From Akkermansia muciniphila (GTDB lineage Bacteria; Verrucomicrobiota; Verrucomicrobiia; Opitutales; Opitutaceae), in NCBI GenBank assembly GCA_945898185.1, contig CAMDHP010000001.1, forward strand, positions 26,534 through 90,533: a stretch of 64,000 nt of DNA. Direction: 5' to 3'. Under the pieces are notes generated by a model, which did no database searches, was not told the DNA's origin, and worked only from the letters and a program-made list of their open reading frames with translations. Position 1 is the first letter of the stretch, and every line of letters begins with the position of its first letter. A program made the position numbers and the translations under genes. Of the stretch, positions 1 to 64,000 are shown in pieces.

Positions 1-2124
1 GATGTCGCCACCGGCGGCAACGGCACCCTGAGCGCCAAGCTGACCGGCTCCAACGCACTAAGCAAGACCGGCACGGGCAACCTCACGCTCTCCAACGCAG
101 CCAACGACTTCGTTGGTAATATTTCCATCGGTGGCGGCACCCTCGAAATCACATCCGATGGCGCGCTGGGCAACACCGCGAACGACATCGCACTCGCCGG
201 CGGCACCCTCAAAACCCAAACCTCCATTTCACTCAACACTGGTCGCGACCTCAGCGGCGCTGGATCGCTCGCCATCGCAAGTGGCCAGACCCTCACCCTG
301 AACGGCAACTTGACCAGCGCCGCCCTCACCCTCTCCGAGACGGGCACCCTGGCTCTGGCCGGTAGCACTAACAGCGCCTCCAGCCTTGCCTTCACCGCCC
401 CTGGAGCTGTCAGCGGCACTGCACTTACCCTTAACGGCGGCATCACCACCGGTGCCTACTCCGGCAACGCGAGCGTAAGCAATAACCTCGATTTCGGCAC
501 CACCGCCGACCGCGCACTCATGATTGAAGGCAATCTCCAGCTCGCCGGTAGCACAACCCTAGGAGCGGCCCGCCGCTTGATCAAGACCGGCAACGGAACC
601 CTCACTCTCTCTGGCGATCAAGCCGGGAATCTCGGGGGCATTCGGCTCGGCGTTCAAGGTGCGACACCGGTCGAAGGCGGCTCCCTTGTTGTCTCCGCCA
701 ACAACGCTCTCGGTAACACTACCTTCCAGTTCAACTCTGGAACCCTGAGCTCCTCCGGTGAGCGGACTTTCGCGAACGCTATCTCCATCGGTGGACGCGG
801 CAACGGTGTATCCGCACCCACCCTTTCTGGCTCAAATGCCACCTTTAACGGCAGCGGAAATGGATTTTTCGAAGCGACCGGCACCACGGGTGAACTTCGT
901 CTCGATGTGAATAACACGACGACCATCACTGGCAACTGGACGGCAACAAGCGGCGCCGGCAATTCCACCGGCATCACGATCGGCGGCACCGGCAGTTTGG
1001 TTCTCGGTGGCAACGCCTCGGCTCTCACGGAAACCGTGACTCTCGCCAACTCCGTCAGCCTCCAAGTCAGAAACGCCCTCGGCGGCGGCGTAACCGCAGG
1101 CTCTGGCACCACCCTCGGCGGCAACGGCACCATCGCCGGCAACGTAGCCCTCGCCAGCGCCACCATCGGCTCAGCTGGCGATACGCTCAGCCTCGGCAGC
1201 AACCTCACCACCACCGGCACGAGCAACGTCGCCGCATCATCCGTCGTGAATGTAGCTGGCTCCACTACCGTCTCGACCGGCACCTTCACGCTTAATGGCG
1301 AGCTCAACAGCTCTGGTGGCGTGACTGTCGCGACCGGTGCATCCTTGGTCGGCAATGCGAACATCACCAACGCTACCACCCTCTCCGGCGGCACCCTCGG
1401 CACCTCGGGCAACACGCTTACCCTTGGCAGCACCCTCGGCGTCACAGAGAGCAGCTCCATCGCCAGCGGCGTGACCGTCAACGTTGGCGGCACCACGACC
1501 CTCAGCGGCGGCGTGTTCTCGGTCAACGGCACTCTCGGTGGCACAGGCTCGAAAATCGTCGGCACCGGCGCCACCCTCGGCGGCAACGGCACCATCAGCG
1601 GCCCCACCACCATCCAGTCCGGTGGCTTCCTCTCCCCCGGCAACAGCCCCGGCATCCAAACCTTCACCGATGACCTCACCCTCTCGGGCACGACCGTCAT
1701 GGAAATTAACGGCACCGTTCGCGGCACCGGCTACGACGGCATCAATCTTACCGGCACGATCGCCGATACGCTTACCTATGGCGGAACTCTGAGCATGTCA
1801 TTCAACGCCCCGATCACAGCCACCGTTTATGACCTCTTCGCCATCGGTAGCGTCGTCGAGGGCGGTGACTTTGGAATCGTTTCCATCGGAGGCACCGCTG
1901 TCGTCGCGACCACCGGAACAATCACCGGCTCCGGTTGGACCGCCACCGTGGCCGAAATCCTTTCAGGGCCGACCTGGAACCTGATCTTCAGCAATGCCAC
2001 CGGCGACCTCACCATCACCGCCATCCCAGAGCCCTCCGCCTACGCCGCGCTCGCCGGTTTCGGCATGATCGGCTTCGCGCTGTATCGCCGCCGCAGTCAG
2101 AACGCCGCCAAACGCGCCGCCTGA
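1..2124 (+). CDS. PATR-repeat surface protein with PEP-CTERM signal (5' truncated)
   Basis: The reading frame is open from base 1, so the start lies outside the window; 707 residues are visible. It is Gly/Ser/Thr/Asn-rich with repeated turns such as LSKTGTGNLTLS and GGNGTISG, typical of the autotransporter-associated beta-strand repeat (PATR) that folds as a beta-helix. A GGFLSPGNSPGIQ segment near the end is common in this class. The C-terminus, from visible residue 676, is PEPSAYAALAGFGMIGFA followed by a YRRR basic tail: a PEP-CTERM signal recognised by exosortases. No autotransporter beta-barrel follows, so surface sorting by an exosortase is inferred. Function is unknown; surface or extracellular matrix is likely. 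A good terminator follows at 2174. Confidence 0.85.
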   Translation, partial: DVATGGNGTLSAKLTGSNALSKTGTGNLTLSNAANDFVGNISIGGGTLEITSDGALGNTANDIALAGGTLKTQTSISLNTGRDLSGAGSLAIASGQTLTLNGNLTSAALTLSETGTLALAGSTNSASSLAFTAPGAVSGTALTLNGGITTGAYSGNASVSNNLDFGTTADRALMIEGNLQLAGSTTLGAARRLIKTGNGTLTLSGDQAGNLGGIRLGVQGATPVEGGSLVVSANNALGNTTFQFNSGTLSSSGERTFANAISIGGRGNGVSAPTLSGSNATFNGSGNGFFEATGTTGELRLDVNNTTTITGNWTATSGAGNSTGITIGGTGSLVLGGNASALTETVTLANSVSLQVRNALGGGVTAGSGTTLGGNGTIAGNVALASATIGSAGDTLSLGSNLTTTGTSNVAASSVVNVAGSTTVSTGTFTLNGELNSSGGVTVATGASLVGNANITNATTLSGGTLGTSGNTLTLGSTLGVTESSSIASGVTVNVGGTTTLSGGVFSVNGTLGGTGSKIVGTGATLGGNGTISGPTTIQSGGFLSPGNSPGIQTFTDDLTLSGTTVMEINGTVRGTGYDGINLTGTIADTLTYGGTLSMSFNAPITATVYDLFAIGSVVEGGDFGIVSIGGTAVVATTGTITGSGWTATVAEILSGPTWNLIFSNATGDLTITAIPEPSAYAALAGFGMIGFALYRRRSQNAAKRAA

Positions 2125-2173
2125 TCAGCCCTTCACCTTAAACTCCCACCTTAATCTTCTGCCAACGGCAGAT

Positions 2174-2207
2174 GGCCCGCCCTCACCCGGCGGGCCCTTT
2201 TTGTTTT
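2174..2207 (+). terminator. Intrinsic terminator of the PEP-CTERM gene
   Basis: A perfect 8-bp stem, GGCCCGCC at 2174-2181 and GGCGGGCC at 2189-2196, with a 7-nt loop, is followed by CTTTTTGTTTT. It sits 50 bases after the stop codon of the PATR/PEP-CTERM gene. Confidence 0.85.
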
Positions 2208-2641
2208 GCGCCTAAGACCCTGCCGCTGGGGAGGAAAACGACGATGAGCGCGGCAAGGGGAAGAAACCAAATGGCCGAACCGTTCAGATTTTTAACGCGA
2301 AGACGCGAAGAGCCGATAAGATCGGTAGGTAAATGAATTAAACCTAAATTCGGCAGTTCAAACCGACCGCGGATTACGCGGATCGAGCGGATAAAACAGG
2401 ATACAGAAAATACCACGAACCGAAGGAACTCACCCTGGGGGTGATGCATAGATGTTTGGCAATCGTCTGGTATCCGCGTCCATCCGCGTAATCCGCGGTT
2501 TCCAATGCCGTTTTTAGGCTGAAAGCTAGGGGCGGGGTAGGTATCAGGAGTCCCCTTTGCCTCCGTGCCTCTATGGTGAAAAACTTCAGCGCGTGCGCTT
2601 TGGTTTTGTTTTCGCGGGATTCGTGTGTTTCGTCACCCGCT
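2208..2641. repeat. Gene-free stretch built of palindromic repeat modules
   Basis: No credible gene. An 18-nt perfect inverted repeat, ACCGCGGATTACGCGGAT at 2366-2383 and its complement at 2482-2499, forms the core. The block 2425-2525 has a close match on the opposite strand at 58410-58511. A second module type flanks it: a TTTTTAACGCGAAGACGCG arm near 2287 and a facing, diverged arm (CCTCCGTGCCTCTATGGTG) near 2560. The small open frames here are products of the repeats. The start of queF lies just beyond. Confidence 0.7.
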
Positions 2642-3001
2642 ATGTCAGACGCAAAACTTCTAGAGATTTTTCCCAATCCCGCGCCCAAGCGCGATTTTCT
2701 GATCGAGCACACGCATCACGAATTCACCTCGGTGTGCCCGATGACGGGGCATCCCGATTTCGGCAACATCACGGTGCGCTACGTGCCGGATAAAACCTGC
2801 GTGGAGCTGAAGTCGCTCAAGATCTATTTCCACGCCTTCCGCAACCAGGGTATCTTCTTCGAGGCAGTGACCAATAAAATCTGCGACGACCTCGGCGCGG
2901 CGCTCAAGCCCCGCAGCTTGGAAATCGTGGCGGACTGGAAGGCGCGCGGCGGCTTCACCTCGGTGGTGACGGCGCGCTGGACCAAGCCGAAGGCCAAGTA
3001 A
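2642..3001 (+). CDS. queF: NADPH-dependent 7-cyano-7-deazaguanine reductase QueF
   Basis: 119 residues. QueF reduces preQ0 (7-cyano-7-deazaguanine) to preQ1 in the queuosine pathway for tRNA wobble position 34, in the cytoplasm. The catalytic cysteine lies in TSVCPMTGHPDFG (Cys32), with the proton-transfer Asp39 seven residues on, the spacing known for the family. The QueF signature ELKSLKIYF (residues 55-63) follows. Length fits the short, single-domain YkvM type. A longer frame opens upstream at 2573, but that part is repeat sequence, so the ATG at 2642 starting MSDAKLLEIF is chosen. No other queuosine gene is adjacent. Confidence 0.93.
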   Translation: MSDAKLLEIFPNPAPKRDFLIEHTHHEFTSVCPMTGHPDFGNITVRYVPDKTCVELKSLKIYFHAFRNQGIFFEAVTNKICDDLGAALKPRSLEIVADWKARGGFTSVVTARWTKPKAK

Positions 3002-3116
3002 AAGTCGGGCGAGCGGTCAGCTGTGCGGCCCGTCCCAACAACGCGCTCTTTCTGCGAAGCCTGATGACGCAGCAAAGGCGCCGCACAGCCGGGCTTTCTA
3101 AACGCGGCTGGGCCTA

Positions 3117-3881
3117 CTAGAGCCGCCGCGCCTTGCCGGCGGTGTTGGCCCCTTCCCACTCCTCTTTGGTCGGGAGGGTGTTAGGCATCGCCGTCTCCGC
3201 TACGAGTTCGTCGCCCCGGTAAATACGCACCCAGACGCCATGAAGTTTATCCCGGGCGGTGCGTTTTTTATCGGAGTCGCTCCAGACCCAACCGGACTTC
3301 AAGGCGACCTTCACCGCCTCCACCGTGTCGGTGCGAAATTGCACCCGGCCGCTCATCGGTATCGGCTCCACCTCGGCCTGACCGCGACGGCGCTTGAGCT
3401 TGGCCTCCTCCTTCGAGTCGATGAGTTGCTCCGAGGGATCCAGAAAGAGCACGTATTCGGCCCGGAGTTTATCGAGCGGCTGGTTTGAGCGGTTGGCGAG
3501 AGTGACGTTAAAACCCCACTGTTCGTAGCTGTAAGTCACGCCGGTAGCCTCCTTCTTTTCGGTCGAAAATTTGGCGCGGCTGAGCTCGATCAACACGCTG
3601 CCGGCCGGCATCGGCTTGGGCTTGGCGGCCGCCTCAATGGCCTCGGTGCGGAGGGCGCGTTGGTCATCCTCGGCGAGGGCGGAGAAGGGCAGGGTGAGAA
3701 CCTGGCCGGTGTCGCTCCGTTTGAGGCGCACGCCCTCGGCCTCGAACGAGATAATGTCGGCCTCAATGGTGCGCCCATCCTTGGCGGTGAAAGTGCGGGC
3801 GTGGGCAGGCGACACCGAGGCAAACAAGACGGCACCAAGAATCGAAAGAGTGAGCAAAAGGCGTGGAAGCATGGTAAACAA
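3117..3881 (-). CDS. Secreted protein with N-terminal SHD1-like domain
   Basis: 254 residues. A signal peptide covers about residues 1-28 (hydrophobic LLLTLSILGAVLFASVS, then AHA). Residues 29-78 (RTFTAKDGRTIEADIISFE and following) match the pattern of the SHD1 domain, which is widespread in Verrucomicrobiota and Planctomycetota exported proteins and has no settled function there. The rest (residues 90-254) is predicted beta-rich and I do not recognise it. It is convergent with queF, 115 bases away; a 9-bp inverted repeat (3021-3029 / 3080-3088) lies between them without a clear T-run. Envelope location is inferred; function unknown. Confidence 0.7.
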   Translation of the reverse strand: MFTMLPRLLLTLSILGAVLFASVSPAHARTFTAKDGRTIEADIISFEAEGVRLKRSDTGQVLTLPFSALAEDDQRALRTEAIEAAAKPKPMPAGSVLIELSRAKFSTEKKEATGVTYSYEQWGFNVTLANRSNQPLDKLRAEYVLFLDPSEQLIDSKEEAKLKRRRGQAEVEPIPMSGRVQFRTDTVEAVKVALKSGWVWSDSDKKRTARDKLHGVWVRIYRGDELVAETAMPNTLPTKEEWEGANTAGKARRL

Positions 3882-4048
3882 TACCTATGCCTCGAGGCGG
3901 AACGCGACAAGGTTAAGCAAGGGCGCTTCGGTTACTTTTTAAAAACGGGAACCCGGGCCCTCCGCGCAAGCCGGCCATCCCTGAACGCGAAGCCGATATC
4001 AAGGGCCGCAGGCGAGATCGTTTCAAAGCGAACGCGGGTGCGCGGATT

Positions 4049-4087
4049 CGACTTCGCGTCCCTTCGCGAGCCTTCGCTGTTAAAAAA
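4049..4087 (-). repeat. Single arm of the TTTTTAAC(G)CGAAG repeat family
   Basis: Read on the minus strand this is a run of AGCGAAGG/CGCGAAGG/ACGCGAAG words after TTTTTTAAC. It resembles the arms near 2287, 48371 and 58541. It lies between the divergent-side start of the SHD1 gene and the end of the phosphatase gene at 4127. Confidence 0.5.
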
Positions 4088-4126
4088 TGCCGCGCTCCGG
4101 CCCGAGTTACGGTTCTGAGCTTCGAA

Positions 4127-4894
4127 TTAAGCGCGCAGCGCAGCGACCACGGCGGCGTGAAGCTCCGGCGTGGCGGCGGCGATGATGTGCGCAGCCGGGT
4201 AGGCCGCCCCACCCTGCCAATCGCTGATGACGCCGCCCGCGCCGCGCACCACCGGGATGAGCGCTGCGATGTCCCACGGGTTCATGATCGGGTCGAGGCA
4301 AACATCCGCGCGCCCGCTGGCTAGCAGCAGGTAGCCGTAACAATCTCCCCAGGTGCGCACCAAGCGGGCGCGGGCGAGCAGGCGCTCGCAGGCCGCGCCG
4401 TTCTGGTAGCGCGCAAGGTTGAGATGGTCGCTGGTGAGCACCGTAGCCTGCGCGACTTCGGTGGTGGCGCGGCAACGCACGGGGCGGCCGTTGAGGGTCG
4501 TGAGCACGTTATCACCGAGCAGAAGCTGCCCGAGCACGGGCTGGTGGATGCAACCCAGCACGGGCTGGCCGCGATGGAGCAGCGCGATGAGGGTGCCCCA
4601 CAGCGGGACGGCGGTGATGAAGGCCTTGGTGCCGTCAATCGGATCGATCACCCAGACAAACTCCGCGTCCTCCCGCACGTTGCCGAGCTCCTCGCCGATG
4701 ATGCCGTGAGTGGGGAAACGCGCCTCAATCAGCCGACGCAACAGCGCCTCCGCGCCTCGATCGGCGGCGGTGACGGGAGAGGCATCGTCCTTGGACTCCA
4801 CCGCAAGATCAGTGCGCCCGTAAAACGGCAGGATAAACCGACCGCTCTCGGCGGCGAGTTCGGCGATGAAGGCGCGATAGGGTGCGAGGTCCAT
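4127..4894 (-). CDS. Inositol-monophosphatase-family phosphatase (histidinol-phosphatase HisN-like)
   Basis: 255 residues. Belongs to the lithium-sensitive, Mg-dependent phosphatase superfamily. Metal ligands are visible: GEE at residues 67-69, WVIDPIDGTKAF at 81-92 (Asp84, Asp87) and WDIAALIPVVRGAGG at 207-221 (Asp208). The overall form resembles the HisN group, which removes phosphate from L-histidinol phosphate, but inositol-1-phosphate or 3'-phosphoadenosine 5'-phosphate are also possible substrates, and no histidine gene is nearby to decide. It is transcribed away from the exonuclease-like gene at 5013; a palindromic repeat fills the shared upstream region. Confidence 0.82.
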   Translation of the reverse strand: MDLAPYRAFIAELAAESGRFILPFYGRTDLAVESKDDASPVTAADRGAEALLRRLIEARFPTHGIIGEELGNVREDAEFVWVIDPIDGTKAFITAVPLWGTLIALLHRGQPVLGCIHQPVLGQLLLGDNVLTTLNGRPVRCRATTEVAQATVLTSDHLNLARYQNGAACERLLARARLVRTWGDCYGYLLLASGRADVCLDPIMNPWDIAALIPVVRGAGGVISDWQGGAAYPAAHIIAAATPELHAAVVAALRA

Positions 4895-4914
4895 GAAGGA
4901 AGATTCGGAGGTCT

Positions 4915-5010
4915 AACCATGAAACACGTGAAACACACGAAAAACGAACCGGATTTAAAGGTCGGGCCATGATGACTGGATTTCGTGCTCTTTCGTGTGT
5001 TTCGTGATCC
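4915..5010. repeat. Inverted repeat of the CACGAAA family
   Basis: A perfect 13-nt inverted repeat, GAAACACACGAAA at 4930-4942 and its complement at 4991-5003, lies inside longer, looser arms (4921-4948 and 4981-5010) made of CACGAAA/AAACAC words. It lies between two divergent genes and nearly touches the start of the downstream one at 5013. Confidence 0.65.
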
Positions 5011-5012
5011 TC

Positions 5013-5708
5013 ATGTTCTGGAACGATCAGCTTATTCACTTCGTTGATTTCGAGGGATCGATCGTGTCAGGGATTCTTGAATACGGCTTCGTTTCGCTGC
5101 GCGGCGGAAAAGTTGTGTCGGCGGGCGGGCGCTTCTGCCGGCCCGCGGGCCGGGTGCGGGCGGAAGAAACCGCGGTGCACGGGCTCGCCGCGGAAGCCCT
5201 GGCGGACTGCGCACCCTTCGCGGATGAGTTCGATATTTTTTCCCGATTACGGGAAACCGGACCGCTGGCGGCGCATTTTTCAAACGCGGAAAACACCTTG
5301 ATCAAAACAACCTGGCCCTACCCCCGAGCGGTCCCGGATTTCACGCATGCCACCGACGCCCGCCTCGTCCTCGACTGGGGACCGTGGATAGATACCGGGC
5401 GGCTCTACACGCAAACACGGGGCGGCGCGGGCGGAGTTGCTCAGGGGACCACCAGCGGACTCGGGCTGGCCGAGCTCGTGGCGGCCGAGGGCTTGCAAGC
5501 GCGGCTCGACGCGCTGGCGGCGGAGCATTGTCCGCCAGAGCGTCGGCACTACCACGCGGCGCTCTATGATGCACTCGCCGGAGCGTTGCTGTTGACCCGG
5601 CTGGCGGCATTGCCCGCCTGGGGTGATAAATCGCTGCGCTGGCTGATCGAGCACAGCACCCTGAACGCGGGAAAACGCGAAATCCTGCGGCAGGGGGAGC
5701 TGTTCTAG
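5013..5708 (+). CDS. DEDDh-type 3'-5' exonuclease (DnaQ-like)
   Basis: 231 residues. The N-terminus IHFVDFEG gives the Exo I motif (Asp12, Glu14). HYHAALYDALAGALLL near residue 181 gives Exo III (His181-X4-Asp186), so the RNase-H-like DEDDh fold is supported. The middle motif AAHFSNAENTLIK (residues 86-98) stands where HNAxxD is usual; an obvious Asp is missing and Glu93 may replace it. Substrate (DNA proofreading or RNA) cannot be told. A GTG at 4995 extends the frame into a repeat arm, so ATG 5013 is preferred. The stop overlaps that of the convergent HAD gene: CTAG at 5705-5708 gives TAG on both strands. Confidence 0.72.
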   Translation: MFWNDQLIHFVDFEGSIVSGILEYGFVSLRGGKVVSAGGRFCRPAGRVRAEETAVHGLAAEALADCAPFADEFDIFSRLRETGPLAAHFSNAENTLIKTTWPYPRAVPDFTHATDARLVLDWGPWIDTGRLYTQTRGGAGGVAQGTTSGLGLAELVAAEGLQARLDALAAEHCPPERRHYHAALYDALAGALLLTRLAALPAWGDKSLRWLIEHSTLNAGKREILRQGELF

Positions 5709-6358
5709 CCGCAAACGACGAGACTGGAGAGCTGCGCCAGCGTCACGGAATGGAGCGAATCCCAGCGGGCGGTGGCGTGGGGAAAGTCGTGATGGGCAGT
5801 TGCGGGGTTGGGGATGACAACCACTCGCAATCCGGCGCGGGCCGCGGCGACGTGTCCTGGCACCGAGTCCTCAAATGCAATCGCATCAAGCGCCGGGATG
5901 CCAAGTCGAGCGAGGGCCGCGATGTAGAGGTCCGGCGCGGGTTTACCAAACTGCACATCTCCGCGACAGAGCACGGCGTCGAAAAACCCAAGCAGGCCGC
6001 GCGGGGCTAATTGGCCCTCGACGTGAGAGTGACTGGAGTTGGACGCAACGGCCAGCCGCAGACCCGCCGCGCGAGCCTCGGCAAGCAGGTCCGCAATCCC
6101 GGGCCGGACGGGAGCGGCGGCCATCAAAGCACGGGCGAGCACGCGGTGGCGCTGTTCGAGCCCCTCCCTGTCGTGTAAGAGAGGATACGCTTCCCATTTG
6201 TCAGACACGATACCCACGTGCCCCACGAGCGCATGAAGCACCTCCGGACGGGCCAAGCGTCCGTCTTCGCGGTGAATGGTTTGCCACGAGTCTATGATCG
6301 CGGACTCGGTGTCTACTATAAGCCCGTCAAAATCGAAGATAAGTCCGCGCAATCCCAT
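5705..6358 (-). CDS. HAD-superfamily phosphatase, beta-phosphoglucomutase-like
   Basis: 217 residues. Motif I DFDGLIVD (residues 9-16) holds the nucleophile Asp9 and Asp11; motif II is VASNSS, motif III the Lys of FGKPAPD and motif IV FEDSVPG. The alpha-helical cap between motifs I and II and the total length fit HAD subfamily IA, which includes sugar-phosphate phosphatases and beta-phosphoglucomutase. The physiological substrate cannot be read from the sequence. It converges on the exonuclease-like gene with shared stop bases, and diverges from the pyrophosphatase gene at 6550. Confidence 0.85.
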   Translation of the reverse strand: MGLRGLIFDFDGLIVDTESAIIDSWQTIHREDGRLARPEVLHALVGHVGIVSDKWEAYPLLHDREGLEQRHRVLARALMAAAPVRPGIADLLAEARAAGLRLAVASNSSHSHVEGQLAPRGLLGFFDAVLCRGDVQFGKPAPDLYIAALARLGIPALDAIAFEDSVPGHVAAARAGLRVVVIPNPATAHHDFPHATARWDSLHSVTLAQLSSLVVCG

Positions 6359-6549
6359 GGCGGGATCGTGACCATGAAGCGCAATGGCGCAACCACCGGC
6401 GGCACTTGGCGAAAGCCCATGGAGGCAGCGGCCGCCCCCCCTTTTTTTAAGGACCGAAGAAAGACGGCGACCCAGCGGGCTTTATCGGTCGGCGCCTCAC
6501 GGTCCATCTTGCAGATGTCGGCCCCCTTCGTTCTTACTCCAGACCCACG

Positions 6550-8274
6550 ATGTCCACGGCTTCCCTCCACCCCACCTATATCATCGGCCACAAAAACCCC
6601 GACGCCGACTCCATCTGCGCCGCCATCGCCTACGCCGCCTACAAAGAAGCCCGAGGCCTCCCCGGCTACATCGCCGCCCGCTGCGGTAACTCCAACGCCC
6701 GCATCGACGCCATCCTGAATCGCTTTCAACACCCGCTGCCGCTTCTCCTCTCCGATGTCACCCCGCGCGTCCGCGATCTGATGGTTTCCAACGTCGTGAG
6801 CGTCTCGCAGGACGCCACCTGCGCCGAGGCCCTTGAATTAATTGACGCCCACGACGTTCGCATCCTGCCCGTCGTCGCCGCCGACCAAAGCGTCGTCGGC
6901 ACCGTGTCCATTTTTCAACTCGGCGGTTTCTTCGTCCCCAAGGTCCGCGAGCCACGCGAAATGCGCAAGGTCCACACCAGCCTGAGCCATATCGTCCGCG
7001 CCCTCCACGCCACGATCATCCACCTGCCGGAGCCCACCCGCGAGGACGAGCTCTTCGTGCGCGTCGGCGCGATGGATATCACATCCTTCGGCAAAGCTTC
7101 CGCCTCCGATGGCATTCGCGCGGAGCAGTCCATCATCATCGTCGGCGACCGGCGCGACATCCAGCTCCGCTCGATCGAGATGGGCGTCCGCCTGCTCGTC
7201 ATCACCGGTAATCTACCCGCTGAAGCCGACATCGTCCAAGCCGCCGCCGCACGCGGCGTCGCCTTGATTGTCAGCCCCTCCGACACCGCCACCTCGGCCT
7301 GGCTCATCCGCTCAGCCACCAAACTCGACCGCCTCATCGACCGCAAGTACGCCTCCCTCCCGCCCGATCTGCGCATCTCGGATCTGCGCAAAAAAATCAA
7401 CAGCCACAACACTGCCGCCTTCGTCGTCATGGGCGAGGACGGCCGCCTCCTCGGCATCCTCACCCGCACTGACGTCCTTAAGCCCTCCCGCACCCGCCTC
7501 GTCCTCGTTGACCACAACGAAATGTCCCAAGCCGTCACCGGCGCCGAGGAGGTCACCATCACCGAGATCATAGACCACCATCGCCTCGGCTCCCTTTCCA
7601 CCCAGCAGCCGATCCTGTTTATCAACGACCCCGTCGGCTCCACCTGCACCATCATCGCCGAGCTCTTCCGCCGCGACGGCCTCGCCCCCACGCCCCAAAT
7701 CGCCGGTATTCTCATGAGCGGCATCATCTCCGACACGCTCCACCTCAACAGCCCCACCTCCACCGAAAAGGACGCAATCCTGCTCACCTGGCTCTCGCGA
7801 ATTGCCTCCATTGATTCCCGCCAGCTCGCAGAGCTTATCTTCAGCTCCGGCTCCGTCATCCTCGCCAACCCGCCCGAGAAGGTCATCCGCACCGACTTCA
7901 AGGCCTACAACGAGGACAACGTTCGCTTCGCCGTCTCCCAAGTCGAGGAACTCGGCTTCGGTAACTTCTGGCAGCACTCGAAACAACTCATCCGCGCCCT
8001 CGACGAACTCTGCACCCAAGAAGATCTCTGCTTCGCCTGCCTGCTCGTCACCGACATCAACACTCAAAATTCGCTCCTCCTTTTCAAGGGCGACCCCGAG
8101 ATCACCGCCCGCATCACCTACCCCACCGTTGAGGAGGGCGAGATCTTCGACCTGCCGGGCATCGTCAGCCGCAAGAAACAGCTCATCCCCTACCTGACCA
8201 CCTTGCTGCGCGAAATCGCCAGCGACGGCCTCACCCCCACCCATCGCGGCAGGAATTATAAACCCGGCGCGTAG
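6550..8274 (+). CDS. Manganese-dependent family II inorganic pyrophosphatase with CBS-DRTGG-CBS insert
   Basis: 574 residues. Hydrolyses pyrophosphate to phosphate in the cytoplasm, pulling biosynthetic reactions forward. The DHH-superfamily metal motifs are present: GHKNPDADS (13-21), DHNE (from 321) and DHHR (from 342), followed by the DHHA2 region to the C-terminus. Between the first and second motifs lie a CBS repeat (from about 70), a DRTGG-like segment (about 200-270) and a second CBS repeat (about 280-310). In characterised CBS-PPases this insert binds adenine nucleotides and controls activity. Starts at the ATG of MSTASLHPTYI after a C-rich leader. Confidence 0.93.
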   Translation: MSTASLHPTYIIGHKNPDADSICAAIAYAAYKEARGLPGYIAARCGNSNARIDAILNRFQHPLPLLLSDVTPRVRDLMVSNVVSVSQDATCAEALELIDAHDVRILPVVAADQSVVGTVSIFQLGGFFVPKVREPREMRKVHTSLSHIVRALHATIIHLPEPTREDELFVRVGAMDITSFGKASASDGIRAEQSIIIVGDRRDIQLRSIEMGVRLLVITGNLPAEADIVQAAAARGVALIVSPSDTATSAWLIRSATKLDRLIDRKYASLPPDLRISDLRKKINSHNTAAFVVMGEDGRLLGILTRTDVLKPSRTRLVLVDHNEMSQAVTGAEEVTITEIIDHHRLGSLSTQQPILFINDPVGSTCTIIAELFRRDGLAPTPQIAGILMSGIISDTLHLNSPTSTEKDAILLTWLSRIASIDSRQLAELIFSSGSVILANPPEKVIRTDFKAYNEDNVRFAVSQVEELGFGNFWQHSKQLIRALDELCTQEDLCFACLLVTDINTQNSLLLFKGDPEITARITYPTVEEGEIFDLPGIVSRKKQLIPYLTTLLREIASDGLTPTHRGRNYKPGA

Positions 8275-8291
8275 CCCGCCGCCATCCGTCG

Positions 8292-8386
8292 ATCGTTCTC
8301 TTACTCGTTCTCGTTCTCGGCGGGGGCGTGGGGGAGCGAAGCTGGGTTCGGCCGAGAACGAGAACGGGTAAGAGAACGAGAACGAT
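8292..8386. repeat. Inverted repeat of the GTTCTCGTTCTC family
   Basis: A left arm (8292-8320) and a right arm (8352-8386) match as inverted copies of an ATCGTTCTC...TTACTCGTTCTCGTTCTCGG unit, the right arm holding six extra bases. It lies between the pyrophosphatase and glnS genes. A single related arm occurs at about 17292-17325. Confidence 0.7.
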
Positions 8387-8499
8387 TTTTCGACCCTTCC
8401 ACAAACCGCCCTCCGCCCTCAGGTCTCGGCCCTCAGGTCTTCCGTCCTTCGTCCCCGCGCTTGCCTCCGCGCCACCCAATCCCGCATGTTCCACCGTTT

Positions 8500-10317
<1,818 letters not shown>

Positions 10318-10492
10318 GATACTCCGCCCGCCACCATCAGGCGCGCCAGTGGGGACGGATTTGCGAGCAGGCCGGGTGCGTTTCTCGGCCCGAGGCCTTG
10401 ATCCGGGTGCTCATGCAGAACTCGTCCGCGAGCTAAGCGTGGCCCGGCAAGAACACGCCCACGCCGACCGCATTTCGGTCAAAACGCCGACC

Positions 10493-12088
10493 TCACCCGC
10501 TGCGCTTCAGCTTCCGTTTGATCAGCGCGGTCAACTCTTCGCGTCCTTCCACACGCAGGCCCCAGGCCGCGGCCGCGAACACGCCGACGCCGACCGCGAT
10601 ACACGCCGCCAAACCGGCCAGATCGTGCCAGCCGCCCCGGCCCATCACGCGCACCCAGCCCGCCCAGGCACCCGCCACCGCCGCCGCCATCAGCGCACTC
10701 GCCGCCAGCACTTTTAACGCGTGCGGCCCGAGGTGCGCAAAGCCCAGTCCTTCGTGTCTGCGGGTCAACCGCGCCTGCAAAAACCACGCCTGCGTGATCA
10801 CCGCCAGGGTCGCGCCCATCGCCAATCCTGCCGTGCCGGCGAAGCGCATCAGCACCAGGCTGGCCACCACGTTGACACAAAAACTCGCCAGCGCCGCACG
10901 CACCGGCGTCGCGGTGTCTTTCTGCGCGTGGAAGGCCCGCAGCGCCAGGCTCACGAAAGCCAGAAACGGCAGCGCCAGCGCGCTCACCCCAAGCACCGGA
11001 ATCATCAACTCCGTCGCCTTCACGTCAAAGGCCCCGCGTTGGAAAAGCACGCGGATAATCGGCTCCGCCAGCACCACCAACCCGAACGCCGCCGGCACGT
11101 TAACCAGAATGATCAACCTCATCCCGTGGCGGTAATCCTTCGCCAGCGAGTGCATATTCCCCGCCGCCGCGTGCATCGCGATCTGAGGGAAAAACACCGT
11201 CGAGATCGCGATCGCAAACACCCCGATGGGCAACTCCATCAACCGCGCGGACAAATTAAGCACCGTCGCAGCCGCATCGTCGAGCGACAGACCCAGCAGG
11301 CGCGAGACCGTCATGTTGATCAAATAAATGGCAGACCCGAAAAGCGTCGGCACCATCAGCCGCGCGATCTGCCGCACTCCCGCGCTCGCCTTTAATCCAG
11401 AGCGCGGACGCCAGCCTAGCCGCCAAAGCGCCGCCGCCGGCACCAGCAGTTGCAGTAATCCCCCCGCCAGCACCCCTGCGCAAAGCCAGTGCATCGCATC
11501 CATCCCGTTGCCGAGCGCCGCACCGCCGGCCCACACCGCCCAGCCGAGAAAACCCATCATACACAGGTTCAGCCACACCGGCGAAAGCGCCGGCTCCAGG
11601 AAACGCCCTCGCGTCTGCAGGGCCGCGCTGAACACCGCCGCCAGACAGACCATCACCATGTAGGGAAAAAGCCAAACGCCCAGCTCCGCGCCCTGCACCC
11701 AGCGCCCGACCTTCTCGGCGTCGCAACCGGCCCGCACCAGCGCCGGCCCCCAGCTTCCCGAAGCGCCCAAGGTCAACATCGCCGCCGTCGTGATACCCGC
11801 CGTGAGCAAGAGCGTCCAATTGGCCACCTCGCCCACCAATCCAAAAGCTCCCTCATCGCCATTGCGCCGCGTCTCCTCTTGAAGGGTCGGCACGAAGGCA
11901 GCCGTCAGCGCGCCCTCGCCAAGCAGACGGCGGAACAGGTTTGGCATCGTGAACGCGGTAACAAAGGCCGAGGCCACGGCGCTGGCGCCAAATACCGAGG
12001 TGATCGCAATATCGCGGCCGAGCCCGAGCACGCGCGAGAACAGCGTCACTCCCGATACCACTCCGATGTTGCGCAGTGCTTTGCCCAT
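10493..12088 (-). CDS. murJ: Lipid II flippase MurJ (MviN family)
   Basis: 531 residues. Moves the peptidoglycan precursor lipid II across the inner membrane. The N-terminus runs MGKALRNIGVVSGVTLFSRVLGLGRDI with the conserved RVLG-RD segment, then PNLFRRLLGEGALTAAFVP, the MurJ hallmark. About 14 hydrophobic segments follow to residue 520, as in the MOP exporter fold. The frame is open up to 12115, but ATG 12088 gives the family N-terminus. It is divergent from pta (12221). The 175 bases between its stop and glnS hold nothing I recognise. Confidence 0.93.
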   Translation of the reverse strand: MGKALRNIGVVSGVTLFSRVLGLGRDIAITSVFGASAVASAFVTAFTMPNLFRRLLGEGALTAAFVPTLQEETRRNGDEGAFGLVGEVANWTLLLTAGITTAAMLTLGASGSWGPALVRAGCDAEKVGRWVQGAELGVWLFPYMVMVCLAAVFSAALQTRGRFLEPALSPVWLNLCMMGFLGWAVWAGGAALGNGMDAMHWLCAGVLAGGLLQLLVPAAALWRLGWRPRSGLKASAGVRQIARLMVPTLFGSAIYLINMTVSRLLGLSLDDAAATVLNLSARLMELPIGVFAIAISTVFFPQIAMHAAAGNMHSLAKDYRHGMRLIILVNVPAAFGLVVLAEPIIRVLFQRGAFDVKATELMIPVLGVSALALPFLAFVSLALRAFHAQKDTATPVRAALASFCVNVVASLVLMRFAGTAGLAMGATLAVITQAWFLQARLTRRHEGLGFAHLGPHALKVLAASALMAAAVAGAWAGWVRVMGRGGWHDLAGLAACIAVGVGVFAAAAWGLRVEGREELTALIKRKLKRSG

Positions 12089-12220
12089 GTAAATCGCACG
12101 CACCGTCGCAGCCACCCGTCGCGCTTACAAGTTCACAAGCACTTCACCGTGCCTGCTTCCCTCAACCCGCCGCAGGCATTGACGCCCCTCGCGGCTCCGC
12201 TCACGTTCACGGCGCCCGTC

Positions 12221-13252
12221 ATGCCGCTCATATCAAAACTGACCGAGAAACTTCAGCGCCACCCAAAACGTATCGTTTTCGCCGAGGGCGCCGATCCGCG
12301 CGTCCTTCAGGCCGCCCGGCAGTGGGTAACCCGCCGCATGGGCGTGCCCATCCTTCTGGGCGACCGCGCCGCCATCAAGGAGGCCGCCGCCAAGCTCGAT
12401 GTTAACCTTCAGGGCATCCGCATCATCGAACCCGAACGCAGCGAAGATTTCGACGCCTTCGTGATCCAGCTCGAACAGATCCGCCGCATCAAGGGCCTGA
12501 AACTCGCCGAGGCCGCCGCCGCCATGAAAGACAACGGCTACTTCGCCACCATGATGGTCGCCACCGGCCAGGCCGACGGTATCGTCTCAGGCGCCACCCA
12601 TACCGCCTCCAGCGCCCTGCGCCCGATCTTTCAGATCATCCCTCGCCTTCCCGGAGTGCTCCACGCCTCGTCTCTGATGGTGCTCGATTTCGACGAGAAA
12701 AAGGTCGGTTCCGACGGCTCGCTGTTCCTCACGGACTGCGGCGTCATCCCCGACCCGACCGCCGAACAACTCTGCGACATCGCCCTTTCCACCGCCAGCA
12801 TCGCCCGCCACCTCACTAACGAGGTTCCTCGCGTCGCCATGCTCAGCTACTCAACCAAGAGCCTCTCGAACCAGCCCACCTTGGTGAAAGTGCGCCACGC
12901 CACCGAGCTCGCCCGCGCCAGGGCCAAGTCTCTCCATTTCGAAATCGAGATCGAGGGTGAGATCCAGGTGGACGCCGCACTCGACCTCGCCGTCGCGAAA
13001 ATCAAGGGCGTGCAAAGTGCAGTCGGCGGTCGCGCCAACGTGCTGGTTTTCCCCGACCTCAACTCAGGCAACATCGCCTTCAAGCTCGTGCAGCTCCTTG
13101 CCGGCGCGAACACCTTCGGCCAGATTCTCACCGGCCTCAGCAAACCCGCCGCCGAGATCTCCCGCGGCGCCAGTGCCCACGATGTTTTCGGTGCCGCCGC
13201 CATCGTCGGCGTGCAAGCCATAGACCGCCGACTGCTCCACGGCGACGCGTAA
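12221..13252 (+). CDS. pta: Phosphate acetyltransferase, catalytic (PTA_PTB) domain protein
   Basis: 343 residues. Interconverts acetyl-CoA and acetyl phosphate. The whole protein is the PTA_PTB catalytic domain: KRIVFAEGADPRVLQAA (16-32), ATGQADGIVSGATHTA, LFLTDCGVIPDP, SYSTKSLSNQP, GEIQVDAALD and the end VFPDLNSGNIAFKLVQ...ANTFGQILTGLSKP. The ATG at 12221 (MPLISKLTEK) is chosen; the long upstream extension of the frame overlaps murJ antisense and has no family content. The next gene carries the regulatory domains that are fused to this one in long Pta enzymes. No ackA is visible. Confidence 0.93.
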   Translation: MPLISKLTEKLQRHPKRIVFAEGADPRVLQAARQWVTRRMGVPILLGDRAAIKEAAAKLDVNLQGIRIIEPERSEDFDAFVIQLEQIRRIKGLKLAEAAAAMKDNGYFATMMVATGQADGIVSGATHTASSALRPIFQIIPRLPGVLHASSLMVLDFDEKKVGSDGSLFLTDCGVIPDPTAEQLCDIALSTASIARHLTNEVPRVAMLSYSTKSLSNQPTLVKVRHATELARARAKSLHFEIEIEGEIQVDAALDLAVAKIKGVQSAVGGRANVLVFPDLNSGNIAFKLVQLLAGANTFGQILTGLSKPAAEISRGASAHDVFGAAAIVGVQAIDRRLLHGDA

Positions 13253-13316
13253 CTGCCCCGTCCGCCCCACACTTTTGGGCGCCCCGCCTACGTGCCGCCT
13301 CATCCGACTCCCGCCC

Positions 13317-14537
13317 ATGTCCACCGCTGAGACCAGCCCCTCCGCCTCGCCTTCGCACACAGAAAACCCGTCGGGAGGCGCCAACGGCCACAACCCGTTT
13401 TCCCTTTCGGCCCTGCCGCTTCAGACCAAACCCAACAACACCACCACCAAGCGCATCTTCGTCGCGGCCACCCGAATGAACGATGGCAAGACCACCACCT
13501 GTCTCGGTCTCTACGGCGCCCTCCAAGCCATCTTCCCGCGCGTCGGCTTCATCAAGCCGGTCGGCCAGCGCTTCGTGGATGTGCAGGGCCAGAAGATCGA
13601 TGAGGACTCCGTGTTGCTCGACTCGATCTTCCAGGTCCGCGTGCCGATTGAGAGCATGAGTCCGGTCGCGATCGACGCCACCTTCACCCGCCGTTTCCTG
13701 GAGAATCCCGGCGAGCTCCTCCCCACCTTGGAGGATAAAATCTGCCGCTCCTTCGACCGCGTCTCTTGGGAGAAAGATTTCACCATCATCGAGGGCTCGG
13801 GCCACGCCGGCGTCGGCTCCATTTTCGACCTTTCCAACGCACGGGTTGCCCAATTGCTCAACGCCAAGGTCATCCTGATCTCGCCCGGCGGCATCGGCCG
13901 GCCCATTGACGAACTCGCCCTCAACAAATCGCTCTTCGATCAATTCGGCGTCGAGGTCATCGGTGCCATCCTAAACAAAGTAGAACCCGATAAAATGGAC
14001 CTCGTCCGCCAATACGCCGGCCTTGGTCTCGCCCGTCTCGGCATCCCGCTGCTCGGCGTGTTGCCCATCCAGAAGGCCCTGAGCGCGCCTAACCTCTCCC
14101 AGATCGCCGACGAGATTCACGGCAAATGGCTCAACGGTCGCCGCGGCGGCGCCAAGCAACGGGTGCAACGCGTGATCGTCGGCGCCATGGCAGCCAAGGG
14201 CATCGTGGACTACCTGCAGCCCGGCACGCTTATAATCACCCCTGGCGACCGCGATGACATTATCCTCGCCGCCCTCGCCAGCGCTACGCTCTCCAGCGGC
14301 GGCCAGATCGCCGGCCTCGTGGTGACCAACGACGTCCGCCCGCACCCAAAGCTCGCCGAGTTGCTCGCCCAGACCGAGATCCCCGTCATCGCCACCCGCG
14401 AGGAGAGCTACGAGGTCACCAGTCGCATCAACCACATGTCGGTGAAAACGCAGCCGCAAGACGCCGACAAGTTCCCCATCATCAAGCAGCTCATCGCCGA
14501 GCACGTGGACCTAGCAAAGATCGTCGCGAAGGTGTGA
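13317..14537 (+). CDS. BioD-like P-loop plus DRTGG protein (detached N-terminal half of long Pta)
   Basis: 406 residues. After an unstructured leader of about 40 residues comes a P-loop domain of the dethiobiotin-synthetase/CobB type (KRIFVAATRMNDGKTTT near 46-62; LISPGGIGRPIDE near 187), then a DRTGG domain (about 280-370; GTLIITPGDRDDII, VTNDVRPHP). This is the domain order found N-terminal to the catalytic part of E. coli-type Pta. It starts 64 bases after the separate catalytic pta, so a regulatory partner of that enzyme is the natural reading, though not shown. Family members also occur as stand-alone genes of unknown role. ATG 13317 is chosen over 13275. Confidence 0.82.
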   Translation: MSTAETSPSASPSHTENPSGGANGHNPFSLSALPLQTKPNNTTTKRIFVAATRMNDGKTTTCLGLYGALQAIFPRVGFIKPVGQRFVDVQGQKIDEDSVLLDSIFQVRVPIESMSPVAIDATFTRRFLENPGELLPTLEDKICRSFDRVSWEKDFTIIEGSGHAGVGSIFDLSNARVAQLLNAKVILISPGGIGRPIDELALNKSLFDQFGVEVIGAILNKVEPDKMDLVRQYAGLGLARLGIPLLGVLPIQKALSAPNLSQIADEIHGKWLNGRRGGAKQRVQRVIVGAMAAKGIVDYLQPGTLIITPGDRDDIILAALASATLSSGGQIAGLVVTNDVRPHPKLAELLAQTEIPVIATREESYEVTSRINHMSVKTQPQDADKFPIIKQLIAEHVDLAKIVAKV

Positions 14538-14573
14538 GCGGCCGATTCGGCCGATTCCCAAACCCCGTCCCCC

Positions 14574-14642
14574 GTAGGCTTGAACGTAAGTTCAAGTTCC
14601 GCCCTTACGCCCCCAACCCCTTGAACTCACGTTCAAGCCTAC
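14574..14642. repeat. Inverted repeat of the GGCTTGAACGTGAG family, copy 1
   Basis: Two 23-nt arms, 14574-14596 and 14620-14642, are inverted copies with one mismatch around the word CTTGAACGT(G/A)AGTTCAAG. The hairpin sits between the convergent ends of the DRTGG gene and hrpB. It lacks a T-run but could act as a bidirectional transcription barrier. A second copy lies at 19446-19523. Confidence 0.75.
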
Positions 14643-14662
14643 CCAGCGCCCGACCACTTCCC

Positions 14663-17230
14663 TCACCGCCATTCGTGCCGCGGATAGCGCCGGCTCAGCT
14701 CAGCCTTCACCGTCGGATACATGTCGCGCCAAAAACTCGTGAGGTCGTCCGTCACCTGTATCGGCCGGTAATTGGGCGCCAGCACATGGATCTTCACCGG
14801 CACCCGTCCGTGCCCGAGCGTGAACCGGCCTTCGATGCCGTAGAGTTCTTGTATCCGCGCCGCCATGACCGGCGGGCCTTCCTTCGCGTATTCGAGCTTA
14901 GCCTTCCGGCCGTTGGCCATCGTCAGCCGCTCCGGCAGGTAGTCGTCCAGCACCGCCAGCTGCTCCGCCGTCAGCCAGTCACGCAGCACCGCCATGATGG
15001 CGGACTTGTCCTTGTCCTTCACCGCCCGCGCGCCGAGTTCACCGTAGCACACCTGCTCGATCAGGGTCGCGCGATCCGTCTCCGCCAGCGGGTTCACCTC
15101 CAACTCGGGAAACCACTCCGCCAGCCGGTTCACCCGCGTGATCCATTGCTCCACGCTCTCGTCCCATGCCTCGATCACCACGCGGCCCGCCAGCACTTCC
15201 TTGGTCAGCAGCGCCGCCGCCTCGCCGGGCGGAGCCTCGTCGCCGCTTACCTTGGCCTCGAGCACAAGATCGCGAAAACGCCGCTCGCGCCGCGTGATCA
15301 CTCGCTTTGATTGCTCGTCATAAACCACGCCGCGCGTCTCGCGGTAATCCACCGGGAAAAGCTCCTTCAACCACGGCTCTTCCACCGCCGTCGCCAGCGT
15401 CAGCAACGTGCTCACCTCCCCATCGCCGCGCCCGATCTCACTCACTTCCGCAACCACCAGTAGCGTCGCCTTCTGAATCGCGCTCTCCCTAGCCAGCACG
15501 CCGCGCCGCGCGTGCACTAGCTCGCAACGCAGCGTGCCGCCGTCGAGGCGCTTCGCCACTTGGTCGGAAAAGCCTGCCAACACACACTTGCGCACCGCGA
15601 CGCTGTCGAGGCGTTTCTCGGACACGTCGAGCCCTTCCTTCGCCGCGATCTCCAAGAACGAAACAAACAGCGGCCCCACCGCCCGCGCGCCTTGCGCGTG
15701 GATACCCAAGCGGCGGCACGCATCCATGCCGTAGTTGGCATGATCCGCGAAGCTCCACGCCCGCATGAGCAGGAAGAAATCGCTCTCCATCTCCTCGCCG
15801 AGAACCTCGTCGCGCGCATCGTCCAACGCACGAGGCAGCCCGCGTTGCAAAAAACTCCGCCCTTGCGTGAGCGCCGCCATCAGCGCCACCGCGCGCACAC
15901 ACCCGCGCGCTTCCGCCTCCAGCAACATGCGCGCATAGCGCGGGTGCACTGGAAACCGCAGCATCCGCCGCCCAACTTCGGTGATCTTCGCAAATTCCCC
16001 GCCCTCCGTCGCGAGTGCGCCGAGATCCGCCAACAACACCTCCGCCCGCTTCAGCGCCTTCGACTCCGGTTTTTCCAGCCATGGAAAACCCGCCACATCA
16101 TCAATCCCGCTCGCCTTCAAGGTCAGCACCACCTCGCTCAGATCCAGCCGCTTCACCTCCGGCAACTCCTGCGCCGCGCGGCCCGCGTGCTCGCGCTCCG
16201 TCCACAACCGCACGCAGCGCCCGGGCGCGGTGCGGCCCGCGCGACCCGCACGCTGGTCGGCGCTGGCCCGCGAGATTTTTTCCACCAGAAGGGTGTTGAT
16301 ACCGCGGTTCGGGTCGAACTTCGCCTGCCGCGCCAGCCCCGCATCCACCACAATGGTCACGCCGTCAATGGTCAGCGATGTCTCCGCCACGTTGGTCGAG
16401 ACGATGATCTTGCGCGCACTCGTCCGGGCCACCGCGCGGTCCTGCGCTTCGGGCGGGAGTTCGCCGTGCAGCGGCAGCACCACGCAGCCGTTAAGCGCCC
16501 GATGCCCGCCGAGCGCCTGCACCGTGCGGCCGATCTCATACGCCCCTGGCATAAACACCAAAAAATCGCCCGCCGTCTCCGGCGCCACCCGCGCACACTC
16601 GCGCGCCGCCACCTCCCAGACCGGGTCGTTTTCGAAGCTCACCGTTTTTGGCAGATAATCGATCGCCACCGGATAACTCCGCCCTTGCGAGGTCAGGATC
16701 TCACACGGCGCCAGGTAGTCCGCCAGCACCGCCGCATCGAGGGTCGCCGACATCACCACGATCAACAAATCCGGCCTCGTCGCCCCTTGGATTTGCAACG
16801 CCCGCGCCAAAGAGATGTCGCCATAAAGATGACGCTCGTGAAACTCGTCGAATACCAGCGCCGCCACGCCCTTGAGCCGCGCGTCGAAAGACATCTGCCG
16901 GAGCAAAATCCCTTCCGTCACGAAGCGCACCCGCGTCTTCGCCGACACCCGCGACTCCAGACGTATCTGGTAGCCGACCTCCTGCCCGAGTTCGCAGCCG
17001 ACCTCCTCCGCCACCCGCCGCGCCAACATTCGCGCTGCCAGTCGCCTCGGTTGCAGCACAACCACTTCGCCTGCGGTCAAAAATCCGTGTTCGCGCAGCA
17101 TTTGAGGTATCTGGGTCGACTTGCCCGAACCGGTCGGCGCCTGCACCACGACCCGGCCCGTCGCCCGGAGCCCACGCACCAGATCGGCTTCCAGTTCGTA
17201 GATGGGTAATTCGCGGGGTGAAACAGGCAT
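14663..17230 (-). CDS. hrpB: ATP-dependent DEAH-type helicase HrpB
   Basis: 855 residues, close to family length. Walker A is APTGSGKST (31-39), the DEAH box is DEFHERH (128-134, DEFH in place of DEAH), motif III is VVMSATLD (about 158-165), and the arginine-finger motif is DQRAGRAGRTAPGRC. A helicase-associated (HA2) region and the HrpB-specific C-terminal domain ending in PRHEWR follow. Bacterial HrpB is an RNA-helicase-like ATPase whose substrate remains poorly defined. It is divergent from typA. The long open frame on the other strand is a coding shadow. Confidence 0.93.
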   Translation of the reverse strand: MPVSPRELPIYELEADLVRGLRATGRVVVQAPTGSGKSTQIPQMLREHGFLTAGEVVVLQPRRLAARMLARRVAEEVGCELGQEVGYQIRLESRVSAKTRVRFVTEGILLRQMSFDARLKGVAALVFDEFHERHLYGDISLARALQIQGATRPDLLIVVMSATLDAAVLADYLAPCEILTSQGRSYPVAIDYLPKTVSFENDPVWEVAARECARVAPETAGDFLVFMPGAYEIGRTVQALGGHRALNGCVVLPLHGELPPEAQDRAVARTSARKIIVSTNVAETSLTIDGVTIVVDAGLARQAKFDPNRGINTLLVEKISRASADQRAGRAGRTAPGRCVRLWTEREHAGRAAQELPEVKRLDLSEVVLTLKASGIDDVAGFPWLEKPESKALKRAEVLLADLGALATEGGEFAKITEVGRRMLRFPVHPRYARMLLEAEARGCVRAVALMAALTQGRSFLQRGLPRALDDARDEVLGEEMESDFFLLMRAWSFADHANYGMDACRRLGIHAQGARAVGPLFVSFLEIAAKEGLDVSEKRLDSVAVRKCVLAGFSDQVAKRLDGGTLRCELVHARRGVLARESAIQKATLLVVAEVSEIGRGDGEVSTLLTLATAVEEPWLKELFPVDYRETRGVVYDEQSKRVITRRERRFRDLVLEAKVSGDEAPPGEAAALLTKEVLAGRVVIEAWDESVEQWITRVNRLAEWFPELEVNPLAETDRATLIEQVCYGELGARAVKDKDKSAIMAVLRDWLTAEQLAVLDDYLPERLTMANGRKAKLEYAKEGPPVMAARIQELYGIEGRFTLGHGRVPVKIHVLAPNYRPIQVTDDLTSFWRDMYPTVKAELSRRYPRHEWR

Positions 17231-17491
17231 GATGCGGGTGGGCGTTTGTTCTCGTTTGCCGCCCGCGTGTCCAGCCTTCGCCCCTCCTGAATCGTTATCG
17301 TTCTCTCACTCGTTCTTGTTCTCCTGCCATTCTCCGGCCTCGATCATCCGCCCCGGCACCACGCGTTCCCGTCACCCAATCGTCACAGCCGCTCAATTTT
17401 TGTCCTCCGGCTTAGGCCTTGCATTGCCTAATTTCACTCCGCACGTTCTTCCCTTTTCCGAATACACACAGCCCTCCAGCACCCGCCGAGT
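17231..17491. promoter_or_regulatory. Divergent intergenic region hrpB / typA
   Basis: The 261 bases between two divergent starts must hold both promoters. A single arm of the GTTCTC repeat family occurs near 17292-17325. I cannot assign -35/-10 boxes with confidence. The AT-richer stretch 17390-17440 just upstream of typA is the likeliest promoter position. Confidence 0.35.
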
Positions 17492-19309
<1,818 letters not shown>

Positions 19310-19367
19310 GCACTGGCCCATGGGAGCCTGCTCGCAGGCGATGTTCCGCGATCCACCCTCGCACCCA

Positions 19368-19398
19368 AGCCGCACCCTTCACCGGGCGCGGCTTTTTT
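19368..19398 (+). terminator. Intrinsic terminator of typA
   Basis: Stem AGCCGCACCC (19368-19377) with GGGCGCGGCT (19384-19393), one mismatch and a 6-nt loop, followed by six T residues. It lies 59 bases after the typA stop. Confidence 0.85.
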
Positions 19399-19445
19399 AT
19401 GCGCTCAAAACGAGAAAAATCCCCACCCGCACCGCCCCGTCCCCC

Positions 19446-19523
19446 GCAGGCTTGAACGTGAGTTCAAGTTCCGCCACTCCAGATCACGACTCGACCCAAT
19501 CCCTTGAATTCACGTTCACGCCC
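19446..19523. repeat. Inverted repeat of the GGCTTGAACGTGAG family, copy 2
   Basis: The left arm 19446-19468 matches the left arm of the copy at 14574 with the same flank (CCCCGTCCCCCG) before it. The right arm 19503-19523 is a looser inverted copy. It lies between the typA terminator and the T2SS F-like gene. Confidence 0.65.
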
Positions 19524-19604
19524 ACCCGGAAACACATCGCCGCGCTGCTGCGGCGCCGCGCTCGTTTATCTCTAGCGACTCGTTTTGTCTGCTCGCGACT
19601 TTTT

Positions 19605-20621
19605 GTGCGCTCGCGTCCCGCGCTCCGCTGCGTTGCCCTTTCTCCCTTGTCGCTTTCTCACGCCAAACTCTCCGCGTTCTATCTCCAGCTCAGTCAGCAG
19701 CTCGGCGCCGGGCTCACCCTTGCCCAGTCCCTCGCCGCCCGCTCCCCCGCCCCCGCGGCGGATTGCGCACGATTGGTGCGCTTGATCCACGACGGCGAAA
19801 TCGTCGCCAAAGTATTCACCGCCGCCGGCAACTGGCTCCCCGAAGAGGATAGACCATTCCTGGCCGCCGCCGCTGCAACCGGACGACTTCCCCTCATCCT
19901 CCGGACACTCTCCGCGCGCCACGCACACCTCGGCACGCTGCAACGCCGCGTCGCGTTTTCCTGCCTGTATCCGCTCGGCGTGCTCCACTTTGGCTCCCTC
20001 GTTTTCGCCCTTTTCCGCCTCATCAACTGGGAGACTGGCATCCACTGGAGCACTCCCGGCTTTATCGGCGGCGTGCTGATGATTCTGCTGCCCTTCTGGG
20101 GCTCCGTAATCGGGCTCGCCGTGCTCATGCGCCGGCGCAATCCCATCGCCGCGACCTTCCTCAGCCTCCTGCCCGCCATAGGCGGCTATCGCCGTGAGCA
20201 GGCACTCGCGGATTTCGCGTTTGCCCTCGGTAACCTGCTCGAGGCCGGCGCGCCGATCGCGGATGCGTGGCACAGCGCGGGCGAGATCGCAAACTCCACC
20301 CGCATCGCCGCCGCAGCCGCCGCCGTGCACGCACAGATTCTCCGCGGTGGCGCGCCTGGCGCGGTGATCAACAGCCAGCGGGTGTTCCCCCCCGATTTCG
20401 TCACGCTCTACCAGACCGGCGAGGTCACCGGTAGCTTGGATAAAAACCTTATCCATCTCGCCGAGATTCATCAGGATCGCGCGCGCCAGAAACTCGCCTT
20501 CGCAGCCGTCCTTTACCCCGGCTTGCTCTTTTTCGCCGTCGCCGCGCTGGTGCTCTCCATCGTGATTTCTGCTTACAGCGGCTACATCGGCAACATCAAC
20601 AAAATGCTCGATGGCATGTAA
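19605..20621 (+). CDS. Type II secretion system F-like inner-membrane protein (start uncertain)
   Basis: About 338 residues. Two GspF-type halves are seen: AKLSAFYLQLSQQLGAGLTLAQSLAA near the start and QALADFAFALGNLLEAGAPIADAW in the second half, the latter followed by FPPDFVTLYQTGEVTGSLDKNL. Three membrane segments lie at VAFSCLYPLGVLHFGSLVFA, GGVLMILLPFWGSVIGLAVLM and AAVLYPGLLFFAVAALVLSIV. Family members form the inner-membrane platform of type II secretion or type IV pili. The frame is open back to 19320 through a terminator and a repeat, so the real start is probably GTG 19605 or TTG 19647. No ATPase or pseudopilin gene is adjacent, so its machine is unknown. Confidence 0.7.
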   Translation: MRSRPALRCVALSPLSLSHAKLSAFYLQLSQQLGAGLTLAQSLAARSPAPAADCARLVRLIHDGEIVAKVFTAAGNWLPEEDRPFLAAAAATGRLPLILRTLSARHAHLGTLQRRVAFSCLYPLGVLHFGSLVFALFRLINWETGIHWSTPGFIGGVLMILLPFWGSVIGLAVLMRRRNPIAATFLSLLPAIGGYRREQALADFAFALGNLLEAGAPIADAWHSAGEIANSTRIAAAAAAVHAQILRGGAPGAVINSQRVFPPDFVTLYQTGEVTGSLDKNLIHLAEIHQDRARQKLAFAAVLYPGLLFFAVAALVLSIVISAYSGYIGNINKMLDGM

Positions 20622-20643
20622 TCCGCACTGCCCACACTGAACC

Positions 20644-20880
20644 ATGGACCAATCCGAACACGACCCGTTGCACGGAAAAACCCTCGAACACGTCGTGACG
20701 AAGTTAGTCGAGCATTACGGCTGGGATACGCTGGCCGAGCAGGTGGCGATCCGCTGCTTCACCCACGACCCAAGCGTAAAATCAAGCCTCGTTTTCCTGC
20801 GCAAAACTCCGTGGGCCCGCGCCAAGGTCGAGCTGCTCTACGTGCGGTTGATACGCGGCTGGGGCGTCGGGGAGGGCTGA
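20644..20880 (+). CDS. VF530 family (DUF2132) small DNA-binding-like protein
   Basis: 78 residues. The sequence [20 protein letters not shown] and [21 protein letters not shown] is the hallmark of the VF530/DUF2132 family. The name comes from a Vibrio protein with a known fold; a DNA-binding role has been suggested for the family but no physiological function is established. Length is normal. It begins 22 bases after the T2SS F-like gene, so joint transcription is possible but functional linkage is not implied. Confidence 0.9.
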
Positions 20881-21071
20881 GGTCTAAGCCGGGTCGAACC
20901 CTACTTCGTTTGGCCGAAATTTATTCAAATCTCAATCGTAAGTTTACCACCGTCTTCCGTAACCTACACGTTGCGAGGAAGTCTCCTGCGCACGTAGCCT
21001 CGTGACCCTTCTTGTCTTTGCGCCCACGCGCAGACGCCGCTCTACTCCCCTCACCAAATCCATTTTAAAAC

Positions 21072-22451
21072 ATGCCGTTCCGTCCCAGCCGTCTCCTCCT
21101 TCCGCTCGTCATCCTGGGCATCTCTGCCGCCGCTTTTTTCTGGTGGCGCGGCAGCCGGCAGCCCGCGCCCGTAAAGTTCAATACCGTCAGCGTCAGCCGC
21201 GGCACATTGAATCAAAATGTCACCGCTACCGGCGAACTCCAACCCGTCTCCACCGTGGAGGTCAGCTCGCAGATCTCCGGCCTCATCAAAGAGGTCCTCG
21301 TTGACTACAACTCACGCGTCAAAGCGGGCGACGTGCTCGCCCGCATTGACCCCGCCACCTACGAAAACCGCCTTCGCTCCGCCCAAGCCGATCTCGCCAA
21401 CACCACCGCCAACTACCAGCTCATCAAACTCAACGCCGAGCGCATCAAGTCCCTCAACGCTCGCAGCCTCGTCTCGCAGCAGGAGGCCGACCAGGCCGTG
21501 GCCCAGCTCGCCCAAGCCGAGGCCCAGCTCCTTATCCGCACCGCCGCCGTAGAGACCGCCAGGGTGGACCTCTCCCGCTGCACCATCTCCGCACCGATTG
21601 ACGGCCTCGTCCTCGACCGCCCCGCCATCGCCGGCAAAACCGTCTCAGCCAGCACTTCCGCTCCCGTGCTCTTCATCTTGGTCAACGACCTCAGCCAGCT
21701 CCAGATCAAGGCGTCCATCGCCGAGGCCGACATCGGCAATGTCCGTGAAAAACAAAACGTATCCTTCACCGTGGACGCCTTCCCCAACCAGTCCTTCAAA
21801 GGCACCGTTCGCCAGATCCGGAATCAGCCCGTCATCCAGTCCAACGTCGTAACCTACGCCACCATCATAGACGTAAATAATGACTCCCTTACCCTCAAGC
21901 CGGGCATGACCGCCAACGTCTCCGTCACGGTCGAGGAGCGCATTGACGTCCTCCTCCTGCCCAACGCCGCCCTCCGCTCCCGCCTGCCCGATTCCGTCAA
22001 ACTCCCCGCCGCCGCCACCACGAGCGACGCCACTTCCCCCAGCGGCAACGCCACCGCCGCTGCCGACCCTTTCCGCGATTTGCTTGCCGAGGTCGGCTAC
22101 AAGGATGCTCCCGACTCCCGCCCCACCCGCGAACAGATCGCCAAGGTCCGCGTCCTCGCCGCCGAGCGAGGCATCGTCCTGCCCGAACGCCGCCGCGGCG
22201 GTCGCAACCCCACCACCATGCCCGGCGCCGAGACCACCCGCACCCTCTACGTTCCCTCCGGCACTCCCGAAGGCCTCAAGGCGCTCCCCGTCGAGGTAAA
22301 ACTCGGCATCACCGACGGCCTCAATACCGAGGTCATCTCCGGTCTCGACGAACATGCCTTTGTCATCACCGGCATGGATGAGACAAATGATAAGACCGCC
22401 GCCAAACCCACCACCAACCCCTTCGCCCCCTCCAGCGGCGGGCGTCGCTAA
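21072..22451 (+). CDS. MacA-like periplasmic adaptor of a tripartite ABC efflux system
   Basis: 459 residues. An N-terminal anchor (residues 8-26) is followed by the biotinyl-lipoyl-like half VEVSSQISGLIKEVLVDYNSRVKAGDVLARI, an alpha-hairpin coiled coil (about 95-165, LANTTANYQLIKLNAERI onward), the second lipoyl half CTISAPIDGLVLDRPAIAGKTV, and beta-barrel and membrane-proximal domains. An Ala/Thr/Pro-rich, low-complexity stretch (about 315-350) interrupts the C-terminal part. Adaptors of this type join an inner-membrane ABC transporter to a TolC-like channel. The ATPase and permease genes follow directly; no TolC homologue is in the window. Confidence 0.88.
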   Translation: MPFRPSRLLLPLVILGISAAAFFWWRGSRQPAPVKFNTVSVSRGTLNQNVTATGELQPVSTVEVSSQISGLIKEVLVDYNSRVKAGDVLARIDPATYENRLRSAQADLANTTANYQLIKLNAERIKSLNARSLVSQQEADQAVAQLAQAEAQLLIRTAAVETARVDLSRCTISAPIDGLVLDRPAIAGKTVSASTSAPVLFILVNDLSQLQIKASIAEADIGNVREKQNVSFTVDAFPNQSFKGTVRQIRNQPVIQSNVVTYATIIDVNNDSLTLKPGMTANVSVTVEERIDVLLLPNAALRSRLPDSVKLPAAATTSDATSPSGNATAAADPFRDLLAEVGYKDAPDSRPTREQIAKVRVLAAERGIVLPERRRGGRNPTTMPGAETTRTLYVPSGTPEGLKALPVEVKLGITDGLNTEVISGLDEHAFVITGMDETNDKTAAKPTTNPFAPSSGGRR

Positions 22452-22503
22452 TTATTCCTCCGTTCCCCGGCAACCCGCTCCAACCAATCAGCCCCCCGCC
22501 TTC

Positions 22504-23280
22504 GTGTCCCAGCCTGTCGTCAAACTCCGCGATATCCGCAAAACCTACCGCAGTGGCGACTTGGAGGTCCACGCCGTGCGCGGCATCTCGCTCGATATCC
22601 AGCCAGGCGAGTTTGTCGCCATCATGGGCGCATCCGGCTCGGGCAAATCCACCTTGATGAACACCCTCGGGTGCCTTGATCGCCCCACCGGCGGCACCTA
22701 CTACCTCGACGGCGTGGACGTCTCATCGCTCGACCGGGAAGCCCGCGCAGACTTGCGCAACCAAAAGCTCGGCTTCGTTTTTCAAGGCTTCAACTTGCTC
22801 GCCCGCACCAGCGCCCTCGAGAACGTCGAGCTTCCCATGCTCTACGCGCCGAAACGCGCAGGCGCCGCCGAGATGAAACGCCGCGCCCTCGCCGCCCTCG
22901 CCATCGTAGGCCTCGCCGAGCGCTCCGATCACTTCCCCTCCCAGCTCTCCGGCGGCCAGCAACAACGCGTCGCCATCGCCCGTGCACTCGTTAACGAGCC
23001 CCGCCTGCTCCTCGCCGACGAGCCCACCGGCAATCTCGACAGCCGCACTTCCATCGAGGTCATGGGCGTTTTCCAGCGCCTTAACGAACAGGGTATCACG
23101 CTCGTGATGGTCACCCACGAGCTCGACGTCGCCAACTACTGCAAACGCATCCTCGTGGTGCGCGACGGTCTCGTCGTCCGCGACGAACCCGTGCAAAACC
23201 GCTCCATCGCCTTCGCCGAACTCGCCAAGCTCCACTCCGCCGAGAGCGCCGCGAAACTCAATGCCGGCATTAAACCTTAG
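22504..23280 (+). CDS. MacB-like ABC transporter ATPase
   Basis: 258 residues. Walker A is [10 protein letters not shown], the signature is LSGGQQQR, Walker B is [12 protein letters not shown] and the switch His is in VTHELD: the LolD/MacB branch of ABC ATPases. The frame opens at 22354 inside the preceding gene, but the natural start is GTG 22504, giving [18 protein letters not shown]. It powers export of a lipid-like, peptide or macrolide-like substrate with the neighbouring adaptor and permease; the substrate is not deducible. In the canonical MacB the ATPase is fused to the permease; here they are separate. Confidence 0.9.
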
Positions 23281-23335
23281 ACTCGCCTAAAAACCGCCTC
23301 ACTCGCCGATTCCGCCCTCTGTCCCCTCAGGTCTC

Positions 23336-24580
23336 ATGTCTCAGACATCAGGTGTTATCTCTCCCTTTCCGATGCGTCTCTTATCCACCACCATCATCGC
23401 CCTCCGAGCCCTGCGTCGTAACAAGCTGCGCTCAATGCTCACCGCACTTGGCATCATCATCGGAGTCGCGGCCGTGATCGCGATGGTGGGCATCGGCAAT
23501 GGCGCAAAATCCCAGGTCGAGGCCCAGGTCGCCTCCCTCGGACGTAATGTCGTCACCGTTTTTCCCGGCTCCTTCAACGCGGGAGGCATGCGCGGAGGCT
23601 GGGGCTCCACCTCCACCCTCACCATCGAGGACACCGACGCCATCGTCCGCGAGGTGAACGGCGTCGTCGCCGTCTCCCCAGAGGTCAGGGACCGCAACCA
23701 GATCCTCGCCAATGGCCTCAACTGGAACACCCAGGTCAATGGCGAATCAACCGACTACCTCAGCATCCGCGCCTGGGATCTTTCCGACGGCGCCATGTTC
23801 ACCGAGACCGACGTGAAGGGAGCGACCAAGGTCTGCGTAATCGGTTCCACCGTCGTCAAGCAGCTCTTCCCCGACACCGACCCCCTCGGCCAGACGCTCC
23901 GCATCCGCAACATCCCCTTCCGCGTGCTGGGCGTGCTGGAATCAAAGGGGTTTAACTTTTTCGGCTCGGACCAGGACGACACCGTGATCGTGCCCTACAC
24001 CACCCACATGCGTCGAATCAATCGCCGCACGACCGTCAGCACTATCCTCATCGAAGCAGCCTCCTCCGAGGAGATGCAAAGCGTGCAGGACGACGTAACC
24101 GCCCTGCTCCAGCAGCGCCGTGGCGGGCGGGAGCCCGACTTCACGGTGCGCAACCAACTCGAGCTCGCCCAGACGGCCACCGCCACTACCCGCGTAATGA
24201 CCAGCCTTCTCGGCGCCATCGCCGGCGTCTCCCTTCTGGTCGGCGGCATCGGCATCATGAATATCATGCTCGTCTCCGTAACGGAGCGCACCCGCGAGAT
24301 TGGCATCCGCCTCGCCATCGGCGCGCATGATGGGGATATCCGCGTGCAGTTCCTGATCGAAGCAATGGTCCTCAGCAGCCTCGGCGGCATCATCGGTGTC
24401 ATCCTTGGCATCGGCATCTCGCAGACCCTTGCCAACCTTAATGGCTGGCCGGTGCTCGTCTCGACCAATTCCATCTTGATGGCAGTCGGCTTCTCCGCGC
24501 TCGTCGGCGTCGTTTTCGGCTTTTACCCCGCCCACAAAGCCGCCCAGCTCGACCCCATCGAAGCGCTTCGCTTCGAGTGA
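23336..24580 (+). CDS. MacB-like ABC transporter permease
   Basis: 414 residues (402 if ATG 23372, MRLLSTTIIALRALRRNKLR, is used, which is the more typical N-terminus). One membrane segment near the start (MLTALGIIIGVAAVIAMVGIG), a large periplasmic MacB-PCD domain (about 60-280), then three C-terminal membrane segments containing SLLVGGIGIMNIMLVSVTERTREIGIR, the FtsX-domain hallmark. With the two genes before it, it forms a three-gene efflux operon. A short inverted CAGGTCTCATGTCTCAGACA-like word at 23318-23351 overlaps the longer start, another reason to prefer 23372. Confidence 0.9.
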   Translation: MSQTSGVISPFPMRLLSTTIIALRALRRNKLRSMLTALGIIIGVAAVIAMVGIGNGAKSQVEAQVASLGRNVVTVFPGSFNAGGMRGGWGSTSTLTIEDTDAIVREVNGVVAVSPEVRDRNQILANGLNWNTQVNGESTDYLSIRAWDLSDGAMFTETDVKGATKVCVIGSTVVKQLFPDTDPLGQTLRIRNIPFRVLGVLESKGFNFFGSDQDDTVIVPYTTHMRRINRRTTVSTILIEAASSEEMQSVQDDVTALLQQRRGGREPDFTVRNQLELAQTATATTRVMTSLLGAIAGVSLLVGGIGIMNIMLVSVTERTREIGIRLAIGAHDGDIRVQFLIEAMVLSSLGGIIGVILGIGISQTLANLNGWPVLVSTNSILMAVGFSALVGVVFGFYPAHKAAQLDPIEALRFE

Positions 24581-24623
24581 CGCGCCCCGAGCGGCTCGAA
24601 ATCAAAAAAATCTGCCACGTAAC

Positions 24624-25520
24624 GTGTCGTCCTCGTCCTACACTCTTTGTCTTGCCGTATCGGCTCTAATCTTTGCCCGCACCGCCTTCGCAATTCCGCC
24701 CCCCGCCGACACCCTCGCTGAAGCCCGCCGCCTCATCGCCAGCTCCCGCGTGCCCGAAGCGCGTGAATCCCTGACCAACCTTGTCGCCCATGAACCAGGC
24801 AACCTCGAAGCCCGCATCCTTCTTGCGGATGTGCTTGGCCGCATCCACCGGCGCGAAGAAGCCATTGCTCTGCTCAAGCCCGCGCTGAAGGACCACCCAG
24901 CAAACGCCGGACTCCTAGGCGCCTATGGCGGCCAATGCCTGCTCCGCGCTGGTGAACTCGGCGGCGGCCTCCAGGCGTTGCTCCTAGCCCGACGCGGGCG
25001 CGATGCGATGGAGAGAGCTGTGGCGCTCGCCCCCGGCATGATAAGTTTGCGGGAGGGACTCATCGAATTCTACCGCCAAGCCCCCTCGCTCGCGGGCGGC
25101 GATCTGGAGAAAGCCCGCGGCCACGCCGCCGCGCTGGCCAAGCTCGACCCGGTGCGCGGCGTGGTCTGGTCGGCTTCACTTCTCCTCGAGGAAAAGCGCT
25201 ACGCCGAGGCAATCGCCGCGTGCGACGCCGCCCTGGCCGCGCGGCCCGGCGACTACGTGGCGCTGTTTACCCTCGGCCGCACCGTATCCGAATCCGGCCT
25301 ACGGCTGGAAGACGGCGAGGCCGCGCTCAGGCGCTGCCTCGCCCGCACCCCTAAGGCGAGCGAGCCCGGCCACGCCGGCGTTTACTACCGCTTGGGAATG
25401 ATTGCCGAGAAACGCGGGGATCGCAGCGCCGCCCGCGCCGCCTACGAGCGATGTATCGCCGAGCGCCCGACTTTCAGCGGTCCCGCCGAGGCGCTGAAGC
25501 GCGTCAGCACAAGTCCCTGA
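24624..25520 (+). CDS. Secreted TPR-repeat protein
   Basis: 298 residues with a GTG start. A signal peptide ends near AFAIPPPADT (about residue 22). At least four tetratricopeptide-like helix pairs follow: ADTLAEARRLIASSRVPEARE, NLEARILLADVLGRIHRREEA, ARWGV-type units mid-protein, and YYRLGMIAEKRGDRSAARAAYERCIAERP near the end. TPR proteins scaffold protein-protein contacts; a periplasmic location is inferred from the signal peptide. It follows the efflux operon by 43 bases and ends 2 bases from the convergent phosphoesterase. Specific role unknown. Confidence 0.8.
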   Translation: MSSSSYTLCLAVSALIFARTAFAIPPPADTLAEARRLIASSRVPEARESLTNLVAHEPGNLEARILLADVLGRIHRREEAIALLKPALKDHPANAGLLGAYGGQCLLRAGELGGGLQALLLARRGRDAMERAVALAPGMISLREGLIEFYRQAPSLAGGDLEKARGHAAALAKLDPVRGVVWSASLLLEEKRYAEAIAACDAALAARPGDYVALFTLGRTVSESGLRLEDGEAALRRCLARTPKASEPGHAGVYYRLGMIAEKRGDRSAARAAYERCIAERPTFSGPAEALKRVSTSP

Positions 25521-25522
25521 CT

Positions 25523-26356
25523 TCAACCCGTCACCGCGAGGAACCGCGTCAGCGTATCCTCGAGCGTCCAGTGCAGGCCGCGCGAGCGCGCGGCGCCATA
25601 GAATCGAAGAAACGGCACGACCTGATGCGTCGCCGTCTCCACTTCACGGTAAAAGAGTTTTCCCAAGGGTCCAGCGCGCTCCAAGTAGCCGCTCTCCCGA
25701 AAACGCCGCAAGGTCGCGCCCACATCGTAACGCACCGCGCGGTGCCGCGCCGACCACGCGCCAGCCGAACTTCGCTCGAGCACCATAAACTGCGCGGCGG
25801 TGTTGCCATCCTGCGCCAGCCCCACGCTCCCCGTGGTAACAATACGGCGCGCGCCCCACTCCCGTTGGCTGCAAAAATGATTATGCCCGCGCACGATCAC
25901 TTTCACGTCGTCCCCGATGCCGGGAAACATGGGGTCGATCTGCTCATCGTTTGAGTAAGGGAAGATTGAATCATTATCGCTGCGCAACGAGGCATGGACG
26001 ACGAGTAAGCCCGGGGCCGCCGCATCGCTCCACGAGGTCGGCAGGGCGGACATCTCCGCTTTTTGCGCGGTGCTCAGCTCCGCCAGCGCGACCCGCAAGG
26101 GCGCAAACTGCGGCGACGCCCAGGCGGGGTCCGCGCGCGGCGTGCCGTAATCAAAAACATAGCGTTCGTGATTACCCCTCAAGACGGAACAGCCGAGGGC
26201 CTTCACCCGCTCCCAGCACGCAGCCGAATCAGGCCCGCCATCCACCACATCGCCAGCAACGATAAAGCGGTCCGGCTTGAGCTTGGCGACCTCCGCCAAC
26301 GCCGCTTCCAGAGCGGCGAGGTTGCCATGGATATCGGCGATGATTGCAATGCGCAT
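25523..26356 (-). CDS. Calcineurin-like metallophosphoesterase (YfcE/MJ0936-type)
   Basis: 277 residues from ATG 26356 (MRIAIIADIHGN); a start four codons upstream is also open. Metal-binding motifs are in order: ADIHGN (D-x-H), GDVVDGG (GDxxDxG), GNHE (GNHE/D), VVHAS and RGHNHF (GHTH-like). Members are cytoplasmic phosphodiesterases or phosphatases of varied substrate; the sequence does not single one out. About 85 residues beyond the last motif are extra (GLAQDGN...WTLEDTLTRFL). Confidence 0.88.
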   Translation of the reverse strand: MRIAIIADIHGNLAALEAALAEVAKLKPDRFIVAGDVVDGGPDSAACWERVKALGCSVLRGNHERYVFDYGTPRADPAWASPQFAPLRVALAELSTAQKAEMSALPTSWSDAAAPGLLVVHASLRSDNDSIFPYSNDEQIDPMFPGIGDDVKVIVRGHNHFCSQREWGARRIVTTGSVGLAQDGNTAAQFMVLERSSAGAWSARHRAVRYDVGATLRRFRESGYLERAGPLGKLFYREVETATHQVVPFLRFYGAARSRGLHWTLEDTLTRFLAVTG

Positions 26357-26432
26357 GGAAAAGATCATGCTTCCCCGCGGTCATCGTCGCCAAGCGCCAA
26401 GTGCGGATCGGCAAGCCGTATGCAGCTAGCAC

Positions 26433-26460
26433 AAAAAAGGCACCCTTTCACAGGGTGCCT
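26433..26460 (-). terminator. Intrinsic terminator of the cytochrome oxidase operon
   Basis: On the minus strand an 8-bp perfect stem (AGGCACCC / GGGTGCCT, 26438-26445 with 26453-26460; 7-nt loop) runs into a stretch of six T residues. It lies 27 bases after the stop of the subunit IV gene at 26487. Confidence 0.88.
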
Positions 26461-26486
26461 CGAAGGATACAGACAAAGACTAGCGC

Positions 26487-26879
26487 CTACTGCGCGGTCG
26501 CTGCTGCGGCGGCACGCTCGGCATAGATCACCTTGGCGGTTTCAGGGATGCTATCCTTGGCGGAGAAAATCGCCAGAAGGGCGGCGGCAGTGCCGCTCGC
26601 AAGGACGAGGCCAATGAAAAACAGAATCGTGCAAAAGAGTTTGTCGAACTTCAGATGCATGAAGTAGAAAATCACATACAAAAACTTCACCAGCGAAAGC
26701 ACGCTCAGCGACGTAACGATGAGCCATTTCGCGAGCGGCAGATAGATGATCACGATTTCCACTCCGGTGATAATACCGAGCAGCATGGCGATCTGCACAA
26801 AGAGGTGAAACTTGCCGCTGTCAGCGTGGGCGTGCTCTTGAACGTGGGCGGAGTGAGGGACGGAGGCGGCGGAGGACAT
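26487..26879 (-). CDS. ctaF: Cytochrome c oxidase subunit IV family protein
   Basis: 130 residues with three hydrophobic segments (FVQIAMLLGIITGVEIVIIYL, WLIVTSLSVLSLVKFLYVIFYFMHLKF and TILFFIGLVLASGTAAALLA). The VKFLYVIFYFMHL stretch is typical of prokaryotic COX4/CtaF subunits of heme-copper oxidases. His-rich N-terminus (VPHSAHVQEHAHADSG). Last gene of the operon. It is a small accessory subunit that helps stability of the complex in the inner membrane. Confidence 0.85.
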   Translation of the reverse strand: MSSAASVPHSAHVQEHAHADSGKFHLFVQIAMLLGIITGVEIVIIYLPLAKWLIVTSLSVLSLVKFLYVIFYFMHLKFDKLFCTILFFIGLVLASGTAAALLAIFSAKDSIPETAKVIYAERAAAAATAQ

Positions 26880-26930
26880 CTTGGAGAGGAGTTAAGGTGG
26901 AGCTTGAGCGAAGCGGCCGGCGGCCTGCGC

Positions 26931-27773
26931 TCAGAGATACTCGAGCAAGTAAACGACGGTGAAAATGATGATCCAGACGATATCCACAAAGTGCCAGTAA
27001 AGGCCCATGCCCTCAACATCGATGGCGTTGGCCTCGCCGAAATCAACCGCCCACGAAGAACGACTCAGCCCGACCAGCACTGCGCAGGAAACGACCAGCA
27101 CAATACTCGCGGCGGCGCTATGCTCGATCCCATGCACCAGCGCGGAGAGATCGTAGCCGTTTTCAGCTCCGGCGTGGGTAACCGCAAGCATCACCACCAT
27201 CATCGCGACCGTGGCCACCGCGAAGGCGGCGAACTGAACCACGGCACGAACGACCCAAGCCTTCCCGGCATTCGCGGGCTTAAAGGTGCGAATGTAAGTG
27301 AGCACGAGCCAGACGACACCGATTGCGACGTGAACACCGTGCGTGCCGGTGAGGGTGTAAAAGGTCGCGCCAAACATGCTGCTACTGAGCGTGAGCCCGA
27401 GGTGCACGAAGTGCGTGAATTCGTAAACCTGACAGCCAAGGAAAATGAGCCCGAAGAAAATAGTGCCGAGGATCATCTTGCGGGTCGCCTCGACCTTGCC
27501 CTTCTGACTGGCACCCACCGCCAGCGCCATGAGTAGCGACGACATCAAAAGAATGAAGGTCGAGAACGAGGTGAGCTCGATCGAAAAGATCTTGGTCACA
27601 TCGGGACTATCCGGTGTCGGGTGCAACCGGTAGATGACGTGAGTGCTGATCAGGGCGGCGAAGAACATGCAGTCCGACGCGAGGAAGGCCCACATGAAGA
27701 GCTTCTTGTTAGGAATACCCGTCGTGGTGGTGTGATCGTGATGGTGATCAATGGTTCCGGCGTGAGCGCTCAT
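26931..27773 (-). CDS. ctaE: Cytochrome c oxidase subunit III
   Basis: 280 residues with seven hydrophobic segments. Conserved subunit III landmarks are LFMWAFLASDCMFFAALIS near residue 24, FTHFVHLGLTLSSSMFGATFYTLTGTHGVHVAIGV (about 120-155) and the C-terminal GMGLYWHFVDIVWIIIFTVVYL. Subunit III lacks redox centres and supports proton uptake and stability. It lies between subunit I (57 bases upstream) and subunit IV. Confidence 0.94.
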   Translation of the reverse strand: MSAHAGTIDHHHDHTTTTGIPNKKLFMWAFLASDCMFFAALISTHVIYRLHPTPDSPDVTKIFSIELTSFSTFILLMSSLLMALAVGASQKGKVEATRKMILGTIFFGLIFLGCQVYEFTHFVHLGLTLSSSMFGATFYTLTGTHGVHVAIGVVWLVLTYIRTFKPANAGKAWVVRAVVQFAAFAVATVAMMVVMLAVTHAGAENGYDLSALVHGIEHSAAASIVLVVSCAVLVGLSRSSWAVDFGEANAIDVEGMGLYWHFVDIVWIIIFTVVYLLEYL

Positions 27774-27829
27774 GCAAAAAAGGTTAAAGGAAAAATTAAG
27801 TTTAGAGAGGCAGACGCAAAAGGGTTCGC

Positions 27830-29788
27830 TTAGTGGCTGTCGCCGTGGTCGGGCTTTGCGTTTCCGTCCTTGTCAAGGTGCAGGTGGTAGCCGCCCGGGC
27901 CTTCGAAGGCCCAACCGATGACACCGAGGAACGTGACCACGCCGCCGATGATGGCACCGAGGAAGAAATGGTGGGCGAAGCAAAGACCGCCGAACAACAT
28001 GCCGCAGGCCGTGAGAATCGGGAACCAAGACTGACTCGGCATGTGAATTCCGCCGTGGGACTCCTCATCCTTGGCGTGAAGAGCGCTCTCCTCTGCAATC
28101 TCCTTGGCGTTGGTCTTCTCATACCAGAAAGCGTCGCGCGCGTGGACCGTCGGGGTGACGTGGAAATTGTGCTCGGGCGGAGGAACGGTAGGCACCGACC
28201 ACTCCAAGGTGCGGGCATCCCAGGGGTCGCGTTTGATTTTTTTGCCCTTCGCGTAGGTATAGACGATTACGACGAAGTAGATGAAGATACCGATGCCGAG
28301 GATGAAGGCGCCGATGGAGGCGATGAGGTTGCCCGTGTTCCAGCCCATGTTGCCGTCGTAAACGGCGGTGCGGCGCGGCATACCGTTGAGCCCGAGGAAG
28401 TGCATCGGAAAGAAGGTCACGTTGAAGCCGACGAAAATGACCCAGAAGGAGAGTTTTCCCCAGAACTCGGAGACCATGCGGCCAAAAACGAGCGGGAAAT
28501 AGTAATGAACGCCAGCGAGGAGGGCGAAGATCGAACCTCCGATGAGCACATAGTGAAAATGGGCGACCACGAAGTAACTATCCTGCTGCTGAGCGTCGGC
28601 GGGGGCGGCGGAGTGCATGACGCCGGAGAAGCCGCCCATCATAAACATCCAGATGAAGCCGAGGGCAAACATCATGGGCGTGCGGGTGTGAATCTGGCCG
28701 CCCCAGAGGGTGCCGATCCAGTTGAAAATCTTCACTCCGGTGGGCACCGCGATCGCCATGGTGGCGAGGGAGAAGGCGGCTGTCGCCATCGTCCCAAGAC
28801 CCGTGGTGAACATGTGGTGGGACCACACGCCGAAGCCGAGGAAACCGATGACCGCGCCCGAGAACACCACGATGGGATAACCGAAAAGCGGCTTGCGCGA
28901 GAAGGTGGGCAGAATCTCGGAAACGATGCCCATCGCCGGCAGAATCAGAATATAAACCTCAGGGTGACCGAAGATCCAGAAAAGGTGCTGCCAAAGAATC
29001 GGGAGACCGCCCTTTGAAACCTCGAAGAAACCCGTTCCGAAGGAGCGGTCCATCATCAGCTCAACCAGCGCGATCGTAATGGCGGGGAACGAAAGGATGA
29101 TGAGGAAGGCGGTGAAGAGCGTCATCCAAGTGAACACCGGCAGGCGCATCATAGTAAGGCCCGGAGCGCGCATATTGATGATCGTGACGATGAAATTCAG
29201 CGAGCCGATGACGGACGACACACCGAGGATTTGCAGGCCCATGACCCAGAGATCAGTGGACACGTCGCCTTTGAAGTGGGTGGAGAACTGATTGGAAGTA
29301 AGCGGAGCGTAGCCGAACCAGCCGACATCGGGCGCACCGGCCTTGGTGAACCAGCCGACATTAAGAATGATGGCGCCGGCCAGAAACACCCAGAAGGCGA
29401 AACCATTCAAACGAGGAAAGGCGACGTCACGCGCGCCGATTTGCAGCGGCATGAGGTAGTTGAAAAACGCGGCCGATAGCGGCATGACGGCGAGGAAGAT
29501 CATCGTCGTCGCGTGCATGGTGAACATCTCGTTATAGGCCTGGTGGGTGAGGAACGTGTTGTTCGGCACCGCGAGTTGCACGCGGATGAGCAAGGCCTCA
29601 AAGCCGCCTACGAGGAAGAAGAACAGTGAGAATATGCCATAGAGCAGGCCGATCTTTTTGTGGTCCACGGTGGTCAGCCAGGAGACGATGCCGGTCTTGG
29701 CGACGGGTCGGGTGAAAAACCAGGGGCGTGCGACGAGCTTGGGCGCGCGGTCGGTAGCGGTGTAGGCGGATTTGAGAGCGGCTTCCAT
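27830..29788 (-). CDS. ctaD: Cytochrome c oxidase subunit I (caa3/aa3 type)
   Basis: 652 residues, longer than the bare catalytic core. Carries the low-spin heme His in FTMHATTMIFL, the CuB/Tyr site in FWIFGHPEVYILILPAMGIVSE (His-Pro-Glu-Val-Tyr, so an A-type enzyme with the cross-linked His-Tyr pair), the TGVKIFNWIGTLWGG segment and VAHFHYVLIGG with the heme ligands. The C-terminal 80 residues hold extra membrane helices (LTACGMLFGGLCFAHHF), seen when part of subunit III is fused in caa3 oxidases. It is the main proton pump of the operon. Confidence 0.96.
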   Translation of the reverse strand: MEAALKSAYTATDRAPKLVARPWFFTRPVAKTGIVSWLTTVDHKKIGLLYGIFSLFFFLVGGFEALLIRVQLAVPNNTFLTHQAYNEMFTMHATTMIFLAVMPLSAAFFNYLMPLQIGARDVAFPRLNGFAFWVFLAGAIILNVGWFTKAGAPDVGWFGYAPLTSNQFSTHFKGDVSTDLWVMGLQILGVSSVIGSLNFIVTIINMRAPGLTMMRLPVFTWMTLFTAFLIILSFPAITIALVELMMDRSFGTGFFEVSKGGLPILWQHLFWIFGHPEVYILILPAMGIVSEILPTFSRKPLFGYPIVVFSGAVIGFLGFGVWSHHMFTTGLGTMATAAFSLATMAIAVPTGVKIFNWIGTLWGGQIHTRTPMMFALGFIWMFMMGGFSGVMHSAAPADAQQQDSYFVVAHFHYVLIGGSIFALLAGVHYYFPLVFGRMVSEFWGKLSFWVIFVGFNVTFFPMHFLGLNGMPRRTAVYDGNMGWNTGNLIASIGAFILGIGIFIYFVVIVYTYAKGKKIKRDPWDARTLEWSVPTVPPPEHNFHVTPTVHARDAFWYEKTNAKEIAEESALHAKDEESHGGIHMPSQSWFPILTACGMLFGGLCFAHHFFLGAIIGGVVTFLGVIGWAFEGPGGYHLHLDKDGNAKPDHGDSH

Positions 29789-29863
29789 GGGGAAGGGTGT
29801 TGATTGAAGGTTGGAGAAAAAGGAAAGGAGGCGGGAGGGGGCGCGGCGGCTTCGAGCGGATAT

Positions 29864-31123
29864 TTATTTGAGGCTGTGGAGATACTCAACCAGAGCGCGG
29901 GCCTCGTCGTCGGAGACCTTGATGTGCTCGACGGTCATATCGCCCTCGGCATCAGCGGTCATGTAACCGGCCATGCCGTTCACGCCCCTATACATTTTGT
30001 TGCCGGGTTTGACGTTGTTGGGCTGGGTGATCCAGCGGTGAAGATTGACCTTGGAGTTTTCGAGCAGGCCGGCGGCAACCGTGGTGCGAGAGCCGAAATG
30101 GGTAAGGTCGGGGCCATTGACGCCCATGCCATCGTGACCGCGCACGGCGTGGCAGGTGATGCAGCTCTTCTCCTTAAAAACAGTGCGACCATGGAGGGCT
30201 AACGCGACGTCCTCGCCGGCATCGACTTCCTGCTTAGCAACCCAATGGCCCATCGGATCAGCGTCGAACTCGGCGGTGTAGCCCGGGGAGTTGCGTTTGG
30301 GATTCGAAAGCGGAACGTAACCGGCCGCTACGAGCTTGGGTTGTTCGGGCGCTACGGCGGGGATGCGCGCAGGTTGTCTCTGCTTGGCGATCCACTTGGC
30401 GAAGTCGGCCTCAGCAAGCGCGACGACGCGGAAACGCATCACGGAATGGGACTCGCCGCAGAACTCGGCGCATTGGCCCCAGAAGTAGCCGGGCTCATCG
30501 GACTGCAACCAGAGGTGATTGCCACGATTGGGCATCATGTCCACCTTGCCGGCAAGCTTCGGAACCCAAAAGGAATGGATGACGTCGGCAGTGCGCAGAT
30601 TCACGCGCACGGGGCGCCCAGCGGGAATCACGAGTTCGTTGGCATTAACCAGCGTGCCGGTTCCATCAATCTGCTCGGAAGGATACTCGAACTTAAACCA
30701 CCACTGCAGGCCGTGGGCGTTAACCTCGTAGGCGTTGGCGCGCTGCTCTTCCGGGACGTCGTAGGTATACCAGATGGCGCGAAGGGTGGGCACTGCGATC
30801 ACCACCAAGGCAGCGATAGAGAGGGCGATCAGGCCGAGCTCGACAAAGGGGTTGCCGTGGCCTTGGGGCGGCATGGTCTTATTGGCATCGTCCTTGCGCG
30901 CCTTGAATTTCAGGGTGGCGTAGGCAAGCACGCCGGCGACGAGCACAAAGACGAGCATGGTGACCCAGAGCGTCACGTAAAACACATCAAGTTGTGTGCG
31001 CGCGACGGGACCCTTCGTTTCAAAGGTGGATTGATGACCAGACAGCCATCCGCTAGTAAACAACGGCAGACATGCGACCGCGGCGGCGGTCGCCAAACGG
31101 CGAGAGATTGTGGCAAAACTCAT
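29864..31123 (-). CDS. ctaC: Cytochrome c oxidase subunit II fused to cytochrome c (caa3 type)
   Basis: 419 residues. Signal/anchor segment (10-25), second membrane helix (about 47-68), a further hydrophobic segment, then the cupredoxin domain with the CuA motif GQCAEFCGESHSVMRF (near 216). A C-terminal c-type cytochrome domain carries KSCITCHAVRGHDGMGV (near 322) and the distal Met in MYRGVNGMAGYM. The fusion identifies a caa3-type enzyme that takes electrons from small c cytochromes. First gene of the operon, so the promoter should lie in 31124-31319. Confidence 0.95.
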   Translation of the reverse strand: MSFATISRRLATAAAVACLPLFTSGWLSGHQSTFETKGPVARTQLDVFYVTLWVTMLVFVLVAGVLAYATLKFKARKDDANKTMPPQGHGNPFVELGLIALSIAALVVIAVPTLRAIWYTYDVPEEQRANAYEVNAHGLQWWFKFEYPSEQIDGTGTLVNANELVIPAGRPVRVNLRTADVIHSFWVPKLAGKVDMMPNRGNHLWLQSDEPGYFWGQCAEFCGESHSVMRFRVVALAEADFAKWIAKQRQPARIPAVAPEQPKLVAAGYVPLSNPKRNSPGYTAEFDADPMGHWVAKQEVDAGEDVALALHGRTVFKEKSCITCHAVRGHDGMGVNGPDLTHFGSRTTVAAGLLENSKVNLHRWITQPNNVKPGNKMYRGVNGMAGYMTADAEGDMTVEHIKVSDDEARALVEYLHSLK

Positions 31124-31319
31124 GGATCGTGTAAGTCTAATTTGCGCCCGTAGGTGCGAAAAGGGGCGAGCGTTTGCAGTGGTGAAAGGGAATCAAGCTG
31201 CAATTTCGGTGGGACTTTATAAAAACGAGAACATCGGCGGCGGCAAACCTACACGTCCCAGCCCAAAGTCAAAAAAATGCTGAAGTCCGGTTGCGCCAGC
31301 CGGCCAAAAACGCACGCGC

Positions 31320-32006
31320 TCAGCCGACGGCAGGGCGGCCGGACTTCTTCAGCTCCTCAAGGTGGCGGATGTCCTGCGCCTGCGCCAAGAAAACCATTTC
31401 CTCGGCGATGTTGGTCGCATGGTCCGCGATGCGTTCAATGGATTTGGAGATAAACATCAACTCAAGGGCGCGAGTGATGTTACCCGGCTTCTCGATCATA
31501 TAGCTGCTGAGCTCGCGGTAGAGTTGCTTGTTGATGTCGTCCACTTCCTTGTCGCGGCGAACGACGGCGAGGGCTTTCTCGATATCGCCAGAGAGAAAGG
31601 TGTCCATGGCGTCGCGCAGCATTTCGATGGCGATGCCGGCCATGCGTGGGATGTCCACGTAGGCCTTGAGCGGGGGCTCGGCGGCGAGTTTGACTGCGCG
31701 TTTGGCGATGCTGGTGGCCTCGTCCCCGACGCGCTCGAGGTCGTGCGAGGCCTTCATGCCGACGATAACAAGACGGAGTTCCGTGGCGATGGGCGCGCGA
31801 AGATTCATGTAACGTATCGCCTCGTTATCTATCTGCTTCTCGAGGTCGTCGAGTTCGTCGTCAGCGGCGATCACCTGATCGGCGAGGCCGACATCCGACT
31901 CTACCAGAGCCTTGATCGCATCGCGCACCTGGCGGATGGAAACCTCACCCATGCGGATGAGGCCGGAGCGGAAGGTTTCGAGTTCGGAGTCAAAGAAGCG
32001 TTTCAT
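31320..32006 (-). CDS. phoU: Phosphate-specific transport accessory protein PhoU
   Basis: 228 residues, two repeated three-helix bundles. Each holds the E/DxxxD metal motif: MKASHDLERVGDEATSIAKRA and MFISKSIERIADHATNIAEEM. PhoU links the Pst transporter to the Pho two-component system and lowers signalling when phosphate is ample. ATG 32006 (MKRFFDSELE) is chosen; the open frame up to 32105 runs through a repeat. Last gene of the pst run, 130 bases after pstB. No phoR/phoB is in the window. Confidence 0.94.
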   Translation of the reverse strand: MKRFFDSELETFRSGLIRMGEVSIRQVRDAIKALVESDVGLADQVIAADDELDDLEKQIDNEAIRYMNLRAPIATELRLVIVGMKASHDLERVGDEATSIAKRAVKLAAEPPLKAYVDIPRMAGIAIEMLRDAMDTFLSGDIEKALAVVRRDKEVDDINKQLYRELSSYMIEKPGNITRALELMFISKSIERIADHATNIAEEMVFLAQAQDIRHLEELKKSGRPAVG

Positions 32007-32009
32007 TCT

Positions 32010-32119
32010 AAAAGGGGTGGGTAGCGAGGGGTGAGCAGTGAGTAGTGGGTCATGGGTGGAAGTATCCAAGCGCAAAGGCGGATCGATCTCTTCACTGCTC
32101 GCCACCTACTAACCGCTCC
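32010..32119. repeat. Inverted repeat of the GAGCAGTGAGTAG family
   Basis: The + strand reads GGGGTGAGCAGTGAGTAGTG near 32027 and, about 60 bases on, CACTGCTCGCCACCTACTAA: inverted, imperfect arms. It occupies most of the pstB-phoU gap and could form a hairpin in the mRNA that separates expression of the two genes. Confidence 0.45.
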
Positions 32120-32135
32120 TTGAGAATACTTTGAC

Positions 32136-33008
32136 TTAGCCAAAACGGCCCGAGACGTAAGCCTCGGTCTGGGCGTTGGCGGGATTCATGAATATGGTGC
32201 GAGTATCTGCGTATTCGATCAGTTTTCCCATGTAGAAAAACGCCGTTTTATCCGAGCAGCGGGCGGCCTGCTGCATCGAGTGGGTGACGATGATAATCGT
32301 AAACTGCTTTTTCAACTCGTGGATGAGTTCCTCCACTTTGGCGGTAGCGATAGGGTCGAGGGCGGAGCACGGCTCGTCCATCAGGATGACCTCGGGCTCG
32401 ACCGCGATAGTGCGGGCGATGCAGAGGCGCTGCTGTTGACCGCCAGAGAGGCTTAGGCCGCTCTCGTGCAGGCGATCCTTGACCTCGTCCCACAGGGCGG
32501 CACCGCGAAGGGATTTCTCCACCACCTCATCAAGTCGTGCCTTGCTTTTAACTCCCTGAATGCGAAGCCCGTAGACGATATTCTCATAAATGGATTTAGG
32601 AAACGGGTTCGATTTTTGAAACACCATCCCGACGCGTTTACGCAGCTCGATGGAATCAACATCGCGACCGTAAATATCAACTCCGCGCACCTTCACTCCA
32701 CCGCGTGTAATTCGGGTGCCGTCAATCAGGTCGTTCATGCGGTTGAGGCAGCGCAGAAGGGTGGATTTACCGCAGCCGGAGGGCCCGATGAAGGCGGTGA
32801 CCCGCTTGTCGTCCAGCTTCAAGTTGATGTCGAAAAGCGCCTGCTTGGTCCCGTAGTAGAAATCGAAATCCTTAATCTCGATCAAGGTGTCGGCGCGATC
32901 GTCCTCGGAAGGCACCGAAGAGACCTTGAATGTGCGGGAGGCGGGCGTGTCGGCAGGCGTTTCCATGGGCGAGGAGAGAGGGGTGCGGGAAGAAGTAGTT
33001 GTTACCAT
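32136..33008 (-). CDS. pstB: Phosphate ABC transporter ATPase PstB
   Basis: 290 residues. Walker A is [10 protein letters not shown], the signature is LSGGQQQR, Walker B is [13 protein letters not shown] and the switch His is in VTHSMQQ: all PstB-typical ([19 protein letters not shown] also). Start ATG 33008 overlaps the pstA stop in the word ATGGTAA, so translation is likely coupled. This choice leaves a 40-residue N-terminal tail without family features; the second Met (residue 15) is the alternative. Energises phosphate import through PstCA. Confidence 0.95.
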
Positions 33009-34081
33009 TTGTAGCGTCCGCGAAGATTATTGCGCAAAAGAATAGAGGCGAGGGCGATCAGGGCCACGATGCCCAGGAAGACGAAGGCTGTGCCGTATTG
33101 AACCCGCGAAGTGTATTCATTCTGAGGGATCTTGGAGGAGACCACGTAGATGTGGTAGGGCAGCGCCATGACGCCTTGGAAGAAAAAGTCGGATACTTTT
33201 TCCACATCCCAAGGCAATTTGTCGCGCACAACGTAAGCCGCGGTAAACATGATCGGAGCAGTCTCGCCGGCGACGCGGGCAATGCCGAGGATTGACGAGG
33301 TGAGGATGCCGGGAAGCGCGTAGGGCAGCACGTTGCTGCGGATGGTCTGCCACTTTGTCGCGCCGAGAGCGAGGGAGCCCTCGCGGAAGCCCTGGGGCAC
33401 TGCTTTCAGCGCCTCTTCGGACGCGGTGATGACCACCGGCAGCACCATGAACGCCAGGGTGAACCAACCGGCGAGCAGGGAGACATTCCAGTCAAAGAAA
33501 ATCACGAACATGCCGAAACCAAAAAGCCCGAAGACGATGGAGGGCACTCCCGCCAAGTTAAGAATCGCGAGTCGGACGAAGCGCACAAAAGCACCGTCCT
33601 TGGCGTATTCGCTGAGGAATATCGCGCTCGCGACGCCAAGGGTGAGTGCGATGGCCATCGAGCCGACCACCAACAACACGGTGCCGACGATGCAGGGCCA
33701 GATGCCGCCGGCGGAGTAGACATAGCTCTCCGACTTGAACTGGGGAGCGGGCTCGCCGGCAGCAAGAGCCGAGGCGATTCTGGACTCGCGATACGCACGA
33801 TACTCAGTGTCGCCCATCTCACGCTTCACTCCTCCATCCTCAAAAACATAAAGCGTCTCAGGCGCCTCGCTGAGGAAGGTGTTGGTGACATACGGAAAGT
33901 GCTCGGTGGATTTAAACGCACCGAAAACAGTGGATGACCCCTTCAGAATGATGTCGCCGAAGACCGCCAGGCCGGCGAGCAAGATGATGTAGGTCGCGAC
34001 CCGAAAAAACCAGAAGGTGGCGTTCTCAAACTTTCGTCCGGCGGTGGGGCGACTGGCAAAGGGATGGGCAGGCGTGCTCAT
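33002..34081 (-). CDS. pstA: Phosphate ABC transporter permease PstA
   Basis: 359 residues from ATG 34081. First membrane helix at about 22-45 ([20 protein letters not shown]), the usual five further helices from residue 125 on, and the ABC-permease EAA loop [23 protein letters not shown]. Between the first and second helices lie about 75 extra residues ([20 protein letters not shown]...), predicted outside the membrane, that short PstA proteins lack. pstC stops 5 bases before this start. A TTG 3 codons upstream is possible but unneeded. Confidence 0.93.
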
Positions 34082-34086
34082 GATAA

Positions 34087-35838
34087 TCAACCGACGGAGA
34101 TGCGGTATTTACGAACGATTTTCTGCGCCAGATAGTTCAACAACAGGGCGATAAAGAAGAGCACCAAACCCACCACGAAGAGGGCGCGGTAATGAATGCC
34201 GCCACGGGCGACCTCACCCATTTCCTGCGCGATGATGCCAGTCATCGTGTGCACCGGCTGGACCGCGACCGCGAGGCCGGCAGTGAAGTCCGGAATAGCG
34301 ATGCGATTACCCGCGCAGAGCAACACCACCATCGTCTCGCCCATCACGCGACCCAAGCCGAGCAAGACCGCCGACACGATGCCGGAGAGCGCAGCCGGAA
34401 CGACGATGCGGACAATGGTCTGCAAGCGCGACGCGCCGAGGGCAAAGGACGCCTCCTTGAAGGCTCGCGGGACGTTGTTAATCGCATCCTCGGCCAGGGT
34501 GAAAATCGTCGGCACCGCGATTAGCGCGAGCAAAACGCCGGCGGTCAGTGCGTTGAGCCGCTCCGAATAGGGAAAGCCCGGTATCCAGCTGAGCGACTCG
34601 AATTGCGAGAGCGCGCGCAGGGTCTGGCCGAGCACTGCGATGCCGAAAAATCCCAGCACCACGGAGGGAATCGCGGAGATAAACTCGATCGCGGGCTTGA
34701 CCAGTTTTTGCTCCCGCGGGCCCGCGACTTGGTTGATGTAGATCGCAGCGCAGACCCCGAGCGGCACCGCAATAATAAGGGCGATGAGCGAGATCACCAG
34801 CGAGCCGACAAACAAGGGCACCACGCCATACCAATCCTGCCAGAAACTCGCGGTCAGCCACTCCCGCCCAAAAATGAAACTGCTGAATGACTTCGACCAC
34901 GTCACCGGCGTCAGCGGATCCCAAGCCTTGAGCCGCGCCTCGATGCCGGGGAACATCGCGACGTAGTCCTGCGTCAGCACCTTGAACCGATCCAGGCGGG
35001 GCTGAAGCGAGGCCACCGGCAGCACGGGGAGCTCGCGCACTGTCTCCTGCAAGGCGGCGGTAAACTCCCCGTTGATCTGTTGATAGGCGGGAAGGATGCC
35101 GGTGATGGCCGCGACCTCGGTTTTGAAATCAATCTCGCGGAGCTGAATCGCGTCGGCTTCGCCCTGCTTACCGGCCTGGATAAACTGCGAGCGGGCGACC
35201 TTGTAGTCCTCGTTTTCAATGTAGCGCGATTTGATACCGGTGGCGATCTCACCAAGATCGGAAACCAGACCGCGCACCGGGAGAACCGTATCGGAGTAGC
35301 GCTCGGCAAACGTATCAAAGACGGCGAGTTCGCCATTGATGGATGCGCCGAGAGCGGCGTCAGCCTTCTGCGCTTCAGCCAGCCGTGCCCGCGCCGAAAC
35401 CAAGGTGGTCGAAGTGGCGCCGCCCTCTGCGCCGGCAAGTTGCTGCACCGCGTTTTTAGCCGCCTCCAAATCGGCCTGAATCACCGCGCCGCGCTCCTCG
35501 CGCAACGTGGCCACCACCTTCATGCGGATGGCGAAGAGATAGCGGGTAAGCGCGGTGTGATCCGCCTCCTGCTGGCGAATGATATCAATATACTCCAGGC
35601 CAGCCTGACGGTAAACGCGCAGGCTTTCGCGATTCTGGCCGAAAAACGCCGAGCCCTCGCGGAAAAGGAAAAAGGTAATCAGCGCGAGCACGATCACGGC
35701 CACGAAGGCATTGCCGCCGAAAAAGACGCGGATGCATTCGTCAAACGTGAGGCCGAAGAAACGGGTGCGGGCCTTTCTCACCGCGAACGGCTTGGCCGGA
35801 ACGGCATCGGGAGAGACGGGTTGGACGTCAGACGGCAT
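34087..35838 (-). CDS. pstC: Phosphate ABC transporter permease PstC with large periplasmic insert
   Basis: 583 residues, against about 320 for E. coli PstC. One membrane helix (44-62) is followed by about 265 hydrophilic residues (65-330), rich in Ala/Glu/Gln heptad-like helix ([50 protein letters not shown]), then the standard permease core from [20 protein letters not shown] with its EAA loop [24 protein letters not shown] 35838 ([10 protein letters not shown]) is chosen over an open frame to 35973 that runs across the hairpin at 35911. The insert should face the periplasm; role unknown. Confidence 0.92.
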
Positions 35839-35910
35839 GGAATACGAAGTGAGCGGGGACGAAGGCGGGGCGCGGACGACGAGGCGGGAAGGCGATCGGC
35901 CGCAAAGCAA

Positions 35911-35943
35911 GAGGCCCGCCTGACGGTCGGTCAAGCGGGCCTC
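35911..35943 (-). terminator. Hairpin between pstS and pstC (partial terminator or mRNA end stabiliser)
   Basis: On the minus strand GAGGCCCGC pairs with GCGGGCCTC, and the inner TTGAC with GTCAG, giving a 14-bp stem with one wobble and a 5-nt loop. Only a weak TTGCTTT follows. Placed 34 bases after the pstS stop and 72 bases before pstC, it fits the common arrangement in which the binding protein is made in excess over the membrane subunits. Confidence 0.7.
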
Positions 35944-35976
35944 CAGCAACAATTGAGTTACGAAACCGGGCAAGCG

Positions 35977-36786
35977 TTACTTGATCGCCATAAAACCCAC
36001 CTTCTCGACGATTTTCTGGCCTGCCTCGCTCAGGGTGAACTCGATGAACTTCGCGGCTTCGCCAGTGGGCTCGCCGTTGGTGTAGTAATAGTTCGGCCGG
36101 GCGTAAGGATACTTCTTGCTTAGCACATTTTCTTTGCCCGGCGACTGACCCTCGATGGAAACCACATGGATGCCGGGAGCATGGATATAAGCGAGACCGA
36201 CGTAGCCGATGCCATTCGGGTTCTTGGCCACCTCGGCGGCGATCTGCTCGTTACCCGCCATCTTTTGGGAGGAGGCGGCGTAATCGCGCTTCTTCATCGC
36301 GAGATCCTTCCAATCCGAATAGGTGCCAGAGGACGTATTTCGGGTGTAGATGGAGATCGTGCCGGGGCTACCACCGATGGCTGACCAATCGGTCACGTCG
36401 CCAGTGAATATTTGCTCCACTTGGCGCTTGGTGAGGTCCTTGAGCGTGCTGTTGATGTTCACGATCACGGCCATGCCGTCGAAGCAAACGATGATGGGCT
36501 TGAGTATGACACCCTTGGCGGCGCCACCGGAGAGCTCGGTGGGCTTTGCGCGGCGGGAGGACATGCCGATCTGGGCGGTGCTATCAATGATCGCAGTGAG
36601 GCCGGTGGTGGAGCCCTCGGCGGCGATTTCAAAGGAGACGCCAGGGTTGGCGGCCTTGTATTCCTCGGCCAGCATGGGGACGAGTTTGGCGCCGAGGGTA
36701 TCGGAGCCTTTGATGACAAGCTTTTGGGCTTGGACTGGCAGGGCGGTCACCGCGACGAGGGCGGCGAGGGTGAGGAGGGAGCGCAT
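35977..36786 (-). CDS. pstS: Phosphate ABC transporter substrate-binding protein PstS
   Basis: 269 residues from ATG 36786. Signal peptide MRSLLTLAALVAVTALPVQA. The phosphate-binding protein pattern is clear: KLVIKGSDTLGAKLVPMLAEEY, EGSTTGLTAIIDSTAQIGMSSR (phosphate-contact Ser/Thr and Arg), FTGDVTDWSAIGG, TRNTSSGTYSDWKD and the C-terminal YYTNGEPTGEAAKFIEF. It delivers periplasmic phosphate to PstCA. It follows the porin gene by 83 bases, so co-transcription is likely; the upstream extension of the frame to 36858 lacks a signal peptide and is rejected. Confidence 0.95.
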   Translation of the reverse strand: MRSLLTLAALVAVTALPVQAQKLVIKGSDTLGAKLVPMLAEEYKAANPGVSFEIAAEGSTTGLTAIIDSTAQIGMSSRRAKPTELSGGAAKGVILKPIIVCFDGMAVIVNINSTLKDLTKRQVEQIFTGDVTDWSAIGGSPGTISIYTRNTSSGTYSDWKDLAMKKRDYAASSQKMAGNEQIAAEVAKNPNGIGYVGLAYIHAPGIHVVSIEGQSPGKENVLSKKYPYARPNYYYTNGEPTGEAAKFIEFTLSEAGQKIVEKVGFMAIK

Positions 36787-36869
36787 GGGATGGATTTGGA
36801 TTAGGAATTGAGTCTGGGAATCAACTGATTGGCAATGCGCCAGTCGGTTGCGTGCCAAACAGGTTACGG

Positions 36870-38279
36870 TTAGAACTTCGCGGAGAGATCGATCTGGAGG
36901 ACGTGAGCCTCGCCGAAGCCGTTGCCCCGGGAGACACCCGCAGCACGATTCTCCTCGATGTTAAACGAGTTGAAGTAGGTCACGGTGGAGGTGATGGCAG
37001 GCGTCCAGCTGTAGACACCGGAGAGGATGAAGCCCTCGCCGTTCAAGAGACCGCCGTTGAAATCGGAGTCGAGGAGCAGGGATGAGAAGGAGCCGTTGCC
37101 GATGTGGCGATACTCGGCGGTCAGTTGGTAGTCGCCAGCGAATTTGTTCTCACCGTAGCGGACGCCGAGGTTGTAGATATTAGAGTCAGCTTGGGTGGCT
37201 GCCTTGGCGGCAGCGACTTGGACAGGAGTGACCGCCAAGACGGGCACGCCCAGACGGCGGGCGCGGTCGTCGCCGAAGATGTTGTAGCCGTGGGTGGCGT
37301 AGAACGAGATCGGTTTTTCACCAAGGGCCGTGGTGTATTCGAAGGGCAAAAGAACCGTGGCGAGGTCGTTGTAAACGGCGGTGTCGCTGGCTTGGAGGGT
37401 CGGAGTATTGGCCGAGCGATCATGTGCAGAAGGCGCGGCGAAGGCAACGATTGTGGGCGCAGCCTTCAAAGAAGTGGTGGTGTTAACCTTGGCCGCATAT
37501 TCGACCTGCCCCATCAGCAACATAGAAGGCTCGACGGTGTTGTTGACGGCAGAGCCGGAGGTGACGCCCGCGATAGGTGCATTGTCGTTCAACACGAACT
37601 GCCCGGCGCGAATCGATAAGGTGGATTCCTTGAGGCCGACATCGTTGTAAACGAGCTCTTCGGCGACACCCTCGAAGTTGATATCAGAATCAATCCAGAA
37701 TCCGTTGACGCCGGGGTTGAAGAACTTGTGCGGTAGCTTGCCGAGGCGGAGATCCAAGGCGTCAGCGCCGAGCAAGTCGGAATCGCGATAGTTCAGGTAG
37801 GCCTGGCCGAAGTAAACCACATCGCCGGTCTTATCAAAGTTATCGGTGCCGCCGCCGAGATCGGCATTGGTCGAGGTAGCGCCGCTGGCCGTCTCTAGGC
37901 GGAACCCGGCGGACCATTTGGGCCCGAGGTCGGCGAGGGCTCCGAAGCGGATGCGATAACGGTAGCGATTGCGATCCTTGTCGCCGGCAGCAACGGCGGG
38001 ATTGGCTTGCTCGTTATCGTTTTGGTAACGCACCCGGGCATCGCCGCTGATTTTCAGCTTGGTGATGTTGGAGGCGATATCGAGTTTACCGGCGGAGGTC
38101 TGGGTCGCGAAGTCGCGACCGAGGTCGGCCCGGATGTCCTCGGCTTCCTGATCGTTTAGGATGCCTTTTTTGACAAGGGCGTCTATGAGAGCGCCGCTGT
38201 CTTGGGCGCAGGCAATGGAGCCGGCACCGATGGCCAGGCTGCCGAGCAGCACAAGCGTCCTGAGGGAATTCTTAATCAT
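36870..38279 (-). CDS. Putative outer-membrane porin (phosphate-linked)
   Basis: 469 residues. Signal peptide to about residue 25 (SLAIGAGSIACA). A short SLH-like/coiled region DSGALIDALVKKGILNDQEAEDI precedes a beta-barrel with alternating aromatic strands (RYRYRIRFGALADLGPKWSAG; YFGQAYLNYRDSD; AEYRHIGNG) and a terminal Phe (LQIDLSAKF), the outer-membrane insertion signal. It resembles the putative-porin family common in Verrucomicrobiota. Position directly before pstS-pstCAB-phoU suggests an OprP-like phosphate channel by context only. First gene of the run; a candidate regulatory site lies at 38353-38383. Confidence 0.82.
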   Translation of the reverse strand: MIKNSLRTLVLLGSLAIGAGSIACAQDSGALIDALVKKGILNDQEAEDIRADLGRDFATQTSAGKLDIASNITKLKISGDARVRYQNDNEQANPAVAAGDKDRNRYRYRIRFGALADLGPKWSAGFRLETASGATSTNADLGGGTDNFDKTGDVVYFGQAYLNYRDSDLLGADALDLRLGKLPHKFFNPGVNGFWIDSDINFEGVAEELVYNDVGLKESTLSIRAGQFVLNDNAPIAGVTSGSAVNNTVEPSMLLMGQVEYAAKVNTTTSLKAAPTIVAFAAPSAHDRSANTPTLQASDTAVYNDLATVLLPFEYTTALGEKPISFYATHGYNIFGDDRARRLGVPVLAVTPVQVAAAKAATQADSNIYNLGVRYGENKFAGDYQLTAEYRHIGNGSFSSLLLDSDFNGGLLNGEGFILSGVYSWTPAITSTVTYFNSFNIEENRAAGVSRGNGFGEAHVLQIDLSAKF

Positions 38280-38352
38280 GGGTTTGGTTGGTTACTGATA
38301 GGGCAAATCCGATCTTTTAAATGTTTTACCCTACATGACCATGATGGGCCCA

Positions 38353-38383
38353 TGTTACGAACAGATGGATTAATTGTTACGAA
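38353..38383 (-). promoter_or_regulatory. Candidate Pho-box-like direct repeat upstream of the porin-pst operon
   Basis: On the minus strand TTCGTAACA occurs twice (38375-38383 and 38353-38361) with starts 22 bases apart, i.e. two helical turns, about 75 bases before the porin start. Direct repeats at 11-base multiples are how PhoB/PhoP-type response regulators bind. The surrounding AT-rich stretch 38380-38425 is unlike the coding GC content. That this is the Pho site is inferred. Confidence 0.5.
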
Positions 38384-38498
38384 AAGATGATCTATTGATT
38401 TTTTGACTTTTTTTAAAATTCCTCGGCCCTAAAGAGGCCCTAGGTTACCGCGTCGTCACAAAATAACCGCAGACAGAGACACCCTCGGTGCAAATCCA

Positions 38499-41153
38499 TC
38501 AACCCGTCGTCTCGGCCTCCTCCTGCGCACCGGTCAACTGCACTAACGCCCGCAACGACACAAAATGCTGGGTCAGGTCGAAGTCGCCGCCGTGCCCGTC
38601 CATGACCTGATTAAAGAGGTTTTTCTTCGATGCCTTGAGCGCCTCGATGCGCTCCTCAATGGTGCCGGCCGTAACCATGCGGTAAACAAACACCGTGCTC
38701 TTCTGACCGAGCCGATGCACGCGATCCACCGCCTGGGCCTCGACCGCAGGATTCCACCATGGGTCGAGCAGGAAAACGTAATCCGCCGCATGTAAGGTAA
38801 TGCCGGTGCCGGCGGCCTTGAGCGAGACAAGCATCACCGCCGCACCCTCCCCGGCTTGGAAGGATTGCACCGGTTTGAGGCGGTCCAGCGTCATGCCGGT
38901 AAGCTCGTAGCGCGGCAGATCAGGGAATTGCTGCGTGAGCGCCTCTTTCACCCGGTCGAGCAACATAACGAACTGCGAGAAAATCACGACCTTGTGCTTG
39001 CTCGCCAGGATCTCGGTGAGCTTTTCCACCAGGAGCGTGATCTTGCCCGAGTCCGACAGCGGCGACTTACGCCACGGCAACATGTCGGGATCACAACAAA
39101 CCTGGCGCAAACGCGTGAGCAGGGCGAGGAAGCCGAAGCTCTTTTCCCGCATCGCCGCCCCGACGTCGTCGCCAAGGCGGGAGAGTCCCTCGTTGCAAAT
39201 TTGGGCGTATTCCGAGCGCTGCACATCGGTGAGCGGACAGATGAGCTCCATTTCCACCTTGGGCGGCAACTCCGTGGCAACCTCCGTCTTGGTGCGGCGC
39301 AGCATGAAGGGCCCAAGCTGCGCCCGCAGGCGTGACAGGGTGCCTCCACGGTCCGTGTTGATCGCCGCCTCGAAGGCTGACCGCGAGCCGAGCAAGCCCG
39401 GAAGCAGATAACGAAAAATGGACCACAGATCGAGCTGCCGGTTCTCCAGCGGCGTGCCGCTCAGAACGATGCGGTGATCCGCTCGGATGGCGAAACAGGT
39501 TTGAGCGACCTTTGCGTCCGGATTTTTAATGAACTGGCCTTCATCGAGCACCGCGTAGCCGAAGCGTTGCTTTTCCAGATGACTCCGGTGTTTGCGCAAC
39601 TGGGTGTAACTGGAGAGCCAGACGCAAGGCGCAGGGCGCGACGAGAAATCGCGCCCGGTCTTCAGCACGTCCACCGCCAGTTCGGGATGAAAGCGGTGGA
39701 TTTCCTCCTGCCAAACCGGCACCACACTTGCCGGGCAAACGATGAGGGTCGGGAGATTGTCAATACGCCGCGTAGCAAGAAGCGTGATGACCTGAAGGGT
39801 CTTGCCCAAACCCATCTCGTCCGCGAGCAAACCATGGCAACCATTCTCGCAAAGATGTTGCAACCACTCGACCCCGCGGCGCTGGTAGGGGCGCAGGCGC
39901 TCGGGCAACTCCGGCGCGTGCTTGGGACCCGCCAGCACCGTTTCCCGCCAGGCAGCCAGCTCGGGCGAGAGCATGACCTTAAAGCGAGCGTCATTAAAAA
40001 GAGAGAAGAGCATATACGGCGCGAGCGCGCCCTCGCCATTCGTCTCGACCGTGCTCTTTTGCCACGCTTTCACCGCCGCCAGCCGATCCACCGGAAGACT
40101 CACGATACCCACGCTCGGCAAAATGACCGGCGTGGTGTTTTTCGCTGTTAGCAGCGCCACCTCGGCTTCGGTAAGCAGGCGTTCGCCCGCCTTAAAAATC
40201 CACCTCAAATCCAGCGCCGACTCCACGCCCGAGCCGCGCCCGCCGCGCTTCATCGTGCCAGCCGTCGCCTCGATCGTGATCTCCTGCGTTCCCTTCAACA
40301 GGAGCAAGGATGCGGCGTCCAGTTCGACCCCGAAAAGCCGTTTCCAAGCAGGGAGTGTCGTCTTGAGGAAGTTGGGGATCTCCGCGACCGAAGACATCAG
40401 ATAACGCCCCGTCTCCTGCTTGTAAACGAAGTGCGCTTTTCGCGCATAGGAAGCGAGGCCGATGAGCTTCGCCCGCTCGCTGGAACTCACCGCAGGCACG
40501 CCCTGGCCATGCGCCGCCGGCCCCAGTGCGGGCACGCGAGATTTGTCGGCCGTCACCCAATACGCCTGAAATTTGAGCCCCTCCTCAATCGTGATAAACC
40601 ACAGCAAAAGCGATCGCGCAGCCTGCGTCGCGGATGGGGTCGCCCTGGCGTTTACCGGAGTGCCATTCAAGCGCGCCGCAACCGTCGCCGGCTTGGCCGC
40701 CGCAGGGCCGGCGACCACAGAAGGGGACGGCCGGTATTTCTCGCCCGCGGGGGCGGGATTTGCTTCGTTTTTTAAAGGCCGGGACACCGGCGCCACCTCG
40801 GGCAACGCATCAGGCAGGGGCGACATTTCATCGGCCACGAGTTCCTCGATTTCGTGCAGTCCAGCGACCGCCAGCGCATGCGCCGCATCGGTATCGGTCG
40901 ATGAGGAGCGCACCGAAAACCCCTTCTCCGCCCACTCAATGACCGCATATTCGTCGTGCTTTTCAATGCGGCGATGCACGATCGCATCGCCCGTCGTCAA
41001 CTCCACTTCACGCACCTCACCATCACGGTAGATAGCGTGGCCCCGCTCCAGTTGGTCGGCCGTGAAATACGTCTCCCAATTGTGCTCCAAACGACTGAAC
41101 CAATACTCCAGTGAGTGAGGGGTGTAGACTCGCTTCGGGCCGTGGTTTTGCAT
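38499..41153 (-). CDS. SNF2-family DEAD/DEAH-box helicase
   Basis: 884 residues from ATG 41153. SNF2 motifs are in order: LLADEMGLGKTLQVI (motif I, near 446), DEGQFIKNP (motif II, near 534, DEGQ), SGTPLENRQLDLWSIF (III), VVIFSQFVMLLDRV, LKAAGTGITLHAADYVFLLDPWWNPAVEAQAVDRVHRLGQ (V-VI). The N-terminal about 400 residues hold a SWIM-like region near 20-80 and the bacterial SNF2-associated domain. A dsDNA translocase is implied; no restriction or nuclease partner is nearby, so a repair or transcription role is as likely as defence. The open frame up to 41354 overlaps waaA and is rejected. Confidence 0.9.
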   Translation of the reverse strand: MQNHGPKRVYTPHSLEYWFSRLEHNWETYFTADQLERGHAIYRDGEVREVELTTGDAIVHRRIEKHDEYAVIEWAEKGFSVRSSSTDTDAAHALAVAGLHEIEELVADEMSPLPDALPEVAPVSRPLKNEANPAPAGEKYRPSPSVVAGPAAAKPATVAARLNGTPVNARATPSATQAARSLLLWFITIEEGLKFQAYWVTADKSRVPALGPAAHGQGVPAVSSSERAKLIGLASYARKAHFVYKQETGRYLMSSVAEIPNFLKTTLPAWKRLFGVELDAASLLLLKGTQEITIEATAGTMKRGGRGSGVESALDLRWIFKAGERLLTEAEVALLTAKNTTPVILPSVGIVSLPVDRLAAVKAWQKSTVETNGEGALAPYMLFSLFNDARFKVMLSPELAAWRETVLAGPKHAPELPERLRPYQRRGVEWLQHLCENGCHGLLADEMGLGKTLQVITLLATRRIDNLPTLIVCPASVVPVWQEEIHRFHPELAVDVLKTGRDFSSRPAPCVWLSSYTQLRKHRSHLEKQRFGYAVLDEGQFIKNPDAKVAQTCFAIRADHRIVLSGTPLENRQLDLWSIFRYLLPGLLGSRSAFEAAINTDRGGTLSRLRAQLGPFMLRRTKTEVATELPPKVEMELICPLTDVQRSEYAQICNEGLSRLGDDVGAAMREKSFGFLALLTRLRQVCCDPDMLPWRKSPLSDSGKITLLVEKLTEILASKHKVVIFSQFVMLLDRVKEALTQQFPDLPRYELTGMTLDRLKPVQSFQAGEGAAVMLVSLKAAGTGITLHAADYVFLLDPWWNPAVEAQAVDRVHRLGQKSTVFVYRMVTAGTIEERIEALKASKKNLFNQVMDGHGGDFDLTQHFVSLRALVQLTGAQEEAETTG

Positions 41154-41202
41154 CCGCGAAAAGGTGAACGGTAGGTTTCGCGCAAGCCCGTTCAACCTAA
41201 AT

Positions 41203-42501
41203 CTACCCGCACAACAGATCCGCCAGCGCCGCCTGCGTTCGCGCCGCCGCCCCGCGATTGCCTTCGTGCCAATTTCGCCCCGCCGCACCCATTTGAGCTC
41301 GCGCTGCATCATCCGCCCAAAGCAAAAGAATCTCTCGCGCCAGCTCCGGCACATCCTCCACCCGCCGCGCTGCTCCCGCCGCCAGCAACTCCGCCGTGAT
41401 CACGCGAAAGCTCGCTGTTCCCGGACCGAACAACACCGCCCGGCCCCGCGCCGCCGCCTCCACCGGCGTCTGCCCTTCCGTGTGCGGTGCCAGCGTCTTG
41501 CCCACGAACACCACCGCGGCCAGCGCGAGCAAACGCTGGAGCTCCCCCGTCGTATCCGCCACCGCCACGTCCACACTGTCACCGACTGCAGCAGGCCCGC
41601 TCGAGCGGATATGATACCGCACGCCTTGCGCCTTCAAAAACTCCTCAATCTCGCCGCGTCGTTCCGCATGTCGCGGCACAATCAAAAGCTTCGCCGCCCG
41701 TCCTGCCTCGGTCGCCCGCAATGCCCGCCATGCCGACACCAGGGCCGCCTCCTCACCCGGCCAGGTCGAGGCGCCCATCAGAATGCGCGCCTCGCCCAAA
41801 CCTAACTCCGCCCTGAACCGCGCCTGCTCAGCGTCCGACACCGGCGGGAGCTCCACATCGAGCTTGAGATTGCCCGTCACGATTATCCTTTCCCGCGACA
41901 CACCGAACTTGGCAAAGCGCTCCGCGTCGCCCGCGCTCGCCGCCAGCACTCGGGTCAGCCCGCGCGTGAGCAATCGCGCCCACGGACCGAGTTTGCTCAT
42001 GCGGCGAAAACTCCGGTCCGAGAGCCGGGCGTTCACCGCCGCCACTGGCACTCCGCGCGACGCCGCCTGCGCGAGGTGCTCCGGCCAGCGTTCGCCTTCA
42101 GTTAAAATCACCAAATCCGGCTCGACCGCCCGCCAGGTCCGCCGGGCCGTGAACCAGCAATCCAGAGGGAAATACCCAAGTCCGATCACCGCCGCCCTCA
42201 CTGCGTAACGTTGCGCCGCGAGCGCATACGCCGTGCTGGTGGTTGTGGTGAGGTAAACCTCTACCGTCGTATCATTAGCCCAGCCATCCAACAACGGCGC
42301 GATCGCCAGCATTTCGCCCACGCTAACCGCCTGCAGCCAGATTCGCCGCACTCCCGCACGTTTGGCGGGCAATACCGGCGTGGCGCCAAAGCGTTGTCCG
42401 AAGTGCGCCGCATACCCGCCCCGCCGCCGCATCCGCAACAGGTAGTAGGGCGCGGCCAGGAGCGCGGCCGGGAGAAAAAGCAGGCGATAGAGCCAGAGCA
42501 T
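41203..42501 (-). CDS. waaA: 3-deoxy-D-manno-octulosonic acid (Kdo) transferase WaaA
   Basis: 432 residues. Adds Kdo to lipid A precursor at the inner membrane. An N-terminal anchor (MLWLYRLLFLPAALLAAPYYLL) precedes a GT-B fold: WLQAVSVGEM with the family's catalytic-region Glu (GEM), LTTTTSTAYALA, EPDLVILTEGERWP, GNLKLDVELPP, ASTWPGEEAALV, and the nucleotide-sugar site VVFVGKTLAPHTEGQTPVEAAARGRAVLFGP (a Lys replaces the more usual Ser/Gly in VGGSL). It confirms a lipopolysaccharide-bearing outer membrane. Starts 122 bases from the divergent M16 protease gene. Confidence 0.92.
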   Translation of the reverse strand: MLWLYRLLFLPAALLAAPYYLLRMRRRGGYAAHFGQRFGATPVLPAKRAGVRRIWLQAVSVGEMLAIAPLLDGWANDTTVEVYLTTTTSTAYALAAQRYAVRAAVIGLGYFPLDCWFTARRTWRAVEPDLVILTEGERWPEHLAQAASRGVPVAAVNARLSDRSFRRMSKLGPWARLLTRGLTRVLAASAGDAERFAKFGVSRERIIVTGNLKLDVELPPVSDAEQARFRAELGLGEARILMGASTWPGEEAALVSAWRALRATEAGRAAKLLIVPRHAERRGEIEEFLKAQGVRYHIRSSGPAAVGDSVDVAVADTTGELQRLLALAAVVFVGKTLAPHTEGQTPVEAAARGRAVLFGPGTASFRVITAELLAAGAARRVEDVPELAREILLLWADDAARAQMGAAGRNWHEGNRGAAARTQAALADLLCG

Positions 42502-42623
42502 TTAGTAAATGGGCAAAAAGGTGAATGGTCTAGGAACCTCATCCGCCCGCCGCGCTCAAAACAATTCCCTCGTCTCGCTTTCCCGTTCTCTTCCCGCTTT
42601 TCATTCCCCACCCACCCTTTCCC

Positions 42624-45527
42624 ATGCGTATTCCGTCGTTCTGCCGCTCGTTTCTCCTGCTTGCCGCTCTTTGCCTTTCGGCCTCCCCAGGTATCTTCGC
42701 CTCCGATGCGTCCGCTTTAAAACCCGTTTCCGCACTCCGGTTTCCGCCCTCCGCCGGATCGACCGACCTCGCCACCGATCCCGCCATCATCACCGGCGAA
42801 CTCCCCAACGGCCTCCGCTACGCCCTCCGCACCAACGCCGAGCCTCGCGGCCGCGCCGCCCTCCGCCTCGTCGTCGCCGCCGGTGCATTCCACGAGTCCG
42901 AGGGCCAGCGCGGCCTCGCCCACTTCCTGGAGCACATGGCCTTCAATGGCAGCACCCACTATCCGCCCGGCACCCTCATCGAGTTTTTCCAGCGCCTGGG
43001 CATGGACTTCGGCGGCGATACCAACGCCTACACCAGCTTCGACCGCACCGTCTACATGCTCGACCTGCCCGACACCAAGCCCGAGACCCTCGCCGAGGGT
43101 CTTCGCGTGCTCGCCGACTACGCCGGTCATCTCCTGCTCCTGCCCGAGGAAATCAACCGCGAGCGCGGCGTGATCCTCTCCGAAAAACTCGCCCGCGACT
43201 CCGCCGACTACCGCGCCGCCGTCGCCGGCTACAACTTCTTCTACAGGGGCACTCTTCTGCCCGGGCGTCTTCCCATCGGCCTCGAGTCCGTTATCAAGGA
43301 GTCCGGTCGCGAGCGCTTCGCCGATTTCTACGACACGTGGTATCGCCCCGAGCGTCTCGCCGTCATCGCGGTGGGCGACTTTGATCCCGCTGTCCTTGAA
43401 AAGCCACTACGCGAAAACTTCGGCCCGCTCGCCGCCCGCGCCCCTGCCCGCGCCACCCCAGACCTTGGCACCCCCGTCGCCGTCACACCCGGCCCCCGCC
43501 TCCGACTCGGCCATCACTTCGACCCCGAGGCCAGCGCGACCAGCGTCGCGATCCAGGTCCTCCGCCCCGCCGACCTCACCCCCGACTCCTCCGCCCGTCG
43601 CCTTCGCGACCTCCCGCTTGAACTCGCCAACTCCATGCTCAACCAGCGCCTATCCGAGTTGGCCAAAACCGACTCCGCTCCTTTCGTCAAAGCCGCCGCC
43701 GGCCGCGATTTCTTTCCCGAGATTTTCGACGGTGCAGAACTCTCCCTTACCGCCCGCCCCGGCCGCTGGGCCGACACCCTCGCAGTCGGCGAAAACGAAC
43801 TCCGGCGCGCCCTCCGCTTCGGTTTCCGCGCCCCCGAGTTGCGCGAGGCCGTCGCCAGCTATCGCAACGCCCTCGACCAGGCCGTAAAAACCGCCTCCAC
43901 CCGCCGCTCCGAACAATTCGCCGACGAACTGGTGGACGCCTTCATCGCCGGCACCGTGCCCACCGCGCCGTCCGCCGATCTCGCGCTGCTCGGTCCCGCC
44001 CTCGAAACCATGACGATTGAGGAGTGTCACGAGGCACTCAAAGCCTCTTGGAGCAGCGCCGGCGGCCGCCTCGTCGGCGTCTTGGGCAATACAGACCTCG
44101 GCAAGGACGAGGCCCCCGCCCTTGCAATCGAGAATGCCTACTCAGCCGCCGAGTCCGTTGAAGTGAGCCCGCCTGCCGCCCAAGCCGAGATACCTTGGGC
44201 CTACGCCGACTTCGGCCCGGCGGGCATCGTCACCTCACGCACCGAGGTAACCGACCTCGGCATCACCCAGATCGTCTTTGCAAACGGCGTCCGGCTGAAT
44301 CTCAAACGCACCGACTTCGAGGCCGGCACCATCGCCCTCCGCGCCCGCGTCGGCACCGGCCGCCTCGAGGAGCCGCGCGACCAACCCGGTCTCGCCTTCT
44401 TCGCCAACGCCGCCTTCACCGCCGGAGGCCTTGGCAAACACTCCGCCGACGACCTCCGCCGCCTCCTCGCCGGCCGCAACGTCGGCGTAGGTTTACAAGT
44501 CGCCGACGACGCTCTCGTTTTCAATGGCCAGACCACCCCCGCCGATCTCGCGCTTCAACTTCAGCTCTTCGCCGCGACCCTGTCCGACCCCGGCTATCGC
44601 CCCGAAGCCGAGACCACCGCCCGTCGCCAGATGGACCCTCTCTACAAACGCCTCAGCTTCGACCCCACCGGCCCTTTCACGCTCGAGGTTCCGCGCCTGC
44701 TCGCCTCGGGCGACCCGCGCTTCGGCCTGCCGGCCCGCGAAGCCGCCCTCGCCCGCAACCTCGCAGAGCTTCGAGCGTGGCTTACTCCCCAGCTCGCCAC
44801 CGGTGCGATCGAGCTCAGCCTCGTCGGCGACCTCGATTCCAATGCCGCCATCGCAGCCGTCGCAGCCACCTTTGGCACTTTGCCAGACCGCGCCGCCAAA
44901 CCCGCCTTGGAGGCCCTCCGTCAGGTCACCACCCCTCCGCCTTCGATCCAAACGCTCAACGTCACGACCGCCATTCCCAAGGCCGTGCTCGCTATCTATT
45001 GGCCCACCGCCGATGCCCGCGACATCTCGCGGACCCGTCGCTTGACCATGCTCGCCGACATCCTCGGCGACCGCCTTCGCAAAACCGTGCGTGAGGAACT
45101 AGGCGGCAGCTACAGCCCCGGCGCGGCCAGCGCGCCCAGCGAGACCTACCGCGACTACGGCTTTCTCTTTGCCCGCCTCACCCTCGAGTCCCACGACGTG
45201 GAGCGCATCCGCCCCGCAGTGCTCGCCGCCGCCGCCGATCTCTTCGCTAACGGCGTAACCGAAGACGAGCTTGAGCGCGCCAAACTCCCCGTGATCACCG
45301 CCGTTCGCGAAAGCGAGCGCACCAACGCCTACTGGCTCAACGCCGTGCTCGGCTCTTCCCAAGAGCAACCCTGGCGCCTCGACTGGGCGCGCACCCGCGC
45401 CGCCGATCTTGCCGCCATCACCAAGCCCGAACTAGACCAACTCAGCCGCGCCTACCTCGACCCGGCCCGCGCCCTCCAGTTCACCGTCCTCCCCGCGCCT
45501 TCCCTCAAAGCAGACGCCCCGCAGTGA
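42624..45527 (+). CDS. Secreted M16 zinc metalloprotease
   Basis: 967 residues. Signal peptide MRIPSFCRSFLLLAALCLSASPGIFA. The inverted zinc motif HFLEH is at 100-104 (His100, Glu103, His104), with a downstream acidic helix EEINRERGVILSE supplying the third ligand. Four M16 modules (two active-half, two inactive-half) are covered by the length, as in pitrilysin/PqqL-type single-chain enzymes. TELPNGLRYALRTNAEPRGRAALRLVV-type start of domain one is typical. Probably periplasmic, degrading peptides; substrate unknown. The gene stands alone. Confidence 0.92.
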   Translation: MRIPSFCRSFLLLAALCLSASPGIFASDASALKPVSALRFPPSAGSTDLATDPAIITGELPNGLRYALRTNAEPRGRAALRLVVAAGAFHESEGQRGLAHFLEHMAFNGSTHYPPGTLIEFFQRLGMDFGGDTNAYTSFDRTVYMLDLPDTKPETLAEGLRVLADYAGHLLLLPEEINRERGVILSEKLARDSADYRAAVAGYNFFYRGTLLPGRLPIGLESVIKESGRERFADFYDTWYRPERLAVIAVGDFDPAVLEKPLRENFGPLAARAPARATPDLGTPVAVTPGPRLRLGHHFDPEASATSVAIQVLRPADLTPDSSARRLRDLPLELANSMLNQRLSELAKTDSAPFVKAAAGRDFFPEIFDGAELSLTARPGRWADTLAVGENELRRALRFGFRAPELREAVASYRNALDQAVKTASTRRSEQFADELVDAFIAGTVPTAPSADLALLGPALETMTIEECHEALKASWSSAGGRLVGVLGNTDLGKDEAPALAIENAYSAAESVEVSPPAAQAEIPWAYADFGPAGIVTSRTEVTDLGITQIVFANGVRLNLKRTDFEAGTIALRARVGTGRLEEPRDQPGLAFFANAAFTAGGLGKHSADDLRRLLAGRNVGVGLQVADDALVFNGQTTPADLALQLQLFAATLSDPGYRPEAETTARRQMDPLYKRLSFDPTGPFTLEVPRLLASGDPRFGLPAREAALARNLAELRAWLTPQLATGAIELSLVGDLDSNAAIAAVAATFGTLPDRAAKPALEALRQVTTPPPSIQTLNVTTAIPKAVLAIYWPTADARDISRTRRLTMLADILGDRLRKTVREELGGSYSPGAASAPSETYRDYGFLFARLTLESHDVERIRPAVLAAAADLFANGVTEDELERAKLPVITAVRESERTNAYWLNAVLGSSQEQPWRLDWARTRAADLAAITKPELDQLSRAYLDPARALQFTVLPAPSLKADAPQ

Positions 45528-45596
45528 TCGGCTCCTTGTGCCTAGCGCAAGCCAGCGTCGCCTCCGATATCTTTGGTCGAATGCCGGCTCGCTGGG

Positions 45597-47948
45597 TCAA
45601 GGGAGCTTCAGTTCCAGACTCGATTCCATCCCTTCCGCCCGCGCCCGGATGCGGACGACTCCTCCACCCTTTCCTGTCTTCAGCAAAGTGGGCGCGATGC
45701 CTGCCTCCGCTTTAGACGGGTTCTCACCGAGGATCTCCGCATCACCGCTGACCGTAAAATCCACTGGCACCGTCGCCTCGGAAACGACCGTTCCGTTCTC
45801 ATCGAGGATGCTGGCGTAAACAAACACCAGATCTCCGGCCCCGATCGGTTTGCCTGAGGTGCCTACACTGAGCGCGATGGCCTTCGCGGTGCCCGGAGTC
45901 CTTACCCGGTGTTCCGCCACTTTCTTTCCCGCAAGATAGCCGACGGCATGGAGCTCGCCGTGCTCGAATCTCTCTAGGTTGAAGATAAAGGGGGGATGGC
46001 GAAGCTTGGCGGATACCGCTGTTTTCCCGGGGTGTTTACGGCCGAGGCTGTGGTTGTTTAGGAAGAGCTCGACCTCGTCGCAGTTGCTGAAAACCCGCAC
46101 CTCCAACGACGACCGCTCGGTCCAATAGCTGGCGATGAAGGCCATCGCCCCCCCGGCTTGCTCGGTGCCCGTCTTGATGATCTCAGACGGGTCGCGTTGT
46201 GACTGATAAAAATAGTAACTGAATTTTGGCAGGCGAAAGAGATCAGAGGGGCCGGAGCTCTCCAAGTCTTCGGCATAGCCCCGGTTGTAGTCGAACATTA
46301 CCCAGAGGCCATCGCCCGCGGCCCGGGTGCCAAGGTTCTCGTTATGCGCCTCCTGAAAATTCGTCGCCTGCTGAAGAAGCCGGACTTCGCCGTCCCCGCG
46401 AAGCTGCCGGGAATTCCGCTCCTCTTTCTTAAGATCCTTCCAGCTGTCCTGATTGAGCCCGGCATTTCCCGCGTAGTATTCCCAATCCCCATACTCGGTG
46501 ATTATCGAGGGCGACACCGCGTTCGCAAACTCCTTGGTGCTGCCGGCCTGTCGAGCCGCTCCCTTGACATCGAAGCCCTCCACCCAACCCACGGTGAACA
46601 TTTGCTCTCCCGGGTATTCCTCGTGCGCGGCGGCCCCGAGTCGTTTGATAAAATCACCGCTCATTTTTGTCTCATTGAGTGACACTTCCCACATCACGGC
46701 GCTCGGGTGGTTGCGATCGCGCCGGACAAGTTCGCGGGCGGCCTGAATCCTGTTCGCCTCGAATTCCGGAGTCCCAGGGTTGAACTGCCAGCCCAAGATA
46801 GCCGTCATCGTCACGAGCCCGAGTTCGTCACAAGCCGCCATGAATGCCGGGCTCTGCGGATAATGTGAAAGCCGCACATAATCAAAACCCGCCTGCTTGA
46901 TCTTTACCGCGTCTCGATACTGGGCGTTGTCGGGCACCGCGTTGCCCACGTAGGGATACTCTTGATGCCGGTTTACACCGCGCAGGAAGTGCTTTTCCCC
47001 ATTAATCAGGATTCCACCGGGAGTGAATCCGATCCGCCGGATGCCGATGCGCTCGCGCTGTGAATCGACAACCTTCCCGCCAACCATCACCCCAACGTCG
47101 AGCTGATATAGATTTGGATCTCTCGGGCTCCACAGCTTCGGCTGGCTTACTTCCAGCGGAACCACCACCGTCCCGTCCTCGCCCGGTGCCAGCGTGGTAA
47201 TGCTCGAATTTCCCTGCGCAGGCTCCTGGCCATCCTTCGCCACCAAACGGGCGACGACGGAAAACCTGGCGGCAGTGCTGCCGCTGTTCCGCACGTGGAC
47301 CTGCGTGCAGATCGTCGCGGACTCCGTTGAAACCTCCGAATAGGTCACAAACACGCCCCCCGATGCGACCCGGTTTTCCAAAATCTCATCCGTGATGTGC
47401 AACGGCGGTTTGATGATCAACGCCGCCGGCCGATAGATTCCGTGGTAAAGATGGAAATCAAGTTGAGCCATCGGCTTCGGTCCGGTGAGCGGATTGCTCG
47501 CGTTATCGAGCCTGACCGCGAGGTCGATCGTGCCGGGCGTTTTTGCGAATTCCGACAGGTCGCCTACCAGCGGGAGGTAGCCATCTGTGTTCACGGCGAT
47601 TTTCCGGCCGTTGGCAAACAGGCTGGCACGGTTCATCGCGCCTTCGAATCGCACCAAGACCACTTGGCCGATCGCATTTTCCGGCAGAACAAACGATTTC
47701 CGATACCAGCAAATGCCTTCCCATTGCTGCCGGTCCGTCCTGTTAGTCACCTTCGCCTCCAAACGCGCAGGATGCGGCAGGGTGACGAGCTCCCAGCTCT
47801 TGTCCGGGAAGCCCGCCATCTCGGCGCCTGTCTCCTCTCCCAAATGAAACCGCCAGCCGTCGTTAAAGTCGCTCGTGACGGCTCGTGCCGAAGCGATGGC
47901 ACAAAACGCCAGACTAAGAATACGACGGGGTAGCGGAACTGTTTTCAT
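45597..47948 (-). CDS. Secreted glycoside hydrolase family 2 (beta-galactosidase-like)
   Basis: 783 residues. Signal peptide to about 23 (RRILSLAFCAIASARA). GH2 layout: jelly-roll sugar-binding domain (24-190; FNDGWRFHLG, WYRKSFVLP), immunoglobulin-like domain (about 200-300), TIM barrel from IGIRRIGFTPGGILINGEKHFLRGVNRHQEYP, acid/base Glu in VMWEVSLNETKM (near 425), and nucleophile Glu in SIITEYGDWEYY (near 484), then a C-terminal Ig-like domain with GKPIGAGDLVFVYASILDENG. Family members cleave beta-galactosides, beta-mannosides or beta-glucuronides; the exact sugar is not clear. Suits a polysaccharide-degrading lifestyle. Confidence 0.9.
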   Translation of the reverse strand: MKTVPLPRRILSLAFCAIASARAVTSDFNDGWRFHLGEETGAEMAGFPDKSWELVTLPHPARLEAKVTNRTDRQQWEGICWYRKSFVLPENAIGQVVLVRFEGAMNRASLFANGRKIAVNTDGYLPLVGDLSEFAKTPGTIDLAVRLDNASNPLTGPKPMAQLDFHLYHGIYRPAALIIKPPLHITDEILENRVASGGVFVTYSEVSTESATICTQVHVRNSGSTAARFSVVARLVAKDGQEPAQGNSSITTLAPGEDGTVVVPLEVSQPKLWSPRDPNLYQLDVGVMVGGKVVDSQRERIGIRRIGFTPGGILINGEKHFLRGVNRHQEYPYVGNAVPDNAQYRDAVKIKQAGFDYVRLSHYPQSPAFMAACDELGLVTMTAILGWQFNPGTPEFEANRIQAARELVRRDRNHPSAVMWEVSLNETKMSGDFIKRLGAAAHEEYPGEQMFTVGWVEGFDVKGAARQAGSTKEFANAVSPSIITEYGDWEYYAGNAGLNQDSWKDLKKEERNSRQLRGDGEVRLLQQATNFQEAHNENLGTRAAGDGLWVMFDYNRGYAEDLESSGPSDLFRLPKFSYYFYQSQRDPSEIIKTGTEQAGGAMAFIASYWTERSSLEVRVFSNCDEVELFLNNHSLGRKHPGKTAVSAKLRHPPFIFNLERFEHGELHAVGYLAGKKVAEHRVRTPGTAKAIALSVGTSGKPIGAGDLVFVYASILDENGTVVSEATVPVDFTVSGDAEILGENPSKAEAGIAPTLLKTGKGGGVVRIRARAEGMESSLELKLP

Positions 47949-48059
47949 GAGGTATTCGATAATATTGGGCCGACAAAAAGGAGATTGAATGCGGATTTGT
48001 CCACGTTCTGCAAAAGATTCGGATTTCGTGTTCAGTCTTTAACCTGTCGGAGTTTCGCA

Positions 48060-48302
48060 TGTTACCCGCCCCTTCGGATCCGCTGCCCAGGGTTCCGCCG
48101 CCGCGAGCCTCCTTGTAGCGCAGGATCGCGGTGGCCTTCGCGGCTTTATCCGCCACGAAGCGCACCCAGCGGGCACTATAGCCAGCGGGGAATCATGGTG
48201 GGAGAGCGTTTTTGCCGACCGCCACGCTCTGTCACAAAAATTGCGATGCGAGTCGAAAACCGACCGACCATCCGTGCCCATCGCCAATTCATCGAAGGGC
48301 AA
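48060..48302 (-). pseudogene. Possible decayed C-terminal gene remnant
   Basis: On the minus strand one frame gives MPFDELAMGTDGRSVFDSHR, and an adjacent frame gives a protein-like AGYSARWVRFVADKAAKATA followed by ILRYKEARGGG. The two need a frame change near 48185 and are separated by a stop in the second frame. Codon texture looks coding but no complete gene exists. The family is unknown; ARWVRFVADK is the sort of strand seen near the end of carbohydrate-active enzymes. Confidence 0.3.
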
Positions 48303-48779
48303 TTTGTAGATTGAAAAAGGGGACAGTGGGCTTTTCCCGCGTCAGGAAAAGTGATTTCGAGCCACGGGATTTTTAACCGCGAAGACGACCTGAAGGCGTG
48401 GGGGTTTTGACGTATTCGGTGGGTAACTTGGCAGTGGGAGAGCGCAGAATGTGACCCTCCCTTGGAGTTTCTGTTTATCCGGGGCGCCTTCTGCGTATCG
48501 CTTAAGTGACTCTATAGCATATTTTAAGCTATACGTTTAACGCGACCCTCGGGAGAACACAGAAACTTTGCTCTGCTTAAGTTTCCAACTTTGCGATCTT
48601 CGGTTCGATCTTGGCGTCTTCGCGTTAAAGTCCGAATGCTTGGGGGATTGGTATGCGATTTTTTGCCACGAAAATCACAAAGGTTGACCCCGTCCTCTCC
48701 TGCCCTCCCGCGCGGATAGAGGCGCCATTAGAGTATTTCAAATAGAGTTATAGCCACATGCGCGGATTTAAAAGGTGAG
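48303..48779. repeat. Gene-free stretch with facing TTTAACGCGAAGACG arms and a TTAGAG half-element
   Basis: TTTTAACCGCGAAGACG (48371-48387) faces CGTCTTCGCGTTAAAG (48615-48630). Between them is a TATAGC...GCTATA palindrome near 48516-48536. At 48728-48756 lies a 29-base word that matches 50120-50148 at 23 of 29 positions, all six differences being transitions. No gene is seen. Confidence 0.55.
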
Positions 48780-48833
48780 GTGGGACGGCTGGGCCAGTTG
48801 ACATCCCGCCCCCGCCGCACACCCGATTACCAC

Positions 48834-50033
48834 GTGTCGTCTTCGCCCCAACCCAAGATCCTCGTCGCCATGTCCGGCGGGGTCGACAGCTCCGTCGCCG
48901 CCCTTATCCTGCGCGATCAAGGCGTCGCCATCGAGGGCGCCTACATGAAAAACTGGATCAACGAGGACAACATCGTCGGCGACTGCCCATGGGAACAGGA
49001 CATTACCGACGCCCGCCGCGTCGCCGACCAGCTCGGTATCCCCTTCCGGGTCGTGAATCTCATGGACGAATACCGCGAACGCGTCGTCTCGTATCTACTC
49101 GAAGGATACAAGACCGGCCTCACCCCCAACCCCGACGTGATGTGCAACCGCGAGATCAAGTTTGGCGTGCTTCGCCAATGGGCGCTCGATCACGGTTTCT
49201 CCGCCGTCGCCACCGGACACTACGCCCGCCGCGCCCCTCTTCCGCCCTCGCCCCCCCCACCCCTTCGCTCCCCTTCACCGCCTACTTTTCTCCCCTCCCC
49301 AAACTCATGTCTATCGATGATTGACATGCTGCCGCCACCCGACGCCCCGGCCTTCGCGCTGCTTGAAGGCGCCGACCCCAACAAGGACCAGTCCTACTTC
49401 CTCGCATTCCTTTCGCAGGCCCAGCTCCGCGACGCCCGCTTCCCCGTCGGCGATCTGCTCAAACCGGAGCTCCGCGCTCTCGCCCGCCGCGCCGGACTCG
49501 CCACGGCAGAAAAGAAAGACAGCCAAGGCATCTGCTTCATCGGCCAGGTCAAAATGGCCGACTTCCTCCGTGCCTACGTGCCCGACGCACCGGGCCCAAT
49601 CGTCCGCTCCGCCGACGGCATCATTCTCGGCGAGCATCGCGGCTTGCACTTTTTCACCTTGGGCCAGCGCAAGGGCATCGGCGTGCCGTCAAACACAGAC
49701 AACAAAGCCTACGTCGTCGTCGGCAAACGCGCCGCCGACCGCGCCCTTCTCGTCGCCTTCGACGAGGCCGCCGCGCCCGGTCTCTTCACCAGCGAGGTCC
49801 ACGTCCATGGTTTGCGCTGGAACACACCCACCCCACCCTCGCCCGCCAGCAGTCCCGTCGCGCTTGAGGGTCGTGTCCGCTACCGCGACCCGCGCGTGCC
49901 GCTTCACTTTACGCCGACCGGCCCGGACACCGCGCACATCGTTTTTAGCGAGCCCCAGCGCGGCCTCGCCGCCGGCCAGATCATCGCCCTCTACGACGGC
50001 CCTCGCCTGCTCGGCGGCGGCGTTTACGCCTAG
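48834..50033 (+). CDS. mnmA: tRNA 2-thiouridylase MnmA
   Basis: 399 residues with a GTG start ([20 protein letters not shown]). Thiolates uridine 34 of Lys, Glu and Gln tRNAs. PP-loop SGGVDSS at 14-20; catalytic cysteines Cys104 (in [10 protein letters not shown]) and Cys234 (in [10 protein letters not shown]). In E. coli MnmA they are 97 residues apart, here 130: an extra Pro/Ser-rich segment (about 136-172, [20 protein letters not shown] onward) sits between ATGHYAR and [18 protein letters not shown] 48780 is an alternative start but its leader has no family content. Confidence 0.92.
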
Positions 50034-50424
50034 TGTAGCCCGTCGTTAATCCTGTTACGAATGGTATGCCATTTGAGGCGATTTTACCGATCACCGCAGG
50101 TCTTTTTTCACGGGCGCGCTTAGAGCATTTTAAGTAAAATTGTAGCCATTTTGAGGTAGGGCGGGCCCAGCAGGGCCGCCCTACCTCAGAATTACCCTAA
50201 TTCTAGCTAGAGTTTAATTTAAACTGTTCTAATTCTCCTTTGCTAAAAATCAGAAATTGGCCGCAAAAGGTCGCAGAAGGCGCAATAAAGAAAGCTCGTT
50301 TTGGCGCATTTTGAGCCTTTTTTTCGGCCATTCTCCGGCGGTTTCCCAGTGATAAATACCTTTTTATCGTGAGCTCTTAGCCGTAAGGTGTCGACGAGGG
50401 CCATGCGACCCGGTCCGAGCCGCG
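50034..50424. other. Gene-free region between mnmA and the dehydrogenase gene
   Basis: Holds the MITE-like element at 50120-50232 and, around 50255-50300, a GGCCGCAAAAGGTCGCAGAA-type arm of the intergenic repeat family. The rest shows no gene and no RNA I recognise. Confidence 0.6.
50120..50232. repeat. MITE-like element: 20-bp imperfect terminal inverted repeats around a strong hairpin
   Basis: Ends TTAGAGCATTTTAAGTAAAA (50120-50139) and, inverted, TTAGAACAGTTTAAATTAAA (50213-50232) match at 16 of 20 positions. Inside, TGAGGTAGGGCGG (50152-50164) pairs with its complement near 50176-50188, extended by GGGCCC-type bases with one bulge and an AGCA loop. No open frame. Target-site duplication not evident to me. 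Confidence 0.55.
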
Positions 50425-51330
50425 TCACGCCCCGTTGAGCAACGTGATCATCACCGAGAAATCCGAGTCGCCCAGGCCGCGCGACTCGGCGGTCTTGAGC
50501 TGCTGCCGCGCCGCGTCCATCGCGGGCAGTTCAGTGCATCCGGCGGCGGCGGCCGCGAGGCGCAGATCTTTGTGCAGATGTTTTACCGAGAACTGCGGCG
50601 CGAAATCACCGGCGCGTAGCTTTGGCTCCTTCAACTTCACCAAGCCGGAATAGCTCACGTTTTTGGCCAGCGCACCGTAGAACACATCGTCCCCGATGCC
50701 CGCCGCCGCCGCCAGGGTGCGCGCCTCGGCCAGTCCCTGCATCTGCACCGCGATATTAAGATTCATCGCGAGCTTGAGCGTCGCCGCCTGACGGTTGTCG
50801 CCTATACAAAAACGCGTGCCCGAGACCAACCCCAAGACCGGCTCGAGCGCCGCGATCAGCGCGGCGTCGCCCCCGAGGTAGAACACGATCTCGCGCCGCT
50901 CCGCCGCCGGCTTGCTGCCAGTGAACGGGGCCTCCAGGTAACGCGCGCCGCTGGCGGCCACCGAGACGCGAAACTCCTCCGAAGACGCGGGGTCTATCGT
51001 GCTCGACTGCACCACAATCTTGCCCGGCCCGAGCACCGGCATGATGCGGGCGAGCAGGGCGCGCACCGCCGCCGGATCGGCCACCACGATGTGAACTATC
51101 CCCGCCGCCGAGGCCACCGCCTCCGGCGTGTCGAGCCAGGCGGGCGCATCCGGTTGCGGCGAGCGGTTCCATGTTCCGGTGAGCACGCCGGCGGCGGCGT
51201 AATGGCGCGCCCAGATTCCCCCGATGATACCAAGGCCGAGCACGCCGACTCGCGGTAGTCCGCCGGTTGATACAAATTCGGGCGCGGCGGCGGCGCCCGC
51301 GGTTGAAGAATTTCGGGACGGAGGGTTCAT
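50425..51330 (-). CDS. NAD(P)-dependent beta-hydroxyacid dehydrogenase family protein
   Basis: 301 residues. Rossmann NAD(P)-binding motif GVLGLGIIGG near 29-38; the substrate-binding segment FTGSKPAAERREIVFYLGG (DAPVSGG-equivalent), the catalytic-Lys region RQAATLKLAMNLNIAVQMQGLAEA and the C-terminal all-alpha domain SVKHLHKDLRLAAAAAG (KDL-type motif). These are the four 3-hydroxyisobutyrate dehydrogenase family signatures. Substrate class may be glyoxylate/succinic semialdehyde or tartronate semialdehyde; undecided. It diverges from trxB. A Met beyond the Ala/Pro-rich leader is not available, so the start at 51330 is kept. Confidence 0.85.
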   Translation of the reverse strand: MNPPSRNSSTAGAAAAPEFVSTGGLPRVGVLGLGIIGGIWARHYAAAGVLTGTWNRSPQPDAPAWLDTPEAVASAAGIVHIVVADPAAVRALLARIMPVLGPGKIVVQSSTIDPASSEEFRVSVAASGARYLEAPFTGSKPAAERREIVFYLGGDAALIAALEPVLGLVSGTRFCIGDNRQAATLKLAMNLNIAVQMQGLAEARTLAAAAGIGDDVFYGALAKNVSYSGLVKLKEPKLRAGDFAPQFSVKHLHKDLRLAAAAAGCTELPAMDAARQQLKTAESRGLGDSDFSVMITLLNGA

Positions 51331-51538
51331 CGCAGGATTTTGTGCAGCTCAGGCGCGAACGACGCGAAGTCAATCAGCGCACTCCGGACGGCCGCTTTTG
51401 CCGGCGAAGAGGGTGCCTTGTCGGTCTTTGTGCAGATTCACGAAAAAATATCTGGGATTTGACGAAACACGCCTTGGCTGTTGCCAGCCCTGAGCCAAAG
51501 TGTCCGCTTGGTTTCAATATCCCTTCATCTTTAAAACT

Positions 51539-52483
51539 ATGTCCTCTCCTGTCGAAAACGTCGTAATCATAGGCACCGGTTGCGCCGGCCTCACCGCCGC
51601 CATCTACGCTGCCCGATCCAACCTCAACCCGCTGGTGCTTGAGGGGCCCCTGCCGGGCGGCCAGCTCACCACCACCAGCGAGGTGGAGAACTTCCCCGGC
51701 TTTGCGCACGGGGTAGACGGTTTTCAACTCACCCAAAACATGCGCGAGCAGGCCACGCGCTTCGGCACCCGTTTTGAGCAAGCCCTCGTCACCGCCGTGG
51801 ACTTCACGGCTTCCCCGCGCAAACTTGTGGTTGGCGATCGTGAGATTTTTGCCAAGTCCGTCATCATCGCCACTGGCGCCTCGCCACGCATGACCGGCAT
51901 CCCCGGCGAGAAGGAACTCTACGGCGGCAAGGGAGTGACGACCTGCGCGACCTGCGACGGCGCCTTCTACCGCAAAATGGAGGTCGCGGTGCTCGGCGGC
52001 GGCGACAGCGCGGCCGAGGAGGCCCTTTTCCTCACCCGCTTCGCCAGCAAAGTTTACCTGGTGCACCGCCGCGACTCGTTGCGCGCCTCCAAGATCATGT
52101 CCGACCGCGCGACCTCTCACGAAAAAATCCAGATGGTCTGGGACACCGTGCCGGTCGAGGTTTTGGGCGTTCCCGAGGGCTTGGTGAGTGGCCTGAAGGT
52201 TAAAAACCTAAAAACCGGCATCGAGTCCGTGCTGCCCGTGAAAGGCGTCTTCGTCGCCATCGGCCATACGCCGAACACGGGTCCGTTCACCCCTGCGATC
52301 GCGGTGGACGAGGGCGGCTATTTCAAACCCGCAGCGGGCTCGCAGGTGCAGACGAACATCCCCGGCGTCTACGTCGCGGGGGACTGCTCCGACCACGTTT
52401 ACCGCCAGGCCATCACTGCCGCCGGCATGGGCTGCCAGGCCGCCATCGAAGCCGAACGCTGGCTCGCCGAACGCGAAGGCTGA
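51539..52483 (+). CDS. trxB: Thioredoxin-disulfide reductase
   Basis: 314 residues. FAD motif [20 protein letters not shown] (GxGxxG), NADP motif [17 protein letters not shown], and redox-active CATC at 136-139 in [11 protein letters not shown], as in E. coli TrxB (135-138). The C-terminal [20 protein letters not shown] is the FAD-binding end. Cytoplasmic enzyme passing NADPH electrons to thioredoxin. ATG 51539 ([11 protein letters not shown]) is chosen over an ATG at 51500 whose leader is not conserved-looking. Confidence 0.95.
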
Positions 52484-52648
52484 GCCCCGCGCTTCCTAAA
52501 CCCCCGCATCGTTCTTGTCGTCGGATACATCGTCCTTATCGCCACAAGGAAGATGTTGTTCGAGGTGAGATCCGCGGGATTACCTAAGGAGCGCAGTCCT
52601 GCCCGTTGCCCTTATCCCATTTCCCGAGGAAACATGCCGAAAGCCTAT

Positions 52649-52692
52649 TTAGAATAATTCCAATTCGCACTTGCTGTTTAGAATGATTCTCG
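52649..52692 (+). promoter_or_regulatory. Two PerR/Fur-box-like sites upstream of the Fur-family gene
   Basis: TTAGAATAATTCCAA (52649-52663) is a 7-1-7 near-palindrome of the PerR-box pattern TTATAATNATTATAA. TTAGAATGATTCTCG (52678-52692) repeats its left half with a weaker right half, 29 bases downstream. They lie 43-86 bases before the regulator's start, as expected for an autoregulated promoter. Confidence 0.55.
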
Positions 52693-52734
52693 TTCTCTGC
52701 GTCTCCGTTTAAGCTTTTCCTATTCCATTTTTGC

Positions 52735-53181
52735 ATGCGCCCCACCTCCGAAGATCAGCCCGCCAACCTTGCCGAACGCTTGGAGCACCGCGGTTTGCGT
52801 AATACCACCCAGCGCGAGGTCATTTATCGGGCCTTGCACGAGCGTCGCGACCACCCGACCGCCGACGAGGTTCACGCCCGTGTTCGTCCCGACCTGCCGT
52901 CCATCTCTCTCGCCACGGTTTACAACTGCCTCGAAACCCTCGTGCAGTGCGATCTCGTCCGCCAGGTAAACTTCGAGCGCGAGCCCACCCGCTACTGTCC
53001 TAATCTTAAGCCACACGCCCACTTCCACGATCAGGCCACCGGCTCCACCCTCGACATTGATCTGCCGCCCGAGCTTCTCGCTCAGGTAAAAGCAATCCTG
53101 CCCGCGAGCTACCAAGCCGACTTCGTCGAGATCACCTTCCACGGCCGGACCACGACGAAACTAGTTCCAAGCACCAAGTAA
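52735..53181 (+). CDS. Fur-family metal/peroxide-sensing repressor
   Basis: 148 residues. Winged-helix half: [50 protein letters not shown], the classic Fur DNA-recognition region [10 protein letters not shown]. Dimerisation half: [20 protein letters not shown] with the His-rich regulatory metal site. The paired CxxC structural-zinc motifs of many Fur/PerR proteins are absent. Upstream sites look more like PerR than Fur boxes. It precedes sufC by 58 bases, so it may control the suf genes in response to iron or peroxide; this is by context. Confidence 0.88.
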
Positions 53182-53239
53182 CCAGCTGCTAGCGACTCGT
53201 CCTCCCTTCAACTTAATCTTTCAACTTAAACTTTTCATC

Positions 53240-54004
53240 ATGCCATCCCTCGAAATCCGCGATCTCTTCGTCGCCCTCTCCGCGACTCCCGACAAGCCCA
53301 TTGTAAAGGGTCTTACCCTCACGATTCGCACCGGCGAGGTGCATGCCATCATGGGGCCAAACGGCACCGGCAAATCCACCCTTTCCAAGGCCATCGCCGG
53401 CCATCCCGACTACGTCATCACCTCCGGCGACGTCCTCCTCGACGGCAAGTCCATCCTCGCGATGGAGCCCGACCAGCGCGCCCGCGCCGGCATTTTCCTC
53501 GCCTTCCAATACCCGTCCGAAATCCCCGGTGTCACCATCGCCAACTTCGTCCGTGCCGCCGTCCAAGCCCGCCTCGCCGAGGGCGAGGACCTCGACGCCA
53601 CCGCTTACTACAAGCGGCTCTACTCCAAGATGGATCTCCTTAAGATCGACCGGAAGTTCACTTCCCGCGCGGTCAACGAGGGCTTTTCCGGCGGCGAGAA
53701 AAAGCGCTGCGAAATCCTCCAGATGGCGATGCTTGAGCCCACTTTCGCCCTCATGGACGAAACCGACTCCGGCCTCGACATTGACGCTCTCCGCATCGTC
53801 GCCGAGGGCGTCGAGGCCATGCGCGGCGACAAGTTTGGCGTCATGCTCATCACCCACTATCAACGTCTGCTCGACTACATCGTGCCCGACTTCGTTCACG
53901 TGATGTATGACGGCCGCATCGTAAAATCCGGCGACAAGTCCCTCGCTCTCGAACTCGAGGCCAAGGGCTACGACTGGATCAAACAAGAACTCGCCACCGC
54001 CTAA
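53240..54004 (+). CDS. sufC: Fe-S assembly ATPase SufC
   Basis: 254 residues. Walker [11 protein letters not shown] (38-47), the SufC-type Q-loop [16 protein letters not shown], signature [14 protein letters not shown], Walker [13 protein letters not shown] and H-switch [11 protein letters not shown]. The ATPase drives conformational change of the SufBCD scaffold that builds Fe-S clusters under stress or as the housekeeping route. First gene of sufC-sufB-sufD here; the more common order is sufB-sufC-sufD. Confidence 0.96.
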
Positions 54005-54062
54005 TATTATCTGACCTCCCTGATTTTCAGGTTTCAGGTCTCCACCCTCAGCCCTTCCGAAA

Positions 54063-55538
54063 ATGAAGCCTCCTTCCGATCTCCTCGCCCCACCCGACGC
54101 CCTCCTCGAATCCGAGGCAGACACTTCCGTCGCCATGGAAAACCCCACCGTCGGCATCGACCAAACCGCCGGCGACTTCACCTACGACGTCAAATACGCC
54201 TATGACGCCGGCTCCGGTCTCTCCGAAGACACCATCCGCTACATCTCCGACGTCAAAAAGGAGGCCTCCTGGATCCTCGATTTCCGTCTGAAGGCCTACC
54301 AGACCTTCCTCTCCAAGCCCATGCCCACCCACTGGGCGACCAAGGACCTCGAGAACATCGATTTTAACAAAATCCGCTACTACCTCTCCCAAGGCACCAA
54401 GCCCAAACGCACGTGGGATGAGGTCCCGGACGACATCAAAAAGACCTTTGAGCGCCTCGGCATCCCCGAGCAGGAGCGCAAGTTCCTCGCTGGCGTCGAG
54501 GCCCAGTTCGACAGCGAGGCCGCGTATTCAAACGTCAAGGACATCGTCGCCAAGCAGGGCGTCATCTTCTGTAACTCCACCGAGGCCCTCCGCGAGCACC
54601 CCGAGCTCTTCCGCAAGTGGTTCGGCAAGGTCATCCCCACTGGCGACAACAAGTTCTCCGCTCTCAACAGCGCCGTGTTCTCCGGCGGCTCCTTCATCTA
54701 CGTGCCCAAGGGCGTGAAGGTCGCCATGCCGCTCCAGGCCTACTTCCGCATCAACGCGGAAAACTTCGGCCAATTCGAGCGCACCCTCATTATCGCCGAC
54801 GAGGGCGCCGAGGTCACCTATATGGAGGGCTGCACCGCGCCCAAGTTCTCCACCTCCACCCTCCACTCCGCCGTGGTCGAGCTCGTCGCCCTCAAGGGCG
54901 CGAAGATCCAATACATCACCGTCCAAAACTGGGCCAATAACGTGTTTAATCTCGTCACCAAGCGCGCCATCGCCATGGAAGACGCCGAGGTTAAGTGGAT
55001 TGATTGCAACATCGGCAGTCGTCTTACCATGAAGTATCCCGGCGTCATCCTGAAGGGGAAGCGCGCCCGCGGCGAAGTCATCTCCATTGCCCTCGCCAAC
55101 GACGGCCAGCACCAGGTCACCGGCGCCAAGATGGTCCACGCCGCCGACGACACCACCTCCGTCATCGTCGCGAAGTCCATCAGCGTCGGCCAGGGCCGCT
55201 CCACCTACCGCGGCGTCGTCCATATACCGAAGCACTTGAAGGGCTGCAAAAACAACACCGAGTGCGACGCGCTTCTCATCAATTCCAACAGCCGCACCGA
55301 CACCTATCCGGCCATCGTCGTGCGTGGCGACACCCATGCCGTCCAACACGAGGCCAGCGTGTCGAAAATTTCGGAAGACATGATCTTCTACATGCAGCAA
55401 CGCGGCCTCACCGAAGCCCAGGCGATGAGCCTTGCGGTAAACGGCTTCGTCAACGACCTCGTCCGCCAGTTCCCCATGGAATACAGCGTCGAGCTCAAAC
55501 GCCTCATCGACCTCGAAATGGAAGGCTCCGTCGGCTGA
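54063..55538 (+). CDS. sufB: Fe-S cluster scaffold subunit SufB
   Basis: 491 residues, full length. SufB landmarks: [21 protein letters not shown] near the start, [67 protein letters not shown], the cluster-region [33 protein letters not shown]-like, [19 protein letters not shown] and [20 protein letters not shown]. Assembles nascent clusters with SufC and SufD. A spare leader residue set [10 protein letters not shown] precedes the conserved part; the second Met (residue 25, MENPTVG) is an alternative start. Confidence 0.96.
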
Positions 55539-55542
55539 TCAA

Positions 55543-55641
55543 ATCTTTCTCTAGTTTCTTTCTCTTACTCTTTCTCTGATCGCAATCGGTGAACGGAGCC
55601 GGAGGGAGAAAGAGAAAGATTAAGAATTAAGAGAAAGATTC
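55543..55641. repeat. Inverted repeat of the CTTTCTCTTACTC family inside the suf operon
   Basis: Left arm 55543-55578 (AATCTTTCTCTAG...) and right arm 55607-55641 (...AAGAGAAAGATT) are inverted, imperfect copies. The hairpin starts 4 bases after the sufB stop and ends just before sufD. Confidence 0.65.
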
Positions 55642-55648
55642 ACCAAAC

Positions 55649-56965
55649 ATGTCCGCTCCCGCCCTTTCCTCCTCCGCCCTCCCCGGCCTCGACTCCGTAC
55701 TCTTCGCCGCCCACCTTTCCGAGCGCGCCTCCCTGCCCGCCTGGTGGCTCGAAGCCAAGAAGGCCGCGTGGAACCAGTTCCTCGCCCTTCCCCAGCCCTC
55801 GCGCACCGATGAGAACTGGCGCTTCTCCAATCTAAAGGATCTCAATCTCGACGGCTTCACCCTGCCCGAGGACGCCTCGCAAAAGATCGCCAGCTCCGCG
55901 ACCTTCCCGCAGACCGCCGAGCTCGTCTTCTCGAATCGCCAGCTCGTCACCCGCAGCACCTTACCCGCCGACCTCGCCGCCAAAGGCGTAATCTTCGCCC
56001 CGCTCGACGAGGCCCTCCGCGACCATGGCGACCTCGTTAAACAGTATTTCCAAAAACACCCGGCCAGCCTCGGCTCGGAAAAGTTCGTCGCACTCAACAC
56101 CGCGCTCACCGCGTCCGGCGCGTTTCTCTACGTGCCCGCCGGCGTCGAAGTCGCCCTGCCTTTCGTCATCCAGCACACGCTGACCGGGGCAAATGTCGCC
56201 ACCTTCCCGCACACGCTCGTCGTTCTCGGCCCACGCGCCAAGGCCACCGTGGTCGAGTTCTTCGTCTCCGGCGGCACCGCCACCGAGCGCCAGCTCGCCG
56301 CCGGCGTGAACGATCTCCACGCCGCCGAGGGCGCGCAGCTCACCTATGTCGGCGCCCAGCACTGGAGCCGCGAGACCCTTTCCTTTCAGGTCAACAGTAT
56401 CGCCGTCGAGCGCGACGCCCGCGTGCTCGCCCTCAACCTCCACCTCGGCGGCCGCCAATCCCGCCACGAGTCGCACTCCCGCCTCCTCGGCCCGGGAGCG
56501 CACTCCGAGATGCTCGCGCTCACCGTCGCCAGCGGCGCCCGCGAGTTCGACCAGCGCACGCTCCAGACCCACATCGCGCCCAACACCACGTCGAACCTGC
56601 TCTACAAAAACGCCCTGCTCGACACCGCGAAGACAATTTTCTCCGGCCTCATCATCGTCGAGCCCGACGCGCAAAAGACCGACGCCTATCAGAAAAACCG
56701 CAACCTGATGCTCAGCGACGAAGCCGAGGCCCACAGTCTGCCCGGCTTGGAAATCCGGGCCAACGACGTGCGTTGCAGCCACGGCAGCACCAGCGCCCGC
56801 ATAGATTCCGAGCAGGAGTTCTACCTCCAAGCCCGCGGCATCAACCCGACCGAAGCCCGCCGCCTGCTCGTCTCCGCCTTCTTCGAGGAAGTCCTCAACA
56901 AGCTCGACGACGAAGTGCTCCACTCCGCCTTGACCGCCCTCATCGCCAGCCAGTTTAAGAGATAG
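55649..56965 (+). CDS. sufD: Fe-S cluster assembly subunit SufD
   Basis: 438 residues. SufD landmarks: DENWRFSNLKDLNLDGFTLPED, FVALNTALTASGAFLYVPAGVEVALPFVIQH, LNLHLGGRQSRHESHSRLLG, FDQRTLQTHIAPNTTSNLLYKNALLDTAKTIFSGLI and DDVRCSHGST (seen as NDVRCSHGST). It partners SufB and SufC. The cysteine desulfurase SufS and SufE/SufU do not follow; a decayed gene lies next. The long antisense frame over this gene is a shadow. Confidence 0.95.
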   Translation: MSAPALSSSALPGLDSVLFAAHLSERASLPAWWLEAKKAAWNQFLALPQPSRTDENWRFSNLKDLNLDGFTLPEDASQKIASSATFPQTAELVFSNRQLVTRSTLPADLAAKGVIFAPLDEALRDHGDLVKQYFQKHPASLGSEKFVALNTALTASGAFLYVPAGVEVALPFVIQHTLTGANVATFPHTLVVLGPRAKATVVEFFVSGGTATERQLAAGVNDLHAAEGAQLTYVGAQHWSRETLSFQVNSIAVERDARVLALNLHLGGRQSRHESHSRLLGPGAHSEMLALTVASGAREFDQRTLQTHIAPNTTSNLLYKNALLDTAKTIFSGLIIVEPDAQKTDAYQKNRNLMLSDEAEAHSLPGLEIRANDVRCSHGSTSARIDSEQEFYLQARGINPTEARRLLVSAFFEEVLNKLDDEVLHSALTALIASQFKR

Positions 56966-56998
56966 ACTGGTCCATTCGGTTCGATCGTCCGAACTTTT

Positions 56999-58280
56999 AT
57001 GGATCTTGCCGCAGGCAACTCTGCCGCGTCGTCGGACCGCATCACCGACCTCGGCCTCGGCAAAGCAGTCGCCGACGGCGACGGCACAAGACCGGCCTGC
57101 GCCGGAGACAGCGACAGCACGAATGCCAACCGCACCTACGGCATCACCCGGCGCGGTCTCACCACCGGTGTGAACTTGCACATGATCGTGAGCACCGCCG
57201 CCTCCCAAGAGCAGGACGACCACAACAACCCGTCCATCACCGTGCTGCCGGACGGCAAGCTCCTGATTCTCTGATCCAAACAAAACAGCACCGCCGCCTA
57301 ATATCAGCGCACTTCGCTCGTGCCGCTGCCCACCACCGCCGCCGATTGGGGGCCGGAAATTACGCGCAACGTCGCGGCCTCGAACACTTACGCCAACACC
57401 TACCGGCTCAGCGCAGAGGCCAACGCGCTCTATAACTTCCACCGCTGCGTGAACTTCAACCCCACGCTCACCCTTTCGACCGACAACGGCGCGTCATGGG
57501 GCACCGCCCGCCTGCTTATCGGCACTGGCGCGGGCGGCATCCGCCCCTACCCGCGCTACTGCTCCAACGGGGTGGACCGCGTTGATCTCATCTCCACCGA
57601 ATGCCATCCGCGCGACGTCGCGAATTCCGTTTACCACATGTATAACCCGCCGGTTCGTTTTACAAAACCGACGGAACCTTCATCAAATCCCTCGCCAACC
57701 TACCGCTCGACCAAGACGCCGGCGAGCGCGGCAGCGTGCTCTACTCCTACTCCGAGGCGGCGTGGGGCGCCGGGCAGGGCCCCAACGACTGGGTCCTCAC
57801 CGGACGCGGCTGGACCCGGGACGTCCACTACGGCCAGGACGGCGCACCGATCGCGGTTTTCCAAGTGCAGCGCGACGATCAAAACGCTAACGACTGGAAA
57901 AAGATCGCATCTACTACTGCTACGCACGCTGGACCGGCGCCAGGTGGGAACGTCGCTTTATCGCGCAAGGCGGCAGACCGATTTACGCGGCGGAGGACGA
58001 CTACGGAGGCGCCAAGTGCCTCGACTCGGAGGATCCGCGCGTCGTCTATTTCTCCACCAACACCGCCACCCCGCTGGACGTAAGCCGCATTGATAACGTG
58101 GCCCTGAACGCGAACGAACGCTACGAACTCTATCGCGGCTTCACCGCCGACGGCGGCCTCACTTTCACGTGGACGCAGGTCACCGCGAACTCCGACGCGG
58201 AAAACCTTCGTGCTATCGTCCCGGACAAACACGGGCGCACGGAATGCCTGCTATGGTTCAACGGCACCTACACCACCTAA
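56999..58280 (+). pseudogene. Decayed BNR_4-type (sialidase-like propeller) gene
   Basis: Conceptual pieces join into one BNR_4 family protein. Piece 1 (56999-57271) contains QEQDDHNNPSITVLPDGKLL, then TGA at 57272 and TAA at 57299. Piece 2, same frame, runs from TSLVPLPTTAADWGPEI to TLSTDNGASWGTARLL and ISTECHPRDVANSVYHMY. Near 57648 the frame shifts to [18 protein letters not shown]...[19 protein letters not shown], and near 57900 (A-run) to [12 protein letters not shown]...[20 protein letters not shown] and FNGTYTT with stop at 58278. Two nonsense and two frameshift lesions; the N-terminus and any signal peptide seem lost too. Function was probably polysaccharide-related. Confidence 0.85.
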
Positions 58281-58738
58281 GCCCGTTTCTCCACCCGCGT
58301 GCTGGCGCGCATAGGCACTTCTCGTTGACGCTGTTTCCAAATTGGCAGAAGGCCAATAGCGTCCCGACGATCTGCCGGCGATGGACGCTCCAGACTAAAG
58401 CGTTATAGCATTCACCCTAAAAACGGCATTAAAGAACCGCGGATTGCGCAGATGAACGCGGATACCAGAAGATTGCCCAAGGTCGCTGTATCACCCGGAG
58501 GATGAGTTCCTCTGATGCCAGTCTCCCCTATCTTTCAGACTTTAACGCAAAGACGTAGAGGCGCGTAGATAAGCGGAGGAACGCTTCAGCTCCAGGTCGG
58601 TGCCCCCTTTGCTTCTTCGCGACTTTGCGTTGATAAAGTCTCCTTTACCCGAGACCTTGGTTTTATTCGCTCGATCCGCGTAATCCGCGGTCGGTTTGGC
58701 CTGCTGCTTCTTAGTTCAACAGGAAATTGCTCCGAACG
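58281..58738. repeat. Gene-free stretch: composite palindromic repeat, reverse copy of the 2.4-kb element
   Basis: 58410-58511 matches 2425-2525 on the opposite strand (shared words TATCCGCGT, GCAATCCGCGG-like and GCCGTTTTTAGG). ACCGCGGATTGCGCAGAT (58436-58453) faces ATCCGCGTAATCCGCGGT (58674-58691). Nested inside, GACTTTAACGCAAAG (58538-58552) faces CTTTGCGTTGATAAAGTC (58623-58640). No gene is present. Confidence 0.7.
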
Positions 58739-58822
58739 TGGTGCCCGGGACAGGACTCGAACCTGCACACCTTACGGCAAAGGCTTCTAAGACCTTCGTG
58801 TCTGCCATTCCACCACCCGGGC
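58739..58822 (-). tRNA. tRNA-Leu (UAG anticodon)
   Basis: Read on the minus strand it begins GCCCGGGTGGTGGAATGG, has anticodon stem AAGGT/GCCTT around loop CTTAGAA (anticodon UAG, reading CUN Leu codons), a long class II variable arm (TGCCGTAAGGTGT), T-arm GGTTCGAGTCC and acceptor CCCGGGC followed by A and an encoded CCA (58739-58741). Seven-base acceptor pairing is perfect. Confidence 0.95.
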
Positions 58823-58910
58823 GTTGTGACTTAAGCCTCAGGATAAAACCAGCGCGCTTTCACCGCCGCAAGCGCGGAGTGCGCCTTTGGCTCGGCCGAT
58901 TCGAATCTTT

Positions 58911-59330
58911 TCAACCGACCTTTTTCGTGGGCGTGCCTTCAGGCGTTTGATCTTGAGGGAACGGAGCCGCGGACGTGCCACTTTCGTCCGGGCTCGAGGT
59001 TAACGAGGGATGTAGTGTATCCCGAACCATCCTACGAAGTGCCCCTACCGATACACGCACATAACAATACTCACGCCAAAAGCCCCGGTTCCCAGGGTGG
59101 TGGGCATACTCCTGCGCCTCGAAATCAAAATCGCGAAACCGCCGCAAATCACCGACTGAACGCACAAAATCAAAATCCGCGGTCAGCACATCCGAGTTGG
59201 TCAATAAAAGATACCACGCCACCAACCTGGTGTGGGGATATAGCGAGCGAAGAAGCACCTCACGTTCATAGCGAGCAGGTTCGATCCCATTTTGAGAACA
59301 GTAGAGCTCGGAAAAGCTTTTTTTTGCCAT
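58911..59330 (-). CDS. Conserved-looking hypothetical protein
   Basis: 139 residues from the ATG giving MAKKSFSELYCSQNGIEPARYE; a GTG further up (59402) would add 24 residues. Charged, aromatic-rich and probably soluble and helical: LRSLYPHTRLVAWYLLL, FDFVRSVGDLRRFRDFDFEAQEYAHHPGNRGFWRE. A Ser/Pro/Thr-rich tail ends the protein. I do not recognise a family or active site. The sequence texture (even composition, protein-like helix) suggests a real gene. Lies between the tRNA and the M23 peptidase gene. Confidence 0.6.
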   Translation of the reverse strand: MAKKSFSELYCSQNGIEPARYEREVLLRSLYPHTRLVAWYLLLTNSDVLTADFDFVRSVGDLRRFRDFDFEAQEYAHHPGNRGFWREYCYVRVSVGALRRMVRDTLHPSLTSSPDESGTSAAPFPQDQTPEGTPTKKVG

Positions 59331-59450
59331 TCGAAAGAATGATTTTAGACGCGTTTGCCAGCAATTTTTCTTCCTAAAACTAAGTGGATTGGACGGAAAC
59401 ACAAGCTCCCATCGGAACCTCCGGGAAGATAGTCCTCAAAGGTAAGAACC

Positions 59451-60584
59451 TCATCGCGAGAAAAGCTGCTCCAGCAGAGTGTTTAAATCCTCGTCCGGCA
59501 CCCAGCGGCCGCCACGTTGTATGGCGAGTTTACGACCCCGATTTGAAGCGAGCAGGGTGGCATCAACTTTTTGGATACGCACTTCCCCCGGCTTCCACCC
59601 CGCCGTCTCCGCCGCCGCAAGCCGCCGCCAGCGAAACGGCAGACCAGTCGCGTTGACCGTGATTTCCCATCCGCCCGTCGCAACCGCTTCCGACGCCCCC
59701 CGAAGCTCGAGCAGTTCGGGGTAGCGCCGGATGAAATCAGGCTCGGTCGTGCGCGCGATCTGCAGAACCACCGCTGCGGGTTGGGAGGCAAAAACCTCTT
59801 CGAAACTTTGGAATCCGCCAGTCCGGTGCAGGGTAAAGACCGCCAGCGGATCCAGCCCCACTAGGTTCATGCCGTTCCAGATGCCGTGAGGATTGGCGCT
59901 GCCGAAACCGCGAGCGGAATACCAGGCGGCAAAACGATCGGTCACGCGCAGACCGATCTCGAAATGGAGATGTGCACGATCTTTCGGGATGGGCGCACCG
60001 CTTGAGCTGCGGCCCATCGTGCCGAGGCGCTCACCCGCCGCCACCTGCCGCCCGGGTTGCAGACCCGGCGTCACGTCACGAAGGTGGGCGTAAAGGGTGT
60101 AAACTGCCGGGCGCTCCTGCGGATGCTCCAGCACCACGTAGCGACCGTAATTGCTGTTGCCCGAGCTGTGGCTCACGTAACGCACTTCTCCGGCTAGCGC
60201 CGCGCCAACCGCGTCGGTCGACTCTCCTTGTTTGTCCCGCTTGGTCGCCAGGAGGTCCAGTCCTTCGTGAAACTGGCGCCCCCCGCTGCGCACGCTGCCG
60301 AATAGCCCGGAGCGGGGCTCGCCCGATGCGGTTGCCTGGATAAAGGACGATGTATCTTTGCCGTCGTCAAAGGCTGGATTTGGGGTCGGCCACACCAGCT
60401 CAACCCGTGGCTGCGGCCGCGCGGCTTTAGCGGCACGGGCTGCCTTGGAGCCGGAGTTCGCTGCACCTTTTTCCGGCGGTCCGCCTGCGACCGCATCCGT
60501 TCCGTGATCGGCGCCGCACCCGGTCATACCCGCGCTCCACAGGCAAGTCGCCACCCAGAACCAAAAGCCTGGACCCCGACTCAT
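59451..60584 (-). CDS. M23 family metallopeptidase, lipoprotein
   Basis: 377 residues. Lipobox-like MTGC near residue 23 follows a hydrophobic stretch (FWFWVATCLWSAG), so anchoring through Cys is likely. The LytM/M23 zinc site is visible: FHEGLDLLA (HxxxD) near 106-112 and HLHFEIG (HxH) near 207; RYVVLEHPQERPAVYTLYAHL supplies the central His. Peptidoglycan hydrolysis in the envelope is the family role, though some M23 proteins only bind. A C-terminal extension of about 150 residues (SFEEVFASQPAAVVL...) is unassigned. ATG overlaps the stop of the upstream gene (60581-60584, ATGA-type). Confidence 0.88.
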   Translation of the reverse strand: MSRGPGFWFWVATCLWSAGMTGCGADHGTDAVAGGPPEKGAANSGSKAARAAKAARPQPRVELVWPTPNPAFDDGKDTSSFIQATASGEPRSGLFGSVRSGGRQFHEGLDLLATKRDKQGESTDAVGAALAGEVRYVSHSSGNSNYGRYVVLEHPQERPAVYTLYAHLRDVTPGLQPGRQVAAGERLGTMGRSSSGAPIPKDRAHLHFEIGLRVTDRFAAWYSARGFGSANPHGIWNGMNLVGLDPLAVFTLHRTGGFQSFEEVFASQPAAVVLQIARTTEPDFIRRYPELLELRGASEAVATGGWEITVNATGLPFRWRRLAAAETAGWKPGEVRIQKVDATLLASNRGRKLAIQRGGRWVPDEDLNTLLEQLFSR

Positions 60585-61090
60585 CCTTTGGCTTTGGCCG
60601 CTTCCTTGCGCGCATCCTCCGAGGTGCGAGTGATGTTCTTGGCCAAAGTAACGAGCTCCGCCTCAGGGAACTCGACATAGGCAATCACGAAGCCTTGGGA
60701 GTTGGCGGAGCTGATGCGCATCGCGCCGATGGCGACACCGTTGAGCACGAGCACGAGCCGTTTACCTTGGTTGGTTGCCGTGAAGCGGTAGAGATCGCGC
60801 GTGGCATCCTCGGTGAATTGGAAGGAGAGACTCTTGCCGAGTTCGTTATCGATCACGTCGCAGCGCATGATGTCGTATTCGGTGAAATACGTCTTCGGCG
60901 CGATCGGGATGATGACCCCGCTGAGCGGAAGGCGGACGACGCCGCCGTTTTCCTGCGCGGTGGCCTCGACCATGAATCGAATGACTGAGACCGGGTAATC
61001 CTTTTTGGCGGTCTTCGAAGCGCAGCCTCCGAGAGCAAGGCCGGCCAGCAGGAGGGAGCAAAATCCAATCAGTAAACGGCGTGGGGACAT
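60581..61090 (-). CDS. Hypothetical lipoprotein
   Basis: 169 residues from ATG 61090 (MSPRRLLIGFCSLLLAGLALGGC, lipobox LGGC at 20-23); a start at 61126 is also open but breaks the signal. After the lipobox, a mixed alpha/beta domain (VSVIRFMVEATAQENGG; RLVLVLNGVAIGAMRISSANS; FVIAYVEFPEAELVTLAKN) has a layout that recalls the SecD periplasmic head, but this is a weak hint. It overlaps the M23 gene by 4 bases, so the pair is translationally coupled and likely works together in the envelope. Confidence 0.72.
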   Translation of the reverse strand: MSPRRLLIGFCSLLLAGLALGGCASKTAKKDYPVSVIRFMVEATAQENGGVVRLPLSGVIIPIAPKTYFTEYDIMRCDVIDNELGKSLSFQFTEDATRDLYRFTATNQGKRLVLVLNGVAIGAMRISSANSQGFVIAYVEFPEAELVTLAKNITRTSEDARKEAAKAKG

Positions 61091-61168
61091 AATCTCAGCC
61101 TGAGTGACCTTTTCCGTCGCTGGCAACTCCTCAGGCAGGGAATCCGCGCGGCTTGCAGTAACGCGGAG

Positions 61169-63055
61169 CTAATCCAGGTAGGGCGTGTATTCCGGCAGCA
61201 GTTTCTGGACCGCCAGTTTGACCTCATTGATATCCATAGAATTAAGTTGGCCTTGAAGTTGAAGCATCTCGCCGCGAATGAGCTCGGGATTCAATCCTTC
61301 GGCGACGAAGCGCTGGATGCGCGGATGGGTCGTGGGCTTGTGCGACTCGGTCGAGTGCTGGAGTTCCTCGTAAAGCTTTTCGCCGGGCTTCAAGCCGACG
61401 AATTTAATTTCGATATCGGTGTCGGGCACGAGGCCGGAGAGTTCGATCATCTGCCGGGCGAGGTCCGCGATTTTCACCGGGCTGCCCATGTCGAGAACGA
61501 AGATTTCTCCACCGTCGCCGAGAAGTGCAGTTTGTAAAACCAAGCCCACCGCCTCGGGGATGGTCATGAAATAGCGGGTCACATCGGGATGGGTCACCGT
61601 CACCGGACCACCGGCAGCGATCTGCTGTTTAAAGATAGGCACCACACTGCCCGAGGAGCCGAGGACGTTGCCGAAACGCACCGCCATGAACCGGGTTTTG
61701 CCCGCCTGGCCGGAGATGTGCAGGCCTTGCAACATGAGTTCGGCGAGGCGCTTCGAGGCACCCATGACGCTGGTGGGGTTGATGGCCTTGTCGGTCGAGA
61801 TCGCGAGGAATGTCTCGACGCCATGCGCCACGGCCTCTTCGGCCAGCAAAAGCGTGCCGAGGGCATTGTTTTTCAAGGCCTCGGCGGGTTGACGCTCCAT
61901 CAGATGAACGTGTTTGTGTGCAGCGGCGTGAAAAATAAGCGCCGGCTTGTAGCGTGCGAGTATCTGGGCGATGCGCGGACGATCCAGGATGTCGGCCATG
62001 ACCGGTTGGATGATGGCGCCCATGCCGCGCGCGATCAGTTCCTGCTCGATGACGAAAAGCGCGGGCTCGGACTGCTCGACTAGGATGAGACGCGAAGGGT
62101 TGCCGTTCGCGATCTGCCGGCAGAGCTCGCTGCCGATACTGCCGCCGGCACCGGTGACGAGCACGACCCTGTCTCGCACCATCTGGGTGATGCCGATCGT
62201 ATCGAGCTGGACCGGATCGCGCCCGAGTAGATCCTCGACCTCTACCGCGCGGAGCCGGGTGACTTTGGCCCGGCCGGAAAGAAGATCGTCCACCGAGGGC
62301 ACGATTTCCACGCCGAGACCTTTTTCGGTCATGAGCTTAATGACCTCGCGTAACCGCTTTTCGGTCGCGGTCGGCATGGCGATGATCACGTGGTCGAACT
62401 CGAAGCGCGCCCGCAGACTTTCAACTTCATCAATTCGGCCACCCACGGGAATACCATGCACCAAAACACCCCGTTTATCATCGTCATCGTCGAGGAAGAC
62501 GACCGGCACCAGACCGCGCGCGGGCCGGTTAATGCACTCGCTGGCGAGGCTCGCCCCGACATCGCCCGCGCCCAGGATGGCGATGCGCCGGCGGGATTTG
62601 TGAGGACCCATGGTGCTATGCAGGGTGATGCGCTCGCGATAGATGCGGAGCGCGAGACGAGATCCGCAGACAACGCCCAGGGAGAGAACGAAGTCCATTA
62701 AGAGCACGCTGCGCGGCAAGATGTAAATTAGCTCGGGGTCGTTGCGGCAGAGCAGCCACCAGGCGAAGGCCAGCATAGCCGAAATCAACAGGGCCCAAGA
62801 AACCCGAATCAAATCAGGTAGGCCGAAATAGGTGAGCATCGAGCTGAATTGGCGGAAGATCACCAACAGCGCCACTTTGAGCAGCACGAAGGGCACTAGA
62901 CTGATCAGGCGCACTTGAGCCAGGTCCGCCGGCACTTGAAAGTCGAAGCGCACTTCCCACGCTCCCCAGAGCGCCAAGCTTAACAATATCGCGTAAACCA
63001 AAGCCACCAAAAGGGAGCGTTTGTTGCGGTTCGGACTGAAGACGGTGGCAAGCAT
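61169..63055 (-). CDS. Membrane-bound nucleotide-sugar 4,6-dehydratase (FlaA1/WbpM/PglF family)
   Basis: 628 residues. Four N-terminal membrane helices (15-145), a Rossmann domain of the CoA-binding type (ILGAGDVGASLASE near 162), then the extended SDR domain: VTGAGGSIGSELCRQ (near 300), FHAAAHKHVHLMERQP, and the active site STDKAINPTSVMGASKR, where Met-x-x-x-Lys replaces the usual Tyr-x-x-x-Lys as in WbpM/FlaA1/PglF. Converts UDP-GlcNAc to the 4-keto-6-deoxy sugar for glycan building. C-terminal capping part FVGLKPGEKLYEELQ is typical. Confidence 0.93.
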   Translation of the reverse strand: MLATVFSPNRNKRSLLVALVYAILLSLALWGAWEVRFDFQVPADLAQVRLISLVPFVLLKVALLVIFRQFSSMLTYFGLPDLIRVSWALLISAMLAFAWWLLCRNDPELIYILPRSVLLMDFVLSLGVVCGSRLALRIYRERITLHSTMGPHKSRRRIAILGAGDVGASLASECINRPARGLVPVVFLDDDDDKRGVLVHGIPVGGRIDEVESLRARFEFDHVIIAMPTATEKRLREVIKLMTEKGLGVEIVPSVDDLLSGRAKVTRLRAVEVEDLLGRDPVQLDTIGITQMVRDRVVLVTGAGGSIGSELCRQIANGNPSRLILVEQSEPALFVIEQELIARGMGAIIQPVMADILDRPRIAQILARYKPALIFHAAAHKHVHLMERQPAEALKNNALGTLLLAEEAVAHGVETFLAISTDKAINPTSVMGASKRLAELMLQGLHISGQAGKTRFMAVRFGNVLGSSGSVVPIFKQQIAAGGPVTVTHPDVTRYFMTIPEAVGLVLQTALLGDGGEIFVLDMGSPVKIADLARQMIELSGLVPDTDIEIKFVGLKPGEKLYEELQHSTESHKPTTHPRIQRFVAEGLNPELIRGEMLQLQGQLNSMDINEVKLAVQKLLPEYTPYLD

Positions 63056-63106
63056 GAGGCTGATAGTGACCGGGCGGAGTTGGCGAGGTCGACGGTATTC
63101 AAGAGA

Positions 63107-63709
63107 TTACGGATTGAACTCACGGGCGGTCGCTTCGCCGCCGGCTTGGATGCCTTCGCGCCGAGCTACCTTCCAAATAGTTATAAAAAGAATTTTTATA
63201 TCCATAAGCACGCTCCGGTTGTCCACGTAATAGACATCCCAGCGAAACTTCTCCTCCCACGCCATGGCGTTACGGCCCTTGATCTGGGAGAGTCCGGTGA
63301 TGCCAGGCCGCACTTCATGGCGGCGTGCCTGCTCCGGTGAATAGCGCGGCAAGTAGGCCACGAGTAGCGGGCGCGGGCCCACCAGGCTCATGTCGCCGCG
63401 CAGCACGTTCCAGAGCTCAGGGAGCTCGTCCAACGACGTCGCCCGCAATGCGCGCCCAAAGGCCGTCAGGCGCTCAGCGTCACTCAACAAGCGCCCATCG
63501 GGTCCACAAGCATCCGTCATGCTGCGGAACTTGATCAACTCAAACACTACCCCGTCCCGCCCGGGCCGTGCCTGGCGGAAAAAGAGCGGAGCACCCAGCT
63601 TCACCCGCACCAGCAAGGCCATAATTAGCAAAAGTGGCCCCCAGAGTGGCAGCGCCGCCAACACTACGATGAGATCGAATACTCGCTTCATACTGAGCGC
63701 AAAATCCAC
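63107..63709 (-). CDS. Bacterial sugar transferase (undecaprenyl-phosphate glycosyl-1-phosphate transferase, PglC-like)
   Basis: 200 residues. Re-entrant N-terminal helix (MKRVFDLIVVLAALPLWGPLLLIMALLVRVKLGAPLFFRQARPG), FELIKFRSMTD with the catalytic Asp-Glu region TSLDELPELWNVLRGDMSLVGPRPLL, VRPGITGLSQIKGRN and DVYYVDNRS: all hallmarks of small, monotopic phosphoglycosyl transferases such as PglC/WbaP cores. Transfers a sugar-1-phosphate to the lipid carrier, starting a surface glycan. ATG 63691 (MKRVFDL) is the likelier start than 63709. It follows the aminotransferase by 21 bases. Confidence 0.92.
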   Translation of the reverse strand: MDFALSMKRVFDLIVVLAALPLWGPLLLIMALLVRVKLGAPLFFRQARPGRDGVVFELIKFRSMTDACGPDGRLLSDAERLTAFGRALRATSLDELPELWNVLRGDMSLVGPRPLLVAYLPRYSPEQARRHEVRPGITGLSQIKGRNAMAWEEKFRWDVYYVDNRSVLMDIKILFITIWKVARREGIQAGGEATAREFNP

Positions 63710-63730
63710 TGCCCTTCGGTCTGCCGGACC

Positions 63731-64000
63731 TCAGGCGCATCCGGCGCATCGCCGAACCACCGCGACCACCCGCTCAAGATCCGCCAGAGCCAAATTCGAA
63801 CCCGAAGGGAGACAGAGCCCTTTGTTAAAAAGCTCTTCCGCCACCGCACCGCCAATACATTCGAATCCGGCAAAAAGCGGTTGCATGTGCATCGGTTTCC
63901 AAACCGAGCGCGACTCGAAGTTCTCTTCGTTCAATGCGATGCGCACACCCTCGTGGTCCATGCCAAAAAGCGCCGGATCAATCTGCACGCACACCAACCA
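63731..64000 (-). CDS. DegT/DnrJ/EryC1-family PLP aminotransferase, C-terminal part (truncated by window)
   Basis: 89 residues are visible; the frame runs off the window at 64000, with WLVCVQIDPALFG in frame there. The end ESRSVWKPMHMQPLFAGFEC, GGAVAEELFNKGLCLPSGSNL and ADLERVVAVVRRC is the standard C-terminus of sugar aminotransferases such as PglE/WecE. PLP Lys lies upstream of what is visible. With the dehydratase and transferase next to it, it probably makes a 4-amino-4,6-dideoxy sugar. Confidence 0.88.
   Translation of the reverse strand, partial: WLVCVQIDPALFGMDHEGVRIALNEENFESRSVWKPMHMQPLFAGFECIGGAVAEELFNKGLCLPSGSNLALADLERVVAVVRRCAGCA

Follow-up and report, generated by a model that had tools for sequence, protein, structure and literature searches.

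A 176-bp MITE family with IS1380-type ends and iteron arms of the kind found around GxxExxY genes

Positions 2343–2518 of the window (the whole 64,000-nucleotide stretch of DNA that was analysed) hold one full copy of a dispersed repeat, here called family 1, which is 176 bp long with its inverted ends included. We are confident that it represents a new IS1380-type MITE family of the ordinary kind; in particular, it is very likely (probability roughly 0.9) a gene-less element moved by a transposase made elsewhere. The source assembly is a MAG of 2.26 Mb in 132 contigs and is 92% complete. When window positions 2340–2530 were used as a BLAST query against this whole genome, 83 matching pieces were found, comprising about 30 near-full copies at 74–100% identity (E values down to 6e-96) and fragments. 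The features of the two window copies are as follows.

2338–2342, no strand: left 5-bp flank TTAAA, an NTNAN target
2343–2518, + strand: family-1 element (copy 1), full copy, 176 bp, from the self match, about 30 relatives and the boundaries
2343–2364, + strand: left terminal inverted repeat, IS1380 type, CCTAAATTCGGCAGTTCAAACC
2366–2406, + strand: left iteron arm, 9-bp units CGCGGATNN
2430–2444, + strand: central small hairpin TCACCCTGGGGGTGA
2467–2499, + strand: right iteron arm, inverted
2497–2518, + strand: right terminal inverted repeat, IS1380 type, reverse complement CCTAAAAACGGCATTGGAAACC
2519–2523, no strand: right 5-bp flank CTGAA, NTNAN, sharing 3/5 bases with the left flank
about 58416–58715, − strand: family-1 copy 2, full length but interrupted by a nested insertion, with GTTGA / GTGAA as its outer flanks
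58436–58468, − strand: right iteron arm of copy 2, inside the block of the original prediction
about 58516–58664, no strand: nested family-2 repeat in copy 2, boundaries approximate
2289–2311, + strand: degenerate iteron arm TTTTTAACGCGAAGACGCGAAGA, separate from copy 1 and possibly paired with 2560–2583

Family-1 copies aligned with their flanks have abrupt common ends, CCTAGATTCGGCAGTTC on the left and ATGCCGTTTTTAGG on the right, and the terminal pair is CCTAGATTCGGCAG...ATGCCGTTTTTAGG. Each half of the element has on its outside a terminal inverted repeat of 22 bp, followed inward by an inverted arm made up of degenerate 9-bp units (CGCGGATTA CGCGGATCG AGCGGATAA), and a small hairpin, TCACCC...GGGTGA, lies in the centre; the 176 bp contain no gene. 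Full copies are mostly intergenic by a rough, ORF-based check. Copy 1 is situated between queF and the gene of a PEP-CTERM protein, and copy 2 adjoins a tRNA-Leu gene. A degenerate iteron arm (2289–2311) and its possible partner (2560–2583) enclose copy 1, and another such arm lies at window position 48375.

The original prediction was of two blocks of about 100 bp sharing a series of words in the same order, and both blocks are indeed present on opposite strands with those words in order. The repeat is far beyond chance, given the near-full copies in the genome and a match of copy 2 over its right part at 83% identity; the predicted length, on the other hand, was wrong, being 176 bp when the inverted ends are counted. 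The second block, placed at 58410–58511, is present and inverted but was drawn too short, and only the right half of copy 2 was recognised because a second repeat is nested inside it. The original prediction was also correct about the ACCGCGGATTACGCGGAT arms, about the location away from genes and about the lack of an open reading frame. Rather than two copies only and none in relatives, there are many copies here and further copies in relatives.

The nested repeat (L101–L122; window 58516–58664) belongs to family 2, which is another MITE-like family with about 18 copies, arms of AACGCAAAGACGC and ends ATACCAA...TTGGTAT; it is nested in family 1 again at L057, and partly at L054–L056. A further family, family 4 (L102, L107, L111, L112, L120), has arms of ACCACAGAGAACACAGAG and ends CTAGTATGCAGTAACACT...ATACTAG, and judging from these ends we take it to be perhaps IS630-like.

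Family 1 transposes as DNA. Flush exact 5-bp direct repeats bound 13 of the 35 copies with good ends, compared to a mean of 0.96 and a maximum of 7 when the right flanks were permuted in 20,000 trials, and flush direct repeats of 6–9 bp bound none of the 35. The target is NTNAN: 32/35 left and 34/35 right flanks have T as their second base, and 32/35 and 35/35, respectively, have A as their fourth. A 3-bp TNA duplication was our first idea and was dropped for the 5-bp frame because the middle base differed between the two sides. Target duplications are generally not expected of Y1-type transposases.

Insertions into other repeats and comparison with relatives give the state of the target before insertion. 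Copy L024 is inserted in a family-2 repeat, where TTTAA is present twice and the pre-insertion state is shown, and L015 is inserted in a family-4 repeat, uninterrupted copies of which read AGAGAGCTGAACCAG with CTGAA once (CTTAA is the present reading of the left flanking copy at L015). Copy L011 is on the contig to which the window belongs; G003, a congener, has no element at the corresponding site and a single CTCAA in place of the two that surround the element here. At E below 1e-10, family 1 occurs in 6 of the 38 genomes searched, this one included, all of them in one genus. The suggestion that the repeat is a mobile element is thus borne out by its terminal inverted repeats, 5-bp target duplications, empty sites and patchy distribution in the genus, and by IS1380 relatives with the same ends (below).

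Exact duplications are found at only 8 of 29 copies in this genome; of six congener copies for which both ends were measured, five (L064–L067, L069) have perfect ones. Many of the copies here (L001–L029) have NTNAN on both sides, yet the two sides are unlike each other; the congener copies mostly match. Halves swapped between copies were not supported as the source of the mismatches, there being 3 cross-matches against 3.4 expected. Seven of 20 mismatched flank pairs agree in 4/5 bases (3.1 expected), so some duplications are simply old; assembly chimeras or recombination are possible sources of the mismatched flanks in this genome.

The CCTA ends together with the 5-bp duplication led us to consider the IS1380 family. 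In the congener G004, an element (L138/L284) whose transposase gene is broken by a stop reads ATTAG CCTAAAAACGGCGATGGAAACG...CGCCGTTTTTAGG ATTAG, and 19 of 21 bases are alike between its end and the family-1 right end, CCTAAAAACGGCATTGGAAACC. Another element (L286), from a different genus of the same family, has CCTAAAGCCGGCAGTTGA as its left and CCTAAAAACGGCGATTGAAA as its right end, and the asymmetry between these two ends is that of the family-1 MITE. Further IS1380 copies of the bacterial family are flanked by the NTNAN duplications ATTAA, TTTAT, TTCAG, TTTAT and TTGAT. One gene (L136) is an IS1380 transposase by NCBIfam NF033539, above the cut-off, and PF13701 matches occur in the congeners G002, G004, G006, G007 and G014 and also in other genera of the family. 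The hairpin TCACCCTGGGGGTGA resembles, on weak to moderate evidence, one that precedes the transposase gene on its 5′ side in IS1380 elements of congeners; as a link to IS1380 leaders it is weak. We also take the family-1 end to resemble the left end of ISEcp1, CCTAGATTC... ISEcp1, a member of the IS1380 family, produces 5-bp duplications (PMC2887853).

Family 1 has the matching terminal inverted repeats, the 5-bp duplication and the short multicopy form without a transposase of an IS1380-derived MITE; as to an autonomous partner in the same genome, which is usual and not required, no match to PF13701 (IS1380 transposase) was found in this 92% complete MAG. Because no IS1380 gene was found in this assembly, we infer that the transposase acts on family 1 in trans. 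A transposase made elsewhere would bind the CCTA... ends and move the element, duplicating the 5-bp NTNAN target. Regarding the arms, the notion that they are part of the autonomous IS1380 element was not supported, since L136 and L138 have none; on the simplest reading, a gene-less iteron palindrome would have been captured between IS1380 ends and then copied along with them.

The family-1 arms of CGCGGATNN units are of the type that flanks GxxExxY (PF13366) genes. We scored arms by the inverted pair that matched best between the 300-bp stretches upstream and downstream of a gene, with a single threshold of 26, and 59 of 67 sampled GxxExxY loci have inverted arms scoring at least 26, versus 1 of 67 control flanks. 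The first 30 loci (29 from other genomes of the order and one of this genome) score 20–62, versus 15–27 in flanks further out; of 37 more, lower in the hit list, 33 score at least 26 and none of the controls does. The unit sequence differs among loci (CACAGAG, CGCAGAG, CACGGAG, CACGAAG, CGCGGAT and others) and agrees between the arms of one locus; the genes at L353, L227 and L260 lie between CGCGGAT arms. The only PF13366 gene of this genome is located elsewhere, between CACGAAAAA arms. Family 1 has the inverted 9-bp iteron arms of these cassettes and lacks the gene between them, the 176-bp element containing no GxxExxY gene and having no room for one. A D...ExK pattern is kept in the GxxExxY alignment, which fits the Pfam name PDDEXK_3.

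GxxExxY is present in 62 of 132 genomes of the order, and across these 132 genomes a strict arm pattern, AACCRCRRAKNNCRCRRAK, occurs 1236 times, versus about 14 for a reversed control pattern. The pattern is found in 53 of the 62 genomes with GxxExxY and in 8 of the 70 without (P = 9e-19; among genomes of 2.0–3.5 Mb the association has P = 5e-7), P values that are only a guide because related genomes are not independent and the cassette arms add to the counts. The exact arm ACCGCGGATTACGCGGATNRA also occurs in Verrucomicrobia, Planctomycetota, Lentisphaerae, Blastocatellia, Symbiobacteriaceae and other records, with unrelated outer flanks, and 28 of 84 occurrences have an inverted partner, mostly 60–130 bp end to end.

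PF05635 (23S_rRNA_IVP) genes of the order (L159–L188) are flanked by inverted tandem arrays of ~7-bp units (AGGAGTC, GGCTGTA, GGTTAAA), most of the 24 loci outscoring control flanks, and they are possibly a second class of iteron-armed cassette; PF05635 was not found in this genome as a partner gene. Three families of the order each have a GxxExxY cassette (L073, L074, L075), with arm units that differ from one to the next, between genes that we read as gatA-like and gatB-like; either one site was used repeatedly or the arms were rewritten in place.

A site following a gene that we take to be murA-like (L337–L349) is empty in five congeners and occupied in eight genomes including this one. In G011 the site is filled by a GxxExxY cassette; in G005 and G009 the cassette is accompanied by one or two palindromes that have its arms and no gene. 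Gene-free palindromes built of different 9-bp units occupy the site in G008, G000 and G003, and one built of 7-bp units does so in G012 and G013. Thus, closely related genomes do not all have the same iteron palindromes, and those without a gene are neighbours of those with one.

These findings raise the possibility that what moves, or once moved, is the iteron palindrome as such, related to the GxxExxY cassettes but non-autonomous, and that this lineage acquired the IS1380 ends late. The occurrence in many phyla of arms lacking IS1380 ends, the arm-flanked GxxExxY loci, three of them with CGCGGAT units (L227, L260, L353), and the alternation of gene-free and gene-bearing forms at one site in the genus all speak for it. 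Against it, family 1 has its duplicated target next to the IS1380 ends, and these were thus the ends used when family 1 multiplied in this genome; moreover, no enzyme is known to move iteron palindromes. We rate this reading distinctly short of even odds, and it is compatible with an IS1380-driven spread of family 1.

That family 1 is a structured RNA (riboswitch, sRNA or RNA-level terminator), spread and kept for its fold, is very unlikely. The element has a strong predicted fold (z = −5.2), which is due to its long inverted repeat, and most copies are intergenic by the rough check above. However, in 33 copies the pairing is 89.8%, compared to 89.7% in shuffles, the covariation score is reached by 93 of 500 shuffles, double changes are likewise without clear excess, Rfam has no match to any family, and the ends and target duplications are of the DNA transposition type. 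Thus, the proposed copy search and covariance check gave the many copies and no covariation beyond shuffles, and the RNA-forming half of the original prediction is not upheld.

Least probable of all is a REP/REPIN moved by a tyrosine (Y1/RAYT) transposase: family 1 is a short palindromic intergenic repeat, the genome has three Y1_Tnp genes (L032–L034) and GTAG REPs are reported to be abundant in Opitutus terrae (PMC3733652), but the GTAG (or CGTC) end tag is missing from its CCTA...TAGG ends, the Y1 genes have no family-1 arms or units in their flanks, and family 1 has target duplications.

As an IS1380-type MITE, family 1 explains a large part of the small dispersed repeats in this genome. 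The question raised by its core, that of the GxxExxY iteron cassettes, is less ordinary and unproven. We suggest, tentatively and at slightly under even odds, that iteron palindromes and arm-bounded GxxExxY genes form one undescribed class of mobile cassette over many phyla, with a PD-(D/E)XK-type protein and gene-free derivatives, RAYT/REPIN-like with a different enzyme, and that IS1380 ends captured and amplified such a core here. The mobilising enzyme of this wider class is one that we infer, our hypothesis being that GxxExxY moves the cassettes. The class appears to be undescribed: in the open-access literature no relevant paper had any of five arm strings, and three papers name GxxExxY, PDDEXK_3 or PF13366, one of them in passing. 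The core connects short inverted iteron arrays, which are unexplained repeats of environmental genomes, with GxxExxY, a protein that is common and has no known function. Were this connection a causal one, GxxExxY would have the role of mobilising its own cassette and gene-free copies, and that role would become testable.

Among known systems, IS1380 insertion sequences, of which ISEcp1 is the best-known example, share with family 1 the CCTA-type terminal inverted repeats and 5-bp duplications, and members with the same ends occur in the genus and family; they differ in being ~1.5–1.75 kb rather than 176 bp and in having a transposase gene, and those examined are without the iteron arms that family 1 has. 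Other bacterial MITEs (the Correia element, QMITE1, MITEAba12 and BrickBuilt) are likewise short and gene-less, with inverted ends, target duplications and many intergenic copies (PMC10969869), and a Porphyromonas MITE is reported likewise to contain short tandem repeats (PMC4596501). These have different IS parents, and the tandem units of family 1 form long inverted arms as in GxxExxY cassettes. REP/REPIN sequences with RAYT are similar in that palindromes are paired with a gene between the same repeats, as are iteron arms and GxxExxY, whereas family 1 has no GTAG tag and no tyrosine transposase and has 5-bp duplications at its MITE ends. The GxxExxY loci (TIGR04256 / PF13366 PDDEXK_3) share the inverted arms of ~9-bp units, often starting AACC; family 1 differs from them in having no GxxExxY gene and in carrying IS1380 ends outside its arms.
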